The notes under the pieces are model-generated. The model saw only the letters and a list, made by a program, of their open reading frames with translations. It ran no database searches and was not told the origin of the DNA. Positions 1-64,000 of a DNA stretch of 64,000 nucleotides are shown one piece after another. This DNA comes from Salinibacter sp. 10B (GTDB lineage: Bacteria; Bacteroidota; Rhodothermia; Rhodothermales; Salinibacteraceae). The DNA lies in the NCBI RefSeq assembly GCF_002954405.1, contig NZ_MQWC01000004.1:996990-1060989 (forward strand), read 5' to 3'. The position numbers and the translations under genes are program-made. Numbering within the stretch: the stretch's first letter is position 1; the number at the start of each line of letters is the position of its first letter.

Positions 1-424
1 CGTCAAGAGCTGACGCTCGCGTGAGCGACGTATCCAGGCCGAAGAGTTCTGCCTGCAACGCCACGGAGCGACAGGTGCAGTCGGCCAGATTCGACCATTC
101 CTCGTCGAAGAACGGCCGGAAGTCATCTTCGTAGAACTCAAAATACATAGTCGTCCGGTAGTCGTACATAAACGACCGCCAGTGCTTCTCCCGCCAGCGT
201 CCCCCCGTCTCAATGTCGATGGTGTGTAAACGGGCCCCATCGGGCTGGCCAAAGAGTGGAATCGTAATCCAGTGCGTTCCCTGTGCGTTTCGAAGTTTGC
301 TACGGTTCTGAAATCTTTCCCGTCGGAACCGGAACGTGTCGGCGAGTACGAAGTGGTCCACGTGCTGAAGAAGAGCCGTATAGGCCAGGGGCGGAAAGTA
401 CTCGGGCGGTTGAACGGCAATCAT
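1..424 (-). CDS. WbqC-like family protein (3' end outside window)
   Basis: Reading from an ATG at 424 down to the window edge gives about 141 residues without a stop. The N-terminus matches the WbqC family hallmarks: an opening of the form AVQPPEYFPPLAYTALL, then a DHFVLADTFRF segment, then QNRSKLRN followed by HWITIPLFG. WbqC-like proteins are usually 210-240 aa and occur with amino-sugar or glycan modification genes, but their activity is poorly defined. The 3' part is cut by the window edge, so downstream context is unknown. The divergent neighbour is the carotenoid cluster, with 159 bases between the two start codons. Confidence 0.82.
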   Translation of the reverse strand, partial: MIAVQPPEYFPPLAYTALLQHVDHFVLADTFRFRRERFQNRSKLRNAQGTHWITIPLFGQPDGARLHTIDIETGGRWREKHWRSFMYDYRTTMYFEFYEDDFRPFFDEEWSNLADCTCRSVALQAELFGLDTSLTRASALD

Positions 425-583
425 GCCTTTGGGGAATCGTCCTTGGTATGACCGAGACGGGCAGTCCCGGCAATCAAACAGCGCAATCGTTTCGATTGTA
501 TCCGTACACCGGGCAACCGGTCCTCTTTCGGCCGGCCGCCGCGCGCAATTTAAACACATCTCGCACGCACTCGCTCACTGCCA

Positions 584-1453
584 ATGTCTTCGACTGACGG
601 GCATCGCCGGGACCTGCAAGACAACATCGACCTACTGTTTCAGTTCGGCTTCTGGCTGTTCGTGGGCTCGATTGGCTTCAGCGTTGCCGGCATGCTGTTG
701 CTGAATCTGTTTCCCTCGACGATGTCCCTTTTCGGTCCCGTCTACACGAAACTCGTGAAGACGCCGACCTGGACGTTCATGACGATGCTTGCGATTCTGC
801 CGGTGCTCATGTACGGCCCCACTTTGGGGTGGAAACGGCTCTGGGGATTTGTTGTGTGGGGATGTGCCGTCGGGGCTGCTGGGGAGCTGATTGGAACGAC
901 GGGACTCCTGACGGTCGGGGGCGTCTCCCTTCCGTTCGGCGAATATTACTACACGGAATGGCTGGGCCCGAAGATTGCCGGACACGTGCCATACTTTATC
1001 CCTCCGTCCTGGTTTGCGATGTCGATCGTGTCGCTCGACCTTGCCCGGCGCGTCACGCAGAAGCGCTGGTCGTCCCTCCTGCTGGGAACGATCTTTATGG
1101 TGCTGTGGGACGTGTCGCTCGACCCGGCCATGAATCAGGCCTTCCCGTTTTGGCAGTACGGCACCGACGGCTTCTACTTCGGCATGCCCCTCTCAAACTG
1201 GGGGGGCTGGTTCGGGGTCACCCTTGTCATCATGCTGGGATACGAATGGATGCGGGGCAACCGTGACATCCAAAACGACTGGGCTCCCTGGCTTTACGCG
1301 CTCAACTGCTTCTTCCCTCTGGCCATCTGCCTGCTTCGAGGCCTATACCTGGCGGCCCTCATCGGGACGCTGACGACGATTCTCCCGTTCCTGCTCCTCT
1401 GGGCAACGGATCCGACCTTCGTGCCCCGAACGCTCGCCGTCGCCCGCTCGTAA
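584..1453 (+). CDS. cruF: CruF-like carotenoid 1',2'-hydratase (integral membrane)
   Basis: A 289-residue polytopic membrane protein with about seven hydrophobic segments. The family signature is visible near residues 120-150: a YYYTEWLGPKIAG segment followed by VPYFIPPSWF, and later WDVSLDPAMNQ. CruF-type proteins hydrate the end group of an acyclic carotenoid, giving the hydroxyl that is later glycosylated. It lies 33 bases upstream of crtB on the same strand, so the two are probably co-transcribed. Together with the acyltransferase and the glycosyltransferase beyond the island it fits a salinixanthin-type carotenoid acyl glycoside. The membership is clear; the exact substrate is inferred. 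Confidence 0.87.
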   Translation: MSSTDGHRRDLQDNIDLLFQFGFWLFVGSIGFSVAGMLLLNLFPSTMSLFGPVYTKLVKTPTWTFMTMLAILPVLMYGPTLGWKRLWGFVVWGCAVGAAGELIGTTGLLTVGGVSLPFGEYYYTEWLGPKIAGHVPYFIPPSWFAMSIVSLDLARRVTQKRWSSLLLGTIFMVLWDVSLDPAMNQAFPFWQYGTDGFYFGMPLSNWGGWFGVTLVIMLGYEWMRGNRDIQNDWAPWLYALNCFFPLAICLLRGLYLAALIGTLTTILPFLLLWATDPTFVPRTLAVARS

Positions 1454-1486
1454 CTCGCTTATCTGCTCGCTGGGTTCGCTTTCACC

Positions 1487-2392
1487 ATGTCCACGGCCAC
1501 GCTCGACACCCGCGCCGACGAAAACCAGTGGATCTGGGAATCCTTTCGGTACCACTCCCGCACCTTCTCCCTCGCAGCCCGGTTCCTCCCGCGGTCGGTG
1601 CAGATGCCGATCGCCACGCTCTACCTCTTCTGTCGCCGCGTCGACTCCATCGCGGACCAGCGGGTACTGGAGGTCGGGCCGGAGCGGGCGCTCGACGAGG
1701 TCGCCACGGTGCGCGACCGCCTCGACGAGACCCTTGCCGGCCATCCTCCCGACGACGAGGTACTGTGGCGCCGCCTGGCCGAGGTGCACGACCAGTACAA
1801 TCTGCACCGAACGCCGCTAGAAGAACTCATCGAAGGAGCAGTATGGGACCTCCAAGATCGGCCCATTGAAACGAAGCAGGATCTGATCGACTACTCGAAC
1901 CTGGTTGGGGGGAGTGTGGGGGCCATGATGCTCCCCTTCCTCAGCGACAATGGGCGGTTCGATACCCTCGAAACCGCTGCCCGCCAGCTTGGCATCGCCA
2001 TGCAAATCACAAACATCGTCCGGGACGTCGGGGAGGACATTGACCATCTTGGGCGCGTCTACCTTCCGACCGAATGGCTAGAGAAGTATGACGTCTCCCG
2101 AAGGGCTCTGGCCGAGGGGCGGTGCGTTGAGGGGTATGCTTCGTTGCTGGAAGCCGCCATGACGGCCGCCGAGCAGCACTACCGCGATAGCTATGACGGC
2201 ATCGCCGCTCTCCCCTTCCGCACTCGTGTGGGCATTCGGGCTGCCGCCCGCATGTATCGAGAAATCTTGAACGAGGTTCGCGCCAACGAATACGACAACC
2301 TCAACCATCGTGCATACGTCTCAATGAGTCGCAAGCTCCTGCTCGTGGCATACGACAACTACGACTGGCGCAAGGCCCGCCTCCGCACCTGA
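1487..2392 (+). CDS. crtB: Phytoene synthase
   Basis: A 301-residue squalene/phytoene synthase family protein. Both aspartate-rich metal-binding motifs are present: DSIAD at residues 53-57 and DVGED at 180-184, the latter followed by the family signature HLGRVYLP. It condenses two geranylgeranyl diphosphates to phytoene, the first committed step of C40 carotenoid synthesis, at the inner face of the membrane. The length is normal for the family and the ATG start is followed at once by the conserved N-terminal helix. It sits directly downstream of cruF. Confidence 0.95.
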   Translation: MSTATLDTRADENQWIWESFRYHSRTFSLAARFLPRSVQMPIATLYLFCRRVDSIADQRVLEVGPERALDEVATVRDRLDETLAGHPPDDEVLWRRLAEVHDQYNLHRTPLEELIEGAVWDLQDRPIETKQDLIDYSNLVGGSVGAMMLPFLSDNGRFDTLETAARQLGIAMQITNIVRDVGEDIDHLGRVYLPTEWLEKYDVSRRALAEGRCVEGYASLLEAAMTAAEQHYRDSYDGIAALPFRTRVGIRAAARMYREILNEVRANEYDNLNHRAYVSMSRKLLLVAYDNYDWRKARLRT

Positions 2393-2574
2393 TCCTGGAC
2401 CCGGGACGCTAGGCGAACGGTTGTCCGCCGAGTCCTGCTCCCCCTCTTCCCCTTCAAGCGTTTCCGCTCCCGGCCTCCGCCCCCTTCCGCCAATCCGTCT
2501 GTACTGCCAACCCCGATGCTCCGAAGGGGCTCCGCCGCTCACGTCATTGTCTACTCACCTGCGCTTGTCCGCCC

Positions 2575-3252
2575 GTGGATCCCGTACGATGGCTCGTGGA
2601 GGCAATGCTCCAGTATGACCTCCGCCGTGCATTCCGACGCGTATACTGGGTAGGAACGTGGCCCCCACCCTTGCCCGAGGGGCCTCTCATTGCATATGCC
2701 AATCATCATCACTACTACGACGGCCACCTCGGCTGGCTGCTCTTCCAACACCACCTGAACCGCTCAGCTACCCTCTGGATGGCGGAGTGGGATCGGTTTC
2801 CGTTCTTCGGAGCCGTCGGCGCACAGCCCTTCCCCCCGGACGATTCGACCCGACGTGCCGCCACCCTCCGCCGCACTGCCCGCCGCTTCCGCGAGACCCC
2901 AAGCACTGTGCTCATCTACTATCCCGGAGGCGAGCTGCAGTCGCCGGACGAGGCAATCGCCCCGTTTGACCCGAATGTCCTGCAGCGCCTCGCCTCGTTG
3001 TATCCACAGGCCCAGTGGTTCCCGCTTGCGATTCACGTCACCTGGCGTGGGCACGCCCGTCCCACAGCCTTTTTGACCGGCGGCCCCGCCCACGACGCGG
3101 ACGGCCAAGAGCACGACCGCCTCACAGCTCACTGGAATCGCCTCCACCGCACGGATCATTCGCCCCTCCACTGCCTTTCGGAAGGAGGCCGCAGTGCATC
3201 GGAACGATGGAGCTTCTCGTTCGCAACCCCGTTCTTCAAACGGTATCTTTGA
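2575..3252 (+). CDS. PlsC-like acyltransferase (probable carotenoid glycoside or lipid acyltransferase)
   Basis: About 225 residues starting with GTG at 2575; an in-frame ATG at 2605 is an alternative. The acyltransferase HX4D motif is visible as NHHHYYD near residues 43-49, and a PGGELQSP segment near residue 122 matches the third conserved block of such enzymes. Family knowledge: these transfer acyl chains from ACP or CoA to a hydroxyl. Because it follows cruF and crtB on the same strand, and because salinixanthin carries a fatty acyl group on its sugar, a CruD-like role is plausible. That role is inference; a phospholipid acyltransferase is the alternative. Confidence 0.7.
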   Translation: MDPVRWLVEAMLQYDLRRAFRRVYWVGTWPPPLPEGPLIAYANHHHYYDGHLGWLLFQHHLNRSATLWMAEWDRFPFFGAVGAQPFPPDDSTRRAATLRRTARRFRETPSTVLIYYPGGELQSPDEAIAPFDPNVLQRLASLYPQAQWFPLAIHVTWRGHARPTAFLTGGPAHDADGQEHDRLTAHWNRLHRTDHSPLHCLSEGGRSASERWSFSFATPFFKRYL

Positions 3253-3266
3253 CTCCAGGCCCCGTC

Positions 3267-3893
3267 ATGCTCCTTCTGCTGATTCTCGCCGTGTCGTTGA
3301 ACGTCTCTTTTGCCGAACAGGTACAGCACGCCTACGCCCAGCAGGACGCCGAGGCCCTTCGCTCCCTACTCCGCCGTGCCGATTCCCGAGCGGACTCGCT
3401 GCTGTCCCGCTACCGCCTGTACCCGCTCACTGAAGACGCGTCCCTCCTGGACAACTTGCCAAAGCAGTTGAACGACGGATCGGCCCGCGAGCACGCGCTT
3501 TTGTCGGGACTCTGGTCGTACCGAGCCGGCGAGGCCTCCATCTTCAGCGCCGTCTCCTACGGGCGCCGCTCGGCGAACGTCCTCAAGACGGCAAAAAAAC
3601 TTGATCCCGACGCCCCCTACGTTCTACTGATCGAAGGCCAATCTCTTCTCTTCCGGCCGGCCATCGCGGGGCGCGACGCCGATGCGGCCGCCGATCGATT
3701 TGATCGCCTTGCCCAGATGGTGGAGCACACTCCCTCCATCGGCATCACAACGACGGAAGCCCACGTGTGGGAGTGGCTGGCGTTGCGCGAAGCGGGACAA
3801 ACGGAGGAAGCGGCCTCCCTCCACGATCGGCTCCTCTCCACCTCGCCGCCCCCGCTGTACCGACAATTCTTGGAGGATCCGCCGGAGGTGTAG
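3267..3893 (+). CDS. Exported helical, TPR-like protein of unknown function
   Basis: From the ATG at 3267 the protein is about 208 residues and opens with a hydrophobic signal-peptide-like stretch (MLLLLILAVSLNVSFAEQ). The open frame extends upstream, but the signal sequence and the 14-base gap after the acyltransferase favour this start. The mature part is helical with repeated Ala/Leu patterns reminiscent of TPR hairpins. Probably periplasmic. It is the last gene before the minus-strand island and is convergent with it, with 78 bases between the two stops. I do not recognise a specific family. Confidence 0.6.
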   Translation: MLLLLILAVSLNVSFAEQVQHAYAQQDAEALRSLLRRADSRADSLLSRYRLYPLTEDASLLDNLPKQLNDGSAREHALLSGLWSYRAGEASIFSAVSYGRRSANVLKTAKKLDPDAPYVLLIEGQSLLFRPAIAGRDADAAADRFDRLAQMVEHTPSIGITTTEAHVWEWLALREAGQTEEAASLHDRLLSTSPPPLYRQFLEDPPEV

Positions 3894-3971
3894 TCCTCCT
3901 GCCAATTCACGTCAAGGACCGCATCTTGATTCTGTGCAACCTCTCTTTCCGGTCGTGTCGCAACGCTCGCC

Positions 3972-4934
3972 TCAACGTTCGTAGCAGGCCCATTTAGCAC
4001 CGACCTGAATTGCTTCCCCTATGGGCCATCGTCCAGACTGCCCATAGGGGTGCCAGTACGTGTCGGGGGCATTTTCCCGAAGGGTATCGAGCGCCCCCTG
4101 AAACTTGCCTTTCGCCTCACCCGCCCCCGCCGTCTGCTGGACCGGCCCCACAGACAGAAACGCCGTGTCGTAGGTGTTGAGCGCCCGAAACGCCCCTTCA
4201 GACTCGTTCAGTGCTGCCCAGATGTTTTTCTCCATCACACCGAACCAGTCCATCAGAGCATCGGTCGCGCTGTCGACAGGCGTTCGGCCTGGCACACCCT
4301 CAACCGGGCCGTTCGCCTGCAACATTTCATAGAGCTCAGGATCATCGGCTCCGGTGCTCGTGGCGAAGATGCCGAGAAAGTAGTTCGTTCCGTTGAAGGA
4401 GGTGTGTCCGTGCCGGTTTGCTTCAAAGTGAACGTGCGCGAATTCCTCCGCATCTTCAGTCGCCGGGGCCGCGACCTTAATTGTCAGATTGCTCTCACTG
4501 GATCGCTCGTAGTCCATCTCCGCCCGTACCTTCTCGAATTTATTTGGCATTTTCTCACTATCCTGATTCTCCGGCAGACTGGAGAGATCCCCGTTGTAGC
4601 CGAGAACCCCGATCGCCTGCTCGGCCACGTCCTCGACCGTCTCGACCGGGCCGTCGAGTGTGGTGGCGTCTCCCTCGGCCGTAAACCGGGGCCGGATCGC
4701 CTCCAGCGCCCCCACCGGGTGGTAGTGCCTCACGGTGGAATCCTCCGGCAGCTCTACGGACAGGCCCGCCTCTGAGCGCGCCGTCCGTGCCTCCTCCCAC
4801 CACTGCAACTGCTTCATCGCCGCCCGCCCGTCGGCCTCGTACCCCTTCTCGTCGGCCATCACCGTCTCGACATCCTTCACGCCCCACTCGCTCGTAAACT
4901 TGGCTGCAATCCGGCGGCTCCACGGCCCCTCCAT
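3972..4934 (-). CDS. Truncated effector-like protein with lysozyme-like domain
   Basis: From the ATG at 4934 this is 320 residues; the frame stays open upstream to 5396, but that stretch is an out-of-frame reading of a different gene remnant. The body is a paralogue of the central domain of the 921-aa effector at 16657-19422. Shared motifs are SEWGVKDVE, LQWWEEA, HYHPVGALEAI, DPELYEMLQA and, near the end, ALNTYDTAFLSVGPVQQTAGAG, which resembles the active-site region of lysozyme-like peptidoglycan hydrolases. It lacks the M23-like N-terminus and the C-terminal module, and no immunity gene follows its stop. Probably a decaying fragment. Confidence 0.55.
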   Translation of the reverse strand: MEGPWSRRIAAKFTSEWGVKDVETVMADEKGYEADGRAAMKQLQWWEEARTARSEAGLSVELPEDSTVRHYHPVGALEAIRPRFTAEGDATTLDGPVETVEDVAEQAIGVLGYNGDLSSLPENQDSEKMPNKFEKVRAEMDYERSSESNLTIKVAAPATEDAEEFAHVHFEANRHGHTSFNGTNYFLGIFATSTGADDPELYEMLQANGPVEGVPGRTPVDSATDALMDWFGVMEKNIWAALNESEGAFRALNTYDTAFLSVGPVQQTAGAGEAKGKFQGALDTLRENAPDTYWHPYGQSGRWPIGEAIQVGAKWACYER

Positions 4935-4953
4935 GATGAAAAACGGGCTCCTC

Positions 4954-5372
4954 GACGGCGGATCCGTCCCACCTCCAGGTGGACTGCTGGAGCGTGTCGT
5001 CCCCCGAACGGGCCACCTGGCCGGCCGAGTCGAGAGAACTGGCTGTTTTGTCGAGGTGTGTCTCGTCGCCGACCACGAGGAAGTCGGACGTAAGCGAAAG
5101 GGATACTTCTGTAAGCTGCATAAGTCCGGGCTGGAACGTGCGCGGCTCGACGCAGAGGCGGACCTCTTCGAGTGCCACTTCTTCACTGATATCCAGCAGG
5201 ACCTGGACCCGCGGACGGGCGATGATCTCAAACAGGTCGTTGAGTTCGGTCGTGAGACGCTTGGATCCGAATTCACCCTTTGGCAGGTAGCCGGAGTAGC
5301 TGTCTTTCGCCCACACGCAGCCCTTGAACCATTCCTCCAGCTTGGTGTCGGCGCGCTACTATGAGCTGTCTG
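4954..5372 (-). pseudogene. Remnant of the C-terminal domain of the 980-aa effector
   Basis: In one minus-strand frame this stretch encodes a near copy of about 135 residues of the protein at 6811-9753, including SGYLPKGEFGSKRLTTELND, EIIARPRVQVLLDISEE and FLVVGDETHLDKTASS. Its first few codons after the stop of the membrane gene (QLIVA) match GQLVVA in the intact copy and are then frameshifted. It has no start and runs out of frame into the lysozyme-like fragment at 3972-4934. It appears to be a partial duplication fused by recombination to an unrelated effector domain. Confidence 0.75.
5021..5312. repeat. Direct repeat copy A (effector C-terminal segment)
   Basis: About 290 bases closely matching 7091-7382 at a constant offset of 2070, including long identical runs. 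It encodes the conserved segment of the 980-aa effector. It marks a partial gene duplication inside the island. Confidence 0.85.
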
Positions 5373-5373
5373 T

Positions 5374-6759
5374 TCAGGAGTCGTTTTTCTCATCAAGAAA
5401 ATCTCTGAGCCACGGGGGCATTTCCTCCGTCTTCTTCGCGTTCTGGAGGGCCTTTGCGACCTTTCCGTCCTTCATCTTCTCGTACTGCTCGACGATCTGC
5501 TTTCGGGTGCGGCGGTAGCGGTTGTAGCGCTCCTTCATCTCTTCGAGCCGCTGGAGCTCCTCGACCGGCGGGCTCTCCCCGCGCGCTCGGAACTCTTCGT
5601 TCACCTCTTCCCGGGCCTCGATCCGTTCGTTCAGGTCTGTCATCATCTCGGTGTACTTCCGGTAGAGCTGCTTTTTGTTATCCTCGGCCCAGTCGGCGAA
5701 GGTCGTGCCCTCCCCATAGACGATGTTCTCCTCCGAGAGGTCGAAGCGGCGACGGGCAAACTGGATCCGGTCCCAGAGATCGCGGGGCTTTAGATTTTGC
5801 TCCTCGGCGTAGTTGGCCTCGATGCGGTTCAAGATGCGGCGGTGCCGGTAATAGAAAAACGCGGCCAGCGGGCCGCCGATGAGAGCGGTCGCCATCAGTC
5901 CCTTTCCGATAAGCGGCTCGGTGAGGGTGGCCCACACCGGATCTCCGTACCACCAGATGCAGCCCGCAAACAACGACATCCCGAGCAGGTGATAGGCACC
6001 CGCCGCGGTAATGAGCACATGCACTGGGTTCAAGTAAAGAGTCTTCAAGAGGCCCCAATCGACCTCCTTGTCTACAGACAGCACCGGGTCGACCGCCTCG
6101 GGGTTCTCCCGGCAGTCGATCTGGCGGCAGAGAAGGGGGTAGTAGTATTTGTCCCGCGTGCCCCAGAGCGCAGAGCGGTTCAGATCGATGTCCGGATTGG
6201 GAAAAACGTACGCCAGGGCGCTGGTGTGGAGATGCTGAAGGAGGTAGCGGCGCCAATGAGGAAGCATCTGAACCCGGGCGCCGATGCGGAAAAGCGTCCG
6301 TCCGCCTTGTCCGTTGATCATAGATCTGTACTTCCCACGAATCTCGGTGAGGGGATCATCGGTGCGAAGACGACTCGCGTCAACTCCGGCCTGGAACGGG
6401 TCGTACCAGAATTTGAGCCCTTCAATCAGAGATAAAACACAGAAGAGTGCCAGCAGCAAAAAAGCGGCAAAGAGTAGATCTCCTCTTGAAATGTCGGTAT
6501 GAATGAAGTGAACGACGTACCAACCTGGATTGGCTAACGCCACAAGGAGTGTTGGAAGCACCCACCCGATCTTCAGTCGAATCCACCACGCCAGGTGCCG
6601 GAGGTACGTCAGTTCATTTCCCGTTGGTGGGCGCGGCGCCATCTTCCCCTCGAAGTCGCTCTGCCTATGCTCGTAGGTCGGGTACTCGTGACCGGGTCCC
6701 TTTTCCCCGTGGTCCCGGACCTCCTCGTGATCGAATGTATATCCGTCGTCCGATTCCAT
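5374..6759 (-). CDS. Four-helix membrane protein with coiled-coil tail; candidate immunity protein
   Basis: A 461-residue protein with a charged N-terminal region, two hydrophobic helices near residues 62-84 and 92-114, a soluble loop, two more helices near 253-278 and 293-314, then a highly charged coiled-coil C-terminus. I recognise no named family. It follows the 980-aa effector-like gene by 51 bases on the same strand. Small polytopic proteins encoded next to membrane-active toxins commonly protect the producer, for example the immunity partner of VasX. An immunity role against the neighbour is inference from position and topology only. Confidence 0.5.
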   Translation of the reverse strand: MESDDGYTFDHEEVRDHGEKGPGHEYPTYEHRQSDFEGKMAPRPPTGNELTYLRHLAWWIRLKIGWVLPTLLVALANPGWYVVHFIHTDISRGDLLFAAFLLLALFCVLSLIEGLKFWYDPFQAGVDASRLRTDDPLTEIRGKYRSMINGQGGRTLFRIGARVQMLPHWRRYLLQHLHTSALAYVFPNPDIDLNRSALWGTRDKYYYPLLCRQIDCRENPEAVDPVLSVDKEVDWGLLKTLYLNPVHVLITAAGAYHLLGMSLFAGCIWWYGDPVWATLTEPLIGKGLMATALIGGPLAAFFYYRHRRILNRIEANYAEEQNLKPRDLWDRIQFARRRFDLSEENIVYGEGTTFADWAEDNKKQLYRKYTEMMTDLNERIEAREEVNEEFRARGESPPVEELQRLEEMKERYNRYRRTRKQIVEQYEKMKDGKVAKALQNAKKTEEMPPWLRDFLDEKNDS

Positions 6760-6810
6760 GTCTTCAGTCTTTTAACCGTTGAAAACTGAACGCGCATGAA
6801 GGAGAGAAGG

Positions 6811-9753
6811 CTATGAGTATACGGGGGCCAGAACACCGGCCGATTTATGAGGCGCTGAGGAATCAGCCGCCACGCCCGGGCTCCCTTCGTACTCAAACTC
6901 CGGCTGGAGGTCGGCCGACTTCGCGGCCCGGTAGTCGATCCGGAGGGTCACGCTCGCTTCTACCGAGTCGAAGTCCCTTGTGGGTCGGACGGTCTGGTCG
7001 TGAGCCACCTCCGTAGCATCGGCAACGGCCGAGCCGTCCCAGGTCCAGCTGGCAGAAAGGAGGGTACCGTCGTCTTTTCGCATCATCTGGTCGGCGGAGT
7101 CGAGAGAAGTGGCTGTTTTGTCGAGGTGCGTCTCGTCGCCGACCACGAGGAAGTCGGACGTAAGCGAAAGGGATACTTCCGTAAGCTGCATAAGTCCGGG
7201 CTGGAACGTGCGCGGCTCGACACGGAGGCGGACCTCTTCGAGGCTCATTTCTTCACTGATATCCAGCAGGACCTGCACCCGGGGGCGGGCGATGATCTCA
7301 AACAGGTCGTTGAGTTCGGTCGTGAGACGCTTGGAGCCGAATTCACCCTTCGGCAAGTATCCGGAATACCCTTTCTTGGACCAAACGGAATTCTTGAACC
7401 ACTCCTCCAGTTCGGTGTCACTGAAGACCGCCACTACGAGCTGTCCGGTCAAAATCAACCCCAGGCCGATCGCGCCGCCCCTGAATCCCGATTTTGGTAT
7501 CAAAAGACCTGCCCCAATTGCTGAGGTCGAGTGGCCAACTGTGGCCCCGATATCTGAGTCTTTTTCGAAGGCGAGCTCCTCTACAGCATGACCTACAAAA
7601 TAGAGGGCCTCAACGTACGCAACTCTCCTATGTAAATCATATAGATCGTCTTTCACCGCCGTCGACACTCCGGACAGGTGCCGAATGCTGGCAACGGCCT
7701 CCGCGGTCCCGATTCCGATCTGGGAGAGTTGGTCGATCGAGGCGCCCCGCCGGGCCGCGTCTCGGTAGGCATTGGCCAGGAAGAAGAGGTGCAGGCCGTC
7801 GATGGCCAGGGCGATGCGACCCACCCGTCGCCGACCGGCCTTGTAAAGGTCGGCCGTCCGCCGGTGCTCGGTACTCTCGTCCATCTTCTCGCCGTATTGC
7901 TGAAGCCCGGCCTCGCGTCCCGTCAGGGCCTGCTGGGCCTCTTTCCCGGCCTGCACGCGCTTCCCCTTCAACTCGAAGAGCGTCTCGGCCTTCTTCCCCG
8001 CCCCCACCTGCTGGTGAACGTACTGGGCCACCGCCCCGACGGCGCTTCGGGTCGTTCGAATCAGATCGTCGAGGGTGCGGGTGCCGGTCGACGGCGCCGG
8101 CCCCGTCACTTTCCCGCTCGGGCTGAGGCCGAGCTTGCTGGTGAGGAGGCGCACGTACCGCTGGCCCTTTTGCCAGGCGGCGAGCCGGCTCCGGGTCGAT
8201 TCGATCTCGTCGGTCAGGTCGTCGATCTTCGACGCTTTGTTCTGGAAGGTCTCGTGGGCCTGGGCCGCCTTTTCGGCGTGTGTGGCCGCGACGTCCTCCT
8301 TCTTGATCGCCGAGCCGGCTTCGGACTTTGCCTCCTGTTCCAGCGCATTGGCCGCTACGCCCGCCAGACGCCGGATGGTGCTAAGGTCGTAGGGCACCCG
8401 GTCGTACCAGGTCTTCTCGCCCTGCTTGTCGATGCCGCGCTTCGGGTCGGCGTCCACGTACTGCCCGAGCTGTTCGGCCAGGTAGTGCCGCCCGGCCTGC
8501 GAGTACTCGGCGTCCGCCAGCAGCCGCTCCTCGATGCCGAGTCGGTCGACGAACGTCTCGAAGTCTTCGTCGGAGAGGGCCTCGGCCCCGCCGGCCTCTT
8601 CCACAAACGCCGTCAGGTCCTCCCGCGCCTGCCGGTAGGCCGGAAGGTCCATCATGAAGTCGTACAGCGTGTCTCCCAGCCGCTCGACCGTATCCTGCAG
8701 GTCGCTCTTCTCGGCGCTCCAGTCCTCCAGAGTCGATTCCAGACGCTGCTTGTCCAGGAAGTCCCATACGGTTGGATCGTCGACCACGCCCTCGACGGCC
8801 CGTGCCGCCTGGGTGATCATCGACTCCTGGGCTCGGTCCTCGAACCGCTGGGCGGCCCGGTAGGTGAGGCTCGCATGGTGGTGTTCGAGACTGGTGCCGG
8901 CCTGGAAGGCCTTCAACCGCTCGACGGCGTGGCGGTAGGCGCTCCCGGCTGCCCGGACGAACTGCACCGGTTGCGGCACCGAGACCTGCAGGAGGTCCTC
9001 CGACGGCTTGGCCTCAAAGTAGCCGATTTCGTAGGCCCCACCGGTTTTGATCGTCTCCAGCGCGTCGGCATCGATCGTTTCGCAACGCAGCGCCGCCAGC
9101 GGATAGATGTCCTCGGCGTGGGGATCGTCGTCTCGTCGATAGGCGCCGAGGCGCTCGTAGGAGAGCTGGCAGGGAGAAAGCATGACGTGCACCTTCGTGC
9201 AGCTCTCGGTTGCCGGGAAGCAAAGGTAGGGCTGTCCGCCTGCTGTCTTCGCGTCGAGCGAGGGAGAACGCTCGTCTTTGCCCGTCCACCGCGACGGATC
9301 CGACCAGTCGACGCGCTTGAGGGTGCCCTCGCCGGTGGCCTTTGCCTCGATCATCGGCGACATGGGCGGATCCTCTCCCGGGTGCTCCGGAAAGACGTAC
9401 ACCCAAGTGCCCTCCTGCAGTGGCTCCGTACTCGTGTCGAGCACGCCGGTCTCGTGGTTGGCCGTCATGACGGTCTGCTGTGGCGCGATTCGCCACAGGG
9501 ACGCTTCGTTTGGGTCGGGACCGGTGGTCCCGTGGAGCGGGTTCTCGCGGCTCGACCCCGGGAGGTCGGGAAAGAAGTACTTGATGGGGCCGGGCGGAAC
9601 GTCCGAAAGTTCAGCGGACCCGTCCGCGTCGGTCACGGCCGGCTGTACCATGTTCGGTCGGTTGATGTCTGCATTGAGAAGCAAAACCTGTTCGAGATCG
9701 CTCCGAAAGACCTTTCCGATGTGAGAGTCGACTGCCTGCTCTTTCCCCATCAA
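6811..9753 (-). CDS. Large effector-like protein, possibly VasX/BTH_I2691-like pore former
   Basis: 980 residues. The N-terminus (residues 14-55) has FRSDLEQVLLLNADINRP followed by GSAELSDVPPGPIKY, a small beta domain also seen at the end of the 338-aa protein at 19511-20527. Residues 80-260 contain EGTWVYVF and YLCFPA segments reminiscent of the N-terminal region of VasX-type type VI effectors. The middle is long and helical. Residues 640-790 hold several hydrophobic stretches, and a conserved beta-rich C-terminal region follows. Part of that last region is duplicated at 4954-5372. The family assignment is tentative; effector status rests on architecture and on the adjacent membrane protein. 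Confidence 0.45.
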   Translation of the reverse strand: MMGKEQAVDSHIGKVFRSDLEQVLLLNADINRPNMVQPAVTDADGSAELSDVPPGPIKYFFPDLPGSSRENPLHGTTGPDPNEASLWRIAPQQTVMTANHETGVLDTSTEPLQEGTWVYVFPEHPGEDPPMSPMIEAKATGEGTLKRVDWSDPSRWTGKDERSPSLDAKTAGGQPYLCFPATESCTKVHVMLSPCQLSYERLGAYRRDDDPHAEDIYPLAALRCETIDADALETIKTGGAYEIGYFEAKPSEDLLQVSVPQPVQFVRAAGSAYRHAVERLKAFQAGTSLEHHHASLTYRAAQRFEDRAQESMITQAARAVEGVVDDPTVWDFLDKQRLESTLEDWSAEKSDLQDTVERLGDTLYDFMMDLPAYRQAREDLTAFVEEAGGAEALSDEDFETFVDRLGIEERLLADAEYSQAGRHYLAEQLGQYVDADPKRGIDKQGEKTWYDRVPYDLSTIRRLAGVAANALEQEAKSEAGSAIKKEDVAATHAEKAAQAHETFQNKASKIDDLTDEIESTRSRLAAWQKGQRYVRLLTSKLGLSPSGKVTGPAPSTGTRTLDDLIRTTRSAVGAVAQYVHQQVGAGKKAETLFELKGKRVQAGKEAQQALTGREAGLQQYGEKMDESTEHRRTADLYKAGRRRVGRIALAIDGLHLFFLANAYRDAARRGASIDQLSQIGIGTAEAVASIRHLSGVSTAVKDDLYDLHRRVAYVEALYFVGHAVEELAFEKDSDIGATVGHSTSAIGAGLLIPKSGFRGGAIGLGLILTGQLVVAVFSDTELEEWFKNSVWSKKGYSGYLPKGEFGSKRLTTELNDLFEIIARPRVQVLLDISEEMSLEEVRLRVEPRTFQPGLMQLTEVSLSLTSDFLVVGDETHLDKTATSLDSADQMMRKDDGTLLSASWTWDGSAVADATEVAHDQTVRPTRDFDSVEASVTLRIDYRAAKSADLQPEFEYEGSPGVAADSSAPHKSAGVLAPVYS
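7091..7382. repeat. Direct repeat copy B (effector C-terminal segment)
   Basis: The counterpart of 5021-5312, lying inside the intact 980-aa effector-like gene. The reading frame is intact here and broken in copy A. Confidence 0.85.
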
Positions 9754-9759
9754 CCGTGA

Positions 9760-10080
9760 CGTTCAGGGCCACCGACTCGTCTCGAATATTCGGCAGCCGT
9801 TGAAATTCTTCTCATAGCATCGGCTCGCGAAATTCCGGGTCCTTATAGGCCTTCGCGAACCGGTAGGGCCCCTTGAGCTCATTTCGAAACCGCTCCTTCT
9901 AGTCGGGGGCGCTTAGCACCGTGTCCCCGATCTGCCTTCGGGACTCCGAACTGCATCTCACCGTCGCCAACTGACAACTGGTTTCCAACGTGTCGCTGAA
10001 ACACCTCCTCAAACGTTTCACGCTCGTCCTCGTCCAGTATCGCCTCGCCTTCCCAACAACCCTCTGAGCGAGGGGCTCCG
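9760..10080 (-). pseudogene. Broken lysozyme-tail/module remnant
   Basis: Read on the minus strand from 10080, this encodes GAPRSEGCWEGEAIL, DEDERETFEEVFQRHVG and GDGEMQFGVPKA, homologous to residues of the 921-aa effector just before its C-terminal module. Compared with the intact copy (HPKIGDTVLSAPGQKERF) there is an 8-base deletion after GVPKA, and the Gln codon is a TAG stop. Homology continues through AKAYKDPEFREPM and may reach a VTVDG motif just before the 980-aa gene. It lacks its C-terminal module and cannot make the full domain. Confidence 0.8.
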
Positions 10081-10380
10081 CAGAGAAGCGTTGTTCCGCG
10101 CAGGAGGAGAGACGGATTGTTAGTAAGTTCCGGGCACGTGATGGAGATTCCGCTTGTCCGTCTCGGTTGTGTCGATGACGTGGCGCCCGATCCATTTGTG
10201 GAAGTTGCTCCTGCGGTTGAGCCTCGTTGGAAGCGTCTCGGAGTCTGGAATGTCTCGTGCCTCTATCTTCATGATGCCCGGCTCCGGAATCGACACGTCC
10301 ACCTGGACATACCCGATCGACTCTCCGTCTTCAAACATCTCGAATCGCACCGGGGCGCGGGCGGCGTACTGGATGCCGCG
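9816..10380. repeat. Near-identical segmental duplication, copy 1
   Basis: About 565 bases matching 15381-15945 with only a handful of mismatches and no indels (constant offset 5565). It covers the broken lysozyme tail and the 3' third of the immunity-like gene. Both copies share the same 8-base deletion and the same TAG, so the copying happened after inactivation. Confidence 0.9.
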
Positions 10381-11025
10381 CTCCTGATCGTAGGTGAAAA
10401 TGCGGCCCCACCATGTGACCTCCGTGCTGTCTGAGTTTGACCTAACGGATTCGAGCCAGATGTAGCGGGTGTCTGTGCCCGACACTTCTACCTCCCACAT
10501 CCCACGCACCGAAACGTATCCTTCATAAAACAGGGAGTCTCCGACTTCTCCCACCAAGTATTCATCTTCGAAATACGTGTCTCCTCTATCCTCAAACGGA
10601 GAAACCATCTCAACCAGGTAAATCAGCGCCTCATCGCTGAGACGCAAGGTATCTCCGGTCGGACGCACGTATTTCGGGAGTCGGGTGGAGTCTGTACGAA
10701 GATCATTTGCAATAGCCCATCGACAGGTAAGCTCGTGGAGGGAAGAGATCTTATCTTCCGTTTTCTCGCTACTGTCTCCGGTCTCTTCCTCACTGTTTTG
10801 GGAAGTCGTGCGTGTCTCACAGGGCCTCACCGGAATCGGGTGCGTGGTGTCGGAACGAACGGTTGTTTTCTCCGTCGATCGAATCAGGAATCGCGGCGAT
10901 TCCTCGCTTCCGGCGTCGTCGGACATACTCACTCCGGAAAGAAGAAGCGCTCCCGAAAGGAGGAAGGCTCTAGAGGCGGGCGAACATGGGGACTGCAATC
11001 CGAACATGAACGATGTAGTCGGCAT
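10120..11025 (-). CDS. Exported immunity-like protein, paralogue 4
   Basis: 301 residues from 11025; an internal ATG at 11007 gives a signal peptide spaced like those of the paralogues. The N-terminus has a hydrophobic stretch (AFLLSGALLLSGVS) suggesting export. The C-terminal half carries the paralogue core RGIQYAARAPVRFEMFEDG, ESIGYVQVDVSIPEPGIM and a KWIGRHVIDTTETDK tail, shared with the genes at 12038, 13698 and 15685. It lies 57 bases after the effector module gene at 11083, the same order as in the other cassettes. Function as a periplasmic immunity protein is inferred from this pairing; I recognise no named family. Confidence 0.6.
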   Translation of the reverse strand: MPTTSFMFGLQSPCSPASRAFLLSGALLLSGVSMSDDAGSEESPRFLIRSTEKTTVRSDTTHPIPVRPCETRTTSQNSEEETGDSSEKTEDKISSLHELTCRWAIANDLRTDSTRLPKYVRPTGDTLRLSDEALIYLVEMVSPFEDRGDTYFEDEYLVGEVGDSLFYEGYVSVRGMWEVEVSGTDTRYIWLESVRSNSDSTEVTWWGRIFTYDQERGIQYAARAPVRFEMFEDGESIGYVQVDVSIPEPGIMKIEARDIPDSETLPTRLNRRSNFHKWIGRHVIDTTETDKRNLHHVPGTY

Positions 11026-11082
11026 CCGTGCAGGTGTAGTGATTGCGCTCCGTTGGCAGCCAGAATCCCCAGTGTGTCGAGG

Positions 11083-12066
11083 CTACACCGAACCGCTTTT
11101 CTCCCAAAAGTCGGTGAGCACAGGGTCCTGGTCCGGGTCCAGCGGGCGACGGCCTCCGTTCCATCCCCGATCGCCTGTGGCTGTCGAATTCCTGTCAGAA
11201 CGCGGATCCTGCAGTCCTTCTTCCAATCCTCTCCGGATAAAGGCCTCCCGGCTTTCAGTCTCTCGTCTGGTCTTGCCCATCATCTCGACGATTTCTTTAA
11301 TCACGTCATTCGGTGCATACCGCAGGATTTTCCCCGCGCGGCCCGCCGGATCGGTCATACCGGAGTCCATCCGCGCCCGCAGCAGGAGCACCACCAGCCT
11401 CAGTTCGCGCTCCCGGGAGAGGGGCAGGTCCTCGGCCGAGGTAACGCCCCACTCCTCGAGCTTTTGGATGACGTAGGTTTCTCGTTTGGGAGATGTATCG
11501 CCTGAAAGGGTTTCGGGGGGAAGTGAATCGAACCAGTCTTCGTTGTGCGGCTCCCACACGGAAGAGGGATAGTTGATGTGCCAGCCCAGCAGCAGGGCCT
11601 GGGAGAGGTCCCGCGAAAACAGGTCGTCAAGCTCGGCCGTGATTTCGTGCTCAGTTCCGTCAACGGTGACGGTAAAGCTGATCTCCTGGCTCATGACTGT
11701 GTCGAGCCGCTTGAAGCCCAGTCGCAGCATTGGCTCGCGGACGTCCGGATCCTTGTAGGCTTTTGCGAACCGGTAGGGCCACTTGAGCTCATTCCGAAAC
11801 CGCTCCTTCTGGCCCGGGGCGCTTAGCACCGTGTCCCCGATCTTCGGATGGGCCTTGGGCACCCCGGACTGAAATTCGCCGTCCGCAAACGAGAGTTTGT
11901 CCCCGATGTGTCTCCGAAATGCGTCTTCAAACGTCTCTCGCTCGGCGTCGGTCAGAAACGCCCCTCTCTCCCAAAACCGCGACGAGCAAGGTGCTCCCCA
12001 AAGAAGCTTTGCATCAGGTATAACGAGAAACAGGCTATCAATAATTGCCCCAACCGTGGTGGACAT
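11083..12066 (-). CDS. Orphan effector C-terminal module with partial lysozyme-like tail (cassette 4)
   Basis: The frame is open from 12174, but homology to the 921-aa effector begins near 12066 (GAIIDSL, then FLTDAERETFEDAFRRHIG). The protein keeps the lysozyme-domain tail intact and continues into the repeated module that begins at MSQEISFTVTVDG (Met codon at 11694) and includes DLFSRDLSQALLLGWHINYP and TDPAGRAGKILRYAPND. Either 12066 or 11694 could be the translated start; I see no convincing ribosome binding site for either. With the 12066 start it overlaps the preceding immunity-like gene by 29 bases. An immunity paralogue follows it. Confidence 0.55.
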   Translation of the reverse strand: MSTTVGAIIDSLFLVIPDAKLLWGAPCSSRFWERGAFLTDAERETFEDAFRRHIGDKLSFADGEFQSGVPKAHPKIGDTVLSAPGQKERFRNELKWPYRFAKAYKDPDVREPMLRLGFKRLDTVMSQEISFTVTVDGTEHEITAELDDLFSRDLSQALLLGWHINYPSSVWEPHNEDWFDSLPPETLSGDTSPKRETYVIQKLEEWGVTSAEDLPLSRERELRLVVLLLRARMDSGMTDPAGRAGKILRYAPNDVIKEIVEMMGKTRRETESREAFIRRGLEEGLQDPRSDRNSTATGDRGWNGGRRPLDPDQDPVLTDFWEKSGSV

Positions 12067-12931
12067 CCCGCTTGTCGGTCTTGGTTGTGTCGATGATGTG
12101 GAGACCAACCCACTTGGAGAAGTTACTTCTACGAACGTCCATAGCTGACAGGCTTTCTGTTTCCCTCCATTCAATATTCATGATACCAGGCTCCGGAATG
12201 GATACGTCCACTTGGGTATACCCGATCGACTCTCCGTCCTCAAACAGTTCGAATCGCACCGGGGCGCGGGCGGCGTACTGGATGCCGCGCTGACGGTCGT
12301 AGGTGAAGATGCGACCTTCCCACTGGACCACTTTGCTTGAGGGGTCTACGTCTTTCGAAACGATTTCCAACCAAACGTAACGGGTATCCGTCCCTGAAAC
12401 GTCCACCTCCCGCAGGGCACGCAAGTTTTCCTGTTTGACGGTTTGGGTGTACGAGAGTGAATCCCCGACCTCTGCGATCAGATATGCCTTCCTATTTTCT
12501 CCCCTGGGAGAGGCCATCCGGACGATGTAGAGCAGGGCTTCCTCGCCGAGCCGTAGGCTATCACCAGTCGGTTGCACGTACGTCGGAAGTCGAGCCGGAT
12601 CGGTGCTGTGCCCGTAGGATTGGGCCCACCGGCAGGTAAGTTCGTGGAGGGAAGAGGCCACGTATTCTCCCATGAAGGCATGTCCTCTAGTGATTTCATT
12701 TTTGTAGAGTCGTCCAGTTCGGTACGACGTATCGACACTGCAGGGCTCAGCTGGGATCGGTTGGGTTGTATCCGGATGAGCAGCCGCCAACTCGACAGGC
12801 TGAGACCGGAATTGCGAAGATTTCTCGCTCCCATCGTGGTATGACATTCCTACTCCGGAAAGAAGAACCACTCCCCAGAGCACGAGGGCACTGTATTTGG
12901 GCGTAATAAACGACTGGGAGTCACGAATCAT
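12038..12931 (-). CDS. Exported immunity-like protein, paralogue 3
   Basis: 297 residues with an N-terminal hydrophobic segment (ALVLWGVVLLSGVG) after a short basic region. Next come the family features VDTSYRTGRLYKNEITR, SLHELTCRWAQSYGHSTDP, YVQPTGDSLRL and the conserved C-terminal core RGIQYAARAPVRFELFEDG. The tail ends KWVGLHIIDTTKTDK. It follows the module gene at 13005-13610 by 73 bases. Predicted to act outside the cytoplasm, which would fit a cell-wall or periplasmic toxin target. Immunity function is inferred. Confidence 0.6.
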   Translation of the reverse strand: MIRDSQSFITPKYSALVLWGVVLLSGVGMSYHDGSEKSSQFRSQPVELAAAHPDTTQPIPAEPCSVDTSYRTGRLYKNEITRGHAFMGEYVASSLHELTCRWAQSYGHSTDPARLPTYVQPTGDSLRLGEEALLYIVRMASPRGENRKAYLIAEVGDSLSYTQTVKQENLRALREVDVSGTDTRYVWLEIVSKDVDPSSKVVQWEGRIFTYDRQRGIQYAARAPVRFELFEDGESIGYTQVDVSIPEPGIMNIEWRETESLSAMDVRRSNFSKWVGLHIIDTTKTDKRDVHHGWGNY

Positions 12932-13004
12932 CGATAGGTCAGAAGCTATATAGGGTCATTGCGGCCGCTCTGTCGGCGCCCGTCACCGACAGGTGCTTGC
13001 ATGT

Positions 13005-13610
13005 CTACGCCGAATCGACCTCATTCCAAAAGTTGGTGAGCACAGGGTCCTGGTTGGGGTCCTCCGGGCGACGCCCTCCGTTCCATCCTCGATTGCCTGT
13101 GGCTATTGTTTCCATCTCCCCTTGGTCATTTCTCTCGACCAGTTCGGTCCTCAATCCTCTCCGAATGAAGGCCACTTGGCCTTCATGGTCTGCTCTGGCA
13201 AAGTCCATGGTCTCGACGATCTCTTCAATCACGTCATTCGGTGCATACCGAAGAATTTTCCCGGCGCGGCCGGCTGGATCGGTCATGTTCGAATCCATCC
13301 GGGCACGCAGCAGAAGAACCACGAGTCTCAGCTCGCGCTTCTGGGAGAGGGGCAGGTCCTCGGGCGAGGTGATTTCCCACTCTTTGAGTTTTTGAAGGGC
13401 GTAGGTCTGGCGAAAGTCCTCATCTGGACCGGGAGCCGAATCGAACCAGTCTTCGTTGTGCGGCTCCCAGACCGAATCTGGCCAATTGATGTGCCAGCCC
13501 AGCAGCAGGGCCTGGGAGAGGTCTCGCGAAAACAGGTCATCAACCTCGGCCGTGATTTCGTGATCGGTTCCGTCAACGGTGACGGTGAAGCTGAGCTCCT
13601 GGCTCATCAC
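13005..13610 (-). CDS. Orphan effector C-terminal module (cassette 3)
   Basis: 201 residues beginning MMSQELSFTVTVDG and containing DLFSRDLSQALLLGWHINWP, TDPAGRAGKILRYAPND and a PEDPNQDPVLTNFW ending, closely matching residues 724-921 of the full-length effector. The upstream lysozyme-tail sequence is present in the DNA but frameshifted, so this module can only be made on its own, if at all. There is no obvious Shine-Dalgarno sequence. It may be an orphan toxin tip, kept as a recombination donor or expressed as a small protein. The biochemical activity of the module is unknown. Confidence 0.55.
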   Translation of the reverse strand: MMSQELSFTVTVDGTDHEITAEVDDLFSRDLSQALLLGWHINWPDSVWEPHNEDWFDSAPGPDEDFRQTYALQKLKEWEITSPEDLPLSQKRELRLVVLLLRARMDSNMTDPAGRAGKILRYAPNDVIEEIVETMDFARADHEGQVAFIRRGLRTELVERNDQGEMETIATGNRGWNGGRRPEDPNQDPVLTNFWNEVDSA

Positions 13611-13712
13611 GGTGTCGAGCCGCCCCAGGCCCGACCGGCAGCATCGGCTCGCGGAATTCTGGGTCCTTGTAGGCCTTCGCGAAGCGGTAGGACCACTTCA
13701 ATCGTAGGTATA
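13611..13712 (-). pseudogene. Frameshifted remnant upstream of cassette 3 module
   Basis: In a different frame from the downstream module this stretch reads LKWSYRFAKAYKDPEFREPML, matching the intact effector. It then shifts frame through a one-base insertion before the MSQ start. Its left part has been deleted and joined to the 3' end of the preceding immunity-like gene, which runs into it. Confidence 0.7.
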
Positions 13713-14681
13713 CCTGTCCAACTGATCGGAAGGCTTGACGAGAACGTGTTCTGATTGACGATCCCACGCGGTCGCGTGGGCCGAATCGACGACGAGGACC
13801 CCGTGCCTGTCGACCGCGCTTTGCTTTCTGGTTTCTGTTGAGTCAATCACGTAGGCCCCGATCCACTTTCGGAAGTTGCTTTGGGTACCCAATCGCGGGG
13901 GAAGCTCCGTCTCGCGCCATTCAATTTGCATGATGCCCGGCTCCGGAATCGACACGTCCACTTGGACGTGTCCGATCGACTCTCCGTCCTCAAACAGTTC
14001 GAATCGCACCGGGGCGCGGGCGGCGTACTGGATGCCGCGCTCCCGATCGTAGGTGAAAATGTGGCCCCGCCACCGGATCTCTTTCTTTGAGCTGTCTACG
14101 TCTGACCGAACAGCCTCTAGCCAGATGTACCGAGTCTCGGTATCCTGTACTTCCACTTCTCGCAGGGCACGTAATTCTTTGCCCGTATAAGTGTGAGTGT
14201 AGGAAAGGGAATCCCCGACCTCTGCAATCAGATATGCAGTACTGTTTTCTCCATTGGGAGAGGCCATCCGAACGATATAGAGTAGCGCATTCTCGCTGAG
14301 CCGTAGGCTGTCACCGGTAGGCTGCACGTATTCCGGGAGCCGTGCCGGATCGGTGCTGTGCCCGTAGGATTGGGCCCACCGGCAGGTAAGTTCGTGGAGG
14401 GACGAGGCCACGTAGTCTCCCATAAAGGCATAGTTTCTCGTGATTTCGTTCTTGTACAGTCCTCCATCCCTGTACGACGTATCCACGTTGCAGGCCCTCA
14501 CCGGGATCGGCTGACTTGTGTCCGGGCGAGGGGCCACCGCCTCTGTTGCCTGAGATCCGAGGCGCAGTGGATCCGTGCCCCCTACCTCGGTTGAGGACTC
14601 CATTCCAAAACACAGAACCGCTCCCCAGAGAAGCAAGGCGCCGCAGCTGGGCGTAAGCAAGACGTGAGAGTTGAATGTCAT
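13698..14681 (-). CDS. Exported immunity-like protein, paralogue 2, with aberrant C-terminus
   Basis: From the ATG at 14681 it is 327 residues; the frame is open to 14744, but the signal-like segment CGALLLWGAVLCFG is spaced normally from 14681. It has the family features SLHELTCRWAQSYGHSTDP, YVQPTGDSLRL and RGIQYAARAPVRFELFEDG. After KWIGAYVIDSTETRK the last roughly 40 residues have no counterpart in the paralogues, which suggests that the original 3' end was lost in the deletion that also truncated the next module. It follows the module gene of cassette 2. Confidence 0.6.
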   Translation of the reverse strand: MTFNSHVLLTPSCGALLLWGAVLCFGMESSTEVGGTDPLRLGSQATEAVAPRPDTSQPIPVRACNVDTSYRDGGLYKNEITRNYAFMGDYVASSLHELTCRWAQSYGHSTDPARLPEYVQPTGDSLRLSENALLYIVRMASPNGENSTAYLIAEVGDSLSYTHTYTGKELRALREVEVQDTETRYIWLEAVRSDVDSSKKEIRWRGHIFTYDRERGIQYAARAPVRFELFEDGESIGHVQVDVSIPEPGIMQIEWRETELPPRLGTQSNFRKWIGAYVIDSTETRKQSAVDRHGVLVVDSAHATAWDRQSEHVLVKPSDQLDRYTYD

Positions 14682-14755
14682 CGTGTAAGTCGCAGGCTTT
14701 GTATGGTCAATGCATCCGTTCCATCGCTGGTCGTCGTTTGTCACGAGCTGCGGGT

Positions 14756-15385
14756 CTACGCCGAACCGCTCCCCATCTCAAAGTCGGTGAGAATCGCGTC
14801 CTGGTTCGGGTCCTCCGGGCGCTCGCCTTCGTTCCATCCGACCCATGCCGAGGTCACATTACCCTCCTCATCTTCCTCGTACAGTTCGGCTTCCATCCCT
14901 CTCTGGATGAAGTCTTCCCGGCTTTCATTCGCTCGTCTGGTCTTGCCCATCGTCTCGACGATCTCTTCAACCAGGTCATCGGAGGCGTACCGAAGAATTT
15001 TCCCGGCGCGGCCGGCCGGATCGGTCATGCCGGAGTCCATCCGGGCCCGCAGCAGGAGGACCACCAGTCTCAGCTCTTGGTCGCGGGTGGGGGGCAGGTC
15101 CTCGGCCGAGGTAACGCCCCACTCCTCGAGCTTCTGTATGACGGAGGTCTGACGGAAGACCGCATCTGGACCAGGAGGTAAAGCAAACCACCTGTTTCCA
15201 ACCGGCTCCCAGACAGAAGAGGGATAGTTGATGTGCCAGCCCAGTAGCAGAGCCTGGGAGAGGTCCCGCGAAAACAGGTCATCAAGCTCAATCTCGATCG
15301 CGTGCGTTTCACCGTCGACCGTTACGCCGAAACTCAGCGTCTGGCTCATAATAGTGTCGAGCCGCTTGAGGCCCGACCGCAGCAT
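14756..15385 (-). CDS. Orphan effector C-terminal module (cassette 2)
   Basis: 209 residues from 15385, or 197 from the MSQ methionine at 15349. It contains FGVTVDGETHAIEIELDD, SRDLSQALLLGWHINYP, TDPAGRAGKILRYASDD and PEDPNQDAILTDF, a clear paralogue of the effector C-terminus. In the same frame upstream there is a TAG at 15464-15466, where the intact effector has a Gln codon, so the module is cut off from its lysozyme-like part. An immunity-like gene follows. Confidence 0.55.
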   Translation of the reverse strand: MLRSGLKRLDTIMSQTLSFGVTVDGETHAIEIELDDLFSRDLSQALLLGWHINYPSSVWEPVGNRWFALPPGPDAVFRQTSVIQKLEEWGVTSAEDLPPTRDQELRLVVLLLRARMDSGMTDPAGRAGKILRYASDDLVEEIVETMGKTRRANESREDFIQRGMEAELYEEDEEGNVTSAWVGWNEGERPEDPNQDAILTDFEMGSGSA

Positions 15386-15945
15386 CGGCTCGCGAAAGGC
15401 CGGGTCCTTATAGGCCTTCGCGAACCGGTAGGGCCCCTTGAGCTCGTTTCGAAACCGCTCCTTCTAGTCGGGGGCGCTTAGCACCGTGTCCCCGATCTGC
15501 CTTCGGGACTCCGAACTGCATCTCACCGTCGCCAACTGACAACTGGTTTCCAACGTGTCGCTGAAACACCTCCTCAAACGTTTCACGCTCGTCCTCGTCC
15601 AGTATCGCCTCTCCTTCCCAACAACCCTCTGAGCGAGGGGCTCCGCAGAGAAGCGTTGTTCCGTGCAGGAGGAGAGACGGATTGTTAGTAAGTTCCGGGC
15701 ACGTGATGGAGATTCCGCTTGTCCGTCTCGGTTGTGTCGATGACGTGGCGCCCGATCCATTTGTGGAAGTTGCTCCTGCGGTTGAGCCTCGTTGGAAGCG
15801 TCTCGGAGTCTGGAATGTCTCGTGCCTCTATCTTCATGATGCCCGGCTCCGGAATCGACACGTCCACCTGGACATACCCGATCGACTCTCCGTCTTCAAA
15901 CATCTCGAATCGCACCGGGGCGCGGGCGGCGTACTGGATGCCGCG
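15381..15945. repeat. Near-identical segmental duplication, copy 2
   Basis: Partner of 9816-10380. Outside the right boundary the two immunity-like genes diverge sharply, while inside they are almost identical, as expected from recent recombination or gene conversion between cassettes. Confidence 0.9.
15386..15644 (-). pseudogene. Broken lysozyme-tail remnant upstream of cassette 2 module
   Basis: Encodes DEDERETFEEVFQRHVG and GDGEMQFGVPKA, then an 8-base deletion shifts the frame and a TAG follows within a dozen codons. The same lesions occur at 9760-10080, since this is part of the 565-base duplication. Confidence 0.8.
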
Positions 15946-16584
15946 TTGTCGGTCGTAGGTGAAGATGCGGCCCCACCATCTCACCTCTGTGCTGTCTGAG
16001 GCTGGATCAACATACTCTAGCCAGATGTAGCGGGTATCTGTGCCCGGTACTTCCACCTCGCGCAGGGTGCGTAATTCCTTGCCTTTATGAGCGTGGGTGT
16101 AAGAGAGGGAATCGCCGATTTCGGCGATCAAATATGCCTTCTTGTTCTCTCCCGAGGGAGGGGCCATCCGGACGATGTAGAGCAGGACGTTTTCGGTGAG
16201 CCGTAGGCTATCGCCGGTCGGTTGCACGTATTTCGGCAGCCGCCCCGGATCGGTGCTGTGCCCGTAGGATTGGGCCCACCGACAGGTAAGGTTGTGGAGG
16301 GACGGAGCCACGTAATGGCCCATGCTCCTATAACTATCGGTGATTTCATTCTCGTAGAGCTGCACAGTCCGGTACGACGTGTCGACACTGCAGGGCTTCG
16401 CCGGGATCGGATGGGCGGTGTCCGGGGGAACGGTTCTTACCGCCGTTAGCTGAGACGCGAATTGAAGCGGGTCCGTGCCACCGATCTCGGTTGAAGATTC
16501 CATTCCGTAACACAGGACCGCTCCCCAGAGCAAGAAGGCCCCAAACCCGGTCGCAACAAAAGTTCGGGACTCAAAGATTCTCAT
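15685..16584 (-). CDS. Exported immunity-like protein, paralogue 1 (paired with full-length effector)
   Basis: 299 residues: short basic start, hydrophobic segment FGAFLLWGAVLCYG, then VDTSYRTVQLYENEITD, SLHNLTCRWAQSYGHSTDP, LPKYVQPTGDSLRL and the conserved core RGIQYAARAPVRFEMFEDG. There is no canonical lipobox Cys context, so a cleaved or anchored periplasmic protein is likelier than a lipoprotein. It starts 72 bases after the stop of the only full-length effector, making it the best candidate for a cognate immunity protein. Its 3' third is almost identical to that of paralogue 4 through recombination. Confidence 0.62.
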   Translation of the reverse strand: MRIFESRTFVATGFGAFLLWGAVLCYGMESSTEIGGTDPLQFASQLTAVRTVPPDTAHPIPAKPCSVDTSYRTVQLYENEITDSYRSMGHYVAPSLHNLTCRWAQSYGHSTDPGRLPKYVQPTGDSLRLTENVLLYIVRMAPPSGENKKAYLIAEIGDSLSYTHAHKGKELRTLREVEVPGTDTRYIWLEYVDPASDSTEVRWWGRIFTYDRQRGIQYAARAPVRFEMFEDGESIGYVQVDVSIPEPGIMKIEARDIPDSETLPTRLNRRSNFHKWIGRHVIDTTETDKRNLHHVPGTY

Positions 16585-16656
16585 CGGTGTGGTCGATAGC
16601 AGTGCATATTTAGTGAGCGAGCTCCGTCAACAGGGGGATTCCCCCGAGTGTCGAGG

Positions 16657-19422
16657 TTACGCCGAACGGCTTTCCTCCCATAAGTCTGTGAGAATCGCGT
16701 CCTGGTTCGGGTCCTCCGGGCGCTCGCCTTCGTTCCATCCCGCCCATGCTGACGTCTTGACGTCGCCGTTGTCCTCTTCTTCGTACAGTTCGGCTTTGAA
16801 TCCTCTCTCAATAAAGTCCATCTGGCTTTCCGTCTCTCCTCTGGTAAAGCCCATCGTCTCGACGATTTCTTCAACAAGGTCGTTGGGGGCATACCGTAGA
16901 ATTTTCCCCGCGCGACCGGCTGGATCGGTCATGGGAGAGTCCATCCGGGCGCGTAGCAGGAGAACCACGAGTCTCAGCTCCTGGTCGCGGGTGAGGCGCA
17001 GATCCTCAGCGGAGGTGATTTCCCACTCCGAGAGTTTTTGTACGACGGAGCTCTTTTGGATATCATCTTCAGGATCAGGCGCTGTACGGAACCATTCGCT
17101 GTTTTCCGGCTCCCACACCGGAGCGGGATAGTTGATGTGCCAGCCCAGCAGCAGGGCCTGCGAGAGGTCCCGTGAAAACAGGTCATCAAGCTCAACCGTG
17201 ATTTCGTGATCAGTTCCGTCAACGGTGACGGTGAAGCTGATCTCCTGGCTCATGACTGTGTCGAGCCGCTTGAAGCCCAGTCGCAGCATTGGCTCGCGAA
17301 ATTCCGGGTCCTTGTAGGCCTTCGCGAACCGGTAGGGCCACTTGAGCTCATTCCGAAACCGCTCCTTCTGGCCCGGGGCGCTTAGCACCGTGTCCCCGAT
17401 CTTCGGATGGGCCTTGGGCACCCCGGACTGAAATTCGCCGTCCGCAAACGAGAGTTTGTCCCCGATGTGTCTCCGCAACGCGTCTTCAAACGTCTCTCGC
17501 TCGGAATCGCTCAGAACAGCCTCACCGTCGTATTCCGAAGGATTCAGAAGGCAATCGATTGCACCAAAGAGTTCTCCTTTGTACGTGTTGGTCTCATCAA
17601 AGGGATCTTTGGCCCCCGCCGTCTTCTGAAGCGGGCCGACCGACAGGTAGGCGGAATCAAACGTGTTTATGGCCGCCAGGGTACCCTCGATGTAGCTCAG
17701 GGAGGCCCACACCCGTCGTTCGAACTCAGAGAACGCGTCTCTGGGGATCCCGTCTGCCTCTTCCGCCATCAGCATTTCGTAGAGGTTTGGGCTCTCGTCC
17801 GGGTTGTGCGCGAGTCCTCGCGTGCCCGTGGGAGGGTACGTCTGCGTGTACCCTAATTTCCAGGTCTCGTCGATCCCTTCTACGTACACGTTCTGTCCGT
17901 CTCCTCCTGCATGTGCCCACACCTCCTCGTTGGTCCTCACGGGCTGGGGTTCTCCGTCGTTTTCGAGGTAGAACCACGGATGCGTCGCAGCAAGCGCCTT
18001 CAGCACGGTCACCGGGTGGTAGTGCCACACCTTCCGGCTGTCGGGGAGCTCCACGCCCGCGTCCTCGGCCTCGCCCCACCACTGCAGCGCCTCAAAGGGA
18101 TCGAGGTGCTCCTCTTTACTGTGCCGGGGGCTCTTCTCCAGAACCGATTCGACGTCCTTGATCCCCCATTCGCTCACGTGCTTCACCGCGTAGGTGCGCA
18201 GCGTCTTCCCCGTCTCCAGAAAATGCACCGTCTTCTTCTCGTCGAGCGACTTGCTCAGGTAAGCATCCGGGTCCGGCAGATCCGGGGCCTCCTCTCGCTT
18301 CTGATCGATGAGGGCCGAGGCTTCCGACTCCTTCGGGTCGCAGACCAGGTCCGAGGCGGAGTCTTCCACCGCCGTCCACGGGGGAAGGGCCGGCTGCCCG
18401 TCGGACGCGGCCTCCCCATTGCCGGATTCGCCGTCGGACGAGCCGTCGCCGTTTGAGGAAGCGCCGTTCGAGGACGTGCCGTTCGAGGACGCGTTGCCGG
18501 AAGAGACCTCCTCCTCGCCGAGGCCGAAGATCTTCTCGCCCGAGAAGACCTCCCAGTGCACCGTGGGCGCCCGCTCGATGGGCTCCGGGTGGGGGACGTC
18601 GCTTCCCATCAGCTCCCGGGCGTTCGCGATGGCCTCGTCCATCATGTCCTCAAACGCGTCGGCCCAGTCGAACTCGAGCCCGAATTCCCCACCCGACCAC
18701 AGCATCGTGCCCGGCTCGACGGGCACGTCGAGTGCGGCCACGTTCCCCTGTCGGAGGGTGTCGACGGCCGCTTCCGTTACGGGCGGTTCGGTCTCCTCGG
18801 TCTTGTCCAGGTCCGCGTAGCCGGTGGGCACGAAGCTGTAGTCGAGGCTCCCCAGAGGCCGGACCTCTTGCCACTGAGTGCCACCAGCGCTCACCGGGAC
18901 CGAAAGGGGCACGAGCCGCTGCCCAGGCACCACCCGCGCCGAGGCGCCCTCTCCGAGGCCCGAGCCATCGGGCTCCTCGCGAAGGCGGAGGCCCGACCCG
19001 TCGGTGACCCGCAGGTGCGGTTCTGTGGAGAGCCACGGAACGTTAGCCGGCGTCTGCGCGGGCCCCTCCAGGGCCGTCGGCAGCAGGTGCGCGTAGACCA
19101 CGAAGTAGGGAGTGGCCTCCTCCGAGCCGGGCGCGGCGCCGGGCGGCCAGGTGTGCTTCGTCAGGAGGAAATTGGTGTGCCCGTATTCGCACGTGGCCCG
19201 CTCCGGGTCCGGGTCCAGGCGGGCGGCCACGATGCGTCCGGACGTGCAGGCGTACACCGGCGGCGTCTCGCCGAGCGACAGGTGCACGCCGCCGTGCCAA
19301 AGGCCGTTGGCCCCCACCGGGTACATGCCGCCGGTGGGAGCGGCAACCGAGAGATTGTACAGGGATTCGAGCGCTTCGGAATCTACCTCCGGTTCGGCAA
19401 TGTCAAGGGGAAACGAGATCAT
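16657..19422 (-). CDS. Multidomain cell-wall-targeting effector (M23-like, SH3b, lysozyme-like, variable C-terminal module)
   Basis: 921 residues. Residues 30-115 and 285-295 together resemble a LytM/M23 fold: HGGVH at 43-47 where active enzymes have HxxxD, YAHL near 110-113, and VHWEVFS at 288-294 where active enzymes have HxH. Residues about 135-205 look like an SH3b insertion (LRLREEP). Residues 304-345 are a Ser/Asn/Gly linker. Residues about 400-700 form a lysozyme-like region with INTFDSAYLSVGPLQKTAG. The module from M724 to 921 is repeated three more times in the locus. No cleavable signal peptide is seen, so delivery by a specialised system is likely. The M23 part is probably a catalytically dead binding or structural domain. 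Confidence 0.6.
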   Translation of the reverse strand: MISFPLDIAEPEVDSEALESLYNLSVAAPTGGMYPVGANGLWHGGVHLSLGETPPVYACTSGRIVAARLDPDPERATCEYGHTNFLLTKHTWPPGAAPGSEEATPYFVVYAHLLPTALEGPAQTPANVPWLSTEPHLRVTDGSGLRLREEPDGSGLGEGASARVVPGQRLVPLSVPVSAGGTQWQEVRPLGSLDYSFVPTGYADLDKTEETEPPVTEAAVDTLRQGNVAALDVPVEPGTMLWSGGEFGLEFDWADAFEDMMDEAIANARELMGSDVPHPEPIERAPTVHWEVFSGEKIFGLGEEEVSSGNASSNGTSSNGASSNGDGSSDGESGNGEAASDGQPALPPWTAVEDSASDLVCDPKESEASALIDQKREEAPDLPDPDAYLSKSLDEKKTVHFLETGKTLRTYAVKHVSEWGIKDVESVLEKSPRHSKEEHLDPFEALQWWGEAEDAGVELPDSRKVWHYHPVTVLKALAATHPWFYLENDGEPQPVRTNEEVWAHAGGDGQNVYVEGIDETWKLGYTQTYPPTGTRGLAHNPDESPNLYEMLMAEEADGIPRDAFSEFERRVWASLSYIEGTLAAINTFDSAYLSVGPLQKTAGAKDPFDETNTYKGELFGAIDCLLNPSEYDGEAVLSDSERETFEDALRRHIGDKLSFADGEFQSGVPKAHPKIGDTVLSAPGQKERFRNELKWPYRFAKAYKDPEFREPMLRLGFKRLDTVMSQEISFTVTVDGTDHEITVELDDLFSRDLSQALLLGWHINYPAPVWEPENSEWFRTAPDPEDDIQKSSVVQKLSEWEITSAEDLRLTRDQELRLVVLLLRARMDSPMTDPAGRAGKILRYAPNDLVEEIVETMGFTRGETESQMDFIERGFKAELYEEEDNGDVKTSAWAGWNEGERPEDPNQDAILTDLWEESRSA

Positions 19423-19510
19423 AGTCAGTCCTCGAGAATCGGAACGATACGCAAAGGAAGAAATGAGCGGTCTTCTATCCGGCCGAGCGTCCGACTGGGC
19501 CGCCTTTCGG

Positions 19511-20527
19511 CTAGCCGGTGGGCAGAGGAGCGCCGGCCCGGTTCACCCACACGCGCCACGACGCCCCGGTGGCGACGGTCGCGACCGGGGGACCGTCCGG
19601 GGCGATGTCGGCAACCACGTGCTGGGCGTTGTCCGTTTCCTCTCCCGGCTCGTCCGCCGCCCCGCCCAGCTCCGGCAATTTCACCTTCACCGGGCCCGGC
19701 GGAATCTCCTTGAGCTCCACCGTGCCGGATCCGTTCGTGGTTTTGGTCTGGGTTGACCTGTCCGCCAGGGTCAGCTCCACGTCCTGCTCCGGGTAGGGCG
19801 CCCCGCTTTGGGCGTTGACCACCTGCAGCGTCAGGTCGTCCACGAATCGCATCACCCCTTTGCTCTTCGCGTCCTGCGAGTCGGCTTGGATGCCGCTCAC
19901 GTCCACCGTGTAGAAAAACTGCGGCTGCACGTAGCCCTCCGGCGCCTTCCACTCCGGCACGACGTCCGACGTGTCACCGGGGTACTGGAACCGGTACATC
20001 ACCTCCACGGCCCCATTTTCTACCCGAGGCCGCAGCCGCGTCACCGGGACGTGCGCCCCGCGCTCCTTGTACTCAAAGATGCGGACGGTCGCCCGGCGGC
20101 CGTCGGGCGCGCCTTTCGCGTCGGCCGTGAGCGTGAGAATGTCTCCGCGTTTGACTTCTTCCTGCGACCACCGCGCCCCGCGGACCCGCACCGGCTCGGT
20201 CACCTTCAGGGCCTCCGACTCGGCCGAGAGGCCGTGGTTCGGCATCTTGACCTTCGCCAGGAGGCCGCCTTTCGCCTTTTGCGGCACCCGGAGCCGGAGA
20301 TTCATGTCCTCGCCCGCGAGCCGGCCGTCGAGGGTATTGTGGACGGTCCCCTGCGCGTCGAGGAGCTGGACCTGGAGACGAGAGCCCTCGGCGCAGAAGA
20401 GCGTGCGGATTTCGAGGCCGATCTCCCCACCGGGGGCGGCCTGCCGTCGGTCGAAGCGGACGGCGTCGATTTCGGAGGGAAGGGTGAAGACGTGTGTCTC
20501 GTCGGTCGAGCCGGTAAATTTGGGCAT
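19511..20527 (-). CDS. Beta-sandwich protein heading the effector island
   Basis: 338 residues, rich in beta-strand patterns and without a signal peptide. The C-terminal third contains SGTVELKEIPPGPVKVKLPE, the same type of element as GSAELSDVPPGPIKYFFPDL near the N-terminus of the 980-aa effector, resembling carboxypeptidase-regulatory or transthyretin-like folds. It is transcribed first in the island, 88 bases before the 921-aa effector. It could be an adaptor or delivery partner for the effectors. No named family recognised. Confidence 0.5.
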   Translation of the reverse strand: MPKFTGSTDETHVFTLPSEIDAVRFDRRQAAPGGEIGLEIRTLFCAEGSRLQVQLLDAQGTVHNTLDGRLAGEDMNLRLRVPQKAKGGLLAKVKMPNHGLSAESEALKVTEPVRVRGARWSQEEVKRGDILTLTADAKGAPDGRRATVRIFEYKERGAHVPVTRLRPRVENGAVEVMYRFQYPGDTSDVVPEWKAPEGYVQPQFFYTVDVSGIQADSQDAKSKGVMRFVDDLTLQVVNAQSGAPYPEQDVELTLADRSTQTKTTNGSGTVELKEIPPGPVKVKLPELGGAADEPGEETDNAQHVVADIAPDGPPVATVATGASWRVWVNRAGAPLPTG

Positions 20528-20851
20528 GGAAGGAGAGGAAGCGCCTCAGAGAAAATAAATAAAGCGTAAATGATGCATTTTCTTATTTTACCTTACCCGG
20601 ACGTAACCATGATGTCAATGGAATTTTCAGTTTACAAAATGTGAGTTCGGACACTTTCGAGGGGCTACGAGAAGCGGTTTCACATCCTCGTCCGGGTACG
20701 GCATCCCTTCTCAAAGAGAGGGATCGCCACCCGTAGCCGTCGGTACGTAGGAACAGATGTCGTCAAAGCGTATCTCTCTTCCAAGTCTAGATCGGCTCTC
20801 AACATTTTTTCCTCCGTCCTCCTCGTCGTCCTCGGCCTGATCCACCTCGGC
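20528..20851. other. AT-rich boundary between island and glycosyltransferase
   Basis: 324 bases. The left part is clearly more AT-rich than its surroundings and holds the promoter candidate. From about 20645 the plus strand is open in frame with the glycosyltransferase and, from about 20790, encodes a hydrophobic helix, yet it contains no ATG, GTG or TTG in that frame before 20852. I read this as the left edge of a gene whose native start was lost or displaced. Confidence 0.5.
20590..20618 (-). promoter_or_regulatory. Sigma-70-like promoter candidate for the island
   Basis: On the minus strand there is a perfect TTGACA (20618-20613), a 17-base spacer and TAAGGT (20595-20590), in an AT-rich stretch about 63 bases before the first island gene. 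The -10 match is weak, and Bacteroidota-type sigma factors may not use this consensus. Confidence 0.35.
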
Positions 20852-21883
20852 TTGTGGGGCATCCTCCTGGCCAATCTAGGGTATCTCCGATCTCACTCGG
20901 TTGACTCATCCGTTGCTCTCCCCGACCTCACGATCTGCATCCCCGCCCGCAACGAGGCAAAGAATCTCCGTCGTCTCCTCCCCTCTCTGCTGAAGCAAGA
21001 TTACCCGTCAGTCGAGTTCATCGTTTGGGACGACGGGTCGGAGGATGACACCTGGGAGGTGTTGCAGTCGGTTGACGATCCGCGCCTCCACATCCATCGA
21101 GGCGATGGGCCCCCAGACGGATGGGTCGGAAAGGTCCACGCCCTCTACCAATGCACGCGCCGAGCCACCGGCGATTGCTACCTTTTTTTGGACGCCGATG
21201 CCGAGCTTACCGACGCCACGGCCCTCCAGCGACTCGTCCAACAACACGTCTCTGCCTCCACAACGGTCTCGTCCGGATTCACCCGGCTGCAGGGCGGAGC
21301 CAAGCTCCTCGTGAGTCTGGTCCCCTACGCCATTCTCACCGGCCTTCCCTGGCCACTCGTAGCGCGCACCTCCCTCCCGTCCCTGAGCGCCCTCAACGGC
21401 CAGTGCTGGTGCATCGACGCCGACATCTATCACTCGTTCGAACCGCACGCGGAAAAGAAAAACGCGGTCCTCGAAGACGTGACCATCGGCCGGTATCTCA
21501 AGCGCATGGGTCATCCCCCAACCTTTCTGGACGTACAGTCGTCCGTCAAGATTTACATGTACGAAGGCCTTCGGGACGCCTGGCGGGGCTTTCGCAAGAA
21601 CGCGTACCTGCTGATGGGCGGGACGGTCTTCTCGTTTTTTGCTACATTCGGCTATTTCGCCCTCACCTGGCTTGTCTCCCCTTTACTGTCAGCCTGGTTT
21701 CTCGCGTCCCTCTATGGCCTCAAGTTCGTAAGCGACCGGGCGAGTGGCTTCTCGCTGGCAACCACGCTCCTTGCCCCCGTCTCCTTCGTGCTTGCGCTTG
21801 CTCTTCAACTTGATTCTGCCGTTCATCATTGGTCCGACCGAGTCGCCTGGAAGGGCCGGGCCGTTCCTGCCTCCGGTGATTAG
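20852..21883 (+). CDS. Family 2 glycosyltransferase, CruG/CruC-like (carotenoid glycosyltransferase candidate)
   Basis: From TTG at 20852 the protein is 343 residues. GT2 motifs are clear: LTICIPARNEAKNLRRLLPS near residue 28, VWDDGSEDDTWE, DADAE (metal-binding DxD type) near 118, NGQCWCID, and EDVTIGRYLKRMG with the acceptor-site ED. Three or four C-terminal hydrophobic helices anchor it. In-frame sequence upstream encodes another helix (NIFSSVLLVVLGLIHLGL), so the true protein is probably longer, but no normal start codon exists there. It could glycosylate the hydroxyl made by CruF; the effector island separates it from that cluster. Confidence 0.72.
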   Translation: MWGILLANLGYLRSHSVDSSVALPDLTICIPARNEAKNLRRLLPSLLKQDYPSVEFIVWDDGSEDDTWEVLQSVDDPRLHIHRGDGPPDGWVGKVHALYQCTRRATGDCYLFLDADAELTDATALQRLVQQHVSASTTVSSGFTRLQGGAKLLVSLVPYAILTGLPWPLVARTSLPSLSALNGQCWCIDADIYHSFEPHAEKKNAVLEDVTIGRYLKRMGHPPTFLDVQSSVKIYMYEGLRDAWRGFRKNAYLLMGGTVFSFFATFGYFALTWLVSPLLSAWFLASLYGLKFVSDRASGFSLATTLLAPVSFVLALALQLDSAVHHWSDRVAWKGRAVPASGD

Positions 21884-21950
21884 ACATTTCACACGGGCGT
21901 GCCATAGGTTGCGGTACCGCTTACACCGCTTACTGACTTCTTTCTTCGAC

Positions 21951-22262
21951 ATGCGGTTTGGCCTCATCTTTTCCCTCCTCCTTGCCATCGTAGCGGTCAT
22001 TTTTGCACTGCAAAATCCGCAGCCGATGGACGTGAACCTGCTTTTTTTCCAAACTGAGGGGTCAACCGCCCTCGTGCTCATCCTTACCTTTGGGTTCGGC
22101 GTGGTGGTAGGATTGTTGAGTTCTCTCCCGGGACGTATCCGGGCCCGCCGAGAGCTGAAGGCCTTAAAAAAGCAGCGGTCCTCCAGCGAAACGTCGTCCT
22201 CAGCTGCCTCGTCGAGTCCCAACGCTCCCTCTCCCAGCGATCCATCCGAGTCTCCGGCTTAA
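21951..22262 (+). CDS. LapA-like (DUF1049) small membrane protein
   Basis: 103 residues from the ATG at 21951. Two transmembrane helices (FGLIFSLLLAIVAVIFALQ and a TALVLILTFGFGVVVGLL segment) are joined by the typical NPQPMDVNLLFF hairpin, then comes a basic segment and a Ser/Pro-rich tail. This is the LapA domain architecture. In Enterobacteria LapA takes part in lipopolysaccharide assembly control; the role here is unknown. It starts 67 bases after the glycosyltransferase. Confidence 0.75.
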   Translation: MRFGLIFSLLLAIVAVIFALQNPQPMDVNLLFFQTEGSTALVLILTFGFGVVVGLLSSLPGRIRARRELKALKKQRSSSETSSSAASSSPNAPSPSDPSESPA

Positions 22263-22322
22263 TCACGACAGCCCGGAGTTCCATCGTCCCGACCTTTCCT
22301 CTGCTTCCTCCCGCCGCCGTCC

Positions 22323-23240
22323 GTGCTCCGCCCTCTACCACTTCGTCCTGGTTCCCCCATTGCCGTGGTGGCTCCGGCTAGTGCCCCTCGTGATCTGGAC
22401 CGGTACCAGGCCGGACTCGCTCAACTTCGGTCGCATTACGAGGTGCGAACAGCTTGGACCTCGGGACAGGAGCGTGGATACCTGGCCGCTCCCGACTCCG
22501 CTCGAACCGCAGCCCTCCACGAGGCCATTCGGGATGCCGACATCCGCGCTATTATCTGCGTGCGGGGAGGGTACGGATGTCTGCGCCTCCTTCCGCACCT
22601 CGACTGGACGCTGGCCCGTACCCACCCCACCCTCCTGGTCGGCTACAGCGACGTAACGGCGCTCCACCTCGCTTTCTATGCCCGGGCCGAATGGACAGGC
22701 CTTTCGGGACCGGTGGTTACCGAGTGGGGGGACATCGATGCGGAGACGACCGAGCCGTTCCGGGCCCTGGCCGAAGGAGAAACCCCGACGCTTGGCTCCA
22801 ATGCCCTCTCCCCACTCTGCTCCGGCACGGCGACCGGCCCGCTGCTGGGCGGCAACCTGTCGGTCCTGACCCGACTCGTGGGCACGCCGTACGCCCCCGA
22901 CTGGGAAGGCGCGCTCCTCGTGCTCGAAGACGTCGCCGAAGCTCCCTACCGGATTGACCGGATGTTCGCTCACCTCCAGCACGCAGGCGTACTCGACGCC
23001 GTTTCCGGCGTCATCCTTGGGACCTTTCGCCCCGGAGAGCCGCCCACCGACCGCCCGACACTGTCCCTTGACACGGTCATTTCCGATTACTTTGAGGATC
23101 GACCGTATCCGGTGGCCACAGGCCTCCCCTACGGCCACCTGCTGCCCCGGTGCTCCCTCCCCATCGGGGTGCCTGCGGCCCTGAACGTCGAAGAAGACAC
23201 TTCCCACCTTCAAGTATTACAGTCGATCGTCGCTGAGTAG
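22323..23240 (+). CDS. Peptidase S66 family LD-carboxypeptidase
   Basis: 305 residues starting with GTG at 22323. Family motifs include IAVVAPASAP at the N-terminus, IICVRGGYGCLRLLPHLDW near residue 80, the nucleophile region LVGYSDVTALH (Ser near residue 105), VLEDVAEAPYRIDRM carrying the acidic residue, and LPYGHLLPR carrying the C-terminal His. S66 enzymes cleave the L,D-bond of tetrapeptide stems in cytoplasmic murein recycling; MccF-type members hydrolyse microcin adducts. Murein recycling is the default reading. Confidence 0.85.
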   Translation: MLRPLPLRPGSPIAVVAPASAPRDLDRYQAGLAQLRSHYEVRTAWTSGQERGYLAAPDSARTAALHEAIRDADIRAIICVRGGYGCLRLLPHLDWTLARTHPTLLVGYSDVTALHLAFYARAEWTGLSGPVVTEWGDIDAETTEPFRALAEGETPTLGSNALSPLCSGTATGPLLGGNLSVLTRLVGTPYAPDWEGALLVLEDVAEAPYRIDRMFAHLQHAGVLDAVSGVILGTFRPGEPPTDRPTLSLDTVISDYFEDRPYPVATGLPYGHLLPRCSLPIGVPAALNVEEDTSHLQVLQSIVAE

Positions 23241-23340
23241 AAGCAAACCCTCCATCTAGAAAACTTGCCGCCGTGCCTCATACAGTCACGTGGCACAACC
23301 GAAGGCCAAACGCTTTTTTTGAAAAGCAGTGCTCGTCCCG

Positions 23341-26300
23341 ATGGCCAACTGGGACCAACACATTCGAACCTGCCTGACCAACCCCTGGGCTTTCGAAGAG
23401 GACCCGGACTTTCGGGATCATCTGCGGTCGAGCATGCACATCACCCTTCGCTGGTTCAGCACAATCGGGATCCTGCTCTCTACGGTGTACCTGCTGGTGC
23501 TATCGGCACTGCAAGTGCCCCTGACGGACGTGAGCATCGCCTCTCTTCCGCTCGAAACGGCCCTTCGGATGGGCAACGGCCTGCTGGCCACTGCCTTCTG
23601 CATCATCGGCATCATGGCGGCCCGGTCGGGGTGCTCCCTCTGGGAGGGACGAGTACTGATTACGGTCATGGTAGCGGTGGTGAGCATAGGCGGACTTCCA
23701 CATGGCCTTCTGACGGGGGCGCTCAATACCGATCGCTTCACGCTTCTCTACCTGGTCGCGGTACTGGCCGTCCCCCTCCAAGGATGGCAAACCTTGTCCC
23801 TGGGCATCGGCCTTCTGCTCATTATCGCAGCAGGGGGACAATTCGGGCCCCAACTTTTCTTAGGCACGCCGTCCCCACTACCGATTCTGGGGCCGTTGCT
23901 CCAGATGGGCGCCTTTACGCTTCTGCTGACCGGGGGCACCGTCCTGTTCCTCGCCTATCGCTACGATCAATTCCAGGCGCGCCGGAGCACGCGACAGGCC
24001 CTGCAGACGAGCCGCACCCTCTTGCACCGCACCGAGGAGATGGCGAAGGTCGGCGGATGGGAATTCGACGTGACCAGCGGACGGATGTCGTGGACCGAGG
24101 AGCTGTACCGAATCCACGCCGTCCCCCTGCGCTACGAGCCCGACCTCTCCTCGTCTATCGATTTCTATGCGCCGGAAGCCCAGCCGGTGTTTCGCTCGGC
24201 GCTTCACCGCTGCCTGGAGGAGGGACAGTCCTTTCAACTGGAACTCCCCTTCGACACCGCCCATGGCTCGCGCCGGTGGGTGCGCACCCGAGGCGAGGCG
24301 CACGTTGAAGACGGGGTAACCACCCGTGTAACGGGAATTGTTCACGACATCACCGACCGGAAAGAAATGGAACGGGAGCTGCAAGATAGTGAGCAGCGGC
24401 TCCGGCGGGCTCAGCGCATTGCCCACCTTGGCAACTGGGAGCGCGATCTCGAAACCGGTACCTTGCTGTTGTCCGATGAACTGCGTCGCATCTTCGGCTG
24501 GGAAGCAGACGCGGAGATCACCTACGACACGTTCCTCGCGTCCGTCCACCCGGACGACCGGGATGCAGTTCGACATGCCCGAGCCGACGCGCTGGACGGC
24601 ACCGCTCCCCTCAACGTCGAGTATCGAATTCAGCGTGCTGACGACGCAGAGCGGGTCGTGCACGAACGCGGCGAAGTACACCGCAAAGACGGCCACCCCG
24701 TCCGCCTATCGGGAACAGTGCTCGACATTACCGACCGAAAAGAGATGGAGCGGGAAGTGCGCCAGAGCCGCATGGCGCTCGCAGAGGCCCAAAAGATTGC
24801 ACAAACCGGCCACTTGACCATCAATCTCGTCGCAAACACGGTCCAACTCACCGAGGCCTCCGGCCGGTTGCTGGGCCTCGACCCGGACGTGGACCACGAG
24901 GTCAACGATCTGCTTCACCTCGTCCACCGAGAAGACCGAGATCAGGTACGGCACGCATTCGCCCGTATGCATCACGAGCCTGTCCACGAGCTTGAGTACC
25001 GGATCTCGCCCAACAATGCCAACACCGTACGCTGGATTCGGGAACGGGGCCGCCCCCTGAAGGACGAGACAGGAGATACCGAGCAGATCTTTGGCGTCCT
25101 CACCGACGTGACCGAACTGAAGGAGCGGGCGCACGAACGGGAGGAACGGGAATTGAAAATCGAAGCCCTCTACGCGGCAACCGGCCGCCTCATCAAAGCC
25201 ACGAGCCGAAGTGAGGTCGCAGCCCTCATTGAAGAGCTCGTGCTCAACACTTTTCAGTATCCCTTCACCAGCGTGCAGCTTCGAGATGACGACCAGTTGC
25301 TGCCCGTTCGAATCTCTCCTCAGATGCGGGAACTGGTCCCCGAACGCCCGTCTCACCACGTGGGGGAAGAAACAATCGCTGCTCGTGCGTATCGTTCGGG
25401 CAATACTCTCGTGATCGAGGACCTGGACGACGAGCAGGTGGCCTTCGACAGTGGCCCGCTCCGAACCTGGGCCTGCATCCCGCTCGGAAGTCGCGGCCTC
25501 CTCTCCATTGGAAGCCCCCAAGTGGGCGGCATCGACGAATTCGACCTGCGTCTCGTGGAAATTCTGGCCAGCAACGCGGCCGTGGTTCTCGACCGCATCG
25601 AGCGCGAGCAAGAGCTGGTACAGGCCAAGGAGACTGCCGAGGAAGCCAGCGAACTGAAGTCGGCCTTCCTCGCCAACATGAGTCATGAAATTCGCACGCC
25701 CCTCACGTCCATCATTGGTTTTGCCGAGGCCATCGGCGAGCAGCACACAGATGCGCCGTCGCCGGACGGCGACGGACAGGACCCGACGCAGTTTGCCTCC
25801 CTCATCGAAAAAAGTGGGCGACGCCTCCTCGAAACCCTCAACTCCGTCCTCGACTTTTCTCAGCTGGAAGCGGGCTCAATGCACCTGCGGCCGGCCCAGA
25901 TCAACCTCCTCCCGGAAATCCGAGAAACCGTTGACCTCTTCCAACCACGAGCTCGCGAAACGAGCATCGATCTCACCATGGACCTGCCCGATGCGCCCGT
26001 GACTGCCTACGCCGATGCCGAAGCTATACGGCGCGTACTCCGGAACCTCATCAGCAACGCCGTCAAGTTTACCGACTCGGGCGATGCTGTGACCGTGCGT
26101 GCCCAAACCACATCGGACTGGGCGCACATTGAGGTGGAGGATACCGGCATTGGCATCGATCCGGCATTCGTCCCTCACCTGTTCGACGCCTTCGAGCAGG
26201 AATCATCGGGAAATAAACGAACACACGAAGGCAGCGGACTGGGCCTGGCCGTGGCGAAGCGACTCGTGAATCTGATGCACGGCACGATCGACGTGGACAC

Positions 26301-26406
26301 CACGAAGGGAGAGGGCACTCGCTTTACGGTACGGCTCCCGTCCGACCCACCTGCAACAGCCAAGGGCCCCTCGTCGACGGCCCCTTCCTCTCCTGCGGCT
26401 GACTGA
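23341..26406 (+). CDS. Multi-PAS sensor histidine kinase
   Basis: About 1021 residues from ATG 23341; an in-frame GTG at 23329 is also possible. Five or six membrane helices span residues 35-205, then three PAS/PAC units (each with WEFDV, WERDLE or LTINL openings and DITDRKEMER-type exits), a GAF-like domain near 620-760, a HisKA domain with the phospho-acceptor in NMSHEIRTPLTSIIGF, and a HATPase with NLISNAVKF, EDTGIGID and GSGLGLAVAKRL. There is no receiver domain and no response regulator nearby, so its output partner is elsewhere. It is convergent with the next gene. Confidence 0.9.
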   Translation: MANWDQHIRTCLTNPWAFEEDPDFRDHLRSSMHITLRWFSTIGILLSTVYLLVLSALQVPLTDVSIASLPLETALRMGNGLLATAFCIIGIMAARSGCSLWEGRVLITVMVAVVSIGGLPHGLLTGALNTDRFTLLYLVAVLAVPLQGWQTLSLGIGLLLIIAAGGQFGPQLFLGTPSPLPILGPLLQMGAFTLLLTGGTVLFLAYRYDQFQARRSTRQALQTSRTLLHRTEEMAKVGGWEFDVTSGRMSWTEELYRIHAVPLRYEPDLSSSIDFYAPEAQPVFRSALHRCLEEGQSFQLELPFDTAHGSRRWVRTRGEAHVEDGVTTRVTGIVHDITDRKEMERELQDSEQRLRRAQRIAHLGNWERDLETGTLLLSDELRRIFGWEADAEITYDTFLASVHPDDRDAVRHARADALDGTAPLNVEYRIQRADDAERVVHERGEVHRKDGHPVRLSGTVLDITDRKEMEREVRQSRMALAEAQKIAQTGHLTINLVANTVQLTEASGRLLGLDPDVDHEVNDLLHLVHREDRDQVRHAFARMHHEPVHELEYRISPNNANTVRWIRERGRPLKDETGDTEQIFGVLTDVTELKERAHEREERELKIEALYAATGRLIKATSRSEVAALIEELVLNTFQYPFTSVQLRDDDQLLPVRISPQMRELVPERPSHHVGEETIAARAYRSGNTLVIEDLDDEQVAFDSGPLRTWACIPLGSRGLLSIGSPQVGGIDEFDLRLVEILASNAAVVLDRIEREQELVQAKETAEEASELKSAFLANMSHEIRTPLTSIIGFAEAIGEQHTDAPSPDGDGQDPTQFASLIEKSGRRLLETLNSVLDFSQLEAGSMHLRPAQINLLPEIRETVDLFQPRARETSIDLTMDLPDAPVTAYADAEAIRRVLRNLISNAVKFTDSGDAVTVRAQTTSDWAHIEVEDTGIGIDPAFVPHLFDAFEQESSGNKRTHEGSGLGLAVAKRLVNLMHGTIDVDTTKGEGTRFTVRLPSDPPATAKGPSSTAPSSPAAD

Positions 26407-26419
26407 GCGCCGTTCGTGG

Positions 26420-27901
26420 TCAGATAATGTCGTCTGGCCCGTGCTTTAGGACCGGACCGTCGTAGCCAAAAAGGGTCTGCAGCACCTTCGTAAATGCGGG
26501 CGACTGCTTCTGCACGAACCACTGATCGGCCACGCGCCGCACGCCTTCGCCCCAGGCTGGATACGGATGGATCGTGTCGCCGATGTTGCGAAGCGTGACG
26601 CCATTTCGCATTGCCAAGGTGAACGAGGTAATGAGCTCGCCCGCCCGTGCGCCGAGGACGCTCGCTCCCAATATTTTTCCAGTGAGGGATTTGGCGTGTA
26701 CCTTGATCAGGCCGGTGGTTTCGCCCTCCGTCACCGCACGGTCGAGCTTGCTGTACGGAAAGCGATACGTCTCGTATGACGTGCCGTCCCCGTCGAGCTG
26801 GCGCGCCGTTGCTCCTACGTGCGCCAGCTCAGGATCGGTGTACGTCACCCACGGCACATGCTTGGCGTCAATTGTGCTCGGCATCTTGAGCAGAGCATTC
26901 GTCACGGCAATTTTCGCCATATGGTTGCTCATGTGGGTAAACTGGTAGCGTCCCGTGACGTCGCCCACGGCAAAGATATGTCCCTGACTCGTACGACATC
27001 GGTCATCCACGCTGATGCCCTGTCGGGTATATTCGACCCCCGCCGCTTCCAAATTTAGGCCGTCCACGTTCGCCGAGCGCCCCGTGGCCAACAGCAAGGC
27101 ATCCGCCTCCACCGTAGTCGACTTTTGCCCCGCCGCCGTGACGGCAACCCCACCGTTCACCGGTGCCACCTGCTCTACGGGCCCGCCAAGCACGTATCGA
27201 ACCCCCTCCTCCTCCAAATGCTCGCGTAGCCGTTCCGTCAGCTCTGGGTCGTCGTTCGGAAGAATGCGCGCCTCCATGTCCAACACTGTCACGTCCGTGC
27301 CGAGGCGCGTGAAGGCCTGCGCCATTTCGGTGCCGATAGGACCGGCGCCCACAATGGCCAATCGGTCCGGCTGCTCGGAAAAGGTCCCCGGCTCAAAAAG
27401 CGTCTCAGTCGTCAGGGCATCGACCTCTTCCAGTCCCTCAATCGGAGGGACAAGCGGACGTGCCCCGGTTGCTACGATGATGTATCGCCCTGTAATTTGC
27501 TCGGTCGTTCCGTCGTCCCGGTGCACCGCCACCGTGTGGGAATCGATGAAATGGGCCGCCCCCTCATGCACGTCAATGTCCATCTCCTCAAAAATCTCGG
27601 GACGGTCGGCATCGTGATATACCTCAGCCCGTACGGAGCGCACGTGCTCCATCACGCCCGAAAAGTCAATCTCGATTTCCTGGTCCGTGAGGCCGTACGT
27701 ACTGGCCGTCCGGGCCTGCTGGGCGACCTTGGCCGCTTTCAACAAGGTCTTGCTGGGCACACACCCCGTCCACGTGCAATCGCCGCCGAGGGCATCGCGC
27801 TCAACCAGAGCGGTCTTGGCGCCGAAGTTGGTCGCAATGCCGGCAGCAGAGAGCCCACCGGCCCCCCCACCAATCACGAGTACGTCGTAGTCGGGAGACA
27901 T
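26420..27901 (-). CDS. Class I pyridine nucleotide-disulfide oxidoreductase (mercuric reductase/Lpd-like)
   Basis: 493 residues. FAD-binding VIGGGAGGLSAA at residues 8-19 and the redox-active pair in GGDCTWTGCVPSKTLL (Cys-X4-Cys). The NAD(P)H-binding motif is IVGAGPIGTEMAQAF, and a second FAD motif is IFAVGDV. The C-terminal IHPYPAWGEG supplies the His-Glu pair in place of the usual HAHPTLSE of dihydrolipoamide dehydrogenase. No N-terminal heavy-metal domain or C-terminal Cys pair is present, so a true MerA is unlikely. The substrate is unknown. Confidence 0.85.
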   Translation of the reverse strand: MSPDYDVLVIGGGAGGLSAAGIATNFGAKTALVERDALGGDCTWTGCVPSKTLLKAAKVAQQARTASTYGLTDQEIEIDFSGVMEHVRSVRAEVYHDADRPEIFEEMDIDVHEGAAHFIDSHTVAVHRDDGTTEQITGRYIIVATGARPLVPPIEGLEEVDALTTETLFEPGTFSEQPDRLAIVGAGPIGTEMAQAFTRLGTDVTVLDMEARILPNDDPELTERLREHLEEEGVRYVLGGPVEQVAPVNGGVAVTAAGQKSTTVEADALLLATGRSANVDGLNLEAAGVEYTRQGISVDDRCRTSQGHIFAVGDVTGRYQFTHMSNHMAKIAVTNALLKMPSTIDAKHVPWVTYTDPELAHVGATARQLDGDGTSYETYRFPYSKLDRAVTEGETTGLIKVHAKSLTGKILGASVLGARAGELITSFTLAMRNGVTLRNIGDTIHPYPAWGEGVRRVADQWFVQKQSPAFTKVLQTLFGYDGPVLKHGPDDII

Positions 27902-28037
27902 GAGACTGCAGAAGCGTTGTGAAAACGAAGGATAAGCGCCCCGAAGCCCTCCGAGGAAGGGGTTGAGTACGTCTCCCCTCCGGACTCGACGTTACGCCCC
28001 GTGCCCGTCCGGGGTACGAAATATAGAGAATTCCTCG

Positions 28038-28643
28038 TCACGGGACCACCCAACCTCCCTCAAATGCGTCCGCTTCTGCATCGAACTGAAACTGCGCGCG
28101 GTAGTGCCCTTCGGGATGGAGATGAAGCCAGTCGATTCCGTCGATTATCGTTCGCACCACCGCAAAGTTCGGGCGTCCGTCTGCCACATCCTCACGAGTG
28201 ACGGGATCGGTTTTTACGGCCGCGTCGCGCCCATCCCTTGGGGCCTCCAGGGGGGTCCCAGGGGCGCGCTCCCGAGCATAAAGGTTAAGGGATTCCGGAG
28301 ACTGCTCCTGCCACATCTCATCCGCAACCGCATCATCGAAATGAAGCGAAGCCGTCCCCGAAAGCCGAATTTGCTCTCGGGTCTCCGGAGTCCAGCCGAG
28401 CCACGTGATCTTCTCCTCAGCACGAATGTCGGCCACCTTCTGCGACTGCCGATCCGTATGAAACGCCAGTACTCGCTCGTCGGGATCAGCGTCTCGCAGA
28501 ATCACAGTGCGGAGCTGCGGCCGCCCGTCGGTGCTGGTACCGAAGGACAGTGCCCGCAGCGGATGCCCGGGCTCCGTCGCGGCCGCCGTCAACCGGTCCC
28601 ACACGCGACGACGAATGGTCGCGAGGTCGGTAAATCGTTGCAT
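28038..28643 (-). CDS. Pyridoxamine 5'-phosphate oxidase-like FMN-binding protein
   Basis: 201 residues from the ATG at 28643 (MQRFTDLATIRRRVW). It has the split-barrel pattern of PNPOx-like proteins: HPLRALSFGTS, LRTVILRDADPDERVLAFHTDRQSQK and LSGTASLHFDD. The C-terminus IDWLHLHPEGHYRAQF resembles PdxH-like ends. True PdxH assignment is not secure because several FMN-binding subfamilies share this layout. It is 94 bases after the fumarylacetoacetate hydrolase family gene on the same strand, probably one transcript. Confidence 0.75.
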   Translation of the reverse strand: MQRFTDLATIRRRVWDRLTAAATEPGHPLRALSFGTSTDGRPQLRTVILRDADPDERVLAFHTDRQSQKVADIRAEEKITWLGWTPETREQIRLSGTASLHFDDAVADEMWQEQSPESLNLYARERAPGTPLEAPRDGRDAAVKTDPVTREDVADGRPNFAVVRTIIDGIDWLHLHPEGHYRAQFQFDAEADAFEGGWVVP

Positions 28644-28737
28644 CAGTACTGAAGTCGATCCGGTGAAGTTGCTGAACGAAGGCCGCCGGCTCGCTCCCCT
28701 CGACGCTGCATCCCTACCATAAGGAGAGGGCTTCTGA

Positions 28738-29391
28738 CTATCGCTGGACCCGGACGCGAAGGGGATCACAGCCTGAGGCCGAAGCCTCCAACACATCACC
28801 CTCCTCAACCGGCCCCACACCCGAGGGGGTTCCGGTGTAGAGAAGATCGCCGGGCTCCAGGGTGAAAATCTGGGAACAGTACTGCACGAGCTCTGCAACC
28901 GAGAAGATCATGTGCTCGGTTGAGGCCTCCTGGCGAATCTCGTCGTTGACGCGAAGCTGGAGCGTGAGTGCCTGCGGGGTATCGATTGAGGAGGCTGCAA
29001 CAATCGGCCCGAGGGGAGCAAACGTATCAAACCCCTTCGCTACCGACCAGGGATGGCGCTGCTCTTTCGCCGTATTCTGCAGGTCTCGGGCCGTCATATC
29101 GAGACCCACCGCATATCCTGCAACGTGATCGAGCGCCTTCGCCTGCGGAATGTTGCGTCCTTTGCGCCCGATCACGGCGACCATCTCCACTTCGTGATGA
29201 ACGTCCTGCGACTGCGGCGGGAGGCGCACCGTATCGCCGGTGCGAATGACGGCGGTCGAGGGTTTCAGAAACACCATGGGGGCGTCCGGCACCTCGCGCT
29301 CCATCTCGGCGGCATGGTCGGCATAGTTGCGTCCAATGCACAGGAGCTTGCCGATAGACACGGTACGATCGTCGGGAAGGGTGATCTTCAT
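28738..29391 (-). CDS. Fumarylacetoacetate hydrolase family protein (acylpyruvase-like)
   Basis: 217 residues, the size of the FAHD1/YcgM group of acylpyruvate hydrolases or oxaloacetate decarboxylases. Signature segments are LLCIGRNYADHAAEM, metal-binding HHEVEMVAVIG, GYAVGLDMTARDLQ, AKGFDTFAPLGP and LLYTGTPSGVGP. It is divergent from rplU. The exact substrate cannot be told from sequence. Confidence 0.87.
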   Translation of the reverse strand: MKITLPDDRTVSIGKLLCIGRNYADHAAEMEREVPDAPMVFLKPSTAVIRTGDTVRLPPQSQDVHHEVEMVAVIGRKGRNIPQAKALDHVAGYAVGLDMTARDLQNTAKEQRHPWSVAKGFDTFAPLGPIVAASSIDTPQALTLQLRVNDEIRQEASTEHMIFSVAELVQYCSQIFTLEPGDLLYTGTPSGVGPVEEGDVLEASASGCDPLRVRVQR

Positions 29392-29523
29392 GCGAAACAG
29401 AAGTCCGTCTGTGTGAAGTGTTGGAACGAGTATGCGGGCGGCACGTGCCTGTGAGTCGAAACGGGCTAAAATCAGTCACTCTCGCGTCGGTATCCAACCC
29501 GGCGCTCCAAAGCAGAGACACCC

Positions 29524-30144
29524 ATGTACGCGATAGTTGACGTTAAAGACAAGCAGTTTAAAGTCCGAGAGGACGACACCCTCTACGTCCCCTACCACTC
29601 GGACGCCGACGTGGACCAGCGGCTCACGCTCGACCGCGTCCTCTTGCTCTCCAACGAGGACGGCGACGTGACGCTGGGGACGCCAACGGTAGACGACGCA
29701 ACGGTTACGGCCCGCGTGGTTGATCACGTAAAGGGCGACAAAGTAATCGTGTTTAAGAAGAAACGGCGCAAGCGATACCGCGTTAAACGAGGTCACCGTC
29801 AGCAGTATACGCAGATTCAGATTGAATCGCTGAACGCTGACGGAGAGGCACCGCCCCCGGCCGACGACGTGGGCACGGACGATGAGGCGGAGACAACCTC
29901 GAAAGACGACGCAACGGCGGCCGACGAGTCGACCGAAGAAGCCACAGACGAACCGTCGGCAGACACGGATGCGTCTTCCGATGACGCTGACGCGGAGTCG
30001 TCCTCTTCCGACGAGGAGACCTCCTCTTCGGAGACCGATGCCGACCCTTCGGACGACGCCGATGAGGAAGCCGATGCGGACACGGATGACGCCTCCTCTG
30101 ATGACGACGAGGACAGTCCGTTCGATAAGGAGACGTCGTTCTAA
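29524..30144 (+). CDS. rplU: Ribosomal protein bL21 with long acidic C-terminal tail
   Basis: 206 residues. Residues 1-102 are a normal bL21 ([49 protein letters not shown]). Residues 108-206 are nearly pure Asp, Glu, Ser, Thr and Ala, roughly doubling the protein. The tail is in frame, ends with FDKETSF and is followed by rpmA after 92 bases. Halophile adaptation or an added interaction surface are possible explanations. Part of the usual rplU-rpmA operon. Confidence 0.95.
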
Positions 30145-30236
30145 CGAGCGTCCTGTCGGGCCTCTGGGCGATCATGCCCCGATCCCTGTTGAGTTTTCCA
30201 CGCATATTTCCCGCTCATAATCCCTGCGAGGTCGTT

Positions 30237-30494
30237 ATGGCACACAAGAAAGCAATGGGGTCGACCCAGAACGGTCGCGACTCCAACCCGAAATATCTCG
30301 GCGTGAAGGCCTACGGCGGCGAGTTTGTAAACGCCGGCAACATCATCGTGCGGCAGCGTGGCACGAAGTTTCATCCCGGCCACAACGTGAGTCGCGGCGG
30401 CGACGACACGCTCTTCGCCAAGGCGGAGGGCACGGTTCAGTTTAAGCGCAGTGGCGACCGGAAGTACGTACACGTGGTGCCGGAAGAGGCATAA
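30237..30494 (+). CDS. rpmA: Ribosomal protein bL27
   Basis: 85 residues from the ATG at 30237, with the hallmark [15 protein letters not shown] opening, [24 protein letters not shown] and [10 protein letters not shown]. The N-terminal tail begins directly with MAHKK, so no propeptide cleavage site is present. It is located in the peptidyl-transferase region of the large subunit. It follows rplU and ends before a strong terminator. Confidence 0.96.
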
Positions 30495-30520
30495 CGCCAT
30501 CCTACTTCTCCTTTTCGCAA

Positions 30521-30555
30521 AGCTCCTGTCGCCCCTGGGCGAGAGGAGCTTTTTG
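30521..30555 (+). terminator. Rho-independent terminator after rplU-rpmA
   Basis: A GC-rich hairpin in which AGCTCC and TCGCCC pair with GGGCGA and GGAGCT around a very short loop, followed immediately by TTTTT. It lies 27 bases after the rpmA stop. Confidence 0.85.
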
Positions 30556-30587
30556 CGTTTGCCCCCTCTTTACGTCATTCGCTTCTC

Positions 30588-31829
30588 ATGGAGGACTTCT
30601 CGCCCCACACTCGGTTTCGCTTCCCCGACGAGCCCGATGCCATCGAGCTCCGGGCCTTCACGCACGGCCTTCAGCCGGCCACGGTCCCGTCTATGATGGA
30701 GCACTTTACGGAGGACTGGCGACGCTTCGGGGTCGATGCCTGGAACAAGGTCCCGAATCACTGGGCCCCCGACAGCGACGACACGGTTGGCTGGTGGACC
30801 CTCCCGACCTATCTCGGCGACGAGTTTATTGCCCCTCTCCTTGGGGCCCCTCACGGATCGTGCATTCTGCAGCCTCACGTGCACTGGACGGTTCAGTGCC
30901 TCCTTTCGGCCCCTGAAGTGCGCGATCGCGGCGCCGAAATCCTTCTCCCGGACACGGCCTTTCCCTCCGTCCTCCACAGCGTGCAGCAGTGGGACGACCT
31001 TCAGTCGTTTCGTCCGCAGATTGTCCCGTCGACGGAAGAGAACCGCGTCCACCGGGAGGCGCTCCTCAACGCGATTGGCCCCAACACGGCGATGGTGGCC
31101 CTAAGCCACGTTGGCTTCACGACCGGGGCCCGTCTGCCCACCTCCTTCCTACAACGCGTGGCCGAGCGAGCGCATGCCCATGACGCCCTCGTTCTTCTCG
31201 ACGGCTACCATGCGGCCGGGTCGATGCCGGTGGACGTGACGGCTCTGGGGTGCGACCTGTACGTCGGTGGACTACTGAAGGAAGGATGTGGCTCGTCCGG
31301 CAACACCTTCCTGTATATCCGGAACGGGCTTGAGCTCACCCCTCGCCTCACCGGCTGGTTCGGAGACGCTGCTCCGTTCGAATTTCGACAGTCGCCGGAG
31401 CCGCACCCGGACGTGCGGCGCCGATTTCTCGGGGGCACGACGGCCGTGGCGCCAATGTATCACGCCGTCGAAGGCGTTCGGATTCTGCTGGATCTCGGCC
31501 TCGACACGGTGCGGGCCCACTCGCTTCGGCTAACCGATCTCGCCATTGAACGAGTCGATAGTGCCGATCTATCGCTCCGATCGCCCCGCCGCCCGGCAGC
31601 CCGCAGCGCCATGATTCTTCTAGAGGTGCCCGACGCCCACAAGCTCACGGCCCACCTCAAAGCACAACACATCTACACCGACAGCCGGCAGAACGAGGTG
31701 GTGCGCATGGCCCCCTTCCTCTGGAATACCGAAGCGGACGTCCATACCACCTTCGATCACATAGAGGGCGCCTTGGCCTCCGGGGCCTATCGGCACACGT
31801 CCGTGTCGACCTCTGGTCCCGTAACCTAA
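30588..31829 (+). CDS. Kynureninase-like aminotransferase class V fold PLP enzyme
   Basis: 413 residues. The fold-type I PLP landmarks are VALSHVGFTTGARLP, LLDGYHAAGSMPVDV with the pyridine-interacting Asp at 205, and DLYVGGLLKEGCGSSGNT with the likely Schiff-base Lys at 231. The order and spacing match kynureninase-like proteins rather than cysteine desulfurases. The substrate is uncertain: no other tryptophan-catabolism gene is seen nearby. It overlaps the convergent peptidase gene by four bases. Confidence 0.7.
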   Translation: MEDFSPHTRFRFPDEPDAIELRAFTHGLQPATVPSMMEHFTEDWRRFGVDAWNKVPNHWAPDSDDTVGWWTLPTYLGDEFIAPLLGAPHGSCILQPHVHWTVQCLLSAPEVRDRGAEILLPDTAFPSVLHSVQQWDDLQSFRPQIVPSTEENRVHREALLNAIGPNTAMVALSHVGFTTGARLPTSFLQRVAERAHAHDALVLLDGYHAAGSMPVDVTALGCDLYVGGLLKEGCGSSGNTFLYIRNGLELTPRLTGWFGDAAPFEFRQSPEPHPDVRRRFLGGTTAVAPMYHAVEGVRILLDLGLDTVRAHSLRLTDLAIERVDSADLSLRSPRRPAARSAMILLEVPDAHKLTAHLKAQHIYTDSRQNEVVRMAPFLWNTEADVHTTFDHIEGALASGAYRHTSVSTSGPVT

Positions 31830-32746
31830 GCCTTCTCCATCCCTTCTCCCTCCGTCGGAGCTGACGCCGGCGAGGGCGTGCGTCTCCCTGTACGAGGATC
31901 GAGGTGAAAGAAGGCCACCAGGGCCGCAAACAGTTCCGCGTGGTGATCCGCCATTCGATCCGGCTGCTCAAAGAACGTCTCGACGGCTACGGCGAAAAAC
32001 TCGGACGGAGCCTCTGCCGCATACGGTCGCAGGATGGACTGCCCGTTCCGCACCCGACGCATCTCGCGCCGCATCAGCGTTTGCCAGTCTCCTGCCGAGG
32101 CCGGTGCCACCAGTGAGGGGACGCCGTCCGCCCCCTCATTGTCGAAATCAAAGAGGTGTGCCAGCTCGTGAAGCACCACATTGTCGGCGTCGGCGGCATC
32201 GGCCCAGCTGTCCCTCACCGCCGGGGCAGTCAAAATGATGGGCCCCTGCTGGTGCGCCATGCCGTCGTAGGCCGCGTCGGCGCTGTCGTAGTAGGCATCA
32301 TTGAAGCGACGCGGATAAAACAGGACCGAGCGGCTCCCGGGCAGCTCCCAGTCGGGACGCCCGTGCAGGAGCACGGCGCCGGCCGCCGCTACACTCAGCC
32401 GGAGATCGTCGGTCACCGTCACGCCCTGTACGCCTTCGAACGAATACTCGTCCATCAGGAACTGTACGTCGCGCTCGAAGCGAGTGCGGGCCGCTGGGGC
32501 GAGCTGGGGGTACAACGGCACGTGCGTGCGGAGCCAGGCTTGTGCCTCTGTGGGAAGCGACGTGCGCGCCAATCGCCAGCGGCGGAGTGGCTGCCGGAGC
32601 CCAACGGCCAGAATGATGGCCCCGGGAACGAGTCCCAAAAAACCAAGTTCGAGACGAATCTGTGCTCCAATGACCGCCACCGCCCCGCCGACGACAATAG
32701 CGAGGAGACTTGTGGTAAGAAGTGAGGATCGACGGACAATGCGCAT
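31826..32746 (-). CDS. MtfA-like (M90) zinc metallopeptidase
   Basis: 306 residues from the ATG at 32746; the frame stays open farther upstream, but that part overlaps the ppiD leader. Two membrane helices span residues 8-50. The HELAH zinc motif is at 193-197, followed by LFDFDNEGADG, and EFFAVAVETFF later provides the third zinc-ligand region. MtfA in E. coli interacts with the Mlc regulator and is cytosolic; the membrane anchor here is a difference typical of longer homologues. Role unknown. Confidence 0.82.
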   Translation of the reverse strand: MRIVRRSSLLTTSLLAIVVGGAVAVIGAQIRLELGFLGLVPGAIILAVGLRQPLRRWRLARTSLPTEAQAWLRTHVPLYPQLAPAARTRFERDVQFLMDEYSFEGVQGVTVTDDLRLSVAAAGAVLLHGRPDWELPGSRSVLFYPRRFNDAYYDSADAAYDGMAHQQGPIILTAPAVRDSWADAADADNVVLHELAHLFDFDNEGADGVPSLVAPASAGDWQTLMRREMRRVRNGQSILRPYAAEAPSEFFAVAVETFFEQPDRMADHHAELFAALVAFFHLDPRTGRRTPSPASAPTEGEGMEKA

Positions 32747-33032
32747 GAAACCCCGAAACCCGTGGAGAAGACGGTTCAGTGCGGCCAGCGACACCGCTCT
32801 TTTGAGAACGACCGCCCCCCTCCAGATGTGCCGTTCTGCCTCCTGTCGAGCCAAACAGCGATGCACACTGACAGTGCCTCCCCCGAAAGCACACGCTAAC
32901 AGGCAATTCAGTGGTCCAGGCCGCTCCCTCCCGAACAATTGTCCTTCCTCAAAAGTACGGTAGGAAGGTTTGCCAACGGGCCGACCTCTCGGCCGCAGCG
33001 CGTGTCTCTTCAACGAAAACCATCTTGGATCT

Positions 33033-35108
33033 ATGGGTGCGATGAACAAACTCCGGGAAAACACCGGAGTCATTCTTTGGATTCTGGTGCTGTCGTTCGG
33101 CATCATCTGGACGTTGCAGGACTCCAACGTCTTTGAGGCCATGAATCAGCCGAGCCAGAACGCAGCGATGGTCAATGACCAGACCATCAGCAATCAGGAG
33201 TACAACCAGGCCGTCGACCGACAGCGGGAGCAACTCAGTCAGCGGATGGAAGGCGAGCTCTCTGCCCGCATGGAGGAAATGGTTCGCCAGCGGGCCTACG
33301 ACCAGCTCATCAACAACGCGCTGCTGGAACAGGAAATGAAACGCCTGGGAATCACGGTCACCGATACCGAAATCGAAAACATGGTGTTCGGGGAGAACCC
33401 GCACCGGCTGATCCGCCAGCAGTTTGCCGATTCCACGGGACGGATCAACTACCAGTTGCTCCGCAACATGGCGCAGAATCCGCAGGCCAACCCGCAGTTT
33501 CTTCAGTTGGAGAACTACCTGAAAGAGCAACGGCGACGCGAAAAGATGTCCTCGCTTGTGCAGTCGTCGGTTTACGTCTCCCAAAAGGACGTAGAAGAGT
33601 ACTACTGGCAACAGAATGCATCGGCCTCGGCCCAGTACGTGGCACTCCGATACGCCTCTGTGCCGGATGACTCAATTTCCGTCAGCGAGTCGGACCTGCG
33701 GTCCTACTACGAAGACAACAAAGAGGATTATGAGCGGAAAAAGACGCTGACGCTCAACTACGTCTCGCTGTCAAAAATTCCGACCGCTGAGGATACTGCC
33801 GCCGTCATGAGCGACCTCGAAGAGCTCCGGTCGGAGTTTTCGAATGCCGAGAACGATTCCCTCTTTCTCGAACAGAACGCCTCGGAACGCACCTTCTCCG
33901 GCGACTTTCAGACCCCAGACCAGTTGGACGCTGCCGTTGCCGACCTAGTGTACGAGGACCCGACGCCGGGACGTGTCGCGGGCCCCGTTACCAGTGGCAG
34001 CCTCGCCCACCTCGTCAAGATTCTCGACACACAGCCCGCGGACGGGGAATACGTCCACGCCTCCCACATTCTGCTCGAATCGGAGGCAGAGGACCCGGCG
34101 CTGCGACAGCAACTGCAATCCATCCGTGACAGCATTGAGTCGGGCGCGGCCCGCTTCGACGCAATGGCACGAGAGTACTCCGACGACCAGTCCGCATCCG
34201 AAGGAGGCGATCTTGGATGGTTCGGCGAGGGACGCATGGTAGAGGCCTTCTCGGATGCCGCGTTCAATGCCTCCGCCGGCGCCCTCGTTGGACCGGTCAA
34301 GTCCGAGTTTGGCTACCACCTCATCCGGGTTCATCAGAAAGCATCACAGGCCGTCCAGGTGGCGGATCTCGCATTTAGTCTGACCCCGAGCCAGGCCACC
34401 CTTTCGGAGAAGCGAACGACGCTCGACGATGTGGCCTTCTACGCCGGTGAGAGCAGCACCTTTACCGAGGAAGCCGAACGCCGCGATCTAAACGTGCAGG
34501 AAGTCACGGCCGAGGCCGACCAGAGCGCCATCCCAGGCATCGGCCAAAGCCGCGCCCTTACCAACTTCATGGAGACGGCCGAAACCGGCGCCATCAGCGA
34601 GGTTATTGAACTCGACGACAAGTTTGTGCTCGCGAAAGTGACGGAGGTGAAGCCGGAAGGCTATCGTCCCTTCTCGGAGGTCAAGGCCCAACTCCGGCCG
34701 CAAGTAGAGCTCCAGAAAAAGAAGGAGATCCAGACGCGCCGCATGCGACAGGCCCTAAACCAGAATGGCTTCCAGCAGTTGCCCCAGGTACTGGGCACCC
34801 AGATGCGGTCGCAGACCGACATTACGTTCACGACGGAGACGGTGCCCGGCGTCGGCCGCGACCCCTCCTTTGCGGGCACTGTATTTGGACTGGAGGAGGG
34901 CGAAACCTCCGGTGTCGTCGGTGGCGAAAATGCAGCCTTCGTGGTCAGCGTCACCTCGATGCAAGAGCCGCCCGCCCTCACGGCCCAGCAGCGGCAGCAG
35001 ATTCGCCAGAAGCTGGCCAAGCAGCGGCAGCGTGAGGTCTCCCAGCAGTGGATCTCGGCCCTCAAGGAGGACGCCACCATCGAAGACATGCGGCAGCAGT
35101 TCCAGTAA
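33033..35108 (+). CDS. ppiD: PpiD-like membrane-anchored peptidyl-prolyl isomerase chaperone
   Basis: About 691 residues from the ATG at 33033 (another at 33042). One N-terminal helix (NTGVILWILVLSFGIIW) anchors a periplasmic body. A SurA/PpiD N-terminal chaperone domain follows (INNALLEQEMKRLGI, ITVTDTEIENM). Residues about 330-430 are a parvulin domain (YVHASHILLESEAED, EYSDDQSASEGGDLGWFGEGRMV, SEFGYHLIRV), and a second, less conserved parvulin-like region lies after it. Its stop abuts the stop of dapF with no intervening bases. Confidence 0.88.
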   Translation: MGAMNKLRENTGVILWILVLSFGIIWTLQDSNVFEAMNQPSQNAAMVNDQTISNQEYNQAVDRQREQLSQRMEGELSARMEEMVRQRAYDQLINNALLEQEMKRLGITVTDTEIENMVFGENPHRLIRQQFADSTGRINYQLLRNMAQNPQANPQFLQLENYLKEQRRREKMSSLVQSSVYVSQKDVEEYYWQQNASASAQYVALRYASVPDDSISVSESDLRSYYEDNKEDYERKKTLTLNYVSLSKIPTAEDTAAVMSDLEELRSEFSNAENDSLFLEQNASERTFSGDFQTPDQLDAAVADLVYEDPTPGRVAGPVTSGSLAHLVKILDTQPADGEYVHASHILLESEAEDPALRQQLQSIRDSIESGAARFDAMAREYSDDQSASEGGDLGWFGEGRMVEAFSDAAFNASAGALVGPVKSEFGYHLIRVHQKASQAVQVADLAFSLTPSQATLSEKRTTLDDVAFYAGESSTFTEEAERRDLNVQEVTAEADQSAIPGIGQSRALTNFMETAETGAISEVIELDDKFVLAKVTEVKPEGYRPFSEVKAQLRPQVELQKKKEIQTRRMRQALNQNGFQQLPQVLGTQMRSQTDITFTTETVPGVGRDPSFAGTVFGLEEGETSGVVGGENAAFVVSVTSMQEPPALTAQQRQQIRQKLAKQRQREVSQQWISALKEDATIEDMRQQFQ

Positions 35109-35948
35109 TCAGGTCACCTGGAGCGACCCGCGGAAGACCGTGACGACGGGGCCTTCGAGGTAGCGCTCGCGGCCCCGGCTCGTCGCCTCGGTGCCGACGG
35201 CGAAGGTGCCCCCTTGCGTTTCGATCGTGAGGGGGCCTTCGGGGACGTATTCGGTGGCCTCCGCGATGGCCGCGGCGGCCAGGACGCCAGTGCCACAGGA
35301 GAGGGTTTCTGCCTCTACCCCCTTCTCGTAGGTGCGCACGTGCAGCGCGTCGCCGTCTACCTCTACGAAGTTGACATTGGCGCCGGGGGGATGTACCCGG
35401 GCATCGCGTCGCAGCGGCGGCGCCCATTCAGCGACGGGAACCGCATCGACGTCGTTCACAAAGATGACGAGGTGTCCGGTGCCGGTATCGACGTAGTGCA
35501 CCGCCTCGGCACTGAACGGCACAGGTTCTTCCAGCGATACGTTGAGTTCGAGCGCCGTGGCCGGCGGTACGTAAAGCCGCACGCAGTCGGGCCGGTCCCT
35601 CGCAACGGTTGCGTGGTACCGACCGGCATCCGTCTCGAATGTCACCTCCGGTCCTTCAAAATCGGCATTAAGAGCAAAGCGCGCCAGGCACCGTGCCCCA
35701 TTTCCACACATGGTGGCCCAGGATCCGTCGGCGTTTACGTAGCGCATCCGATAGTCCGCCCCTTCAGCCTCCGTGTCCGCAAGGGCCAGCAGGCCGTCCG
35801 CCCCCACGCCGTAGTGACGCCGGCACCACGTCGCTGCAAGATCGGACAGCTCTTCGTCAGAGAAGCGATACCAGCGGTTGTCGAGAACCAGAAAGTCGTT
35901 TCCGGCCCCGTGCATTTTGGTGAATTCGACGACGAGCGAGGGACTCAT
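35109..35948 (-). CDS. dapF: Diaminopimelate epimerase
   Basis: 279 residues from the ATG at 35948. The two catalytic cysteines are visible: C81 in ATMCGNGARCLARF and C218 in AETLSCGTGVLAAA. The N-terminus KMHGAGNDFLVLD is the family opening. It interconverts LL- and meso-diaminopimelate for lysine and peptidoglycan synthesis. Convergent with ppiD; divergent from phoH. Confidence 0.95.
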   Translation of the reverse strand: MSPSLVVEFTKMHGAGNDFLVLDNRWYRFSDEELSDLAATWCRRHYGVGADGLLALADTEAEGADYRMRYVNADGSWATMCGNGARCLARFALNADFEGPEVTFETDAGRYHATVARDRPDCVRLYVPPATALELNVSLEEPVPFSAEAVHYVDTGTGHLVIFVNDVDAVPVAEWAPPLRRDARVHPPGANVNFVEVDGDALHVRTYEKGVEAETLSCGTGVLAAAAIAEATEYVPEGPLTIETQGGTFAVGTEATSRGRERYLEGPVVTVFRGSLQVT

Positions 35949-36096
35949 GAAAATGAATCGGTCGTTTCTGAATCCAGTGGTGAAGGTGCGGCACGATTCG
36001 CAAGCACGGCGCGTATAGGGGGCGTCGGGGCAAGTTTCTCTCCGACTGGAGGACACTCTCAATTCCACAATCTTTCAGAAAACTTCCCTCAACCCG

Positions 36097-37047
36097 TTGC
36101 CTGAGAAACAGCTGAGCATCGAAGGCGCCGATCCGCTTCTTCTCTTCGGTTTCAACGATGTGTACCTACGAAAGATCGAGCGCGCCTTTCCCGACACCCA
36201 CATTACGGCCCGCGGCACCGAGATCCACCTCCAAGGAGACGAGGACGCCATCGAGAAGGTCGAGCGCGTCTTCAACGAGATGGTGGTTCTCCTCGACCGG
36301 AACGACACGCTCACAGAAGACGATGTCGAGACGGTCCTCGCCCTCTTCGACTCCGAGGAGCGCGACGCTCCCTCAACCGGCAGTCCTGATACCATTCTCA
36401 CGACCCCGGAGGGGGACGTCATTAAGCCGCGGTCTCCGAACCAGGAACGCCTAGTCAACTCCGCCCAATCCAACGACGTCGTGTTTGCGATTGGCCCTGC
36501 CGGGACCGGCAAAACATACGTGGCCGTTGCTATGGCCGTTGCCGCCCTCAACGACCATCGGGTAAAGCGCATCGTGCTCTCCCGTCCCGCCGTCGAGGCC
36601 GGCGAGCAACTGGGCTTTCTGCCGGGCGACTTCTACGAAAAGGTCGATCCATACCTGCAACCCCTCTACGACGCCATCGGCGACATGATGCCCCGGGAGC
36701 AGATGGCCGAATACCTGGAGCAGGACCGTGTGGAGGTGGTCCCCCTGGCCTACATGCGCGGCCGAACGCTGAAGTCCTCCTTCGTCATTCTGGATGAGGC
36801 GCAGAACGTGACGACCAGCCAGATGAAGATGTTCTTGACGCGGCTCGGCCCGAAGAGCCAAGCCATCATTACGGGGGACATCACTCAGACCGACCTCCAA
36901 AACCGGAGTGAGAGTGGTCTAATTCAGGTCCAACACATCCTCAAGGACATTGACGGGATCGACTTTATCTACCTGGAGCGCGAGGACGTAGTGCGCCACC
37001 GTCTCGTCCGTGAAATTATTGCGGCCTATGAAGAGCACGATGCCTAG
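36097..37047 (+). CDS. PhoH family ATPase
   Basis: 316 residues starting with TTG at 36097; no in-frame ATG was found just upstream and the conserved N-terminus begins here. Walker A GPAGTGKT is at 133-140, and Walker B is in FVILDEAQNVT. Also present are LSRPAVEAGEQLGFLPG and ITGDITQTDL, diagnostic of the PhoH/PhoL group linked to RNA metabolism. Often encoded near ybeY, which is not seen here. Confidence 0.9.
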   Translation: MPEKQLSIEGADPLLLFGFNDVYLRKIERAFPDTHITARGTEIHLQGDEDAIEKVERVFNEMVVLLDRNDTLTEDDVETVLALFDSEERDAPSTGSPDTILTTPEGDVIKPRSPNQERLVNSAQSNDVVFAIGPAGTGKTYVAVAMAVAALNDHRVKRIVLSRPAVEAGEQLGFLPGDFYEKVDPYLQPLYDAIGDMMPREQMAEYLEQDRVEVVPLAYMRGRTLKSSFVILDEAQNVTTSQMKMFLTRLGPKSQAIITGDITQTDLQNRSESGLIQVQHILKDIDGIDFIYLEREDVVRHRLVREIIAAYEEHDA

Positions 37048-37818
37048 CGCTCTTTAGAGACTGTTTTGATTTCACACGATGGCAGTTCAAGCAGAGCGCG
37101 ACGACTGCAGATCGTTGCAATCCACCGGGGTGCCAGCTGAGCAACGGACGAGTCTGCTGGTGTCCAAACACGAGGCCCCCGAGAATCGTGAACGCGGTCT
37201 CCCGCAACTCTCAGCAGTCCCATGGGATTGGGTGAGCAGCTTGGGCGCTGCATCGTGAGATGTATGCTACGGGGCAGCAATCGGCCCTGAATGTTCAACT
37301 CCAACGGCCTGCTAGTGTAGCCCCTGTCGATCGAGCGCAGACGGGGCTCCATACTGATCATGCCCCCTCGGGTCGGCGCGAATATGTTCGGCCCCGACGG
37401 GTTGAACGTAGCCCCTGTGTGGAGATGCCCCTGGACCTTTGTGCGCCGGGCGGCCCCGTGTAACGGTTGCGAAATTCGATGTCCAGCCCGGAACGGTTCC
37501 TCTCGTTTCAGAATTCGGAATGGGCGTCCCTAAGGGACTTCTTCGGTCCCAGGCCTTACTGTGGAGTTTGAGGACGGGCGTCTGTCGAGAAGAAAAATCG
37601 TTGCGGCCCCCTTTCCTCGCATCCAACAGTAACGGCGTGTGTACTCAACCGTGCCCCAGAACCCACAGGATGGGAGCCGACGCCAATCTACTGGGGCTTT
37701 CACACTGGACGTCCCTTTTTTACCTTATCCAGGCATGCCTTCCCTCTGGGCCCGCCGCCCTCGCGTGCCCCACGGCCGCCCTTCCTGATCTAATCCTCGC
37801 TTTTTCAAAAGACACGCC
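37048..37818. other. 771-base gap before the PYP cluster, no gene recognised
   Basis: Unusually long for this dense region. No frame gives a convincing protein, and neither strand shows RNase P, tmRNA or tRNA landmarks that I can find. Just after phoH there is GAGACTGTTTTGATTTC, which resembles the termini of IS5-type elements, but no matching inverted end or transposase was seen. The last part presumably holds the promoter of the PYP cluster. Confidence 0.4.
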
Positions 37819-39468
37819 ATGGCTGACCGTCAACATTTGCCTCAGGATCTTGCGTGGTATCAGGATCGATGGGAAGAGTTGATGGACCTCCTTCCAGCCA
37901 CTGACCCGGAGGAGGTCGTCGATCACATACGCGAGCTTCAGGTAAGCGTGCTCGACGAGGAGGCACAGGCACTTGACGACATGGGGCTTGCCGACGCGGA
38001 CGAGGCGAAGACTGTTCTCCGTCGTATTTTTGAGCGTCTACAGGAGCTCCGACGCAAAAACCAGAACCTCCAGCGTGCCCAAGCCGCCCTGGACGTCGCG
38101 AATCCGGACGACCTCGTGGCTCGGGTAGAATCGCTTCAAGACCGAGTGGACGCCTTTGAGGAACAGCAGGCCCAACTGGCGGATGCTGGATTTGAGGACC
38201 CCGCCCACCTTTTGGAGGCGCTCCGAAGCATGGAGGAGCAACTGAATGCCCTCTACGATGAGAAAGAGGCCACCGAACGGACGGACGACGGCACGCCATT
38301 GAACATGGAGGGCGACATATTCGAACAACTGCAGGCATTGATGGCGCGTGAGGAGAAGCTTCAGCGCGAACTGGGCGTGTCGAATCCCGATGCCGTCGTG
38401 GAAATGGTAGAAGGCCTATCCGATCAGCTTGGCGAGCTCTACCAGGACCGGGATGCCGACACAACCTCCGACTCCATCTTCGCGCCCGCCACGGCGTCAT
38501 CCCCCTCGGCAGAGGATACGCTCGAAGAGGAGTTCGGGACGTCGGACCCCGATACCCTCACCATGATGATGGAGGACCTGACCCAGCAGTTGGATGAGCT
38601 GTATGCCGAACGTGAACGCCTTGCCGAATTGGATTTGAACGGCACCGGCGATGCCGTCGAAATGGTAAAGAGCATGCAGCTTCAGCTCGAATCGCTGTAC
38701 GAGAGCCGCGAGGAGATGTCGCAGCATGGGATCAGCAATGTCGACCATGCGCTTTCCATGATCGAAAACATGGAGGAGCAGCTCAATGATCTGTACGACG
38801 AACGCCATCAACTGGCAACCGAAAAGGGCATCTCCAGTCCGGACGAAGCTCTCTCCCAGCTCGAGGCCCTGGAAGAAGAATTGTCCGCCCTGCTTGAAGA
38901 AAAGAAATCCCTCCGCGAAAAACGCGATCAGCTGGAAGCCCAGTTGAGTGCGCTGCAAGACGAGTTGGGCCTCGACGATCCCGCCGCCATCCCCGACCTC
39001 GTCCAAAGCCTGGAAGACCAACTCCAAGAGACATACGCCGAACAGGACGCTTCGGCGTCGCCCCCGGAGGCCTCCGCCGAAGAGCCGCTCCTCGACGCTG
39101 ACATCCGTGCTCGTCTCGACGACATGGACGAGGAGGCGCTGGAGGCCCTCCCAGTAGGGTTATTTCAACTGGACGACGAGGGCTCCATCCGGCATGCGAC
39201 CTCAAAGGCCCTCCAGTGGCCGGATGTGTCGGCCGCCTCGGCCGAAGCGCTCGTCGGCCAGAACTTCTTTTTCGATGTTGCTCCCGGTACCGACAACACC
39301 TTGTTCCGGGGGCGATTTTCGGATGGCGTTGCCAAGGAGGACCTGGACACGCAGTTTGCCTACACGTACGTGAGCGGGGACACGCCGCCTGCGAATCTCG
39401 TCGTCCAGCTCTACTCTTCTTCCCCTTCAACCCACTGGCTTGCGTTTGCGGTGTTGGAACAGTATTAG
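37819..39468 (+). CDS. Coiled-coil repeat protein with C-terminal cysteine-less PYP-like domain
   Basis: 549 residues, strongly acidic. Residues about 50-410 contain roughly nine degenerate copies of a 30-35-residue unit of the form G-x-x-(D/N)-P-(D/E)-x-A-x-x-M-(V/I)-x-x-(M/L)-x-x-Q-L-x-x-L-Y-x-E-R, for example GISNVDHALSMIENMEEQL. Residues about 420-549 align with photoactive yellow protein: VGLFQLDDEG, LVGQNFFFDVAPGTD, RFSDGV and TQFAYTY. Gly490 replaces the chromophore-binding Cys, so thioester attachment of p-coumarate is impossible. No signal peptide. It lies 76 bases upstream of the true PYP gene. Confidence 0.75.
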   Translation: MADRQHLPQDLAWYQDRWEELMDLLPATDPEEVVDHIRELQVSVLDEEAQALDDMGLADADEAKTVLRRIFERLQELRRKNQNLQRAQAALDVANPDDLVARVESLQDRVDAFEEQQAQLADAGFEDPAHLLEALRSMEEQLNALYDEKEATERTDDGTPLNMEGDIFEQLQALMAREEKLQRELGVSNPDAVVEMVEGLSDQLGELYQDRDADTTSDSIFAPATASSPSAEDTLEEEFGTSDPDTLTMMMEDLTQQLDELYAERERLAELDLNGTGDAVEMVKSMQLQLESLYESREEMSQHGISNVDHALSMIENMEEQLNDLYDERHQLATEKGISSPDEALSQLEALEEELSALLEEKKSLREKRDQLEAQLSALQDELGLDDPAAIPDLVQSLEDQLQETYAEQDASASPPEASAEEPLLDADIRARLDDMDEEALEALPVGLFQLDDEGSIRHATSKALQWPDVSAASAEALVGQNFFFDVAPGTDNTLFRGRFSDGVAKEDLDTQFAYTYVSGDTPPANLVVQLYSSSPSTHWLAFAVLEQY

Positions 39469-39544
39469 CATCCTTGCCAACTGCCCGCTCGCCGTACCCT
39501 CTGCCTCCACCGACTGTACTCCCCTCAAAGACTCCTTTTCTCTC

Positions 39545-40093
39545 ATGCCAGACCAAGACCCTAGCGCCGACTCTCAGGAGCCTTCCATCCTTGACACCGG
39601 AACCACTGAGCCGGCTCCAGACAGCGAGGAGACGTCTGCTCCTCCGGAATCGTCGGGTGCGCAGGCCTCTCCCTCTACCGAGGAAGCGGCGTCCCCATCG
39701 GACACCGAGCCGTCCGAAACCGACGAGCTACACTTTGAGGATGACGACCTCGCGGAAAAGCTTCGACACTCCGACGAGGACCAACTCGACAATGCTCCCT
39801 TCGGGATTATCAAGGTCGACGACGAGGGAGAGGTAGAATTCTTCAATCAGTATGAGTCGGAACTGAGTGGCATGGACCCGGAGGAGGTCCTAGGCCGCAA
39901 CTTCTTCACTCAGGTCGCGCCCTGTACAAACAATCGCCTCTTTCGAGGGCGATTTAAGAAGGGAGTGCGCCGCGGCGAGCTCGATGAGACGTTTACCTAC
40001 ACCTACACGTACAAGATGCGCCCCACACTCGTGGACGTGCACATGTATCGTGACGAGGCGGGTCACAATTGGATTACGGTGCAGAAGTACTGA
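39545..40093 (+). CDS. pyp: Photoactive yellow protein with acidic N-terminal extension
   Basis: 182 residues. Residues 1-75 are an acidic Ser/Pro/Glu extension. From residue 80 the protein aligns without gaps to Halorhodospira PYP (offset 58): FGIIKVDDEG, LGRNFFTQVAPCTNN, RFKKGV and TFTYTYTYKMRPTLVDVHM. Cys127 is the chromophore attachment site and Glu104 corresponds to Glu46. Phe100 replaces Tyr42, Ser108 replaces Thr50 and Met110 replaces Arg52, so pocket hydrogen bonding should differ. PYP binds p-coumarate as a thioester and is a blue-light sensor. The required biosynthetic genes are three and four positions upstream of the DUF427 gene, within 4.3 kb downstream. Confidence 0.93.
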   Translation: MPDQDPSADSQEPSILDTGTTEPAPDSEETSAPPESSGAQASPSTEEAASPSDTEPSETDELHFEDDDLAEKLRHSDEDQLDNAPFGIIKVDDEGEVEFFNQYESELSGMDPEEVLGRNFFTQVAPCTNNRLFRGRFKKGVRRGELDETFTYTYTYKMRPTLVDVHMYRDEAGHNWITVQKY

Positions 40094-40149
40094 GCGCCCC
40101 CTTCGACGTCCGCCTCCCCCGTGCCTTTCTTCGGACGTCCCTCAACGCC

Positions 40150-41241
40150 ATGATCAAATCTCATTCTTCTTCCCTACGGGCCCAAACCTTTTTAGAGGAG
40201 GTTCTGGAAGAATTTGACGCGTCAAGTCCAAAGGAAGCGCTTCATTTGCTCCGGCGCATGAAAGAGGTGCTCTCGGAGTACTATCAGGAGCGGAAGACCC
40301 TTCAATCCTTCGGGTTCGACGATCTCGACGATGCCCTCGATGCCATGATGGCGATGAAGCGTCGTACCGACGCGATGCAGAAGCGCCTCGACGCATACCA
40401 AGAGGCCGAGGAAAAACTGCATGCCATCCAGGATGCCCTGGACGTGGACGCCGACGCGGAGGAAACGGTGAGCACAATTGCACACATCAGTGCGCAGGTG
40501 GAAGCGCTCTATGAGGAGAAGGAAGTCCTTTCCCAGGCGGGATTGTCGGACGCCAACGAGGCCGTCCACATGATCCAGTCGATGCAGGAACGACTCGACC
40601 AGGTTGACGCCTCCCCGGAAACGGACGCTGAGGACGCGTTTGCGCTGCTGGAGCGCGAGTTGGGGGTCTCGGATCCCGAATCGGTGATTCAGATGGTTGA
40701 GAATATGGAGGAGCAAATAACCGCCAGCGTCGACCGGGAGACCAATGCCACGGGGGACAACGCCTCGTCCTCCGACTCCGCTCCCTCCAGTTCGACGGCG
40801 GTTCAGACGCTCGAACGTCAGCTCCTTGCCCTACAAGAAGGGGACGTCGACCTTGCGACCGATGAATTTGCAACCCTTCTTCCGATCGGGGTCCTACACC
40901 AGCTCGATACACACACCCCCGAACACCTGAACGCCCACGACGTCGGAATTCTCGCGGTCGACGACGATGATCGGATTCGGGCAGCGAATGACCACCACCC
41001 CTCCCTTCCCGGACTGGAAAAAGATCCCGTGGGGACGTCGTTCTTTGATCGGGTTCCAGCCTCTCGGAACCCGATGCTCCAACTGCCCCTCCAGACTGCC
41101 CGCCAAAAGGGCGTTCTCGACGCCCGGTTCTTCTACACGTTCCCTCATCCCAAAACGGACGGGACGCCCCTGCCGGTGAAGCTTCAATTTCACCGAACGG
41201 AACGGGATTCGGTGACGTGGCTTCTGTACGCTCCGCTGTAA
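40150..41241 (+). CDS. Second coiled-coil protein with C-terminal cysteine-less PYP-like domain
   Basis: 363 residues from the ATG at 40150. Residues 15-200 carry about four units of the same repeat as the 549-aa protein, for instance GLSDANEAVHMIQSMQERL and ELGVSDPESVIQMVENMEEQ. After a Ser-rich linker, residues about 260-363 form a divergent PYP-like domain: DVGILAVDDDDRI, GTSFFDRVPASRN and ARFFYTFPH. Ser305 occupies the chromophore Cys position. It starts 56 bases after pyp and shares strand and spacing with the following ligase gene. Likely a structural or signalling partner of PYP. Confidence 0.7.
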   Translation: MIKSHSSSLRAQTFLEEVLEEFDASSPKEALHLLRRMKEVLSEYYQERKTLQSFGFDDLDDALDAMMAMKRRTDAMQKRLDAYQEAEEKLHAIQDALDVDADAEETVSTIAHISAQVEALYEEKEVLSQAGLSDANEAVHMIQSMQERLDQVDASPETDAEDAFALLERELGVSDPESVIQMVENMEEQITASVDRETNATGDNASSSDSAPSSSTAVQTLERQLLALQEGDVDLATDEFATLLPIGVLHQLDTHTPEHLNAHDVGILAVDDDDRIRAANDHHPSLPGLEKDPVGTSFFDRVPASRNPMLQLPLQTARQKGVLDARFFYTFPHPKTDGTPLPVKLQFHRTERDSVTWLLYAPL

Positions 41242-41295
41242 CACATTCCCTCACAGCTCTTCTCCCCTCCCTAAACGCTCCTCGTTCCTCTCTCG

Positions 41296-42843
41296 ATGCG
41301 GTCCAACGGCTTTCCAACATCCTCGCCTTCTCCCCAATCCTCGGGGACTGCTACGTCTGGGGCCGTCGTACGAGCAGTGCAAACCGCTCTCGATCAGTGC
41401 CCTCGCTCTGGGGACGGGGCTTCGCTCGATGTCAATCCCTGGCACGACCTTCTGTACAACCGACTGCGGGATGAGGCCCTTCCTGCTCTCATTTACGACG
41501 ACACCATTACCCCCGCTGCGTCGCTCTGGACCGGCTCTCGCCTCTGGACGCAGGCCTTTCGGTCGACGTCTCTCCAGGCTGGGGATCGTCTCGTGATTGC
41601 CCTCCCGCCGTCCACGGCGTTCGTACAGGTGCTGGTGGCCGCTCTCTGGGAGGGATATACCGTTGCCCTTGCCCCGCACAATGCGAACGTTCCCGACCTC
41701 CTCACCACCCTTGAGGCCCGAGCGGCCGTGACGACCGACGCGGTCGAGGCTCCTCACACGTTTATCTCGGAAGAATACGCTGGTCCCCGGTCGACCCCCG
41801 ATACCCTTCGGTCCCCAGACACCTCTCCGACTCCGAACGTGCGATTTTTACTTCGTACGTCGGGAACCACGGCCCATGCACGCTGGATTGCCCTCTCCGA
41901 TCGAAACGTGCTCTCGGTGCTGGCGAGCCATCTTCCCCACTTTGCCCTCCACGATGCCCGCGTGCTCTCCGTGTTGCCCTGGACGCACGCCTTCGGTCTC
42001 GTCCTCGACTTCTTCCCTGCCCTTTTGTCGGGTGCCGAGCTCATTCGGGATCCAAATGGCGGGAGAAACCCCGAACACCTACTGCAACTGCGCAACGCCT
42101 GGGGTGCCACCCATCTGTCGGCCGTGCCCCTCGTCATCCAGCGGCTCATTGACACCGCCGGGGGAGAGGCCCTGCTGCGCGACCTAAACGGCGGCCTGGT
42201 AGGGGGCGCCCCCGTATCCGGCCCTCTCGCCAAACGTCTTTCTCGTACGGCACTGCGCGCCGGCTACGGCCAAACGGAGGCAGCTCCGGGCATCGCGATG
42301 GGTCCGCCTGGCAAATGGGCCGCCCACTACCTGGGCCGCCCCGTGGGCTGTTCGGTCGAGGTGGCCGACGATGGGGAGTTGCTCTTCGAAGGCCCGAACG
42401 CCTGCGTCGGCGTGTGGAAGAACGGGCGGCTAGAACGGGCTGCCCCTGACCGCACCGTCCACACCGGGGACCTCGTCGAACGCTCCGGAGATGACCTGTA
42501 TTTTCGGGGACGCAAGGATGACAGTTTTAAGTTGTCGAATGGGCGTTGGGTACAGGCCGGCGCAATGGAGGCCGCTCTCAAAACCTCGTTCCCCGACCTG
42601 CGCGACGCCCTCGTCTTTACCCCGAACGGGGACGACGTCGCTGTGGCCCTGTGTCCCGCCGCCCCCTCCGCAACTCTTCCCTCGGACGAGGACTATCGTG
42701 CCGCCCTCGGGTCCCTGGCCGAACGACTCGTGTGGACGACCACAATTGCCCCTGAGGCATGGTCTACCCTCCCGAAAGGGACGGTGGACCGGAGCACGAT
42801 GACGAAGGCGCTCACCGAAGCGTATCAATCTTCGTCTTCCTAA
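41296..42843 (+). CDS. AMP-forming CoA ligase, probable p-coumarate:CoA ligase for PYP chromophore
   Basis: 515 residues of the acyl-adenylate superfamily. Core motifs are LLRTSGTTAHARWIALS (A3), GYGQTEAAPG (A5) and HTGDLVERSGDDLYFRGRKDD (A7). At A10, where adenylating enzymes have GK(V/I)DR with a catalytic Lys, this protein reads GTVDR with Thr496. Context supports p-coumarate activation: PYP upstream and tyrosine ammonia-lyase 37 bases downstream. The missing Lys raises the question of whether adenylation is slow or uses another residue. Fatty-acid or other aryl acids are alternatives. Confidence 0.72.
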   Translation: MRSNGFPTSSPSPQSSGTATSGAVVRAVQTALDQCPRSGDGASLDVNPWHDLLYNRLRDEALPALIYDDTITPAASLWTGSRLWTQAFRSTSLQAGDRLVIALPPSTAFVQVLVAALWEGYTVALAPHNANVPDLLTTLEARAAVTTDAVEAPHTFISEEYAGPRSTPDTLRSPDTSPTPNVRFLLRTSGTTAHARWIALSDRNVLSVLASHLPHFALHDARVLSVLPWTHAFGLVLDFFPALLSGAELIRDPNGGRNPEHLLQLRNAWGATHLSAVPLVIQRLIDTAGGEALLRDLNGGLVGGAPVSGPLAKRLSRTALRAGYGQTEAAPGIAMGPPGKWAAHYLGRPVGCSVEVADDGELLFEGPNACVGVWKNGRLERAAPDRTVHTGDLVERSGDDLYFRGRKDDSFKLSNGRWVQAGAMEAALKTSFPDLRDALVFTPNGDDVAVALCPAAPSATLPSDEDYRAALGSLAERLVWTTTIAPEAWSTLPKGTVDRSTMTKALTEAYQSSSS

Positions 42844-42880
42844 CGCTCCCTCGAGTCCCCTTCTTCGTCTGCCTCGCTGT

Positions 42881-44368
42881 ATGTCTTCTTCTCTCTCTAT
42901 CGGCCCCGATGTCACGCTCTCGTGCGAGGCGCTCGACCGAGGGGCTCAGACGCCCGGCCTCTCGGTTCACCCAACGGAGGCAGCAGACCGCGCCCTCCAG
43001 CACGCCCGTTCTGCCCTAACCCACCTTCGTGACGAGGAAACGCCAATCTATGGCGTTACGACTGGGTTCGGCCCCCTTCACGAACACGAGGCAAACACCG
43101 ACGATGCGGTTGCGCAGGGCACGGGCCTGATTGCTCACCTCGCGACCGGTAGTGGGGACGCGCTCCCCCGCCCCGTCGTGCGGGCCTTGATTGTTGCCCG
43201 CCTCCAATCGCTCGCACAGGGACACTCTGCCATCCGTCCGGATGCGTTTGACGCCGTTGCGGACCTCTTACGCCACGACGTGATCCCAGCCGTTCCCGAA
43301 ATCGGATCCTTGGGCGCCAGTGGCGACCTCACCCCGCTGGCTCACGTGGCGCGGGTCTGTACGGGAGAGGGACGGGTCCTAACGGATAGCGGCGAGATTC
43401 AGGATGCGGGGGAAGCACTCCGTACCGCTCAGCTCTCCCCGGTCTCCCTTGACGCCCGCGACGCGCTTGCCCTCGTCAATGGAACCGCACTCATGACTGG
43501 GGCCGCGGCTCTGGCGGTGGCTCGGGGGCAACGCCTTCTCGAACGCGCCGAGGCCCTTACCGGCTGGATGTACCGGCTGCTGGGCTGCTCATTGGACCCG
43601 CTCGATGCCCGTCTCCACGATGCCCGAGGACATGATGGCCAGTCAGCAAGCGCGGCGGCCATCCGTGCAGAAGCCACCCGCCATGGTCCCGCCGAGCATG
43701 AGGACCGTCCCCTCCAGGAGGTGTATTCGCTGCGCTGTGCCCCCCAGATTCTCGGCGCAATCCGCGATCAGCTCTCGTATGTTCGTCAACAGGTCGAAAC
43801 CGAATTGAATGGGGTGACCGACAATCCAGTGATCGCCCCGGACGCCCCTGCCGTGCTTCACGGCGGCAACTTTCAAGGACAGCAGGTCGCCTTTGCGGCC
43901 GATGCCCTCAACGAAGCCCTGACCCAAATGGGCGTGCTAGCGGAACGACAGGTCGACGTCCTTCTCACTCCCGACCAGAACGGAGGGGCCCCCCCGCTTC
44001 TCGCCTGGAATCCCGGCCCCACAAGCGGGCTTGCCGGAGCGCAACTTACGGCCACAGCCCTCGTGGCCGAACTGCGACAAAACGCTCAGATGACGGGCAC
44101 ATCCTCGATCCCCACCAATGGCGACAACCAGGATGTCGTCTCGATGGGCGCTCTCGCCGCCCGTACCGCCCACGAGCAGACCGAGCACCTGGCATCCATT
44201 CTCGCTGTGCTGGGCCTTGCCCTATCTCAACTCACTCACCTGCGTGCAGAGGGGCAGGCAAAGGGACCTGCCCCACCGTCCCCCGACTGGATGCCCTCTA
44301 TCGATCCGGTGGTGGAGGACCGATCCCTCCACGCGGAAATTGAGGCCCTCGCGGCTCAGTGGGTGTAG
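42881..44368 (+). CDS. Tyrosine ammonia-lyase (MIO-type aromatic amino acid lyase)
   Basis: 495 residues. The MIO prosthetic group triad Ala146-Ser147-Gly148 lies in GSLGASGDLTPLAH. The substrate-selectivity doublet is His86-Leu87 (LIAHLATG), the His-Leu pair found in tyrosine-specific lyases, in contrast to Ser-His in histidine lyases. YGVTTGFG, GNFQGQQVA and SIPTNGDNQDVVSMG are also present. It deaminates tyrosine to p-coumarate. Next to the ligase and PYP this completes chromophore supply. A HutH function is unlikely because no other hut gene is nearby. Confidence 0.88.
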   Translation: MSSSLSIGPDVTLSCEALDRGAQTPGLSVHPTEAADRALQHARSALTHLRDEETPIYGVTTGFGPLHEHEANTDDAVAQGTGLIAHLATGSGDALPRPVVRALIVARLQSLAQGHSAIRPDAFDAVADLLRHDVIPAVPEIGSLGASGDLTPLAHVARVCTGEGRVLTDSGEIQDAGEALRTAQLSPVSLDARDALALVNGTALMTGAAALAVARGQRLLERAEALTGWMYRLLGCSLDPLDARLHDARGHDGQSASAAAIRAEATRHGPAEHEDRPLQEVYSLRCAPQILGAIRDQLSYVRQQVETELNGVTDNPVIAPDAPAVLHGGNFQGQQVAFAADALNEALTQMGVLAERQVDVLLTPDQNGGAPPLLAWNPGPTSGLAGAQLTATALVAELRQNAQMTGTSSIPTNGDNQDVVSMGALAARTAHEQTEHLASILAVLGLALSQLTHLRAEGQAKGPAPPSPDWMPSIDPVVEDRSLHAEIEALAAQWV

Positions 44369-44564
44369 AGCTGCGTTGATTTTTGCCCCAGCACATCGAC
44401 TTTGCTACACCGAGAATGTAGAGTCTTGCAACGTGATGGGCCCGGTTCGCAGATGGCCTGACGCCCCATGGGTGACAAACGTGGAACGATGTATTCCGTC
44501 CGAATCGGCCGGGGGATCCTCTCGTTAGCAGGTCACCCGTTCTTTCGCCTCTTCGCCCTCGCGT

Positions 44565-45062
44565 TTGCCCATGCCCACCCGTTCCGCCCCCGGCCCCGGC
44601 CAGGAATCCGTCTGGGACTATCCACGCCCCCCGGCCCTAGACCCATGCGACCAACGCGTCCGGGTCGTCTTCAACAATATCACGATTGCGGATACCACCG
44701 ATGCGCTACGGGTGCTGGAAACGAGTCATCCGCCGGTCTACTATCTGCCGCCTGCCGACGTGGCGATGAAGTACCTAACGCAGGAGAATCGAACCACGAT
44801 GTGCGAATTCAAAGGTCGGGCGGTGTACTACACGCTTCAGGTGGATGAGCGCTCGGCAGCCCAGGCCGCGTGGGGCTATCCGTCTCCTACCGACCGGTTT
44901 CAGGCGCTCAAGGATCACCTTGCGTTCTATGCGAGCAAGATGGACGCCTGCTACGTGGGGGAGAAACAGGCCCACGCCCAAGAGGGAGACTTCTACGGGG
45001 GGTGGATCACCGACGACATTGTAGGACCATTCAAGGGAGGACCGGGAACGGTAGGATGGTGA
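44565..45062 (+). CDS. DUF427 domain protein
   Basis: 165 residues; ATG at 44565 or 44571. It has the family landmarks ESVWDYPRPP, VLETSHPPVYYLPPADV, CEFKGRAVYYTL, HLAFYASKMDACYVG and GGWITDDIVGPFKGGPGT. Function of the family is not established. It is separated from the lyase gene by about 200 bases, so membership in the PYP operon is uncertain. Confidence 0.9.
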   Translation: MPMPTRSAPGPGQESVWDYPRPPALDPCDQRVRVVFNNITIADTTDALRVLETSHPPVYYLPPADVAMKYLTQENRTTMCEFKGRAVYYTLQVDERSAAQAAWGYPSPTDRFQALKDHLAFYASKMDACYVGEKQAHAQEGDFYGGWITDDIVGPFKGGPGTVGW

Positions 45063-45295
45063 TCTCTCCTGTTTCCAATCACGTGTCCGCCTCCAGACAC
45101 GCGGTATCCCCTTCCGTCAGCACGCGTAGAGCGCCCCTCGATTCGCTTCCGAAGTGGAACGTGGCCCCTCCGTTCGGGGAGGGACGCCTGAACGTGGGAG
45201 ATGTCTCGCTTCGATCTTTCCCCACGTCCTCCCATCCACACTCACAAGAGGCCGAAGGTCCACCGACACAGTAAATCCTGCAAGCGGATTCGGCC

Positions 45296-46489
45296 TTATA
45301 CCGCCCGATTAAGGGCCCGTTGTAGATCTGCTTCAAGATTGTCAGCCGTCTCAACACCAACGCTCAGTCGAATGAGCGAATCCGTTAGACCAATTTGCTC
45401 GCGCTCGTCGGCCGGGATGGACGCGTGCGTCATTGAGGCTGGATGCTCAATAAGACTCTCGACTCCCCCCAGGCTTTCGGCGAGAGTAAAGACCTCCACC
45501 TCTTCGAGAATGGCCACCGCCGTCTCCATATCGTCGTCGGCCAACTCGAAGGAAATCATTCCCCCGAAGTCGCTCATCTGTCGGGCAGCGAGGTCGTGGG
45601 TCGGGTGGGACGACAGGCCCGGGTAGCGCACCAGCCCGACCGCCGGATGATCGTCGAGCATGCCCGCAAGACGACGTGCATTCGCGCAGTGACGCTCCAT
45701 CCGCAGATGCAGCGTCTTGGTTCCCCGAAGGGTGAGAAAACAATCCATGGGACCGGGAGACGCCCCGGTGCTCTTGATCTGAAACCGGAGCCGCTCGGCC
45801 CACTCCTCATCGTTGGTACACACCGCCCCGAGGATGAGGTCGGAGTGACCGCCGAGGTACTTTGTTGCCGAGTGCAATACAAGGTCTGCTCCCAGGTCGA
45901 GCGGCTGCTGGAGATACGGGGTCGCAAAAGTATTGTCCACCGCTACATCCACGTCGTGGGCGTGGGCCCGCTCGCAAAGAGCCGCAATGTCGACCACCCG
46001 CATAAGCGGATTGGTCGGCGTCTCGATCCAGAGTAGTTTCGTAGCGTTTGTGATGGCGCTCTCGACGGCTTCCGGATCGCTCATGTCCACAAACGACGTG
46101 GAGATATTGAGGGGCTCGAAGACCTGCTTCATGAGGCGATGCGTCCCCCCGTACAGATCGTCCGTCGCCAACACATGATCCCCCGGACGAAGGCTTTTCA
46201 TAATCGCGTCGATGCCAGCAACGCCCGAACTGAACGCAATCCCATGCTCGGCATTTTCAAGGCTCGCGAGATTTCCCTCAAGCGCGGTGCGCGTTGGATT
46301 CGACACTCGGGAGTACTCGTATCCCTTATGCTTCCCCGGCGCCTCCTGGGCGTAGGTGGACGTTTGATAGATTGGCGTCATCACCGCTCCACTCGTCGGG
46401 TCGGGCGCCTGTCCCGCATGAACTGCCCGAGTCCCAAATCCAGAGTGTAAGTCCGCGAGGGTGATCGACGAGTCGCTTTGGTTGGACAT
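45296..46489 (-). CDS. Cystathionine gamma-synthase / gamma-lyase family PLP enzyme
   Basis: 397 residues from the ATG at 46489. Signatures are [15 protein letters not shown], the [10 protein letters not shown] loop, [20 protein letters not shown] and the Schiff-base Lys210 in [30 protein letters not shown] is near the end. The sequence cannot separate synthase (methionine synthesis) from lyase (cysteine synthesis). No riboswitch is recognisable in the short leader, which instead contains the terminator of the upstream gene. Confidence 0.87.
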
Positions 46490-46542
46490 CTCGGTTTGAA
46501 TTGCGTGGATTCGTATAGAACGGTTCTGCAGAGGTGAGCACA

Positions 46543-46586
46543 AAAATACGAGAGCCCGGGTCCCCTGGTCGGAAACCCGGGCTCTC
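46543..46586 (-). terminator. Rho-independent terminator after the first TPR lipoprotein gene
   Basis: An 11-base perfect stem, GAGAGCCCGGG with CCCGGGCTCTC, around a 15-base loop. On the minus strand it is followed by GTATTTTTG. It lies about 50 bases past the stop at 46635 and separates that gene from the downstream PLP enzyme. Confidence 0.88.
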
Positions 46587-46634
46587 AGTAAAATCGCGAG
46601 GGCCTTCTCTCGACCTTCGGATACGGGCAATCAG

Positions 46635-48197
46635 CTAGTTGCCGCCATTTTCGCCTTGTTGCTGGACGTTGAGGCCGGCGCACTGTTCAAGCTCCTGCGC
46701 CTTCGCCGTCTGTTCGATCTGCACGTACGCAGTCACCAACGCCGCGCAGGCGTCCTGCCGAAACGAGCCCTCCGAGTCGGCCATCTGACGGGCGCGTTCC
46801 AGCGGGGGAATGGCCTCCCGGAAGAGATCGCGCTTCTGCTGCTCCAGCTCCTTGATTCTGCTGTCAAGCTCATTCACTCTCTCCTTCTCCTCCGCCGTCG
46901 GCTCTCGGTTTTCCTCCATGGCGGCCTCGCTGATCGCGCTCATGGAGTCATTCAGGGCCGTCAGGCTGTCCTGAACGTTTCGCGCCTTGTTGGAGTACGC
47001 GGCTCCGAGATTGTACTGTGCCTTCACGTTCCCGGGCTCCAGGTCCACAGCCTTCTGAAGCTGTTCAATGGCGTCGTCGAAGCGATCGGACTGCAGCAGC
47101 AGCGAACCGTAATTGTACCGGTAGGTGGCGTTGTTCGGGTTTTGATCAATCTGCTCCCGATACGCCTGCATGGCCTTCTCCGTCTGCCCGGCGCGGTTGT
47201 ATGCATTGAGCAACCGGCCTTCCATTTGAGCAAGCGGGGCTTGCTCCTGCAGGTTGACGGACAGAGAGGCCGTTCCCGTACTGATCAGGGTGTCAGCCAC
47301 CGTCGATCCCTTGTAGTAAAGACTCACGCGAAGCTGTCCTTTTTCTTGCTCCTTCTGGAAAGTCGCAGACACCTCCCCGTTCGAGTCAATCGTCACCTTG
47401 TCGGGCGTCGTTCCCTCCACGCTACGAGAGGATCCATTCACCTGCACCTCTCCGGTGTAATTCAGGCCTCGCGACCCACCAACTTGAATATAGCTGGACC
47501 GCTGAGACAGGTCATCAATCGCCGACTCAAGCAGGTCGATGGCCTCTTCGTTTTGCCCGTTCTGCAAGTACAGGGCGCTCAGAATGTCGTAAGCGTTTTT
47601 CTGCGGAGCGTCGGCCTTCTCAATGTAGCGCTCCAGAACCGGGGCGGCCCCAGTCATGTCGCCGTTTTCCCGGTTTTGCTCCATGTTGAGCATTGCGTAG
47701 GCCTGATTCAGAATCACGTTGGCCGAGTCGGGATACGTCGCGGACGCGCCGCCAAAGTAGACTGCGGCCTTACGGTAATCGGTGGTGTCAGAGGTCTGGC
47801 GGGCCCGTCGGAAGGCTTCAGCTCCCTTCCGCGATTGCTGGGCAAACGTGAGCGTACGCTGGCCTTCAACCTCGCTCCGGGCTCCCGGATCGAACTTGAT
47901 CGCGGCCTCCTCCGCGTCCCGGGCTCGGGCGTACAAGTCCTTGTACTTTTCCACGGACATGGTGCTGTCGGCCATCTGGCGGAGCACCTGGGCCCGCATC
48001 AAGTACGCGTCCACGTTGGCCGAGTCCTGTGCAAGGGCTGAGTCGACACTTGCCAGGGCCTGGTCATAATTTTGCTCCTCCATGGCATCTTCGGCCTTGC
48101 TCATGAATGGATTCCCGGCCGAACATCCTGAGAGGATGGCAAGAACGAGACCTCCTGCAAACAAAGAGAAAAGCGCTGATCGTCGGATCGTCATCAT
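46635..48197 (-). CDS. TPR-repeat lipoprotein
   Basis: 520 residues with a lipoprotein signal (hydrophobic stretch ending LAILSGC). Tetratricopeptide hairpins occur near residues 35-75 and 340-400 (PNNATYRYNYGSLLLQSDRFDDAIEQL, split here across two helices). A beta-rich insertion near 235-315 contains GSRGLNYTGEVQVNGSSR. Probably tethered in the envelope as a protein-interaction scaffold. The next upstream gene is a shorter paralogue, so the pair arose by duplication. Confidence 0.82.
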   Translation of the reverse strand: MMTIRRSALFSLFAGGLVLAILSGCSAGNPFMSKAEDAMEEQNYDQALASVDSALAQDSANVDAYLMRAQVLRQMADSTMSVEKYKDLYARARDAEEAAIKFDPGARSEVEGQRTLTFAQQSRKGAEAFRRARQTSDTTDYRKAAVYFGGASATYPDSANVILNQAYAMLNMEQNRENGDMTGAAPVLERYIEKADAPQKNAYDILSALYLQNGQNEEAIDLLESAIDDLSQRSSYIQVGGSRGLNYTGEVQVNGSSRSVEGTTPDKVTIDSNGEVSATFQKEQEKGQLRVSLYYKGSTVADTLISTGTASLSVNLQEQAPLAQMEGRLLNAYNRAGQTEKAMQAYREQIDQNPNNATYRYNYGSLLLQSDRFDDAIEQLQKAVDLEPGNVKAQYNLGAAYSNKARNVQDSLTALNDSMSAISEAAMEENREPTAEEKERVNELDSRIKELEQQKRDLFREAIPPLERARQMADSEGSFRQDACAALVTAYVQIEQTAKAQELEQCAGLNVQQQGENGGN

Positions 48198-48420
48198 TGG
48201 TACGGTCTATTCCGTAACGGATTTACTCAAGTGAATGTGGGGCTGTCGCGCGGGAGCCGTCGTCGGGGAAACGCAACAACGTGTTCAAGGACGACAATGC
48301 TGGCTACTTCTTCAAAGTAGGGCGGAAGGAAAACCTAATGCAACACAATTCCGTCATGCCTCCGTGAACTCCAAGGCTCAAGCCTCTCTTCTCCCCACCG
48401 CTCGGGCATATTACGGACCG

Positions 48421-49659
48421 TTATTCTCGTCCCGCGCTCGTAAAGCCCGTACAATCTTCAACCCGCGACGCCTTATTGGGACGCTGGGTCTGCATGTACG
48501 CCACGAAGAGCGCCCGACAGGCATCCTGCCGGGACGTCCCCGCAGGACTCAACCGGCGCGCCCGTTCGAGGGGAGGGACGGCTTTTCTGTAAAACCGTTG
48601 TCGTCGCTGCCGCAGGCTGTCCACGCGTTGGGATAGCGTGAGCACAGAATCCGCAGACGCCTCCTCCGCAGCGTCCCCTCCAGCCTCCATCTCCTCCTGC
48701 AGTGTCGTGATACTGTCTTCCCGGGCCAACGCCGCATTGTAGTATGCCGCGCCCAGGTTGTACTGACTCTCAGCATGTTCGGGACGAAGCTCCACCGCTT
48801 TCCTGAGTTCTCGAATCGCATCGTTGTAGCGGGCCGCTTCTAACAGCAGCGTCCCGTAGTGGAGCCGATACCTCGCACGTTCGGGCTTCTGCTCAATCTG
48901 CTCGCGGTATGCCAAAAGGGCCTCCTCCATGTTGCCGGCCCGATTGTAGGCATCCAGCCGGAGGGCGTGAAGCTCTTGATCATCCGGGTAATAGAGGGTT
49001 GCCCGATCGAGAAGCTCCGTGGCACGCTCAAAGGCCCCTGTCGACATGTACAATTCGCCAAGAATCTTGGCGGCCTCCTGGTTGGTGGTGTCAACCCGGT
49101 CTACGTACTCTTCAAGTACAGGGATGACCTCCGCTCGTTGGCCAACCCGCAGACGAGCATACGCCTCATTCAAAACGGGCCGGGCCGAATCGGGCTGAAG
49201 AATGCCGGCCGCCCCAAAGAAGGAGATAGATCGCCGATAAAGGGATTCCCGCTCGTATTTATTTGCCCGATTGTACGCACTTTCTCCCCGCTCTACCTCA
49301 CGTTGGTACACCTCGAACCGTGTCTCTTGAATTTCATCCTCGCGACGCGATCGGTACGTGATTGCACTATCCTCGGCTGCTTGGGCCCGCCGGTACAGAT
49401 CGATGTATTCGTCCGGAGCCATGCTGCTGTCGGCCATGCGACGAAGCACAGTGGCCTTCATTTCATACGCACTTGCATTCGAAGAGTCGCGGTCCAGTGC
49501 GTCTTCGAGGCTGGACAAGGACGCCTCATAGTTGCCTTCTTCCAAATCCGTCTCGGCCGCCCCCACTTCAGGGCCGCCGGAGGCACATCCCGACAGCAGT
49601 GCCACAGCCATACCAGCAATCAGAATGAATCGGGCGAAAAGAGAAGGCGTCGCGGTCAT
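48421..49659 (-). CDS. TPR-repeat lipoprotein, shorter paralogue
   Basis: 412 residues; lipobox LLSGC near residue 25. It shares with the downstream paralogue the DSSNASAYEMKATVLRRMADSSM type opening (here in two parts), the YRRAQAAEDSAI region, the TPR block RYRLHYGTLLLEAARYNDAI and the C-terminal AVPPLERARRL plus RQDACRALFVAYMQ. It lacks the beta-rich insertion. There are 223 bases between the two genes. Confidence 0.82.
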   Translation of the reverse strand: MTATPSLFARFILIAGMAVALLSGCASGGPEVGAAETDLEEGNYEASLSSLEDALDRDSSNASAYEMKATVLRRMADSSMAPDEYIDLYRRAQAAEDSAITYRSRREDEIQETRFEVYQREVERGESAYNRANKYERESLYRRSISFFGAAGILQPDSARPVLNEAYARLRVGQRAEVIPVLEEYVDRVDTTNQEAAKILGELYMSTGAFERATELLDRATLYYPDDQELHALRLDAYNRAGNMEEALLAYREQIEQKPERARYRLHYGTLLLEAARYNDAIRELRKAVELRPEHAESQYNLGAAYYNAALAREDSITTLQEEMEAGGDAAEEASADSVLTLSQRVDSLRQRRQRFYRKAVPPLERARRLSPAGTSRQDACRALFVAYMQTQRPNKASRVEDCTGFTSAGRE

Positions 49660-50082
49660 AAGCCTGGATTCTGTGACATAGATGGACGGAGGACGGCATT
49701 TCCCCCACTGCTACATCCCTCGGAGCAGGTTCGGATTCCAGCGGTCTAACGAGGGCCATCCCAACACGATCCGCGTCCTCTGTCCAAAACGATTCTCGAC
49801 TGTATCGATACCGCCGCGGGGCCGTTGTCCCTTGGAACTCCCCTCTTGCCTTCCGTTCTTGACTGATCCGGCCTGTTCCTCCCGACGACGGTCCCTGCAA
49901 GCGGATTGGGGCCACTCCTCCTTCGTAGCGGAACCAATCGAAGCGCTTCCACTACGGACGGAGCGTACGTGGCACTTTTTCATTCAAGAACCGGCGTGCA
50001 TCGCCGATCTGCCTTTGCTTCAGCCGCCCGGTGCTTCTTCTGCCGTTGCGGACCAACATTTTTCAAACTGGTTTCTTTCTCC
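49660..50082. other. 423-base intergenic region with possible structured leader
   Basis: Divergent promoters for the TPR lipoprotein (minus) and the 50083 gene (plus) should lie here. On the minus strand, just before the lipoprotein ATG, CACAGAATCCAGGCTTATG resembles the 3' end of RNase P RNA, and a CTGCT/AGCAG hairpin lies farther up. I could not find the 5' half of RNase P helix P4, so I do not call rnpB. Confidence 0.35.
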
Positions 50083-51093
50083 ATGGAATCGCCTGAATCT
50101 CGACAGGATCTCGATCTCGTCCCGCCCAGTCTCCAAACCCTCCTGCACGAAATCGTGGACTACGCCGGCCTTTTTCCCCCGGCCGACCTCACGTTGCAGC
50201 AGGCCCTTCGCAGCTATTCCGACTACCGAGACGAGTCGGAGGCCTGGATGCTTTCTCGCTTCGTACTGCCGGTCCGCCGCTTGCCAGACCTCACGCCGTT
50301 CCGCAGCTTCTTCTCACAGGGGACGCCTCACCATTTCTCGGTGCTCGGGACTGGCGGGAACGATCGGGATACGTTCCTGGACGCGCTCGCTCGCGACCTG
50401 GAGGTGATCGATGACTTCGACCAGCAGTACGGCGGTCGCGCTCAGGTGGATGTCATGGAGGTTCCCCTGCCCGCGTCCCTTCATGGGGGCTCTCAGCACG
50501 ATGCCGAGGCTTTCTTTGAGGCCGTCGATCAGCGGCTCGTCCAAACGGGCACCGCCAAGCTTGATTTCTTCTTCGAGGTGCCGATGGAATCCGCCGCGGT
50601 GACCGGACTGTCCGCCCTTTGCGCCGCCCTCTCTGAGCATAACAGCCAACAGGCCGTTCCTCCCCGGTCCATCATGGGACTCAAGGTTCGCTGTGGGGGA
50701 GCCGAACCCACGGACGTCCCCTCTCCCGAACATGTTGCTGCCCTCATCGTCGGGGCCCGGAATGCCGGGATTCCATTCAAGGCAACAGCTGGACTCCACC
50801 ATCCCATCCGGCACTACGACGACGGGCTCGACACCGAGATGCACGGCTTCATCAACCTGTTCGGGGCCGCTGTGCTCGCCGCGGAGCATCAGCTCGACTC
50901 CGAGGAGGTGGAGACCATCCTCCGCGAAGAAACCTCGAACAACTTCCGGTTCGAAAAGGAGGGGTTTTCCTGGCGCAACCTCAGTGCCTCCCTCGACGGC
51001 ATCCGGCATGCCCGCGACCATCTCGCTCTCTCCTTTGGCAGCTGCAGCTTCGAGGAGCCAGTGGACCACCTGCGTGACCTCGATCTGCTTTAG
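50083..51093 (+). CDS. Conserved protein of unknown function upstream of fumarylacetoacetase
   Basis: 336 residues from the ATG at 50083. Distinctive segments are LLHEIVDYAGLFPPADLTL near the start, MGLKVRCGGAEPTDVPSP in the middle and AGIPFKATAGLHHPIRHYDD followed by HGFINLFGAAVLA. The fold looks like an alpha/beta barrel, with a possible metal site in the HHPIRH stretch. I do not recognise a named function. Co-directional with fumarylacetoacetase 159 bases downstream, so a role in aromatic catabolism is possible. Confidence 0.65.
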   Translation: MESPESRQDLDLVPPSLQTLLHEIVDYAGLFPPADLTLQQALRSYSDYRDESEAWMLSRFVLPVRRLPDLTPFRSFFSQGTPHHFSVLGTGGNDRDTFLDALARDLEVIDDFDQQYGGRAQVDVMEVPLPASLHGGSQHDAEAFFEAVDQRLVQTGTAKLDFFFEVPMESAAVTGLSALCAALSEHNSQQAVPPRSIMGLKVRCGGAEPTDVPSPEHVAALIVGARNAGIPFKATAGLHHPIRHYDDGLDTEMHGFINLFGAAVLAAEHQLDSEEVETILREETSNNFRFEKEGFSWRNLSASLDGIRHARDHLALSFGSCSFEEPVDHLRDLDLL

Positions 51094-51252
51094 TCGCCTC
51101 GCAACCCTCATTCATCCCCCGGCGCTGAAGCTCAATGGTGCTTCTCTCGCCGGGAGCGCATTCCAATCCCTGTCGTTGCCCGACTCTACGTGGTGCTTTG
51201 AGCACAGCGCCCTCTCCTCCCACATTCTCTCCTCTTTTCCCTCTCAATCCTC

Positions 51253-52542
51253 ATGACGGACCCGACCACAGACCCCACGTTCGATTCCTTTCTCGACGTC
51301 GCCCCCGAAAGCCCGTTTCCCATTCAAAATCTGCCCTACGGGGTGTTCACTCCTCCGGAAGCATCGTCGCCACGGGTGGGCGTTGCAATCGGCGATCAGG
51401 TACTTGACCTAGCCCTCCTGACAGAAAACGACCTCTTTTCTCTCTCGGCCATCCAGCAGGAGCGTCCGTTCTCGAAATCGTCTCTGAACGCGTTCATGGC
51501 ACTGGGGGCATCGGTGTGGCAGCCGGTGCGCGAGCGCATCCATACGTTGCTCCGCGCCGACACGCCGCCGCTCCGCGATACCCCCTCTCTCCAAACTCAG
51601 GTCTTGCACGACCGCGACGCCGTGACAATGCATCTGCCCGTGGACGTGGGGGACTACACCGACTTTTACTCCTCAGAGCACCATGCGCGGAACGTGGGCA
51701 CCATGTTTCGTGGGCCTGAAAATGCGCTCAAGCCCAACTGGAAGCACCTTCCGGTAGGCTACCACGGTCGGGCCAGCAGCGTCATTTTGAGTGATACGAA
51801 CGTGCGCCGCCCCTGCGGACAAACGCGCCCGAACGACGACGAGCCGCCCGTTTACGGACCAAGCCGCCTACTGGACTTCGAACTGGAAATGGGCTTCTTC
51901 ACCGGTCCCGGCAACTCGCGAGAGACTCCGATCCCGATTGATGAAGCCCCGGAGCACATCTTTGGCTTTTGCCTCGTCAACGACTGGAGTGCACGCGACA
52001 TTCAGGGCTGGGAATACGTGCCGCTCGGCCCTTTTCTCGGCAAGAGTTTCGCCACGACGATTTCGCCCTGGATCGTACCAATGGCGGCACTCACCCCCTT
52101 CCGTGTGCCGAGCCCCGAGCAAGACCCTACCCCTCTTCCGTATCTCCAGCACGAGGGCGACTGGGCCTTTGACGTGGACTTGGAGGTGGATCTGCAAACG
52201 GAAAATATGACCACGCCGGCGACCATCTGTCGAAGCAATTTTCGACACATGTACTGGACTGTCTGTCAGCAGCTTGCCCACCATACAGTCAACGGCTGTA
52301 ACACGCGCCCGGGCGATCTCATGGCCTCCGGCACCCTCAGCGGCCCCACAGAGAGCAGTTACGGCAGCATGCTGGAGCTCTCGTGGCGCGGCGAGAATCC
52401 GATCGAGCTTCCGAGTGGAGAATCTCGCTCGTTCCTTGAGGACGGGGACCGCGTCGTGATGCGTGGACACGCTCAGGGCGACGGCTATCGGGTGGGCTTC
52501 GGAACGGCCGAGGGCACGATTCTCCCAGCCTCCTGCGAATGA
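51253..52542 (+). CDS. fahA: Fumarylacetoacetase
   Basis: 429 residues, the full length of the two-domain enzyme. The N-terminal SH3-like domain includes PYGVFTPPE, and the catalytic domain has DYTDFYSSEHHARNVGTMF, LPVGYHGRASSVI, LDFELEMGFFTGPGN, NDWSARDIQGWEYVPLGPFLGKSF and NGCNTRPGDLMASGTLSGP. It hydrolyses fumarylacetoacetate to fumarate and acetoacetate, the last step of tyrosine catabolism. Other pathway genes are not in the window. Confidence 0.95.
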   Translation: MTDPTTDPTFDSFLDVAPESPFPIQNLPYGVFTPPEASSPRVGVAIGDQVLDLALLTENDLFSLSAIQQERPFSKSSLNAFMALGASVWQPVRERIHTLLRADTPPLRDTPSLQTQVLHDRDAVTMHLPVDVGDYTDFYSSEHHARNVGTMFRGPENALKPNWKHLPVGYHGRASSVILSDTNVRRPCGQTRPNDDEPPVYGPSRLLDFELEMGFFTGPGNSRETPIPIDEAPEHIFGFCLVNDWSARDIQGWEYVPLGPFLGKSFATTISPWIVPMAALTPFRVPSPEQDPTPLPYLQHEGDWAFDVDLEVDLQTENMTTPATICRSNFRHMYWTVCQQLAHHTVNGCNTRPGDLMASGTLSGPTESSYGSMLELSWRGENPIELPSGESRSFLEDGDRVVMRGHAQGDGYRVGFGTAEGTILPASCE

Positions 52543-52828
52543 AGCGTTGGCCCCTCTACTTTCCCTGCCGTCTTTTCAGGAGGGCTGACGGATCGTGCCT
52601 CTTCACTTGACGCTCTGGCAGTTGCCCTCTGTCGCTCCGTCGCCTCCGTTTACCAGTCCCGCCAACCCGTCGGATTCGACCGTCGTTATGGCAGGATGTT
52701 TCTGTGGATGTTTGAGGTGGTATAGGGGTTGCATACTGTGATGGGTGAATTGCAATGGTGAGGCTCGTGTTCATAGGACGCGGGTCTCCCCCGTTCATCA
52801 CCCGTAGAATCAATCCCAGTACATACCC

Positions 52829-53281
52829 ATGACGAGCTTGAGCCGCACCCGCAGCACCCGAACCCTTAACGACCTGCAGCGCGAGATGGATCGCGTGTTC
52901 GATCGTTTCTTCCCCTCCTCCACCGAGCGCGACGGCGATTCCTCGTCGCAGCAGGCCGTCTGGGCGCCCCGGACCGACCTCGTCGAAACGGAGGACGCCT
53001 ACCGCATCCACCTGGACGTGCCGGGCGTGAGCAAGGACGAGTTGAAGATCAACTACAAGGACAACCAGCTCACCGTGAGTGGCGAGCGCGCCAGTGACCG
53101 CACCGACGAAGGCGAGGAATACGTCCGCGTCGAGCGTGCCTTCGGCCACTTCTACCGCTCCTTCACGCTGCCCCGCACGGTGAACGCGGACAACATTGAG
53201 GCCGCCTACGAGAACGGCGTTCTCACGATTACGGTGCCGAAGACGGAAGACGTGAAGCCGCGCCAGATCGAAATCCAGTAA
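52829..53281 (+). CDS. Hsp20/alpha-crystallin small heat-shock protein
   Basis: 150 residues. The alpha-crystallin domain covers residues 45-150: WAPRTDLVETEDAYRIHLDVPG, KDNQLTVSGER, FGHFYRSFTLPRTV and the AYENGVLTITVPKTE end. The N-terminal arm contains LQREMDRVFDRFF. An ATP-independent holdase in the cytoplasm. The 286-base upstream gap holds no other gene; I saw no clear CIRCE element in it. Followed by a strong terminator. Confidence 0.95.
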   Translation: MTSLSRTRSTRTLNDLQREMDRVFDRFFPSSTERDGDSSSQQAVWAPRTDLVETEDAYRIHLDVPGVSKDELKINYKDNQLTVSGERASDRTDEGEEYVRVERAFGHFYRSFTLPRTVNADNIEAAYENGVLTITVPKTEDVKPRQIEIQ

Positions 53282-53338
53282 GCGCGACGCCTTGAACCTG
53301 TCAGGCCCGCGTCGTGCGTGCGCGGGAGTGTCGATGCG

Positions 53339-53377
53339 AGCCCTCGGCCGGGCCTTCCCGGTCGAGGGCTTTTTTTG
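53339..53377 (+). terminator. Rho-independent terminator after hsp20
   Basis: AGCCCTCGGCCGGG and CCCGGTCGAGGGCT pair across a four-base loop and are followed by seven T residues. Very strong. Confidence 0.92.
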
Positions 53378-53426
53378 ATAGGGGAGACGGAACTTCCACT
53401 GAGGCCGCTCCTTTTCGCGAAATGCT

Positions 53427-54071
53427 ATGTCCGATGTCCCTACCCGTCTTCGAGAGGCCCTGACTGCCCGTCTGGCCGACCCGCTTCCCGGCCACGCGGC
53501 GCACCGGACGATGGCCCCTGATCTTTCCCCGCGTCGGAATGCACTGTCGGTCGACGGGCAAGACTGCCGCACGGCCGGCGTCCTCGTGCTCCTGCACCCG
53601 CAGGACGACGAGTGGGTCCTCGTACTCACTGTTCGGCGCGAGGAGCTTCCCGATCACGGGGGGCAAATTTCCTTTCCCGGGGGACAGATGGAGAGCAACG
53701 AGACGCTCGACGAAACGGCCCTGCGGGAAGCGCAGGAGGAAGTGGGACTGGATCCGTCATCGGCAACCCTGCTCGGTCCACTCACCCCGCTCTATATTCC
53801 GCCGTCCAACTTCTGCGTGCACCCCTTCTTGGGCATGGTGGATCATGCCCCTGTTCTCGCCCCGACCGATCGGGAAGTGGGACAGGTGCTGCGGGCCTCG
53901 CTGCCCAGATTACTGAACCCCGCCACGCGTACCGTCGAGCCGTGGACGCTCCATGGGCAGACGGTGGACGTGCCGTACTACGACGTCAACGGACACACCG
54001 TGTGGGGGGCGACTGCCATGATGCTGGCGGAGGCACTGGCCGTGATCCGAGACGTGTGGACCTCAGAGTGA
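53427..54071 (+). CDS. Nudix hydrolase, NudL/CoA pyrophosphatase-like
   Basis: 214 residues. The Nudix box runs from about residue 90 (GGQMESNETLDETALREAQEEVGL in the form GX5EX7REUXEEXGU). Immediately before it, LPDHGGQISFPGG is the extended signature of the CoA pyrophosphatase group. Cleaves CoA or related diphosphates to 3',5'-ADP and phosphopantetheine. Starts 146 bases after hsp20, beyond the terminator, so it is probably transcribed independently. Confidence 0.87.
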   Translation: MSDVPTRLREALTARLADPLPGHAAHRTMAPDLSPRRNALSVDGQDCRTAGVLVLLHPQDDEWVLVLTVRREELPDHGGQISFPGGQMESNETLDETALREAQEEVGLDPSSATLLGPLTPLYIPPSNFCVHPFLGMVDHAPVLAPTDREVGQVLRASLPRLLNPATRTVEPWTLHGQTVDVPYYDVNGHTVWGATAMMLAEALAVIRDVWTSE

Positions 54072-54224
54072 GCTCCAGCAGATCGATGACACCGAATCGA
54101 CCATCGGATTCGGAGAATGGTGGTCCGGAAGTGTGAACGCAATTCCGTGAGAACCACGTCCCTCCTCCGGATCACATCCGGGACAAGCTTTCCACAGCCC
54201 CCCAGCGACGCCTGCGTGTGGGGA

Positions 54225-54923
54225 TCACACGTACTGCCGCAAATACTCGACGACCTCATCGGGACCGGCGAGCCGGTAGTCCGCCTGCGTCTCCTCGTCC
54301 CCAATCCGCACCGTTACGGCGTCGCGGGTCATCGCCTGAAGAGCCTCGAACGCATCTTCGTCCGTCGTGTCGTCGCCGAGGTACACCGGCGTGTGGTCGG
54401 GGTACTGCTCGGCAATCCGACGCACGGCCGTCCCCTTCGTAAGATGTTCCGGTCGCACCTCCACCACCTTCTTTCCCCAAATGGCATCGAGCATCGCCGG
54501 CATCGCATCCAGCCAGGTCGAGAGTCGGTCCAGGGCCTCGTCCTCATCGCGAACGGCCCGGTAATGCACCGCGAAGGCTTGGTCTTTTTCCTCGATGTCG
54601 AGCCCGTTGATCGATGGGACGGAGCGCCGGAGCTCACGGAGCGCCTGGGCCGCCTCCTCCGACATGAGCTGTTGCACTTCTCCCCCCACCGTCCCCTCCT
54701 GTGCCCCATGAAGACCGATCGCATTCAACGGCTGATCGAGAAACGAAGATAACGCCCGAAGATCGCGCCCCGTGACGATCCACACCGGAAAGCGGGCGTC
54801 GAGCTGGCGAAGCAGGGCCGGCACGTCCGGGTGTGGCATCGCCGCGTCCGGGTCCTCCACGATCGGTGCAAGGGTGCCGTCGTAGTCGAGGAAAAATAAC
54901 GGGTGGTCGACAACGGGAGGCAT
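54225..54923 (-). CDS. otsB: Trehalose-6-phosphate phosphatase
   Basis: 232 residues from the ATG at 54923. HAD motif I is DYDGTLAP (nucleophile Asp13, Asp15), then VWIVTGRDL (motif II), KGTAVRRIAEQ (motif III Lys region) and VYLGDDTTDEDAF (motif IV). Lies 37 bases after otsA in the same direction. Dephosphorylates trehalose 6-phosphate to the compatible solute trehalose. Confidence 0.93.
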   Translation of the reverse strand: MPPVVDHPLFFLDYDGTLAPIVEDPDAAMPHPDVPALLRQLDARFPVWIVTGRDLRALSSFLDQPLNAIGLHGAQEGTVGGEVQQLMSEEAAQALRELRRSVPSINGLDIEEKDQAFAVHYRAVRDEDEALDRLSTWLDAMPAMLDAIWGKKVVEVRPEHLTKGTAVRRIAEQYPDHTPVYLGDDTTDEDAFEALQAMTRDAVTVRIGDEETQADYRLAGPDEVVEYLRQYV

Positions 54924-54960
54924 GAAACAACGCTGGTTCGACGAAAGGAGCCAACGGGAG

Positions 54961-56409
54961 TTATTCCGCGAGTGCGGACAGGAAATTGTCGGCCCAGTTG
55001 TGTACGTCGAGCTTGTCGATGGTCTGCTTAAGTCCCTTGAGGCGCTCTTTCTTCTCCTCGGCCGGCATTTCAAGGGCCACCTTGATGGCGTCGGCCAGGC
55101 CGCCCTGATCGTACGGATTCACCTGTAGGGCTTCGGGCAGGAGATAGGCCGCCCCCGTAAGCTCTGAGAGGATTAGCACCCCATCCTGCGTAGCCGTCAC
55201 AAATTCCTGTGTGACGACGTTCATGCCGTCGCGCAGGGGCGTAATGAGCGCCGCGTCCGCCGCCCGATAAAAAGCGCAAAGCTCGTACTGCGTGTACGTG
55301 CGGTAGCGATAGTTCACGGGCACCCAGCTTTCCCGGGCAAAGCGTCCATTGATGCGCCCCACGACCTCGTCGACCTCCCGGCGAATCTGCTGGTACGACT
55401 CCAGTTCCGTCCGGCTCGGAGTGGCAATCTGAAAGAAGCTCACGTTGCCGTGATACTCCGGATTCTCTTCGAGGAACTGCTCGAAGGCAAGCATCCGGGA
55501 GTGAATGCCCTTCGTGTAGTCGAGGCGGTCGATGCCAATGACGACATTGTCGGTGCCCAGACGCTCCCGAAATTTCTGCGCCTCCTGCTCGATGGACGGA
55601 TCATGGGCCATTTCCTTGAACCGATCCACCTCAATGCCGATCGGATGGGCCTCCACGCGGGTTTCATGTCCGTCGTAGCGGATGACGTTGCCGTCCACCT
55701 CTGCCCCCAGGAGCGTCTCCGCACTCTCAATGAAGTTGTCCACGTATTCCTCCACGTGGAAGCCGATGAGGTCGCACCCCAGCATGCCACGCAGCAATTC
55801 ACGCGCCCACGGCAGAATGCGAAACACCTCCATCGCCGGCCAGGGGATGTGCCAGAAGTGGCCGATGGTGGCATTGGGCCGCTCGTCTCGGATGTGCCCC
55901 GGGGAGAGCATCTGGTGGTAGTCCTGAATCCAGATCACCTCCTCCTCTCCTCCCTCCGTTTCTTCGAGCACCGCCTCGGCAAATCGCTCATTGACGTGCC
56001 GATAGGTCTCGATAAACTCCGTCTTCAGCTCCAGGTGCTGGATCAGATAGTGCGAGAGCGGCCATAAAATCTGATTGGCCATGCCGTAGTAGTAGCCATC
56101 CAGCTCTTCGGTGCTCAACGGCACTCGTCGGACGACGAAGTCCGGATCATCAGCGGGAAACTCCTGGCGCTCCGGCAGATCGGGCTCTTCGCCCATGCCG
56201 ACCCAAGTCCCACCCTGATTTTCCAGCACGGGAAGAAGAGCCGTGGTCAATCCTCCGACGGAGGTTTCCCATCCATCATCGGTCTGGCGAATGGGGACGC
56301 GGTTCGCAACAACGGTTAAGCTCAACGGTCTGTAGGGCGCGTAGTGAAAAGCAGACAGACGAGGCAACGAAGGAGCCTCGAAGATACGGATCGGACCTGA
56401 CAGTGTCAC
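54961..56409 (-). CDS. otsA: Trehalose-6-phosphate synthase (GT20)
   Basis: 482 residues. GT20 landmarks: LTVVANRVPIR, SVGGLTTALLP, WIQDYHQMLSP, GHFWHIPWPAMEVFRILPW, LLGCDLIGFH-type segment (here LGCDLIGFHVEEY), IGIDRLDYTKGI, and LITPLRDGMNVVTQEFV. Transfers glucose from a nucleotide sugar to glucose 6-phosphate. The first 28 residues are a non-conserved extension, so translation may start later. Forms an operon with otsB; osmolyte supply fits a halophile. Confidence 0.93.
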   Translation of the reverse strand: MTLSGPIRIFEAPSLPRLSAFHYAPYRPLSLTVVANRVPIRQTDDGWETSVGGLTTALLPVLENQGGTWVGMGEEPDLPERQEFPADDPDFVVRRVPLSTEELDGYYYGMANQILWPLSHYLIQHLELKTEFIETYRHVNERFAEAVLEETEGGEEEVIWIQDYHQMLSPGHIRDERPNATIGHFWHIPWPAMEVFRILPWARELLRGMLGCDLIGFHVEEYVDNFIESAETLLGAEVDGNVIRYDGHETRVEAHPIGIEVDRFKEMAHDPSIEQEAQKFRERLGTDNVVIGIDRLDYTKGIHSRMLAFEQFLEENPEYHGNVSFFQIATPSRTELESYQQIRREVDEVVGRINGRFARESWVPVNYRYRTYTQYELCAFYRAADAALITPLRDGMNVVTQEFVTATQDGVLILSELTGAAYLLPEALQVNPYDQGGLADAIKVALEMPAEEKKERLKGLKQTIDKLDVHNWADNFLSALAE

Positions 56410-56667
56410 GCTACGACCGTACCTTCACACAAGCATATAATTGCCGTGGAAGGATGGCAAGGGCTGTCCCCAAGAAGATCGTTCGTACCCGTAACACTCC
56501 GGTATTCTCTCTCCTCCAGAGCCGTCCTCCCAGATGAGACCCTCTATGAACCTGGACGGAGCCAGTCGCCCCTCCCCATCGTTCATACGAAGGCAGTGAC
56601 AGTTTCATCAACTGTCCCTACTCGCCGGCTATCCCCCTCTGCGCTCCCGTTCCTCTCCCGTCCCCTG

Positions 56668-57603
56668 TTATGAATCCCCTCGCCGCTGGCGCAACACGTC
56701 CCGTCCGCGATCCGGATAGTCCGTAATGAGGCCGTCAACCCCAAGCCGCAGCAGTCGCTTCATCGCAGCGGGTTCGTTTACGGTCCACGGAATGAGTTGC
56801 ACACCCCGATCGTGCGCAGCAGCGACCAGGGCCTCGTCGACGAGGCGAGCATTTGGACTGTAGATGTCGGGCACGAACGAGAGTGTCGCCAAATCCTCCT
56901 CCAGGCCGTCACTTTCCGACCACCCGACCAGTAGCGCCGTGCGGACGCTTGCGTTTTGCTCGTGCACCACCTCCAACGTGCGCGGATCGAACGACTGAAT
57001 TGTAGTGCGAGGGGCCACGCCCTCGTCGTCAACCACGGCTAGCACCCGCTCGGCAAAAACGGTCGGCTTGGGATGAAACGTGCCGTCCCACTCGGACCGG
57101 CTCTTCGTCTCGATATTATAGAAGATAGGCGGCCGGTCGTGCTCAGCCACGTACGCCTCCGCCATCTGAATGACATCGCGGAGACGGGGCTTTGGGGCGG
57201 CCGTCCCTTTCTGTTCGGGAAACGACGCCAGCGTGAGACTCCCGCAATCGTAATCTGCGATCTGCTCGTAGGTCATCTCAAAGATTCGGTGGCGCCCTTT
57301 CCCGTCCTCGATTCGCCCCCCCTCCGGCGTTCGACACTTCTCTTCGCCCATCCAGGGCTCATGCGACACGACCACGACGCCATCCTTGCTGATCACCACA
57401 TCCATTTCCAACGTCGTCACGCCAATCTCAAGGGCTGTCCGAAACGCTGGGATCGTGTTTTCCGGCGCCAAGCCTCGCGCTCCTCGGTGTCCCTGTAAAT
57501 CAAAACCCTCGGGCGACTGGGGGGACTGCGCGTTGGTGGGCGAAAACGACATGCCAAGCACGAGCACAATACACAGAACCGCGTAGCAGAACGAGAGCCG
57601 CAT
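56668..57603 (-). CDS. Exported glycerophosphodiester phosphodiesterase
   Basis: 311 residues from the ATG at 57603, with a signal peptide (YAVLCIVLVLGMSFSPTNAQ). The GDPD motifs are GHRGARGLAPENTIPAF, TTLEMDVVISKDG, VVSHEPWMG, and the C-terminal VQLIPWTVNEPAAMKRLL. Probably periplasmic, hydrolysing glycerophosphodiesters to glycerol 3-phosphate, similar to GlpQ. Length and insertion around the catalytic barrel are typical of GlpQ-like enzymes. Confidence 0.9.
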   Translation of the reverse strand: MRLSFCYAVLCIVLVLGMSFSPTNAQSPQSPEGFDLQGHRGARGLAPENTIPAFRTALEIGVTTLEMDVVISKDGVVVVSHEPWMGEEKCRTPEGGRIEDGKGRHRIFEMTYEQIADYDCGSLTLASFPEQKGTAAPKPRLRDVIQMAEAYVAEHDRPPIFYNIETKSRSEWDGTFHPKPTVFAERVLAVVDDEGVAPRTTIQSFDPRTLEVVHEQNASVRTALLVGWSESDGLEEDLATLSFVPDIYSPNARLVDEALVAAAHDRGVQLIPWTVNEPAAMKRLLRLGVDGLITDYPDRGRDVLRQRRGDS

Positions 57604-57747
57604 AGACCTGAAGAAAAGAGACTGAGTGAAAACATCGCATCGCAGTCCCCCCTCAACTGTCCCAGCACCCGGAAACAGCTTCCCTCCTCTAGATTCCATT
57701 GACCTCCGCCCCGTTTGCTCCCGACATTGCTCGGGTTCCAAGCACGA

Positions 57748-58167
57748 CTACGGGGCCCCAAAGTCGAAGAGCGACTGCGGGCTGTCCTGCTCCAGTATCG
57801 CAACGAACCGCTGCGCATCGGCGCGGGAGGTGGCCCGCTCCCCATTTGGCTGAGCGAGCGAAAGCTGCACGAGACGCCACCCTTCCCCTACGGCTTCGTT
57901 GAGTTCATCGAGTCCCTCCTGCGATTCCCCGCGCTGCACCACAACGATCTCTTTCCGTTCTGGTCCCGTGTCCGCGGGGCCGGACGCGTCGGAAGGAGTG
58001 TCCGATGACTCATCAGACACCCACGATGGGGCTCCGTTTTCAATCGGATCGGTGTTGTTGCCCTCATCCGAAGGTGTGTCTTCCGATTCCGAGTCGTCGC
58101 CCCCCAATAAGGGATCATCTTCCGGATCATCGAAGACACTTCCGAAAAAGTCATTGTCGTCGGCCAT
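57748..58167 (-). CDS. Acidic protein with DUF4177-like C-terminus
   Basis: 139 residues. Residues 1-70 are almost entirely Asp, Glu, Ser and Pro. Residues 72-130 form a compact alpha/beta segment (EIVVVQRG, LDELNEAVGEGWRLVQLS, RFVAILE) that resembles DUF4177. It lies 58 bases after parA on the same strand. It does not look like ParB: no DNA-binding helix-turn-helix is visible. Possibly a cargo or adaptor for the ATPase. Confidence 0.6.
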   Translation of the reverse strand: MADDNDFFGSVFDDPEDDPLLGGDDSESEDTPSDEGNNTDPIENGAPSWVSDESSDTPSDASGPADTGPERKEIVVVQRGESQEGLDELNEAVGEGWRLVQLSLAQPNGERATSRADAQRFVAILEQDSPQSLFDFGAP

Positions 58168-58225
58168 GGTAGGATAAATCTAAAATCGAGTGCGGAACAA
58201 GCGAGAATTGATGGATGCCTGCCGG

Positions 58226-59041
58226 TTACGTCCGGCGGGCCTGCTTCTTCCGAACTGTGTCGTACACCGACCCGTAGCGATCGAGTCGATCGAGCACCTC
58301 TTCAACAAGCATCTGGTACTCTTCCGCTCCCTGCGAACCGGGCGCATAGTCAAACACGGACTGGCCGTGGGTCGGTGCTTCTTCGATCGCAGCATCCTGC
58401 TGAATCTCAATATCGAACACCTTCCCACCATAATGACCGCGAACCTCGTCGATGATCGCACGCGTCTGCTCGTCATCGCGTTGCACCATGGTAATGAGGA
58501 CCCCAAGCACCGGAGCGGCCTCTCCCAAGCTCATCCGTACGTTCTTTACCACTTCTCCGAGACTTACGACGCCCTCCAGCGAGAGGTATGACGGCGACAC
58601 CGGAATGATGAAAGCATCGGCGGCCACGAGCGCGTTGACCGTAAGCAGAGACGTGGACGGCGCACAGTCGATCAGGATGGTATCGTAGTCCTCCTCAATG
58701 CCCGCAAGGGACTGGGTGAGCCGATTTTCGCGCCCGTCGACCGAGGAGAGTTTCGTATCGGCATCGGCGAGACGGAGCGACCCCGAGAGGACATCGACAT
58801 TCCTCGTAGCGGTCCCTTGAATCACGTCCGACGGCGCCTTTTCCCCAAACAGTACGGACGCGGTTGAGGGCTCAAGGTCTTCCCGATCAACCCCGAGCGC
58901 AAGCGACGCGGATCCTTGACTGTCAAGATCGACAACGAGTACGCGGCGACCCTCACGGCCAAGACCGGCCGCCAAATTGACGGTGGTCGTGGTCTTCCCA
59001 ACGCCCCCCTTGTTATTGATGATTGGAATGGTTTTGAGCAT
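58226..59041 (-). CDS. ParA/Soj-type partition ATPase
   Basis: 271 residues from the ATG at 59041. The deviant Walker A KGGVGKTTTT is at 11-20, followed by VLVVDLDSQGSASLALG, TILIDCAPSTSLLTVNAL and SYLSLEGV. Such ATPases pattern the nucleoid to position DNA or protein cargo. No ParB gene or parS-like palindrome is recognised nearby, so a cargo-positioning role is possible as well as chromosome segregation. Confidence 0.88.
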   Translation of the reverse strand: MLKTIPIINNKGGVGKTTTTVNLAAGLGREGRRVLVVDLDSQGSASLALGVDREDLEPSTASVLFGEKAPSDVIQGTATRNVDVLSGSLRLADADTKLSSVDGRENRLTQSLAGIEEDYDTILIDCAPSTSLLTVNALVAADAFIIPVSPSYLSLEGVVSLGEVVKNVRMSLGEAAPVLGVLITMVQRDDEQTRAIIDEVRGHYGGKVFDIEIQQDAAIEEAPTHGQSVFDYAPGSQGAEEYQMLVEEVLDRLDRYGSVYDTVRKKQARRT

Positions 59042-59563
59042 GTCGGAGAACAACAGTGGTGCGGAGAGCGAGCAGTGCAACTTCGATATGCCGGACATCA
59101 GTCCGAACTGTCCACTCTCCTCCTTCCGCAAGAACCGGACCGAACCGGTTCTCAGCTCGGACGACTGCCCGGACCTCGCCTCCTTCCTTTTCTGGCCTCC
59201 TGGGACCAGTCTTTTCCATGCCTGAATGCCCCACATGTGCATCCAAGTGTCCCCCACACTGCCACAAAATGTAACCCTTCAGGGAATTTGTATTACCGAA
59301 CGCCGCCCCAGGTATTCGGTTGTCCATCTGATGAGGTGAAACAAATTAACCTACCCGCAAGATTCTAGGAGAGAATTCTCACACTACCGGTGGTATAATC
59401 TCTCTTCCGACTCACTACGTACAGAATGGTTAGCTTTTATTTCACCTGATGCCGTCCCATCCACAAACCTTGCATCGATTTTGTGGGTGCGGTAGAATCA
59501 CCGGTGTAAACGCCCGATTCTTCGTGGCGGCTCACAGTTACTCCCACACGTCCCGTGCAAAAC
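59042..59563. other. 522-base intergenic region
   Basis: No gene recognised. It must hold the parA promoter (minus) and that of the gene at 59564. A TATAAT hexamer sits at 59394-59399 on the plus strand, without a convincing -35. The right half is more AT-rich than its neighbours. Confidence 0.4.
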
Positions 59564-60172
59564 ATGGCCTCCACGCATACTGTCCAGGCAAACGCCATCT
59601 CTGATAACTCTTCTGCAACCGAACTCGACATCTATGCAGGCGAGTTTGCGAAACTCGTCAACCGATACGCCCCGTCTCGAACCGACGCCCCTTCAGACTG
59701 GCTCGGGCGTCTTCCCGACGAGGCTTTTCATTACTACGACCGCGGGATATCAACTTTCGGTGGTGAAGCCCAATCCCCCATCGATCGTCGGGGGCGGCTT
59801 TACCTCGTGCATACGGCTCTCCTGTTCATGTGGATGAGCTGGGGAAAAACGACGGCACGGGAACGATTTCAGTCCGATGCCCACAAGGGCACCTGCCGAA
59901 CCGCCTCTCTCATCACGCTTGAACATTACAAGCGCGGAGGCGTGCTCGCCGGGTATAAGACATACGACTGGTTTTTTCAGCCGGTCGAGGAATGGACGAT
60001 CTCGCTGAACTCGTCTTCGGTGACCCTCGACGCTCTTCCTCCAGACGCCGACATACGGTCCCCTCTACAGGAAAAGAGTACCATTCGAGGGACTGTCAAG
60101 CTGCTGTCGAGGCTTCGATCGATCAAGGCGGTTCCCACCCGAAGTGCCCTCCCGATTACCGGTAAAACATGA
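59564..60172 (+). CDS. Protein of unknown function
   Basis: 202 residues from the ATG at 59564 (a GTG lies nine bases upstream). It is less acidic than its neighbours and rich in aromatics in the middle (LVHTALLFMWMSWGK, GYKTYDWFFQPVEEW). No signal peptide or membrane helix is certain, and I recognise no family. The position next to low-GC sequence and tandem repeats suggests an accessory gene. Confidence 0.55.
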   Translation: MASTHTVQANAISDNSSATELDIYAGEFAKLVNRYAPSRTDAPSDWLGRLPDEAFHYYDRGISTFGGEAQSPIDRRGRLYLVHTALLFMWMSWGKTTARERFQSDAHKGTCRTASLITLEHYKRGGVLAGYKTYDWFFQPVEEWTISLNSSSVTLDALPPDADIRSPLQEKSTIRGTVKLLSRLRSIKAVPTRSALPITGKT

Positions 60173-60589
60173 CATAGGTTGATTGTCCCCACACATCGGT
60201 CCGACCTTACGTGCAGTGAGCACAATACCGGCGAATGAGACGTGATTTGCTGGGAGAAATTGACCAGTAACCGGGAGAAATTGACCAGTAACCGGGAGAA
60301 ATTGACCAGTAAATGGCGCACGCATCATCTTTCTGCCTTGTGGGCGCCCCAAAGCCTCCGCCCCAAATACGAATCAAACCTGCGTGAACTCACCTCCCTG
60401 GCGTGCTTGTTGTCCGATTGGACGCTAGTGGTGCGTCACGTTTTCCATGTCGGTAGAACGATGGGCCAGTGGACTGTATTCAGGCCGCAGAATGCCGTAT
60501 TCAACACAGCGTGTTCAATTCGAAACCCGACAGCTTCAGTTTGACTGGCCACTATACGCCAATTCCTTCATCTGTCCCCCGCCTCAAAC
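60173..60589. other. 417-base gap carrying the tandem repeats
   Basis: Apart from the 21-base repeats I see no gene. Short open frames through the repeats have no supporting features. Confidence 0.4.
60252..60312. repeat. Three tandem 21-base repeats
   Basis: GGGAGAAATTGACCAGTAACC occurs at 60252, 60273 and, with the last bases changed, 60294. The 21-base period equals about two helical turns. It is in an intergenic stretch on both sides. Confidence 0.95.
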
Positions 60590-60982
60590 GTGCTTCGTCT
60601 CGCTTCTTGCTCCCGCCGCGTACTCTGTGCCCTTGCGGTCGGCATGAGTCTCGCAATTCTGGCTTCTCTCAGTTCCTGGATTGTCCAGATCGGATCAGCG
60701 AGCCTCCCAGTGTACCTCCTCCACCTCCCCTTCTCTCTCGGCATTCCGTATCTCTTGTTGTGGGCCCCCATGGCACTGGTCTCTGCTCCATCTCAGTATA
60801 GACGCACGTACAGTTGGGGCGCCATCATCCTCGCCCTCGGACTTTCCGCCACATGGTGCGCGTTTGCGTGGATCGATCCTCTGGCAAGCCAATCTGTTAC
60901 CCAGACCGTACTCTTATTCGGATGGATGGCTGGGGGCACTGTCTACGAGGTGCTCTTGATTCTGCTCGTGGCGAGCTCGTAA
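60590..60982 (+). CDS. Small integral membrane protein
   Basis: 130 residues starting with GTG at 60590. Four hydrophobic helices, for example ALAVGMSLAILASLSSWIVQ and a SLGIPYLLLWAPMALV segment. No family recognised. The gene stands alone between two gaps. Confidence 0.5.
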   Translation: MLRLASCSRRVLCALAVGMSLAILASLSSWIVQIGSASLPVYLLHLPFSLGIPYLLLWAPMALVSAPSQYRRTYSWGAIILALGLSATWCAFAWIDPLASQSVTQTVLLFGWMAGGTVYEVLLILLVASS

Positions 60983-61194
60983 GCTACGCCACGGATGAGC
61001 CCCACCAGAGCTTCTTCCGTCGCTCCCGCCCCCCCACGCCGCCCCTTCTGTCCCACGTAAAGGGTAACAGCCGCGCGTCGCTGGCAATCGGTGTGCGGTC
61101 CTGTCCCAATTCGCCTCGGCCCCTGCAATATGTCCATTGCCGATGGCTCTGGTCCCATGAGCACGCCGAGTGTTTTCGCTTTCAGCGATCGAAT

Positions 61195-61503
61195 TTACCG
61201 CTGGACGGAGGAGTCTTCTTCCGGCATCGGCCATAGTGCACCTTCCTCGTGCTCATCCTCGACGAACGGAGGCCGCTCGACGTCTCTAGAGACCTTTCGC
61301 TCTCTCTGATTCCGGGCCAGACTTGCATGGTAGACTAAAACGAGCCCCGGCATTACGAGGAGACTCGCCAGAAGCGACCACATGAGGCTTGTGGTCCACA
61401 GTCCAGCATTGCTCGGGTTAAACATCACCCCGACAAAACTCGCTATTACCCAGGACCCGATGAAGTAAAAGGAACCGACAATAATTTTGCGTACAGTGTT
61501 CAT
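61195..61503 (-). CDS. Small two-helix membrane protein with acidic tail
   Basis: 102 residues from the ATG at 61503. Two membrane helices (IVGSFYFIGSWVIASFVGV and SLLASLLVMPGLVLVYH) are followed by a charged tail ending EEGALWPMPEEDSS. No family recognised; location in the cytoplasmic membrane is likely. Confidence 0.5.
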   Translation of the reverse strand: MNTVRKIIVGSFYFIGSWVIASFVGVMFNPSNAGLWTTSLMWSLLASLLVMPGLVLVYHASLARNQRERKVSRDVERPPFVEDEHEEGALWPMPEEDSSVQR

Positions 61504-61994
61504 GGCAGTAGGAGCAGTCGACAATTGAGGACTGGGGCCCGGTCGGGATAGGGTGTGCATCGGAAGAACTTTTTTTAGTCTGCTAACTCCTTCCTCTTCG
61601 CAGTCACGAGTTTCAAGCTGGAGGCCGAATCGGAAGCAAAGGGGTAAGAAAGCGGATGTTTGGAATTCGTCTCCGGTCGGCCTGCCCCAACAGACGGATA
61701 GCGCCTAGCATTACAGCCGATTACAGCGCGGGCCACGAAGGGGGACCGAAGATTTATGCGCAGATCGAAGATATCGGCCCGCTTCTCCCACCCCATGCGC
61801 CAAGTTCGCCATCGCCTGTAGGCCTCTGGCGCATTTCCCCCTGTTCCCCTCATCCATAAGTGGCCCGAGCCTCCTCCCGTCTTCCGTGAATGCCGCGATA
61901 CTGTTACTCTCTGACCACGAACTGAACTCAACGCCCGCATCCCTCTACGCAGAAACCCGTCTCCGTCCTTCTGGTCCCCATCTTCCCTACTGAT
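61504..61994. other. 491-base intergenic region
   Basis: Divergent promoters are expected here. I see no convincing gene, repeat or RNA. Confidence 0.35.
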
Positions 61995-62621
61995 ATGCGT
62001 CTCGGAGCCTCGATTCTGCTTTTCCTGTTTCTCTTTCCGTGCGCCCTTTCCGCCCAATCGACTGTCCTTTCTGAACCCACTCAATCGACGGAGAAGACGA
62101 TGAGCCCCCTTCGCACCGCACAGCACACCCACCTCTGGCGGGTGGCAGCATGGGGAAGTGCCAACGTGCTCGGCGGCCTCGCCCTAATGTGGGGCAGCGG
62201 ACGAACCACCCGGTCTGCCCGGTGGCACTTCGGTGCAATGTCGGCCGGCTGGGGTGCCGTCAACGTAGGAATTGCAGCCGCAGGCCTGCTCGGCACACCG
62301 AGCACCCCACTTCCCAATCCGGCCGCCCGGCTGGCCGCCGAGCGCCAATTCCACGACATTCTGCTCTTCAATCTGGGGTTGAACGTGGCCTATTCAGCTG
62401 TGGGGGGCACGATGCTTGGGGCTGGCTACCGGGACGTGCAAAACGCAGCACGCTGGCGCGGATTTGGGACATCGCTTATTCTGCAAGGAGTTGGTCTGAT
62501 GGTACTCGATGGCATTGCATTTGTCGCCTCACGCACTCGACTGGACGCCCTCCTAGACGCCCACGTAACGGCCTCCGTCTATCCGCTTCCCTCCGGTGTT
62601 GCCCTCACACTTCAGCTCTAG
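61995..62621 (+). CDS. Exported membrane protein of unknown function
   Basis: 208 residues with a signal peptide (SILLFLFLFPCALSAQ) and four further hydrophobic, Gly/Ala-rich helices (VLGGLALMWGSG, WGAVNVGIAAAGLLG, NLGLNVAYSAVGGTMLGAGY, GTSLILQGVGLMVLDGIAF). Resembles small conserved membrane proteins of Bacteroidota, but I cannot name a function. kptA starts nine bases after its stop. Confidence 0.65.
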   Translation: MRLGASILLFLFLFPCALSAQSTVLSEPTQSTEKTMSPLRTAQHTHLWRVAAWGSANVLGGLALMWGSGRTTRSARWHFGAMSAGWGAVNVGIAAAGLLGTPSTPLPNPAARLAAERQFHDILLFNLGLNVAYSAVGGTMLGAGYRDVQNAARWRGFGTSLILQGVGLMVLDGIAFVASRTRLDALLDAHVTASVYPLPSGVALTLQL

Positions 62622-62630
62622 CCATTTCGC

Positions 62631-63176
62631 ATGGACGACCGACTGACCCAGAGCAGCAAATTCCTGAGCTACGTCCTCCGGCACAACCCCGACGCCCTCA
62701 ACCTGGACCTCGACCCGGGCGGATGGGCCGACGTAGAGACCCTCATTGAACAGGCTCGGGCAGAAGGACGCTCCCTGAGCCGGTCCCGCATCAAACACCT
62801 GATTGCGGCGGGCGAGAAAACCCGGTTCACTCTCAGTGACGACGAATCGAAGATCCGCGCCAACTACGGACATTCGATTGCGGTGGACCTCGACCTGACG
62901 CCCACTGCTCCGCCTCCTGAACTGTATCACGGCACTGCCGAGGCCGCCCTCCCCTCCATTCGCTCAGAGGGCCTGCACCCCCAGTCCCGGCAGTACGTAC
63001 ACCTATCTCCAACCCCAGAGGAAGCCGAATCGGTGGGCCGGCGGCATGGCACGCCCGTGGTCCTCAGGATCAAAGCCCCTGCCCTTTCTGAGGCCGGCTT
63101 CACACTCTACCGCTCGACCGAGACGGTGTGGCTCACGCGACACGTGCCGGCTCGATTCCTTCAGGTCCCGGGATAA
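62631..63176 (+). CDS. kptA: RNA 2'-phosphotransferase (Tpt1/KptA)
   Basis: 181 residues. Family features: KFLSYVLRHNPDAL at the N-terminus, DPGGWADVETLI, RFTLSDDESKIRANYGHSI, LYHGTAEAALPSIRSEGL and YVHLSPTPEEA. It transfers an RNA 2'-phosphate to NAD+. Eukaryotic homologues finish tRNA splicing; the bacterial role is unclear. Nine bases downstream of the preceding membrane protein gene. Confidence 0.93.
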   Translation: MDDRLTQSSKFLSYVLRHNPDALNLDLDPGGWADVETLIEQARAEGRSLSRSRIKHLIAAGEKTRFTLSDDESKIRANYGHSIAVDLDLTPTAPPPELYHGTAEAALPSIRSEGLHPQSRQYVHLSPTPEEAESVGRRHGTPVVLRIKAPALSEAGFTLYRSTETVWLTRHVPARFLQVPG

Positions 63177-63322
63177 AATCGTCTCTGGCTCTACTCAGAA
63201 TGAGCCGTGACTCGCAGTCGGAAACGCCCAACAGGGGCCCTCCTCCCTGAAATCGTACGCGCCAGCGGAGCAGGAGTCCTCCGATGCTCAACCACAAGCG
63301 ACAGCATCGACCCGGGGGCCCC

Positions 63323-63706
63323 TTATGAGGAGGAAGCATCGACGGCGTGTGCCTCCAAATCCTCCCGCGCGAGCACCTGGAGCGCGCTCTCGTGCGTTGC
63401 CGAAAGAAGAACGGGAGGAGCCACGCCCGCCTCCAACGCCTCTTGCCAGCGAGCCGCGCAGAGGCACCACCGGTCGCCCGGCTCCAGTCCGGGAAAATTC
63501 CACTCCGGTCGGGGCGTGCTCAAATCGTTCCCCTGCGCTTTCGTAAAGCGAAGGAAGGCCTCCGTCATCTCCGCACAGACCACGTGCTGCCCGGTGTCCT
63601 CCGGTCCCGTCTCACAACGTCCCGTCCGGTAAAACCCGGTCGTAGGTTCTTGTGAGCACGGTTCGAGGGGATCTCCCAGAACGTTCTTCGGCTCCTGTAC
63701 TTGCAT
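63323..63706 (-). CDS. DUF2237 family protein
   Basis: 127 residues from the ATG at 63706. It carries the family pattern NVLGDPLEPCSQEPTTGFYR, CETGPEDTGQHVVCAEMT, FLRFTKAQGNDLSTPRP, FPGLEPGDRWCLCAARW and VLLSATHESAL. Four conserved cysteines are present. Function unknown for the family. Convergent with kptA, with 146 bases between the stops. Confidence 0.88.
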   Translation of the reverse strand: MQVQEPKNVLGDPLEPCSQEPTTGFYRTGRCETGPEDTGQHVVCAEMTEAFLRFTKAQGNDLSTPRPEWNFPGLEPGDRWCLCAARWQEALEAGVAPPVLLSATHESALQVLAREDLEAHAVDASSS

Positions 63707-63910
63707 GGTAAGTTTCGTTGAGTACGAATAACCAACACGTCGTACGAGCCAACGCTCCCCCCTTGCCCGCCGTTTCTCCTGCCCCTCGTGAGGACTGTGG
63801 CTGCCCGGAACGAATCGGGAACTGCCCTGGCCCTTGCACGAGGATGCTCCAATTCCCATCTTTCGGGAGCCCCCTTGCGTGCTCTCCTTCACTCTGACGC
63901 TACCAAACGC

Positions 63911-64000
63911 ATGGCCAAAGATCCGTTACGCGTCGGCGTTCTCACCGGAGGAGGAGACTGCCCCGGTCTCAATGCAGCTCTCCGAGCCGTCACGAAAACC
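63911..64000 (+). CDS. 6-phosphofructokinase, N-terminal fragment
   Basis: 30 residues to the window edge: RVGVLTGGGDCPGLNAALRA is the ATP-binding start of the PfkA family. The rest is outside the window, so ATP- versus pyrophosphate-dependence cannot be judged. Confidence 0.88.
   Translation, partial: MAKDPLRVGVLTGGGDCPGLNAALRAVTKT

Follow-up and report, generated by a model that had tools for sequence, protein, structure and literature searches.

Photoactive yellow protein in Salinibacter: blind PYP domains, a recurrent coil unit and candidate links to chemosensory signalling

Few photoreceptors have been studied as closely as photoactive yellow protein (PYP), a blue-light sensor. The protein that receives its signal is described as unidentified in passages of PMC9664959, and parts of PMC12826048 call the PYP signal chain a gap in knowledge. 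In a stretch of 64,000 nucleotides from the salt-loving bacterium Salinibacter sp. 10B (hereafter the window), pyp lies between two genes for coiled-coil proteins, CC1 and CC3, which raises the question of whether such proteins could be the partners of PYP. As originally predicted, and as the ORF positions confirm, the locus consists of five co-directional genes (37819-44368), which encode in order CC1, PYP, CC3, a CoA ligase and an enzyme resembling tyrosine ammonia-lyase and are separated by gaps of 76, 56, 54 and 37 bp (Table 1). The same genome carries a second locus (locus II), which encodes a coiled-coil protein of 1019 aa, again PYP-like at its end, followed by a second PYP with Tyr at position 42. 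All parts of the module look constrained, with dN/dS of 0.03-0.18 against the nearest relative (L010), a rough measure because synonymous sites are near saturation.

Table 1. Features of the PYP locus in window coordinates
Feature	Position	Strand	Evidence
CC1, 549-aa coiled-coil protein with C-terminal blind PYP domain	37819..39468	+	ORF, unit HMM, PYP homology
CC1 coil units (domain E <0.01): 38176-38268, 38317-38454, 38518-38616	within 38176..39048	+	profile A1
Further CC1 coil units (domain E <0.01): 38653-38805 and 38743-38904 (these two overlap), 38950-39048		+	profile A1
Blind PYP domain of CC1	39094..39468	+	PYP homology, alignment
PYP, 182 aa	39545..40093	+	ORF, family models, alignment
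Cys127 codon, equivalent of the chromophore cysteine	39923..39925	+	sequence, alignment
CC3, 363-aa coiled-coil protein with C-terminal blind PYP domain	40150..41241	+	ORF, synteny, unit HMM, model, Foldseek
Blind PYP domain of CC3	40885..41241	+	alignment, ortholog profile match, model, Foldseek
AMP-forming CoA ligase, putative p-coumaroyl-CoA ligase (pCL)	41296..42843	+	PF00501; substrate inferred from context
Aromatic amino acid ammonia-lyase, putative tyrosine ammonia-lyase (TAL)	42881..44368	+	PF00221, Ala-Ser-Gly alignment; substrate inferred
DUF427 gene, conserved locus-I neighbour	44565..45062	+	PF04248 (E 2e-35), synteny

The central protein had been taken for a true PYP, and alignment bears this out: its residue 127 is a cysteine aligned to Hhal Cys69, the chromophore cysteine, which passages of PMC9664959 give as the defining feature of the family. 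Glu104 stands at the Glu46 position and Phe100 at that of Tyr42, where, according to a part of the same source, Phe occurs in ~9% of PYP homologs; the protein also has an acidic N-terminal extension of ~60 residues. Its match to NCBIfam TIGR02373 (121 bits, E 3e-35) lies under the curated cut-off of 143.05 bits, but since this model reaches only ~20% of PYP homologs (PMC9664959, in part), we keep the protein as a PYP on the basis of Cys69 and overall homology; p-coumaric acid binding and a photocycle are predicted. The lyase and the ligase belong to the families expected of enzymes that make p-coumaroyl-CoA from tyrosine (PF00221, E 1e-135, and the AMP-binding family PF00501, E 2e-27, respectively), and at the level of families this part of the original prediction stood; the substrates are putative and suggested by context. 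The Ala-Ser-Gly cofactor segment of the lyase aligns with lyases and aminomutases; among solved proteins, tyrosine aminomutases are nearest to the enzyme (E 7e-84), followed by entry 2o6y (1.8e-79), and a search of solved structures found no close relative of the ligase. In other PYP systems, TAL and pCL supply p-coumaroyl-CoA.

Both coiled-coil neighbours end in a PYP fold that lacks the chromophore site, as had been proposed for them; sequence homology, modelling of CC3 and the residues at positions 42, 46 and 69 agree on this point. Tyr42, Glu46 and Cys69 are replaced by Ala, Ala and Gly in CC1 and by Ala, His and Ala in CC3, and the site is lost in 25/25 aligned Salinibacteraceae rows. For the CC1 C-terminus, the best match among solved PYP sequences had an E of 1.1e-15; its match to the NCBIfam PYP model, at E 1.1e-16, lies under the curated cut-off. 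For the CC3 C-terminus, a single-sequence search against solved PYPs was non-significant (best E 0.11); its ortholog in L010 matches a profile of free Salinibacteraceae PYPs at E 8.9e-8, and the predicted CC3 model (overall mean pLDDT 71.8, pTM 0.40) has a confident C-terminal PAS/PYP fold, with blocks from residue 241 at pLDDT 74-94, which Foldseek matches best to PYP structures (7spx, E 2.8e-7, TM by target 0.81). The alignment behind this model included PYPs, so the model and the sequence evidence are not independent. Having the PYP fold by homology and lacking Cys69, both C-termini are filed as PYP-like (blind PYP) domains and not as PYPs. Comparison with L010 indicates that the blind PYP is under purifying selection, and 20 of the 25 rows are CC1 or large coiled-coil proteins encoded directly upstream of an intact PYP.

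What did not hold is that the five genes are conserved as a unit in this order. CC1 precedes PYP in 10 of the 12 PYP-bearing locus-I loci of Salinibacteraceae, CC3 follows it in just 2/12 (the window and G020), and in seven Salinibacteraceae genomes the locus-II PYP has no adjoining coiled coil. On these counts we rejected a fixed five-gene order, and the strict claim is refuted because related genomes carry pyp without the flanking genes. The coil (CC) was not found at E <= 1e-3 in the PYP genomes G011 and G022. In G012, G015, G016 and G021 it is an unlinked stub that adjoins pCL, with PYP elsewhere, and in G018 a coiled-coil protein with a blind PYP end adjoins pCL without PYP.

On sequence similarity, the Salinibacteraceae coil is a tandemly expanded form, with up to 16 HMM domains, of a unit of ~50 residues that elsewhere forms an unnamed microprotein encoded directly beside pyp. 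We built a coil-unit HMM from 9 microproteins outside Salinibacteraceae and searched the 9177 ORFs of 78 loci with it; all 54 matches at E <= 10, a count that includes the training ORFs and some duplicate loci, are coiled-coil proteins with a blind PYP (CC3 among them), CC-PYP fusions or pyp-adjoining ORFs, the one at L021 lying 4 kb off. CC1 scored 143.9 bits, and the highest of 2000 heptad-register shuffles reached 11.8 bits; CC3 scored 62.1 bits. CC is adjacent or fused in 33/35 sampled non-Salinibacteraceae PYPs of one clade (SH-aLRT 89 in a quick PYP tree of few columns), and the one-unit microproteins measure 57-84 aa. Its placement relative to pyp varies, being upstream, downstream, divergent or fused (CC-PYP fusions at L028, L030 and L032). 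In Spirochaetota, PYP is present in 22/296 genomes; CC occurs in 15 of these 22 and in 0/274 PYP-less genomes, and all of its 19 places are within ~600 bp of pyp. None of the CC microproteins tested (4 in Pfam, 2 in NCBIfam) rose above a curated cut-off, and the best PDB match had an E of 0.26; sub-cut-off matches to JIP_LZII, SMC- and Rad50-like coils were read as general coiled-coil similarity and set aside. Because a like microprotein adjoins pyp in several phyla, CC is a candidate for the missing signalling partner of PYP, and the earlier idea of a coiled coil as the partner of PYP is plausible; the mixed-fold complexes proposed along with it are a prediction.

A second unnamed family, F0, consists of helical proteins of ~140 aa. 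Among 27 Salinibacteraceae genomes it is present in 19/19 with PYP and 0/8 without, a co-occurrence softened by the fact that the PYP-less genomes are mostly incomplete (56-90%). F0 is kept with PYP although unlinked from pyp in G013, G014 and, among the Spirochaetota, G092. In Spirochaetota, 13 genomes carry F0, all among the 22 with PYP; it was not found in the other 9, of which 3 have CC (G100, G246 and G255). F0 stands at the end of CheA-like kinases (L030 and L032), ahead of a CheW domain (L033) and in fusion with CC (G240). A CheA-F0 protein that goes with a CC-PYP protein occurs in Bdellovibrionota. Single-domain F0 proteins gave nothing above a curated cut-off in Pfam or NCBIfam, and the F0-containing fusions match Pfam through their kinase or CheW parts only; the best fold matches were within noise in Foldseek (E 0.31) and, in VIA, at a level that is common for helical proteins according to the tool (Z 8.3, a helical chaperone); F0 may still have a known fold. 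Chemosensory genes lie near CC-PYP at 13/37 loci, a count of chosen neighbours without a background rate, and the two PYP loci of the window genome showed no recognisable MCP, CheA or CheW gene. A response regulator beside locus II (Response_reg + Trans_reg_C) was dropped as an output because none stands at that place in eight other locus-II stretches. The occurrence of CC beside pyp in other phyla and the F0 family are conserved far more widely than the five-gene order.

Based on these findings, we propose that CC and F0 are probably dedicated partners that couple one PYP clade to chemosensory-type signalling, and that in Salinibacteraceae a decoy PYP and numerous coil units were added. The genomic basis of this as yet unnamed module is gene order, homology, co-occurrence, fusions and loss of the chromophore site; binding by CC and F0 and a signalling output in Salinibacter are what these genomic features would predict. 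Across several phyla, the core would be PYP, an adjoining small CC and F0. In the window, TAL and pCL would make p-coumaroyl-CoA, by which Cys127 would be loaded. Blue light would then alter the PYP surface, and PYP-bound CC would sense the change; as the natural fusions suggest, CC would act on F0, which would work within or near the chemosensory machinery (CheA-type kinases, a CheW domain and chemoreceptors). In Salinibacteraceae, the CC unit would have been repeated many times over and joined to an extra copy of PYP, which stayed under selection as its chromophore site was lost. Most likely, the blind PYP either pairs with PYP or takes a PYP docking place, so that one scaffold would bear live and blind PYP domains. 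We also put forward, as a rather doubtful extension, that the coil could act as an antenna: each unit would dock one PYP, as a one-unit microprotein would in other phyla, and several PYPs would be lined up on CC1 and on the 1019-aa protein of the second locus, with the terminal blind PYP as a subunit fixing the resting state and F0 relaying the summed state to a CheA-type kinase. If true, this would be the PYP counterpart of a chemoreceptor array.

The genes that remain beside pCL admit another explanation, namely that CC is a maturation factor that holds apo-PYP or aids the ligase in loading the chromophore, the blind PYP being a non-signalling docking mimic. Both the four stubs with PYP elsewhere and the G018 protein would fit such a role. 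We nevertheless regard it as unlikely: at several microprotein loci, L018, L020, L022, L023, L024 and L025 among them, the DNA examined showed no ligase or lyase match to the window enzymes, and fusions of F0 to CheA-type kinases and to CC would be left unexplained. The long, repetitive coil of Salinibacteraceae, together with a blind PYP that retains its fold after losing the chromophore site, would also suit a purely structural role as a scaffold or store, keeping PYP at, for instance, a pole or a high local concentration and passing no signal, with F0 as the sole relay; this seems improbable given that one-unit microproteins are too small to carry many PYPs and that F0 and CC are fused in G240.

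PAS-type folds bind many ligands, and the purifying selection on the blind PYP would be expected of an independent sensor of another ligand, placed beside PYP by duplication only. The blind PYP, however, is always on a coil that elsewhere accompanies PYP and mostly sits directly upstream of an intact one, and we hold an independent sensor to be decidedly unlikely. As for CC, F0 and pyp being merely an inherited gene cluster that does no joint work, relatives do share clusters by descent, the association is partly linkage, and the co-occurrence statistics treat genomes as independent. Against this stand the persistence of F0 with PYP when unlinked, the variable position of CC and the fusions, which arose in several lineages, and we consider a mere cluster very improbable.

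The coupling through CC and F0 that we favour can be set beside known PYP systems. The Halorhodospira halophila pyp-pCL-TAL operon, like the window, has PYP followed by ligase and lyase genes; unlike the window, it has no coiled-coil or blind-PYP genes described in the operon section of PMC12826048, and in our tree its PYP does not group within the CC clade. Passages of PMC9664959 place clade B PYPs, the same group (Leptospira and Salinibacter are named), beside chemoreceptors without sensory domains, which is the same link to chemotaxis, and these passages make no mention of a coiled-coil gene, F0, F0-CheA or F0-CC fusions, or the Salinibacteraceae blind PYP. Methylobacterial Ppr PYPs with Cys69 substitutions (PMC9664959, in part) resemble the blind PYP in having no chromophore cysteine, whereas the blind PYP has lost 42, 46 and 69, lies C-terminal to a coil and usually has an intact PYP encoded next door. 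In Rhodocista centenaria Ppr, a PYP protein is likewise tied to chemotaxis proteins, and the histidine kinase domain of the fusion binds CheW (parts of PMC2993699); the PYPs here instead have a single domain, and CC and F0 are the links that we propose. CC and F0 were not met as PYP partners in the literature searched, including the relevant parts of PMC9664959 and PMC12826048, and an earlier mention is possible.

Two families that track one PYP clade, with fusions of PYP to CC, of CC to F0 and of F0 to a CheA-type kinase, provide a testable shortlist of partners, and the Salinibacteraceae variant is a natural instance in which duplication of a photoreceptor has given rise to a blind partner. 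In G015 and G016, a lone PYP of 156 aa is present, and its partner genes are lost or ~185 kb away. We take these genomes to be S. ruber or a sister, since the S. ruber PYP presumably has a 31-residue extension, which fits a 156-aa PYP; if so, the lone PYP of S. ruber may be explained by such loss or separation of its partners.

By sequence comparison, the coil of the coiled-coil proteins CC1 and CC3, which flank photoactive yellow protein (PYP) in the window, is homologous to a microprotein that neighbours PYP elsewhere; this unit of about 50 residues is called CC here. Outside Salinibacteraceae, the window's family, proteins of 57-84 aa encoded immediately upstream of pyp match the coils of the window's family. 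An HMM of nine such microproteins, run over 78 loci (9177 ORFs), gave 54 matches at E <= 10; these count the nine training sequences and several loci present in duplicate. All 54 are CC proteins with a PYP-like end (CC-PYP* or CC3), CC-PYP fusions or pyp-adjoining ORFs, the sole outlier (L021; L numbers denote stretches around pyp-type loci, G numbers genomes) lying about 4 kb from pyp. Up to 16 CC domains were matched per protein, counting weak ones. CC1 scored 143.9 bits, against best scores of 11.8 for heptad-register shuffles and 7.1 for plain shuffles (n = 2000 each), and a control search of CC against the PDB gave a best match of only E 0.26.

Coordinates of the features, with gene order in the window module
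Feature	Stretch	Position	Length	Remark
Five-gene module	window	37819-44368		all co-directional: CC1, PYP, CC3, AMP-forming CoA ligase, aromatic amino acid ammonia-lyase
CC1	window	in 37819-44368	549 aa	first gene
PYP	window	in 37819-44368	182 aa	second gene
CC3	window	in 37819-44368	363 aa	third gene
DUF427 gene	window	44565-45062		
CC-PYP-CC-PYP	L226 (G142)	6289-7950		
Photolyase-related gene	L009	2665-4296		PF04244, E 8e-70

In the window PYP, Cys127 aligns with Cys69 of Halorhodospira halophila, whose numbering we use, and positions 42 and 46 are Phe and Glu; the putative ligase and lyase would supply its p-coumaroyl chromophore. PYP homology of the CC1 C-terminus was established by sequence. 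Single-sequence comparison of the CC3 C-terminus with PYP gave no significant match; a free-PYP profile does match the CC3 ortholog of the nearest relative, L010 (E 8.9e-8), and the best structural matches of the predicted window CC3 model are PYP structures. Compared with L010, the module genes are under constraint (dN/dS 0.03-0.18, a rough range with synonymous sites near saturation). The DUF427 gene still follows the ligase or lyase gene in genomes whose locus I, the window's locus type, has lost PYP.

The association of CC with PYP extends to whole genomes. Searches of 26 whole genomes that carry distant pyp loci gave a CC match at E <= 0.01 in 20 and none in the other six. The ten strongest are the ten profile rows, whose genomes gave no match beyond the profile row's own ORF; in eight more the match is an ORF previously found near pyp, and the weak matches of G046 and G049 (E about 0.01) coincide with no such ORF. 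Among 296 Spirochaetota genomes, 22 have PYP (E <= 1e-15), and CC (E <= 1e-3) occurs in 15 of these 22 versus 0 of the 274 others (Fisher p 3e-20, or 8e-17 minus three profile-row genomes; indicative values, the genomes being related). None of the 19 CC places there is more than about 600 bp from pyp. The tandem pyp genes of G142 each have their own CC ahead, and G240 has two PYPs, with CC downstream of one.

Our quick PYP tree (168 rows, 124 columns) leaves many forks unresolved. Fragments or duplicates (L054, L055, L097, L099, L150, L153) were removed by hand before alignment and tree; domains under 85 residues and PYP* matches above E 1e-10 (G013, G014, CC3 of G020) were removed by rule. 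A group of 66 PYPs (SH-aLRT 89) has CC adjacent in 50 and fused in 3. Outside Salinibacteraceae, 33 of its 35 members have CC, the exceptions being L021 (CC 4 kb off) and L135 (diverged coil, E 0.08). Beyond the group CC accompanies 2 of 79 PYPs (L035, L195), many viewed with only about 1.5 kb per side; L194, of the same small group as these two, also has CC, in divergent orientation. Eleven Salinibacteraceae rows were scored without CC: L095, an ORF-edge artefact in which CC is present; L086_15500 and L087_8729, second tandem PYP copies; two locus-I PYPs (G005, G006); and six lone PYPs of locus II, the second PYP locus. Labels and grouping of MAGs may disagree: the genome of L035 (G045, labelled Candidatus Hydrogenedens) was classed with the phylum to which L031 (labelled Myxococcaceae) belongs.

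F0, a helical family of about 140 aa, also recurs beside CC-associated pyp genes. Its HMM, from non-Salinibacteraceae members, matched 40 of 16401 ORFs at E <= 0.01; by our count 24 of these are neither training rows nor their duplicates. These 24 include the small locus-II gene flanked by terC on one side and by the CC or PYP gene on the other, also in lone-PYP genomes, and a gene adjoining an orphan CC-PYP* gene at L112, the sole F0 of G023. All 19 PYP genomes of Salinibacteraceae carry one copy each and none of the eight others (56-90% complete) does; in G013 and G014 it sits on a different contig from pyp, 30 kb or more away. Thirteen of the 296 Spirochaetota genomes have F0, every one among the 22 with PYP, and in one of them, G092, F0 and pyp are not linked; F0 was not found in the remaining nine of the 22, three of which have CC. 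The predicted structure, of high confidence (pLDDT 89.4, pTM 0.79), has six helices, and structural searches with it gave no clear match. Similar tails of the type DGxxITIxGxxKIxVRK end the CC proteins of L026, L027, L029 and L145, and the F0 proteins of the first three share a similar short tail with CC proteins.

Gene order, homologies, co-occurrence, fusions and chromophore-site loss are direct observations; we propose that CC binds PYP, that a relay from CC to F0 could follow, and that the output of the module may be chemosensory. At L030, F0 is the C-terminus of a kinase with Hpt and HATPase domains, directly upstream of a CC-PYP fusion; at L032 it ends a kinase in the same position (HATPase clear, Hpt below cut-off); at L033 it precedes a CheW domain in one protein; and in G240 it is fused to two CC units. 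In 13 of 37 loci a chemosensory gene lies near CC-PYP, a raw count from chosen neighbours: eight loci have MCP genes (L017, L018, L031, L034, L222, L225, L228, L239), four have CheA-like genes (L021, L028, L030, L032), and L033 has a CheW gene. Several of 30 chosen neighbours that we scanned are other things (cyclase, transporters, methyltransferase). At the two PYP loci of the window genome, where we searched, no chemosensory gene was recognised. The PYP-chemotaxis link as such is not new, as two papers already report it: Leptospira PYPs adjoin chemoreceptors without sensory domains (PMC9664959), and a protein in which PYP is fused to a kinase domain binds CheW through that domain (PMC2993699).

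The PYP* domains are blind and may pair with PYP. In none of 25 aligned rows (11 CC1-type, 12 large-CC type, 2 CC3) is position 42 Tyr or Phe, position 46 Glu or position 69 Cys, and a single branch of the tree (SH-aLRT 99) sets the 22 PYP* rows apart from the rest, the CC3 branch being very long. Cys69 is kept in 52 of 52 free PYPs flagged as having adjacent CC, and Tyr, Glu and Cys are all kept in CC-PYP fusions of other phyla (L028, L030, L032). In PYP-like domains of Gemmatimonadota (L178, L184, L185, L189, L190), Ser replaces Cys69, and two have Cys at position 42.

PYP is present in 19 of 27 Salinibacteraceae genomes. Twelve have it at locus I, with CC1 directly before it in ten (exceptions G005, G006), CC3 after it in two (G000, the window genome, and G020), and both ligase and lyase in nine, a count affected by contig ends in G004 and G006; G023 gave ligase alone. 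Seventeen have PYP at locus II, which in Salinibacter sp. 10B encodes a 1019-aa coiled-coil protein with a PYP* end, then a second PYP. This large CC protein is present in 10 of the 17 and absent from G011, G012, G015, G016, G018, G021 and G022. At position 42, 11 of 12 PYPs from locus I have Phe, and 16 of 20 from locus II have Tyr, a difference that suggests tuning to different spectra.

Lone PYP is probably a derived state, since locus I of such genomes retains remnants. G012, G015 and G016 keep a CC stub, ligase, DUF427 and the following genes there, with no match to PYP, PYP*, CC3 or lyase; G018 keeps CC-PYP* and ligase, with PYP absent; and the G021 contig breaks off within the ligase gene. 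At locus II, G012, G015, G016 and G021 retain terC, F0 and PYP, with the large CC protein absent.

Two more CC-PYP* genes, at L111 and L112 (G023), have no adjoining PYP gene. L099 (G017, contig end) has a PYP-like match across two frames, either a fragment or an assembly error, and a weak adjoining coil match. In the window genome, some 3 kb separate the photolyase-related gene from locus II.
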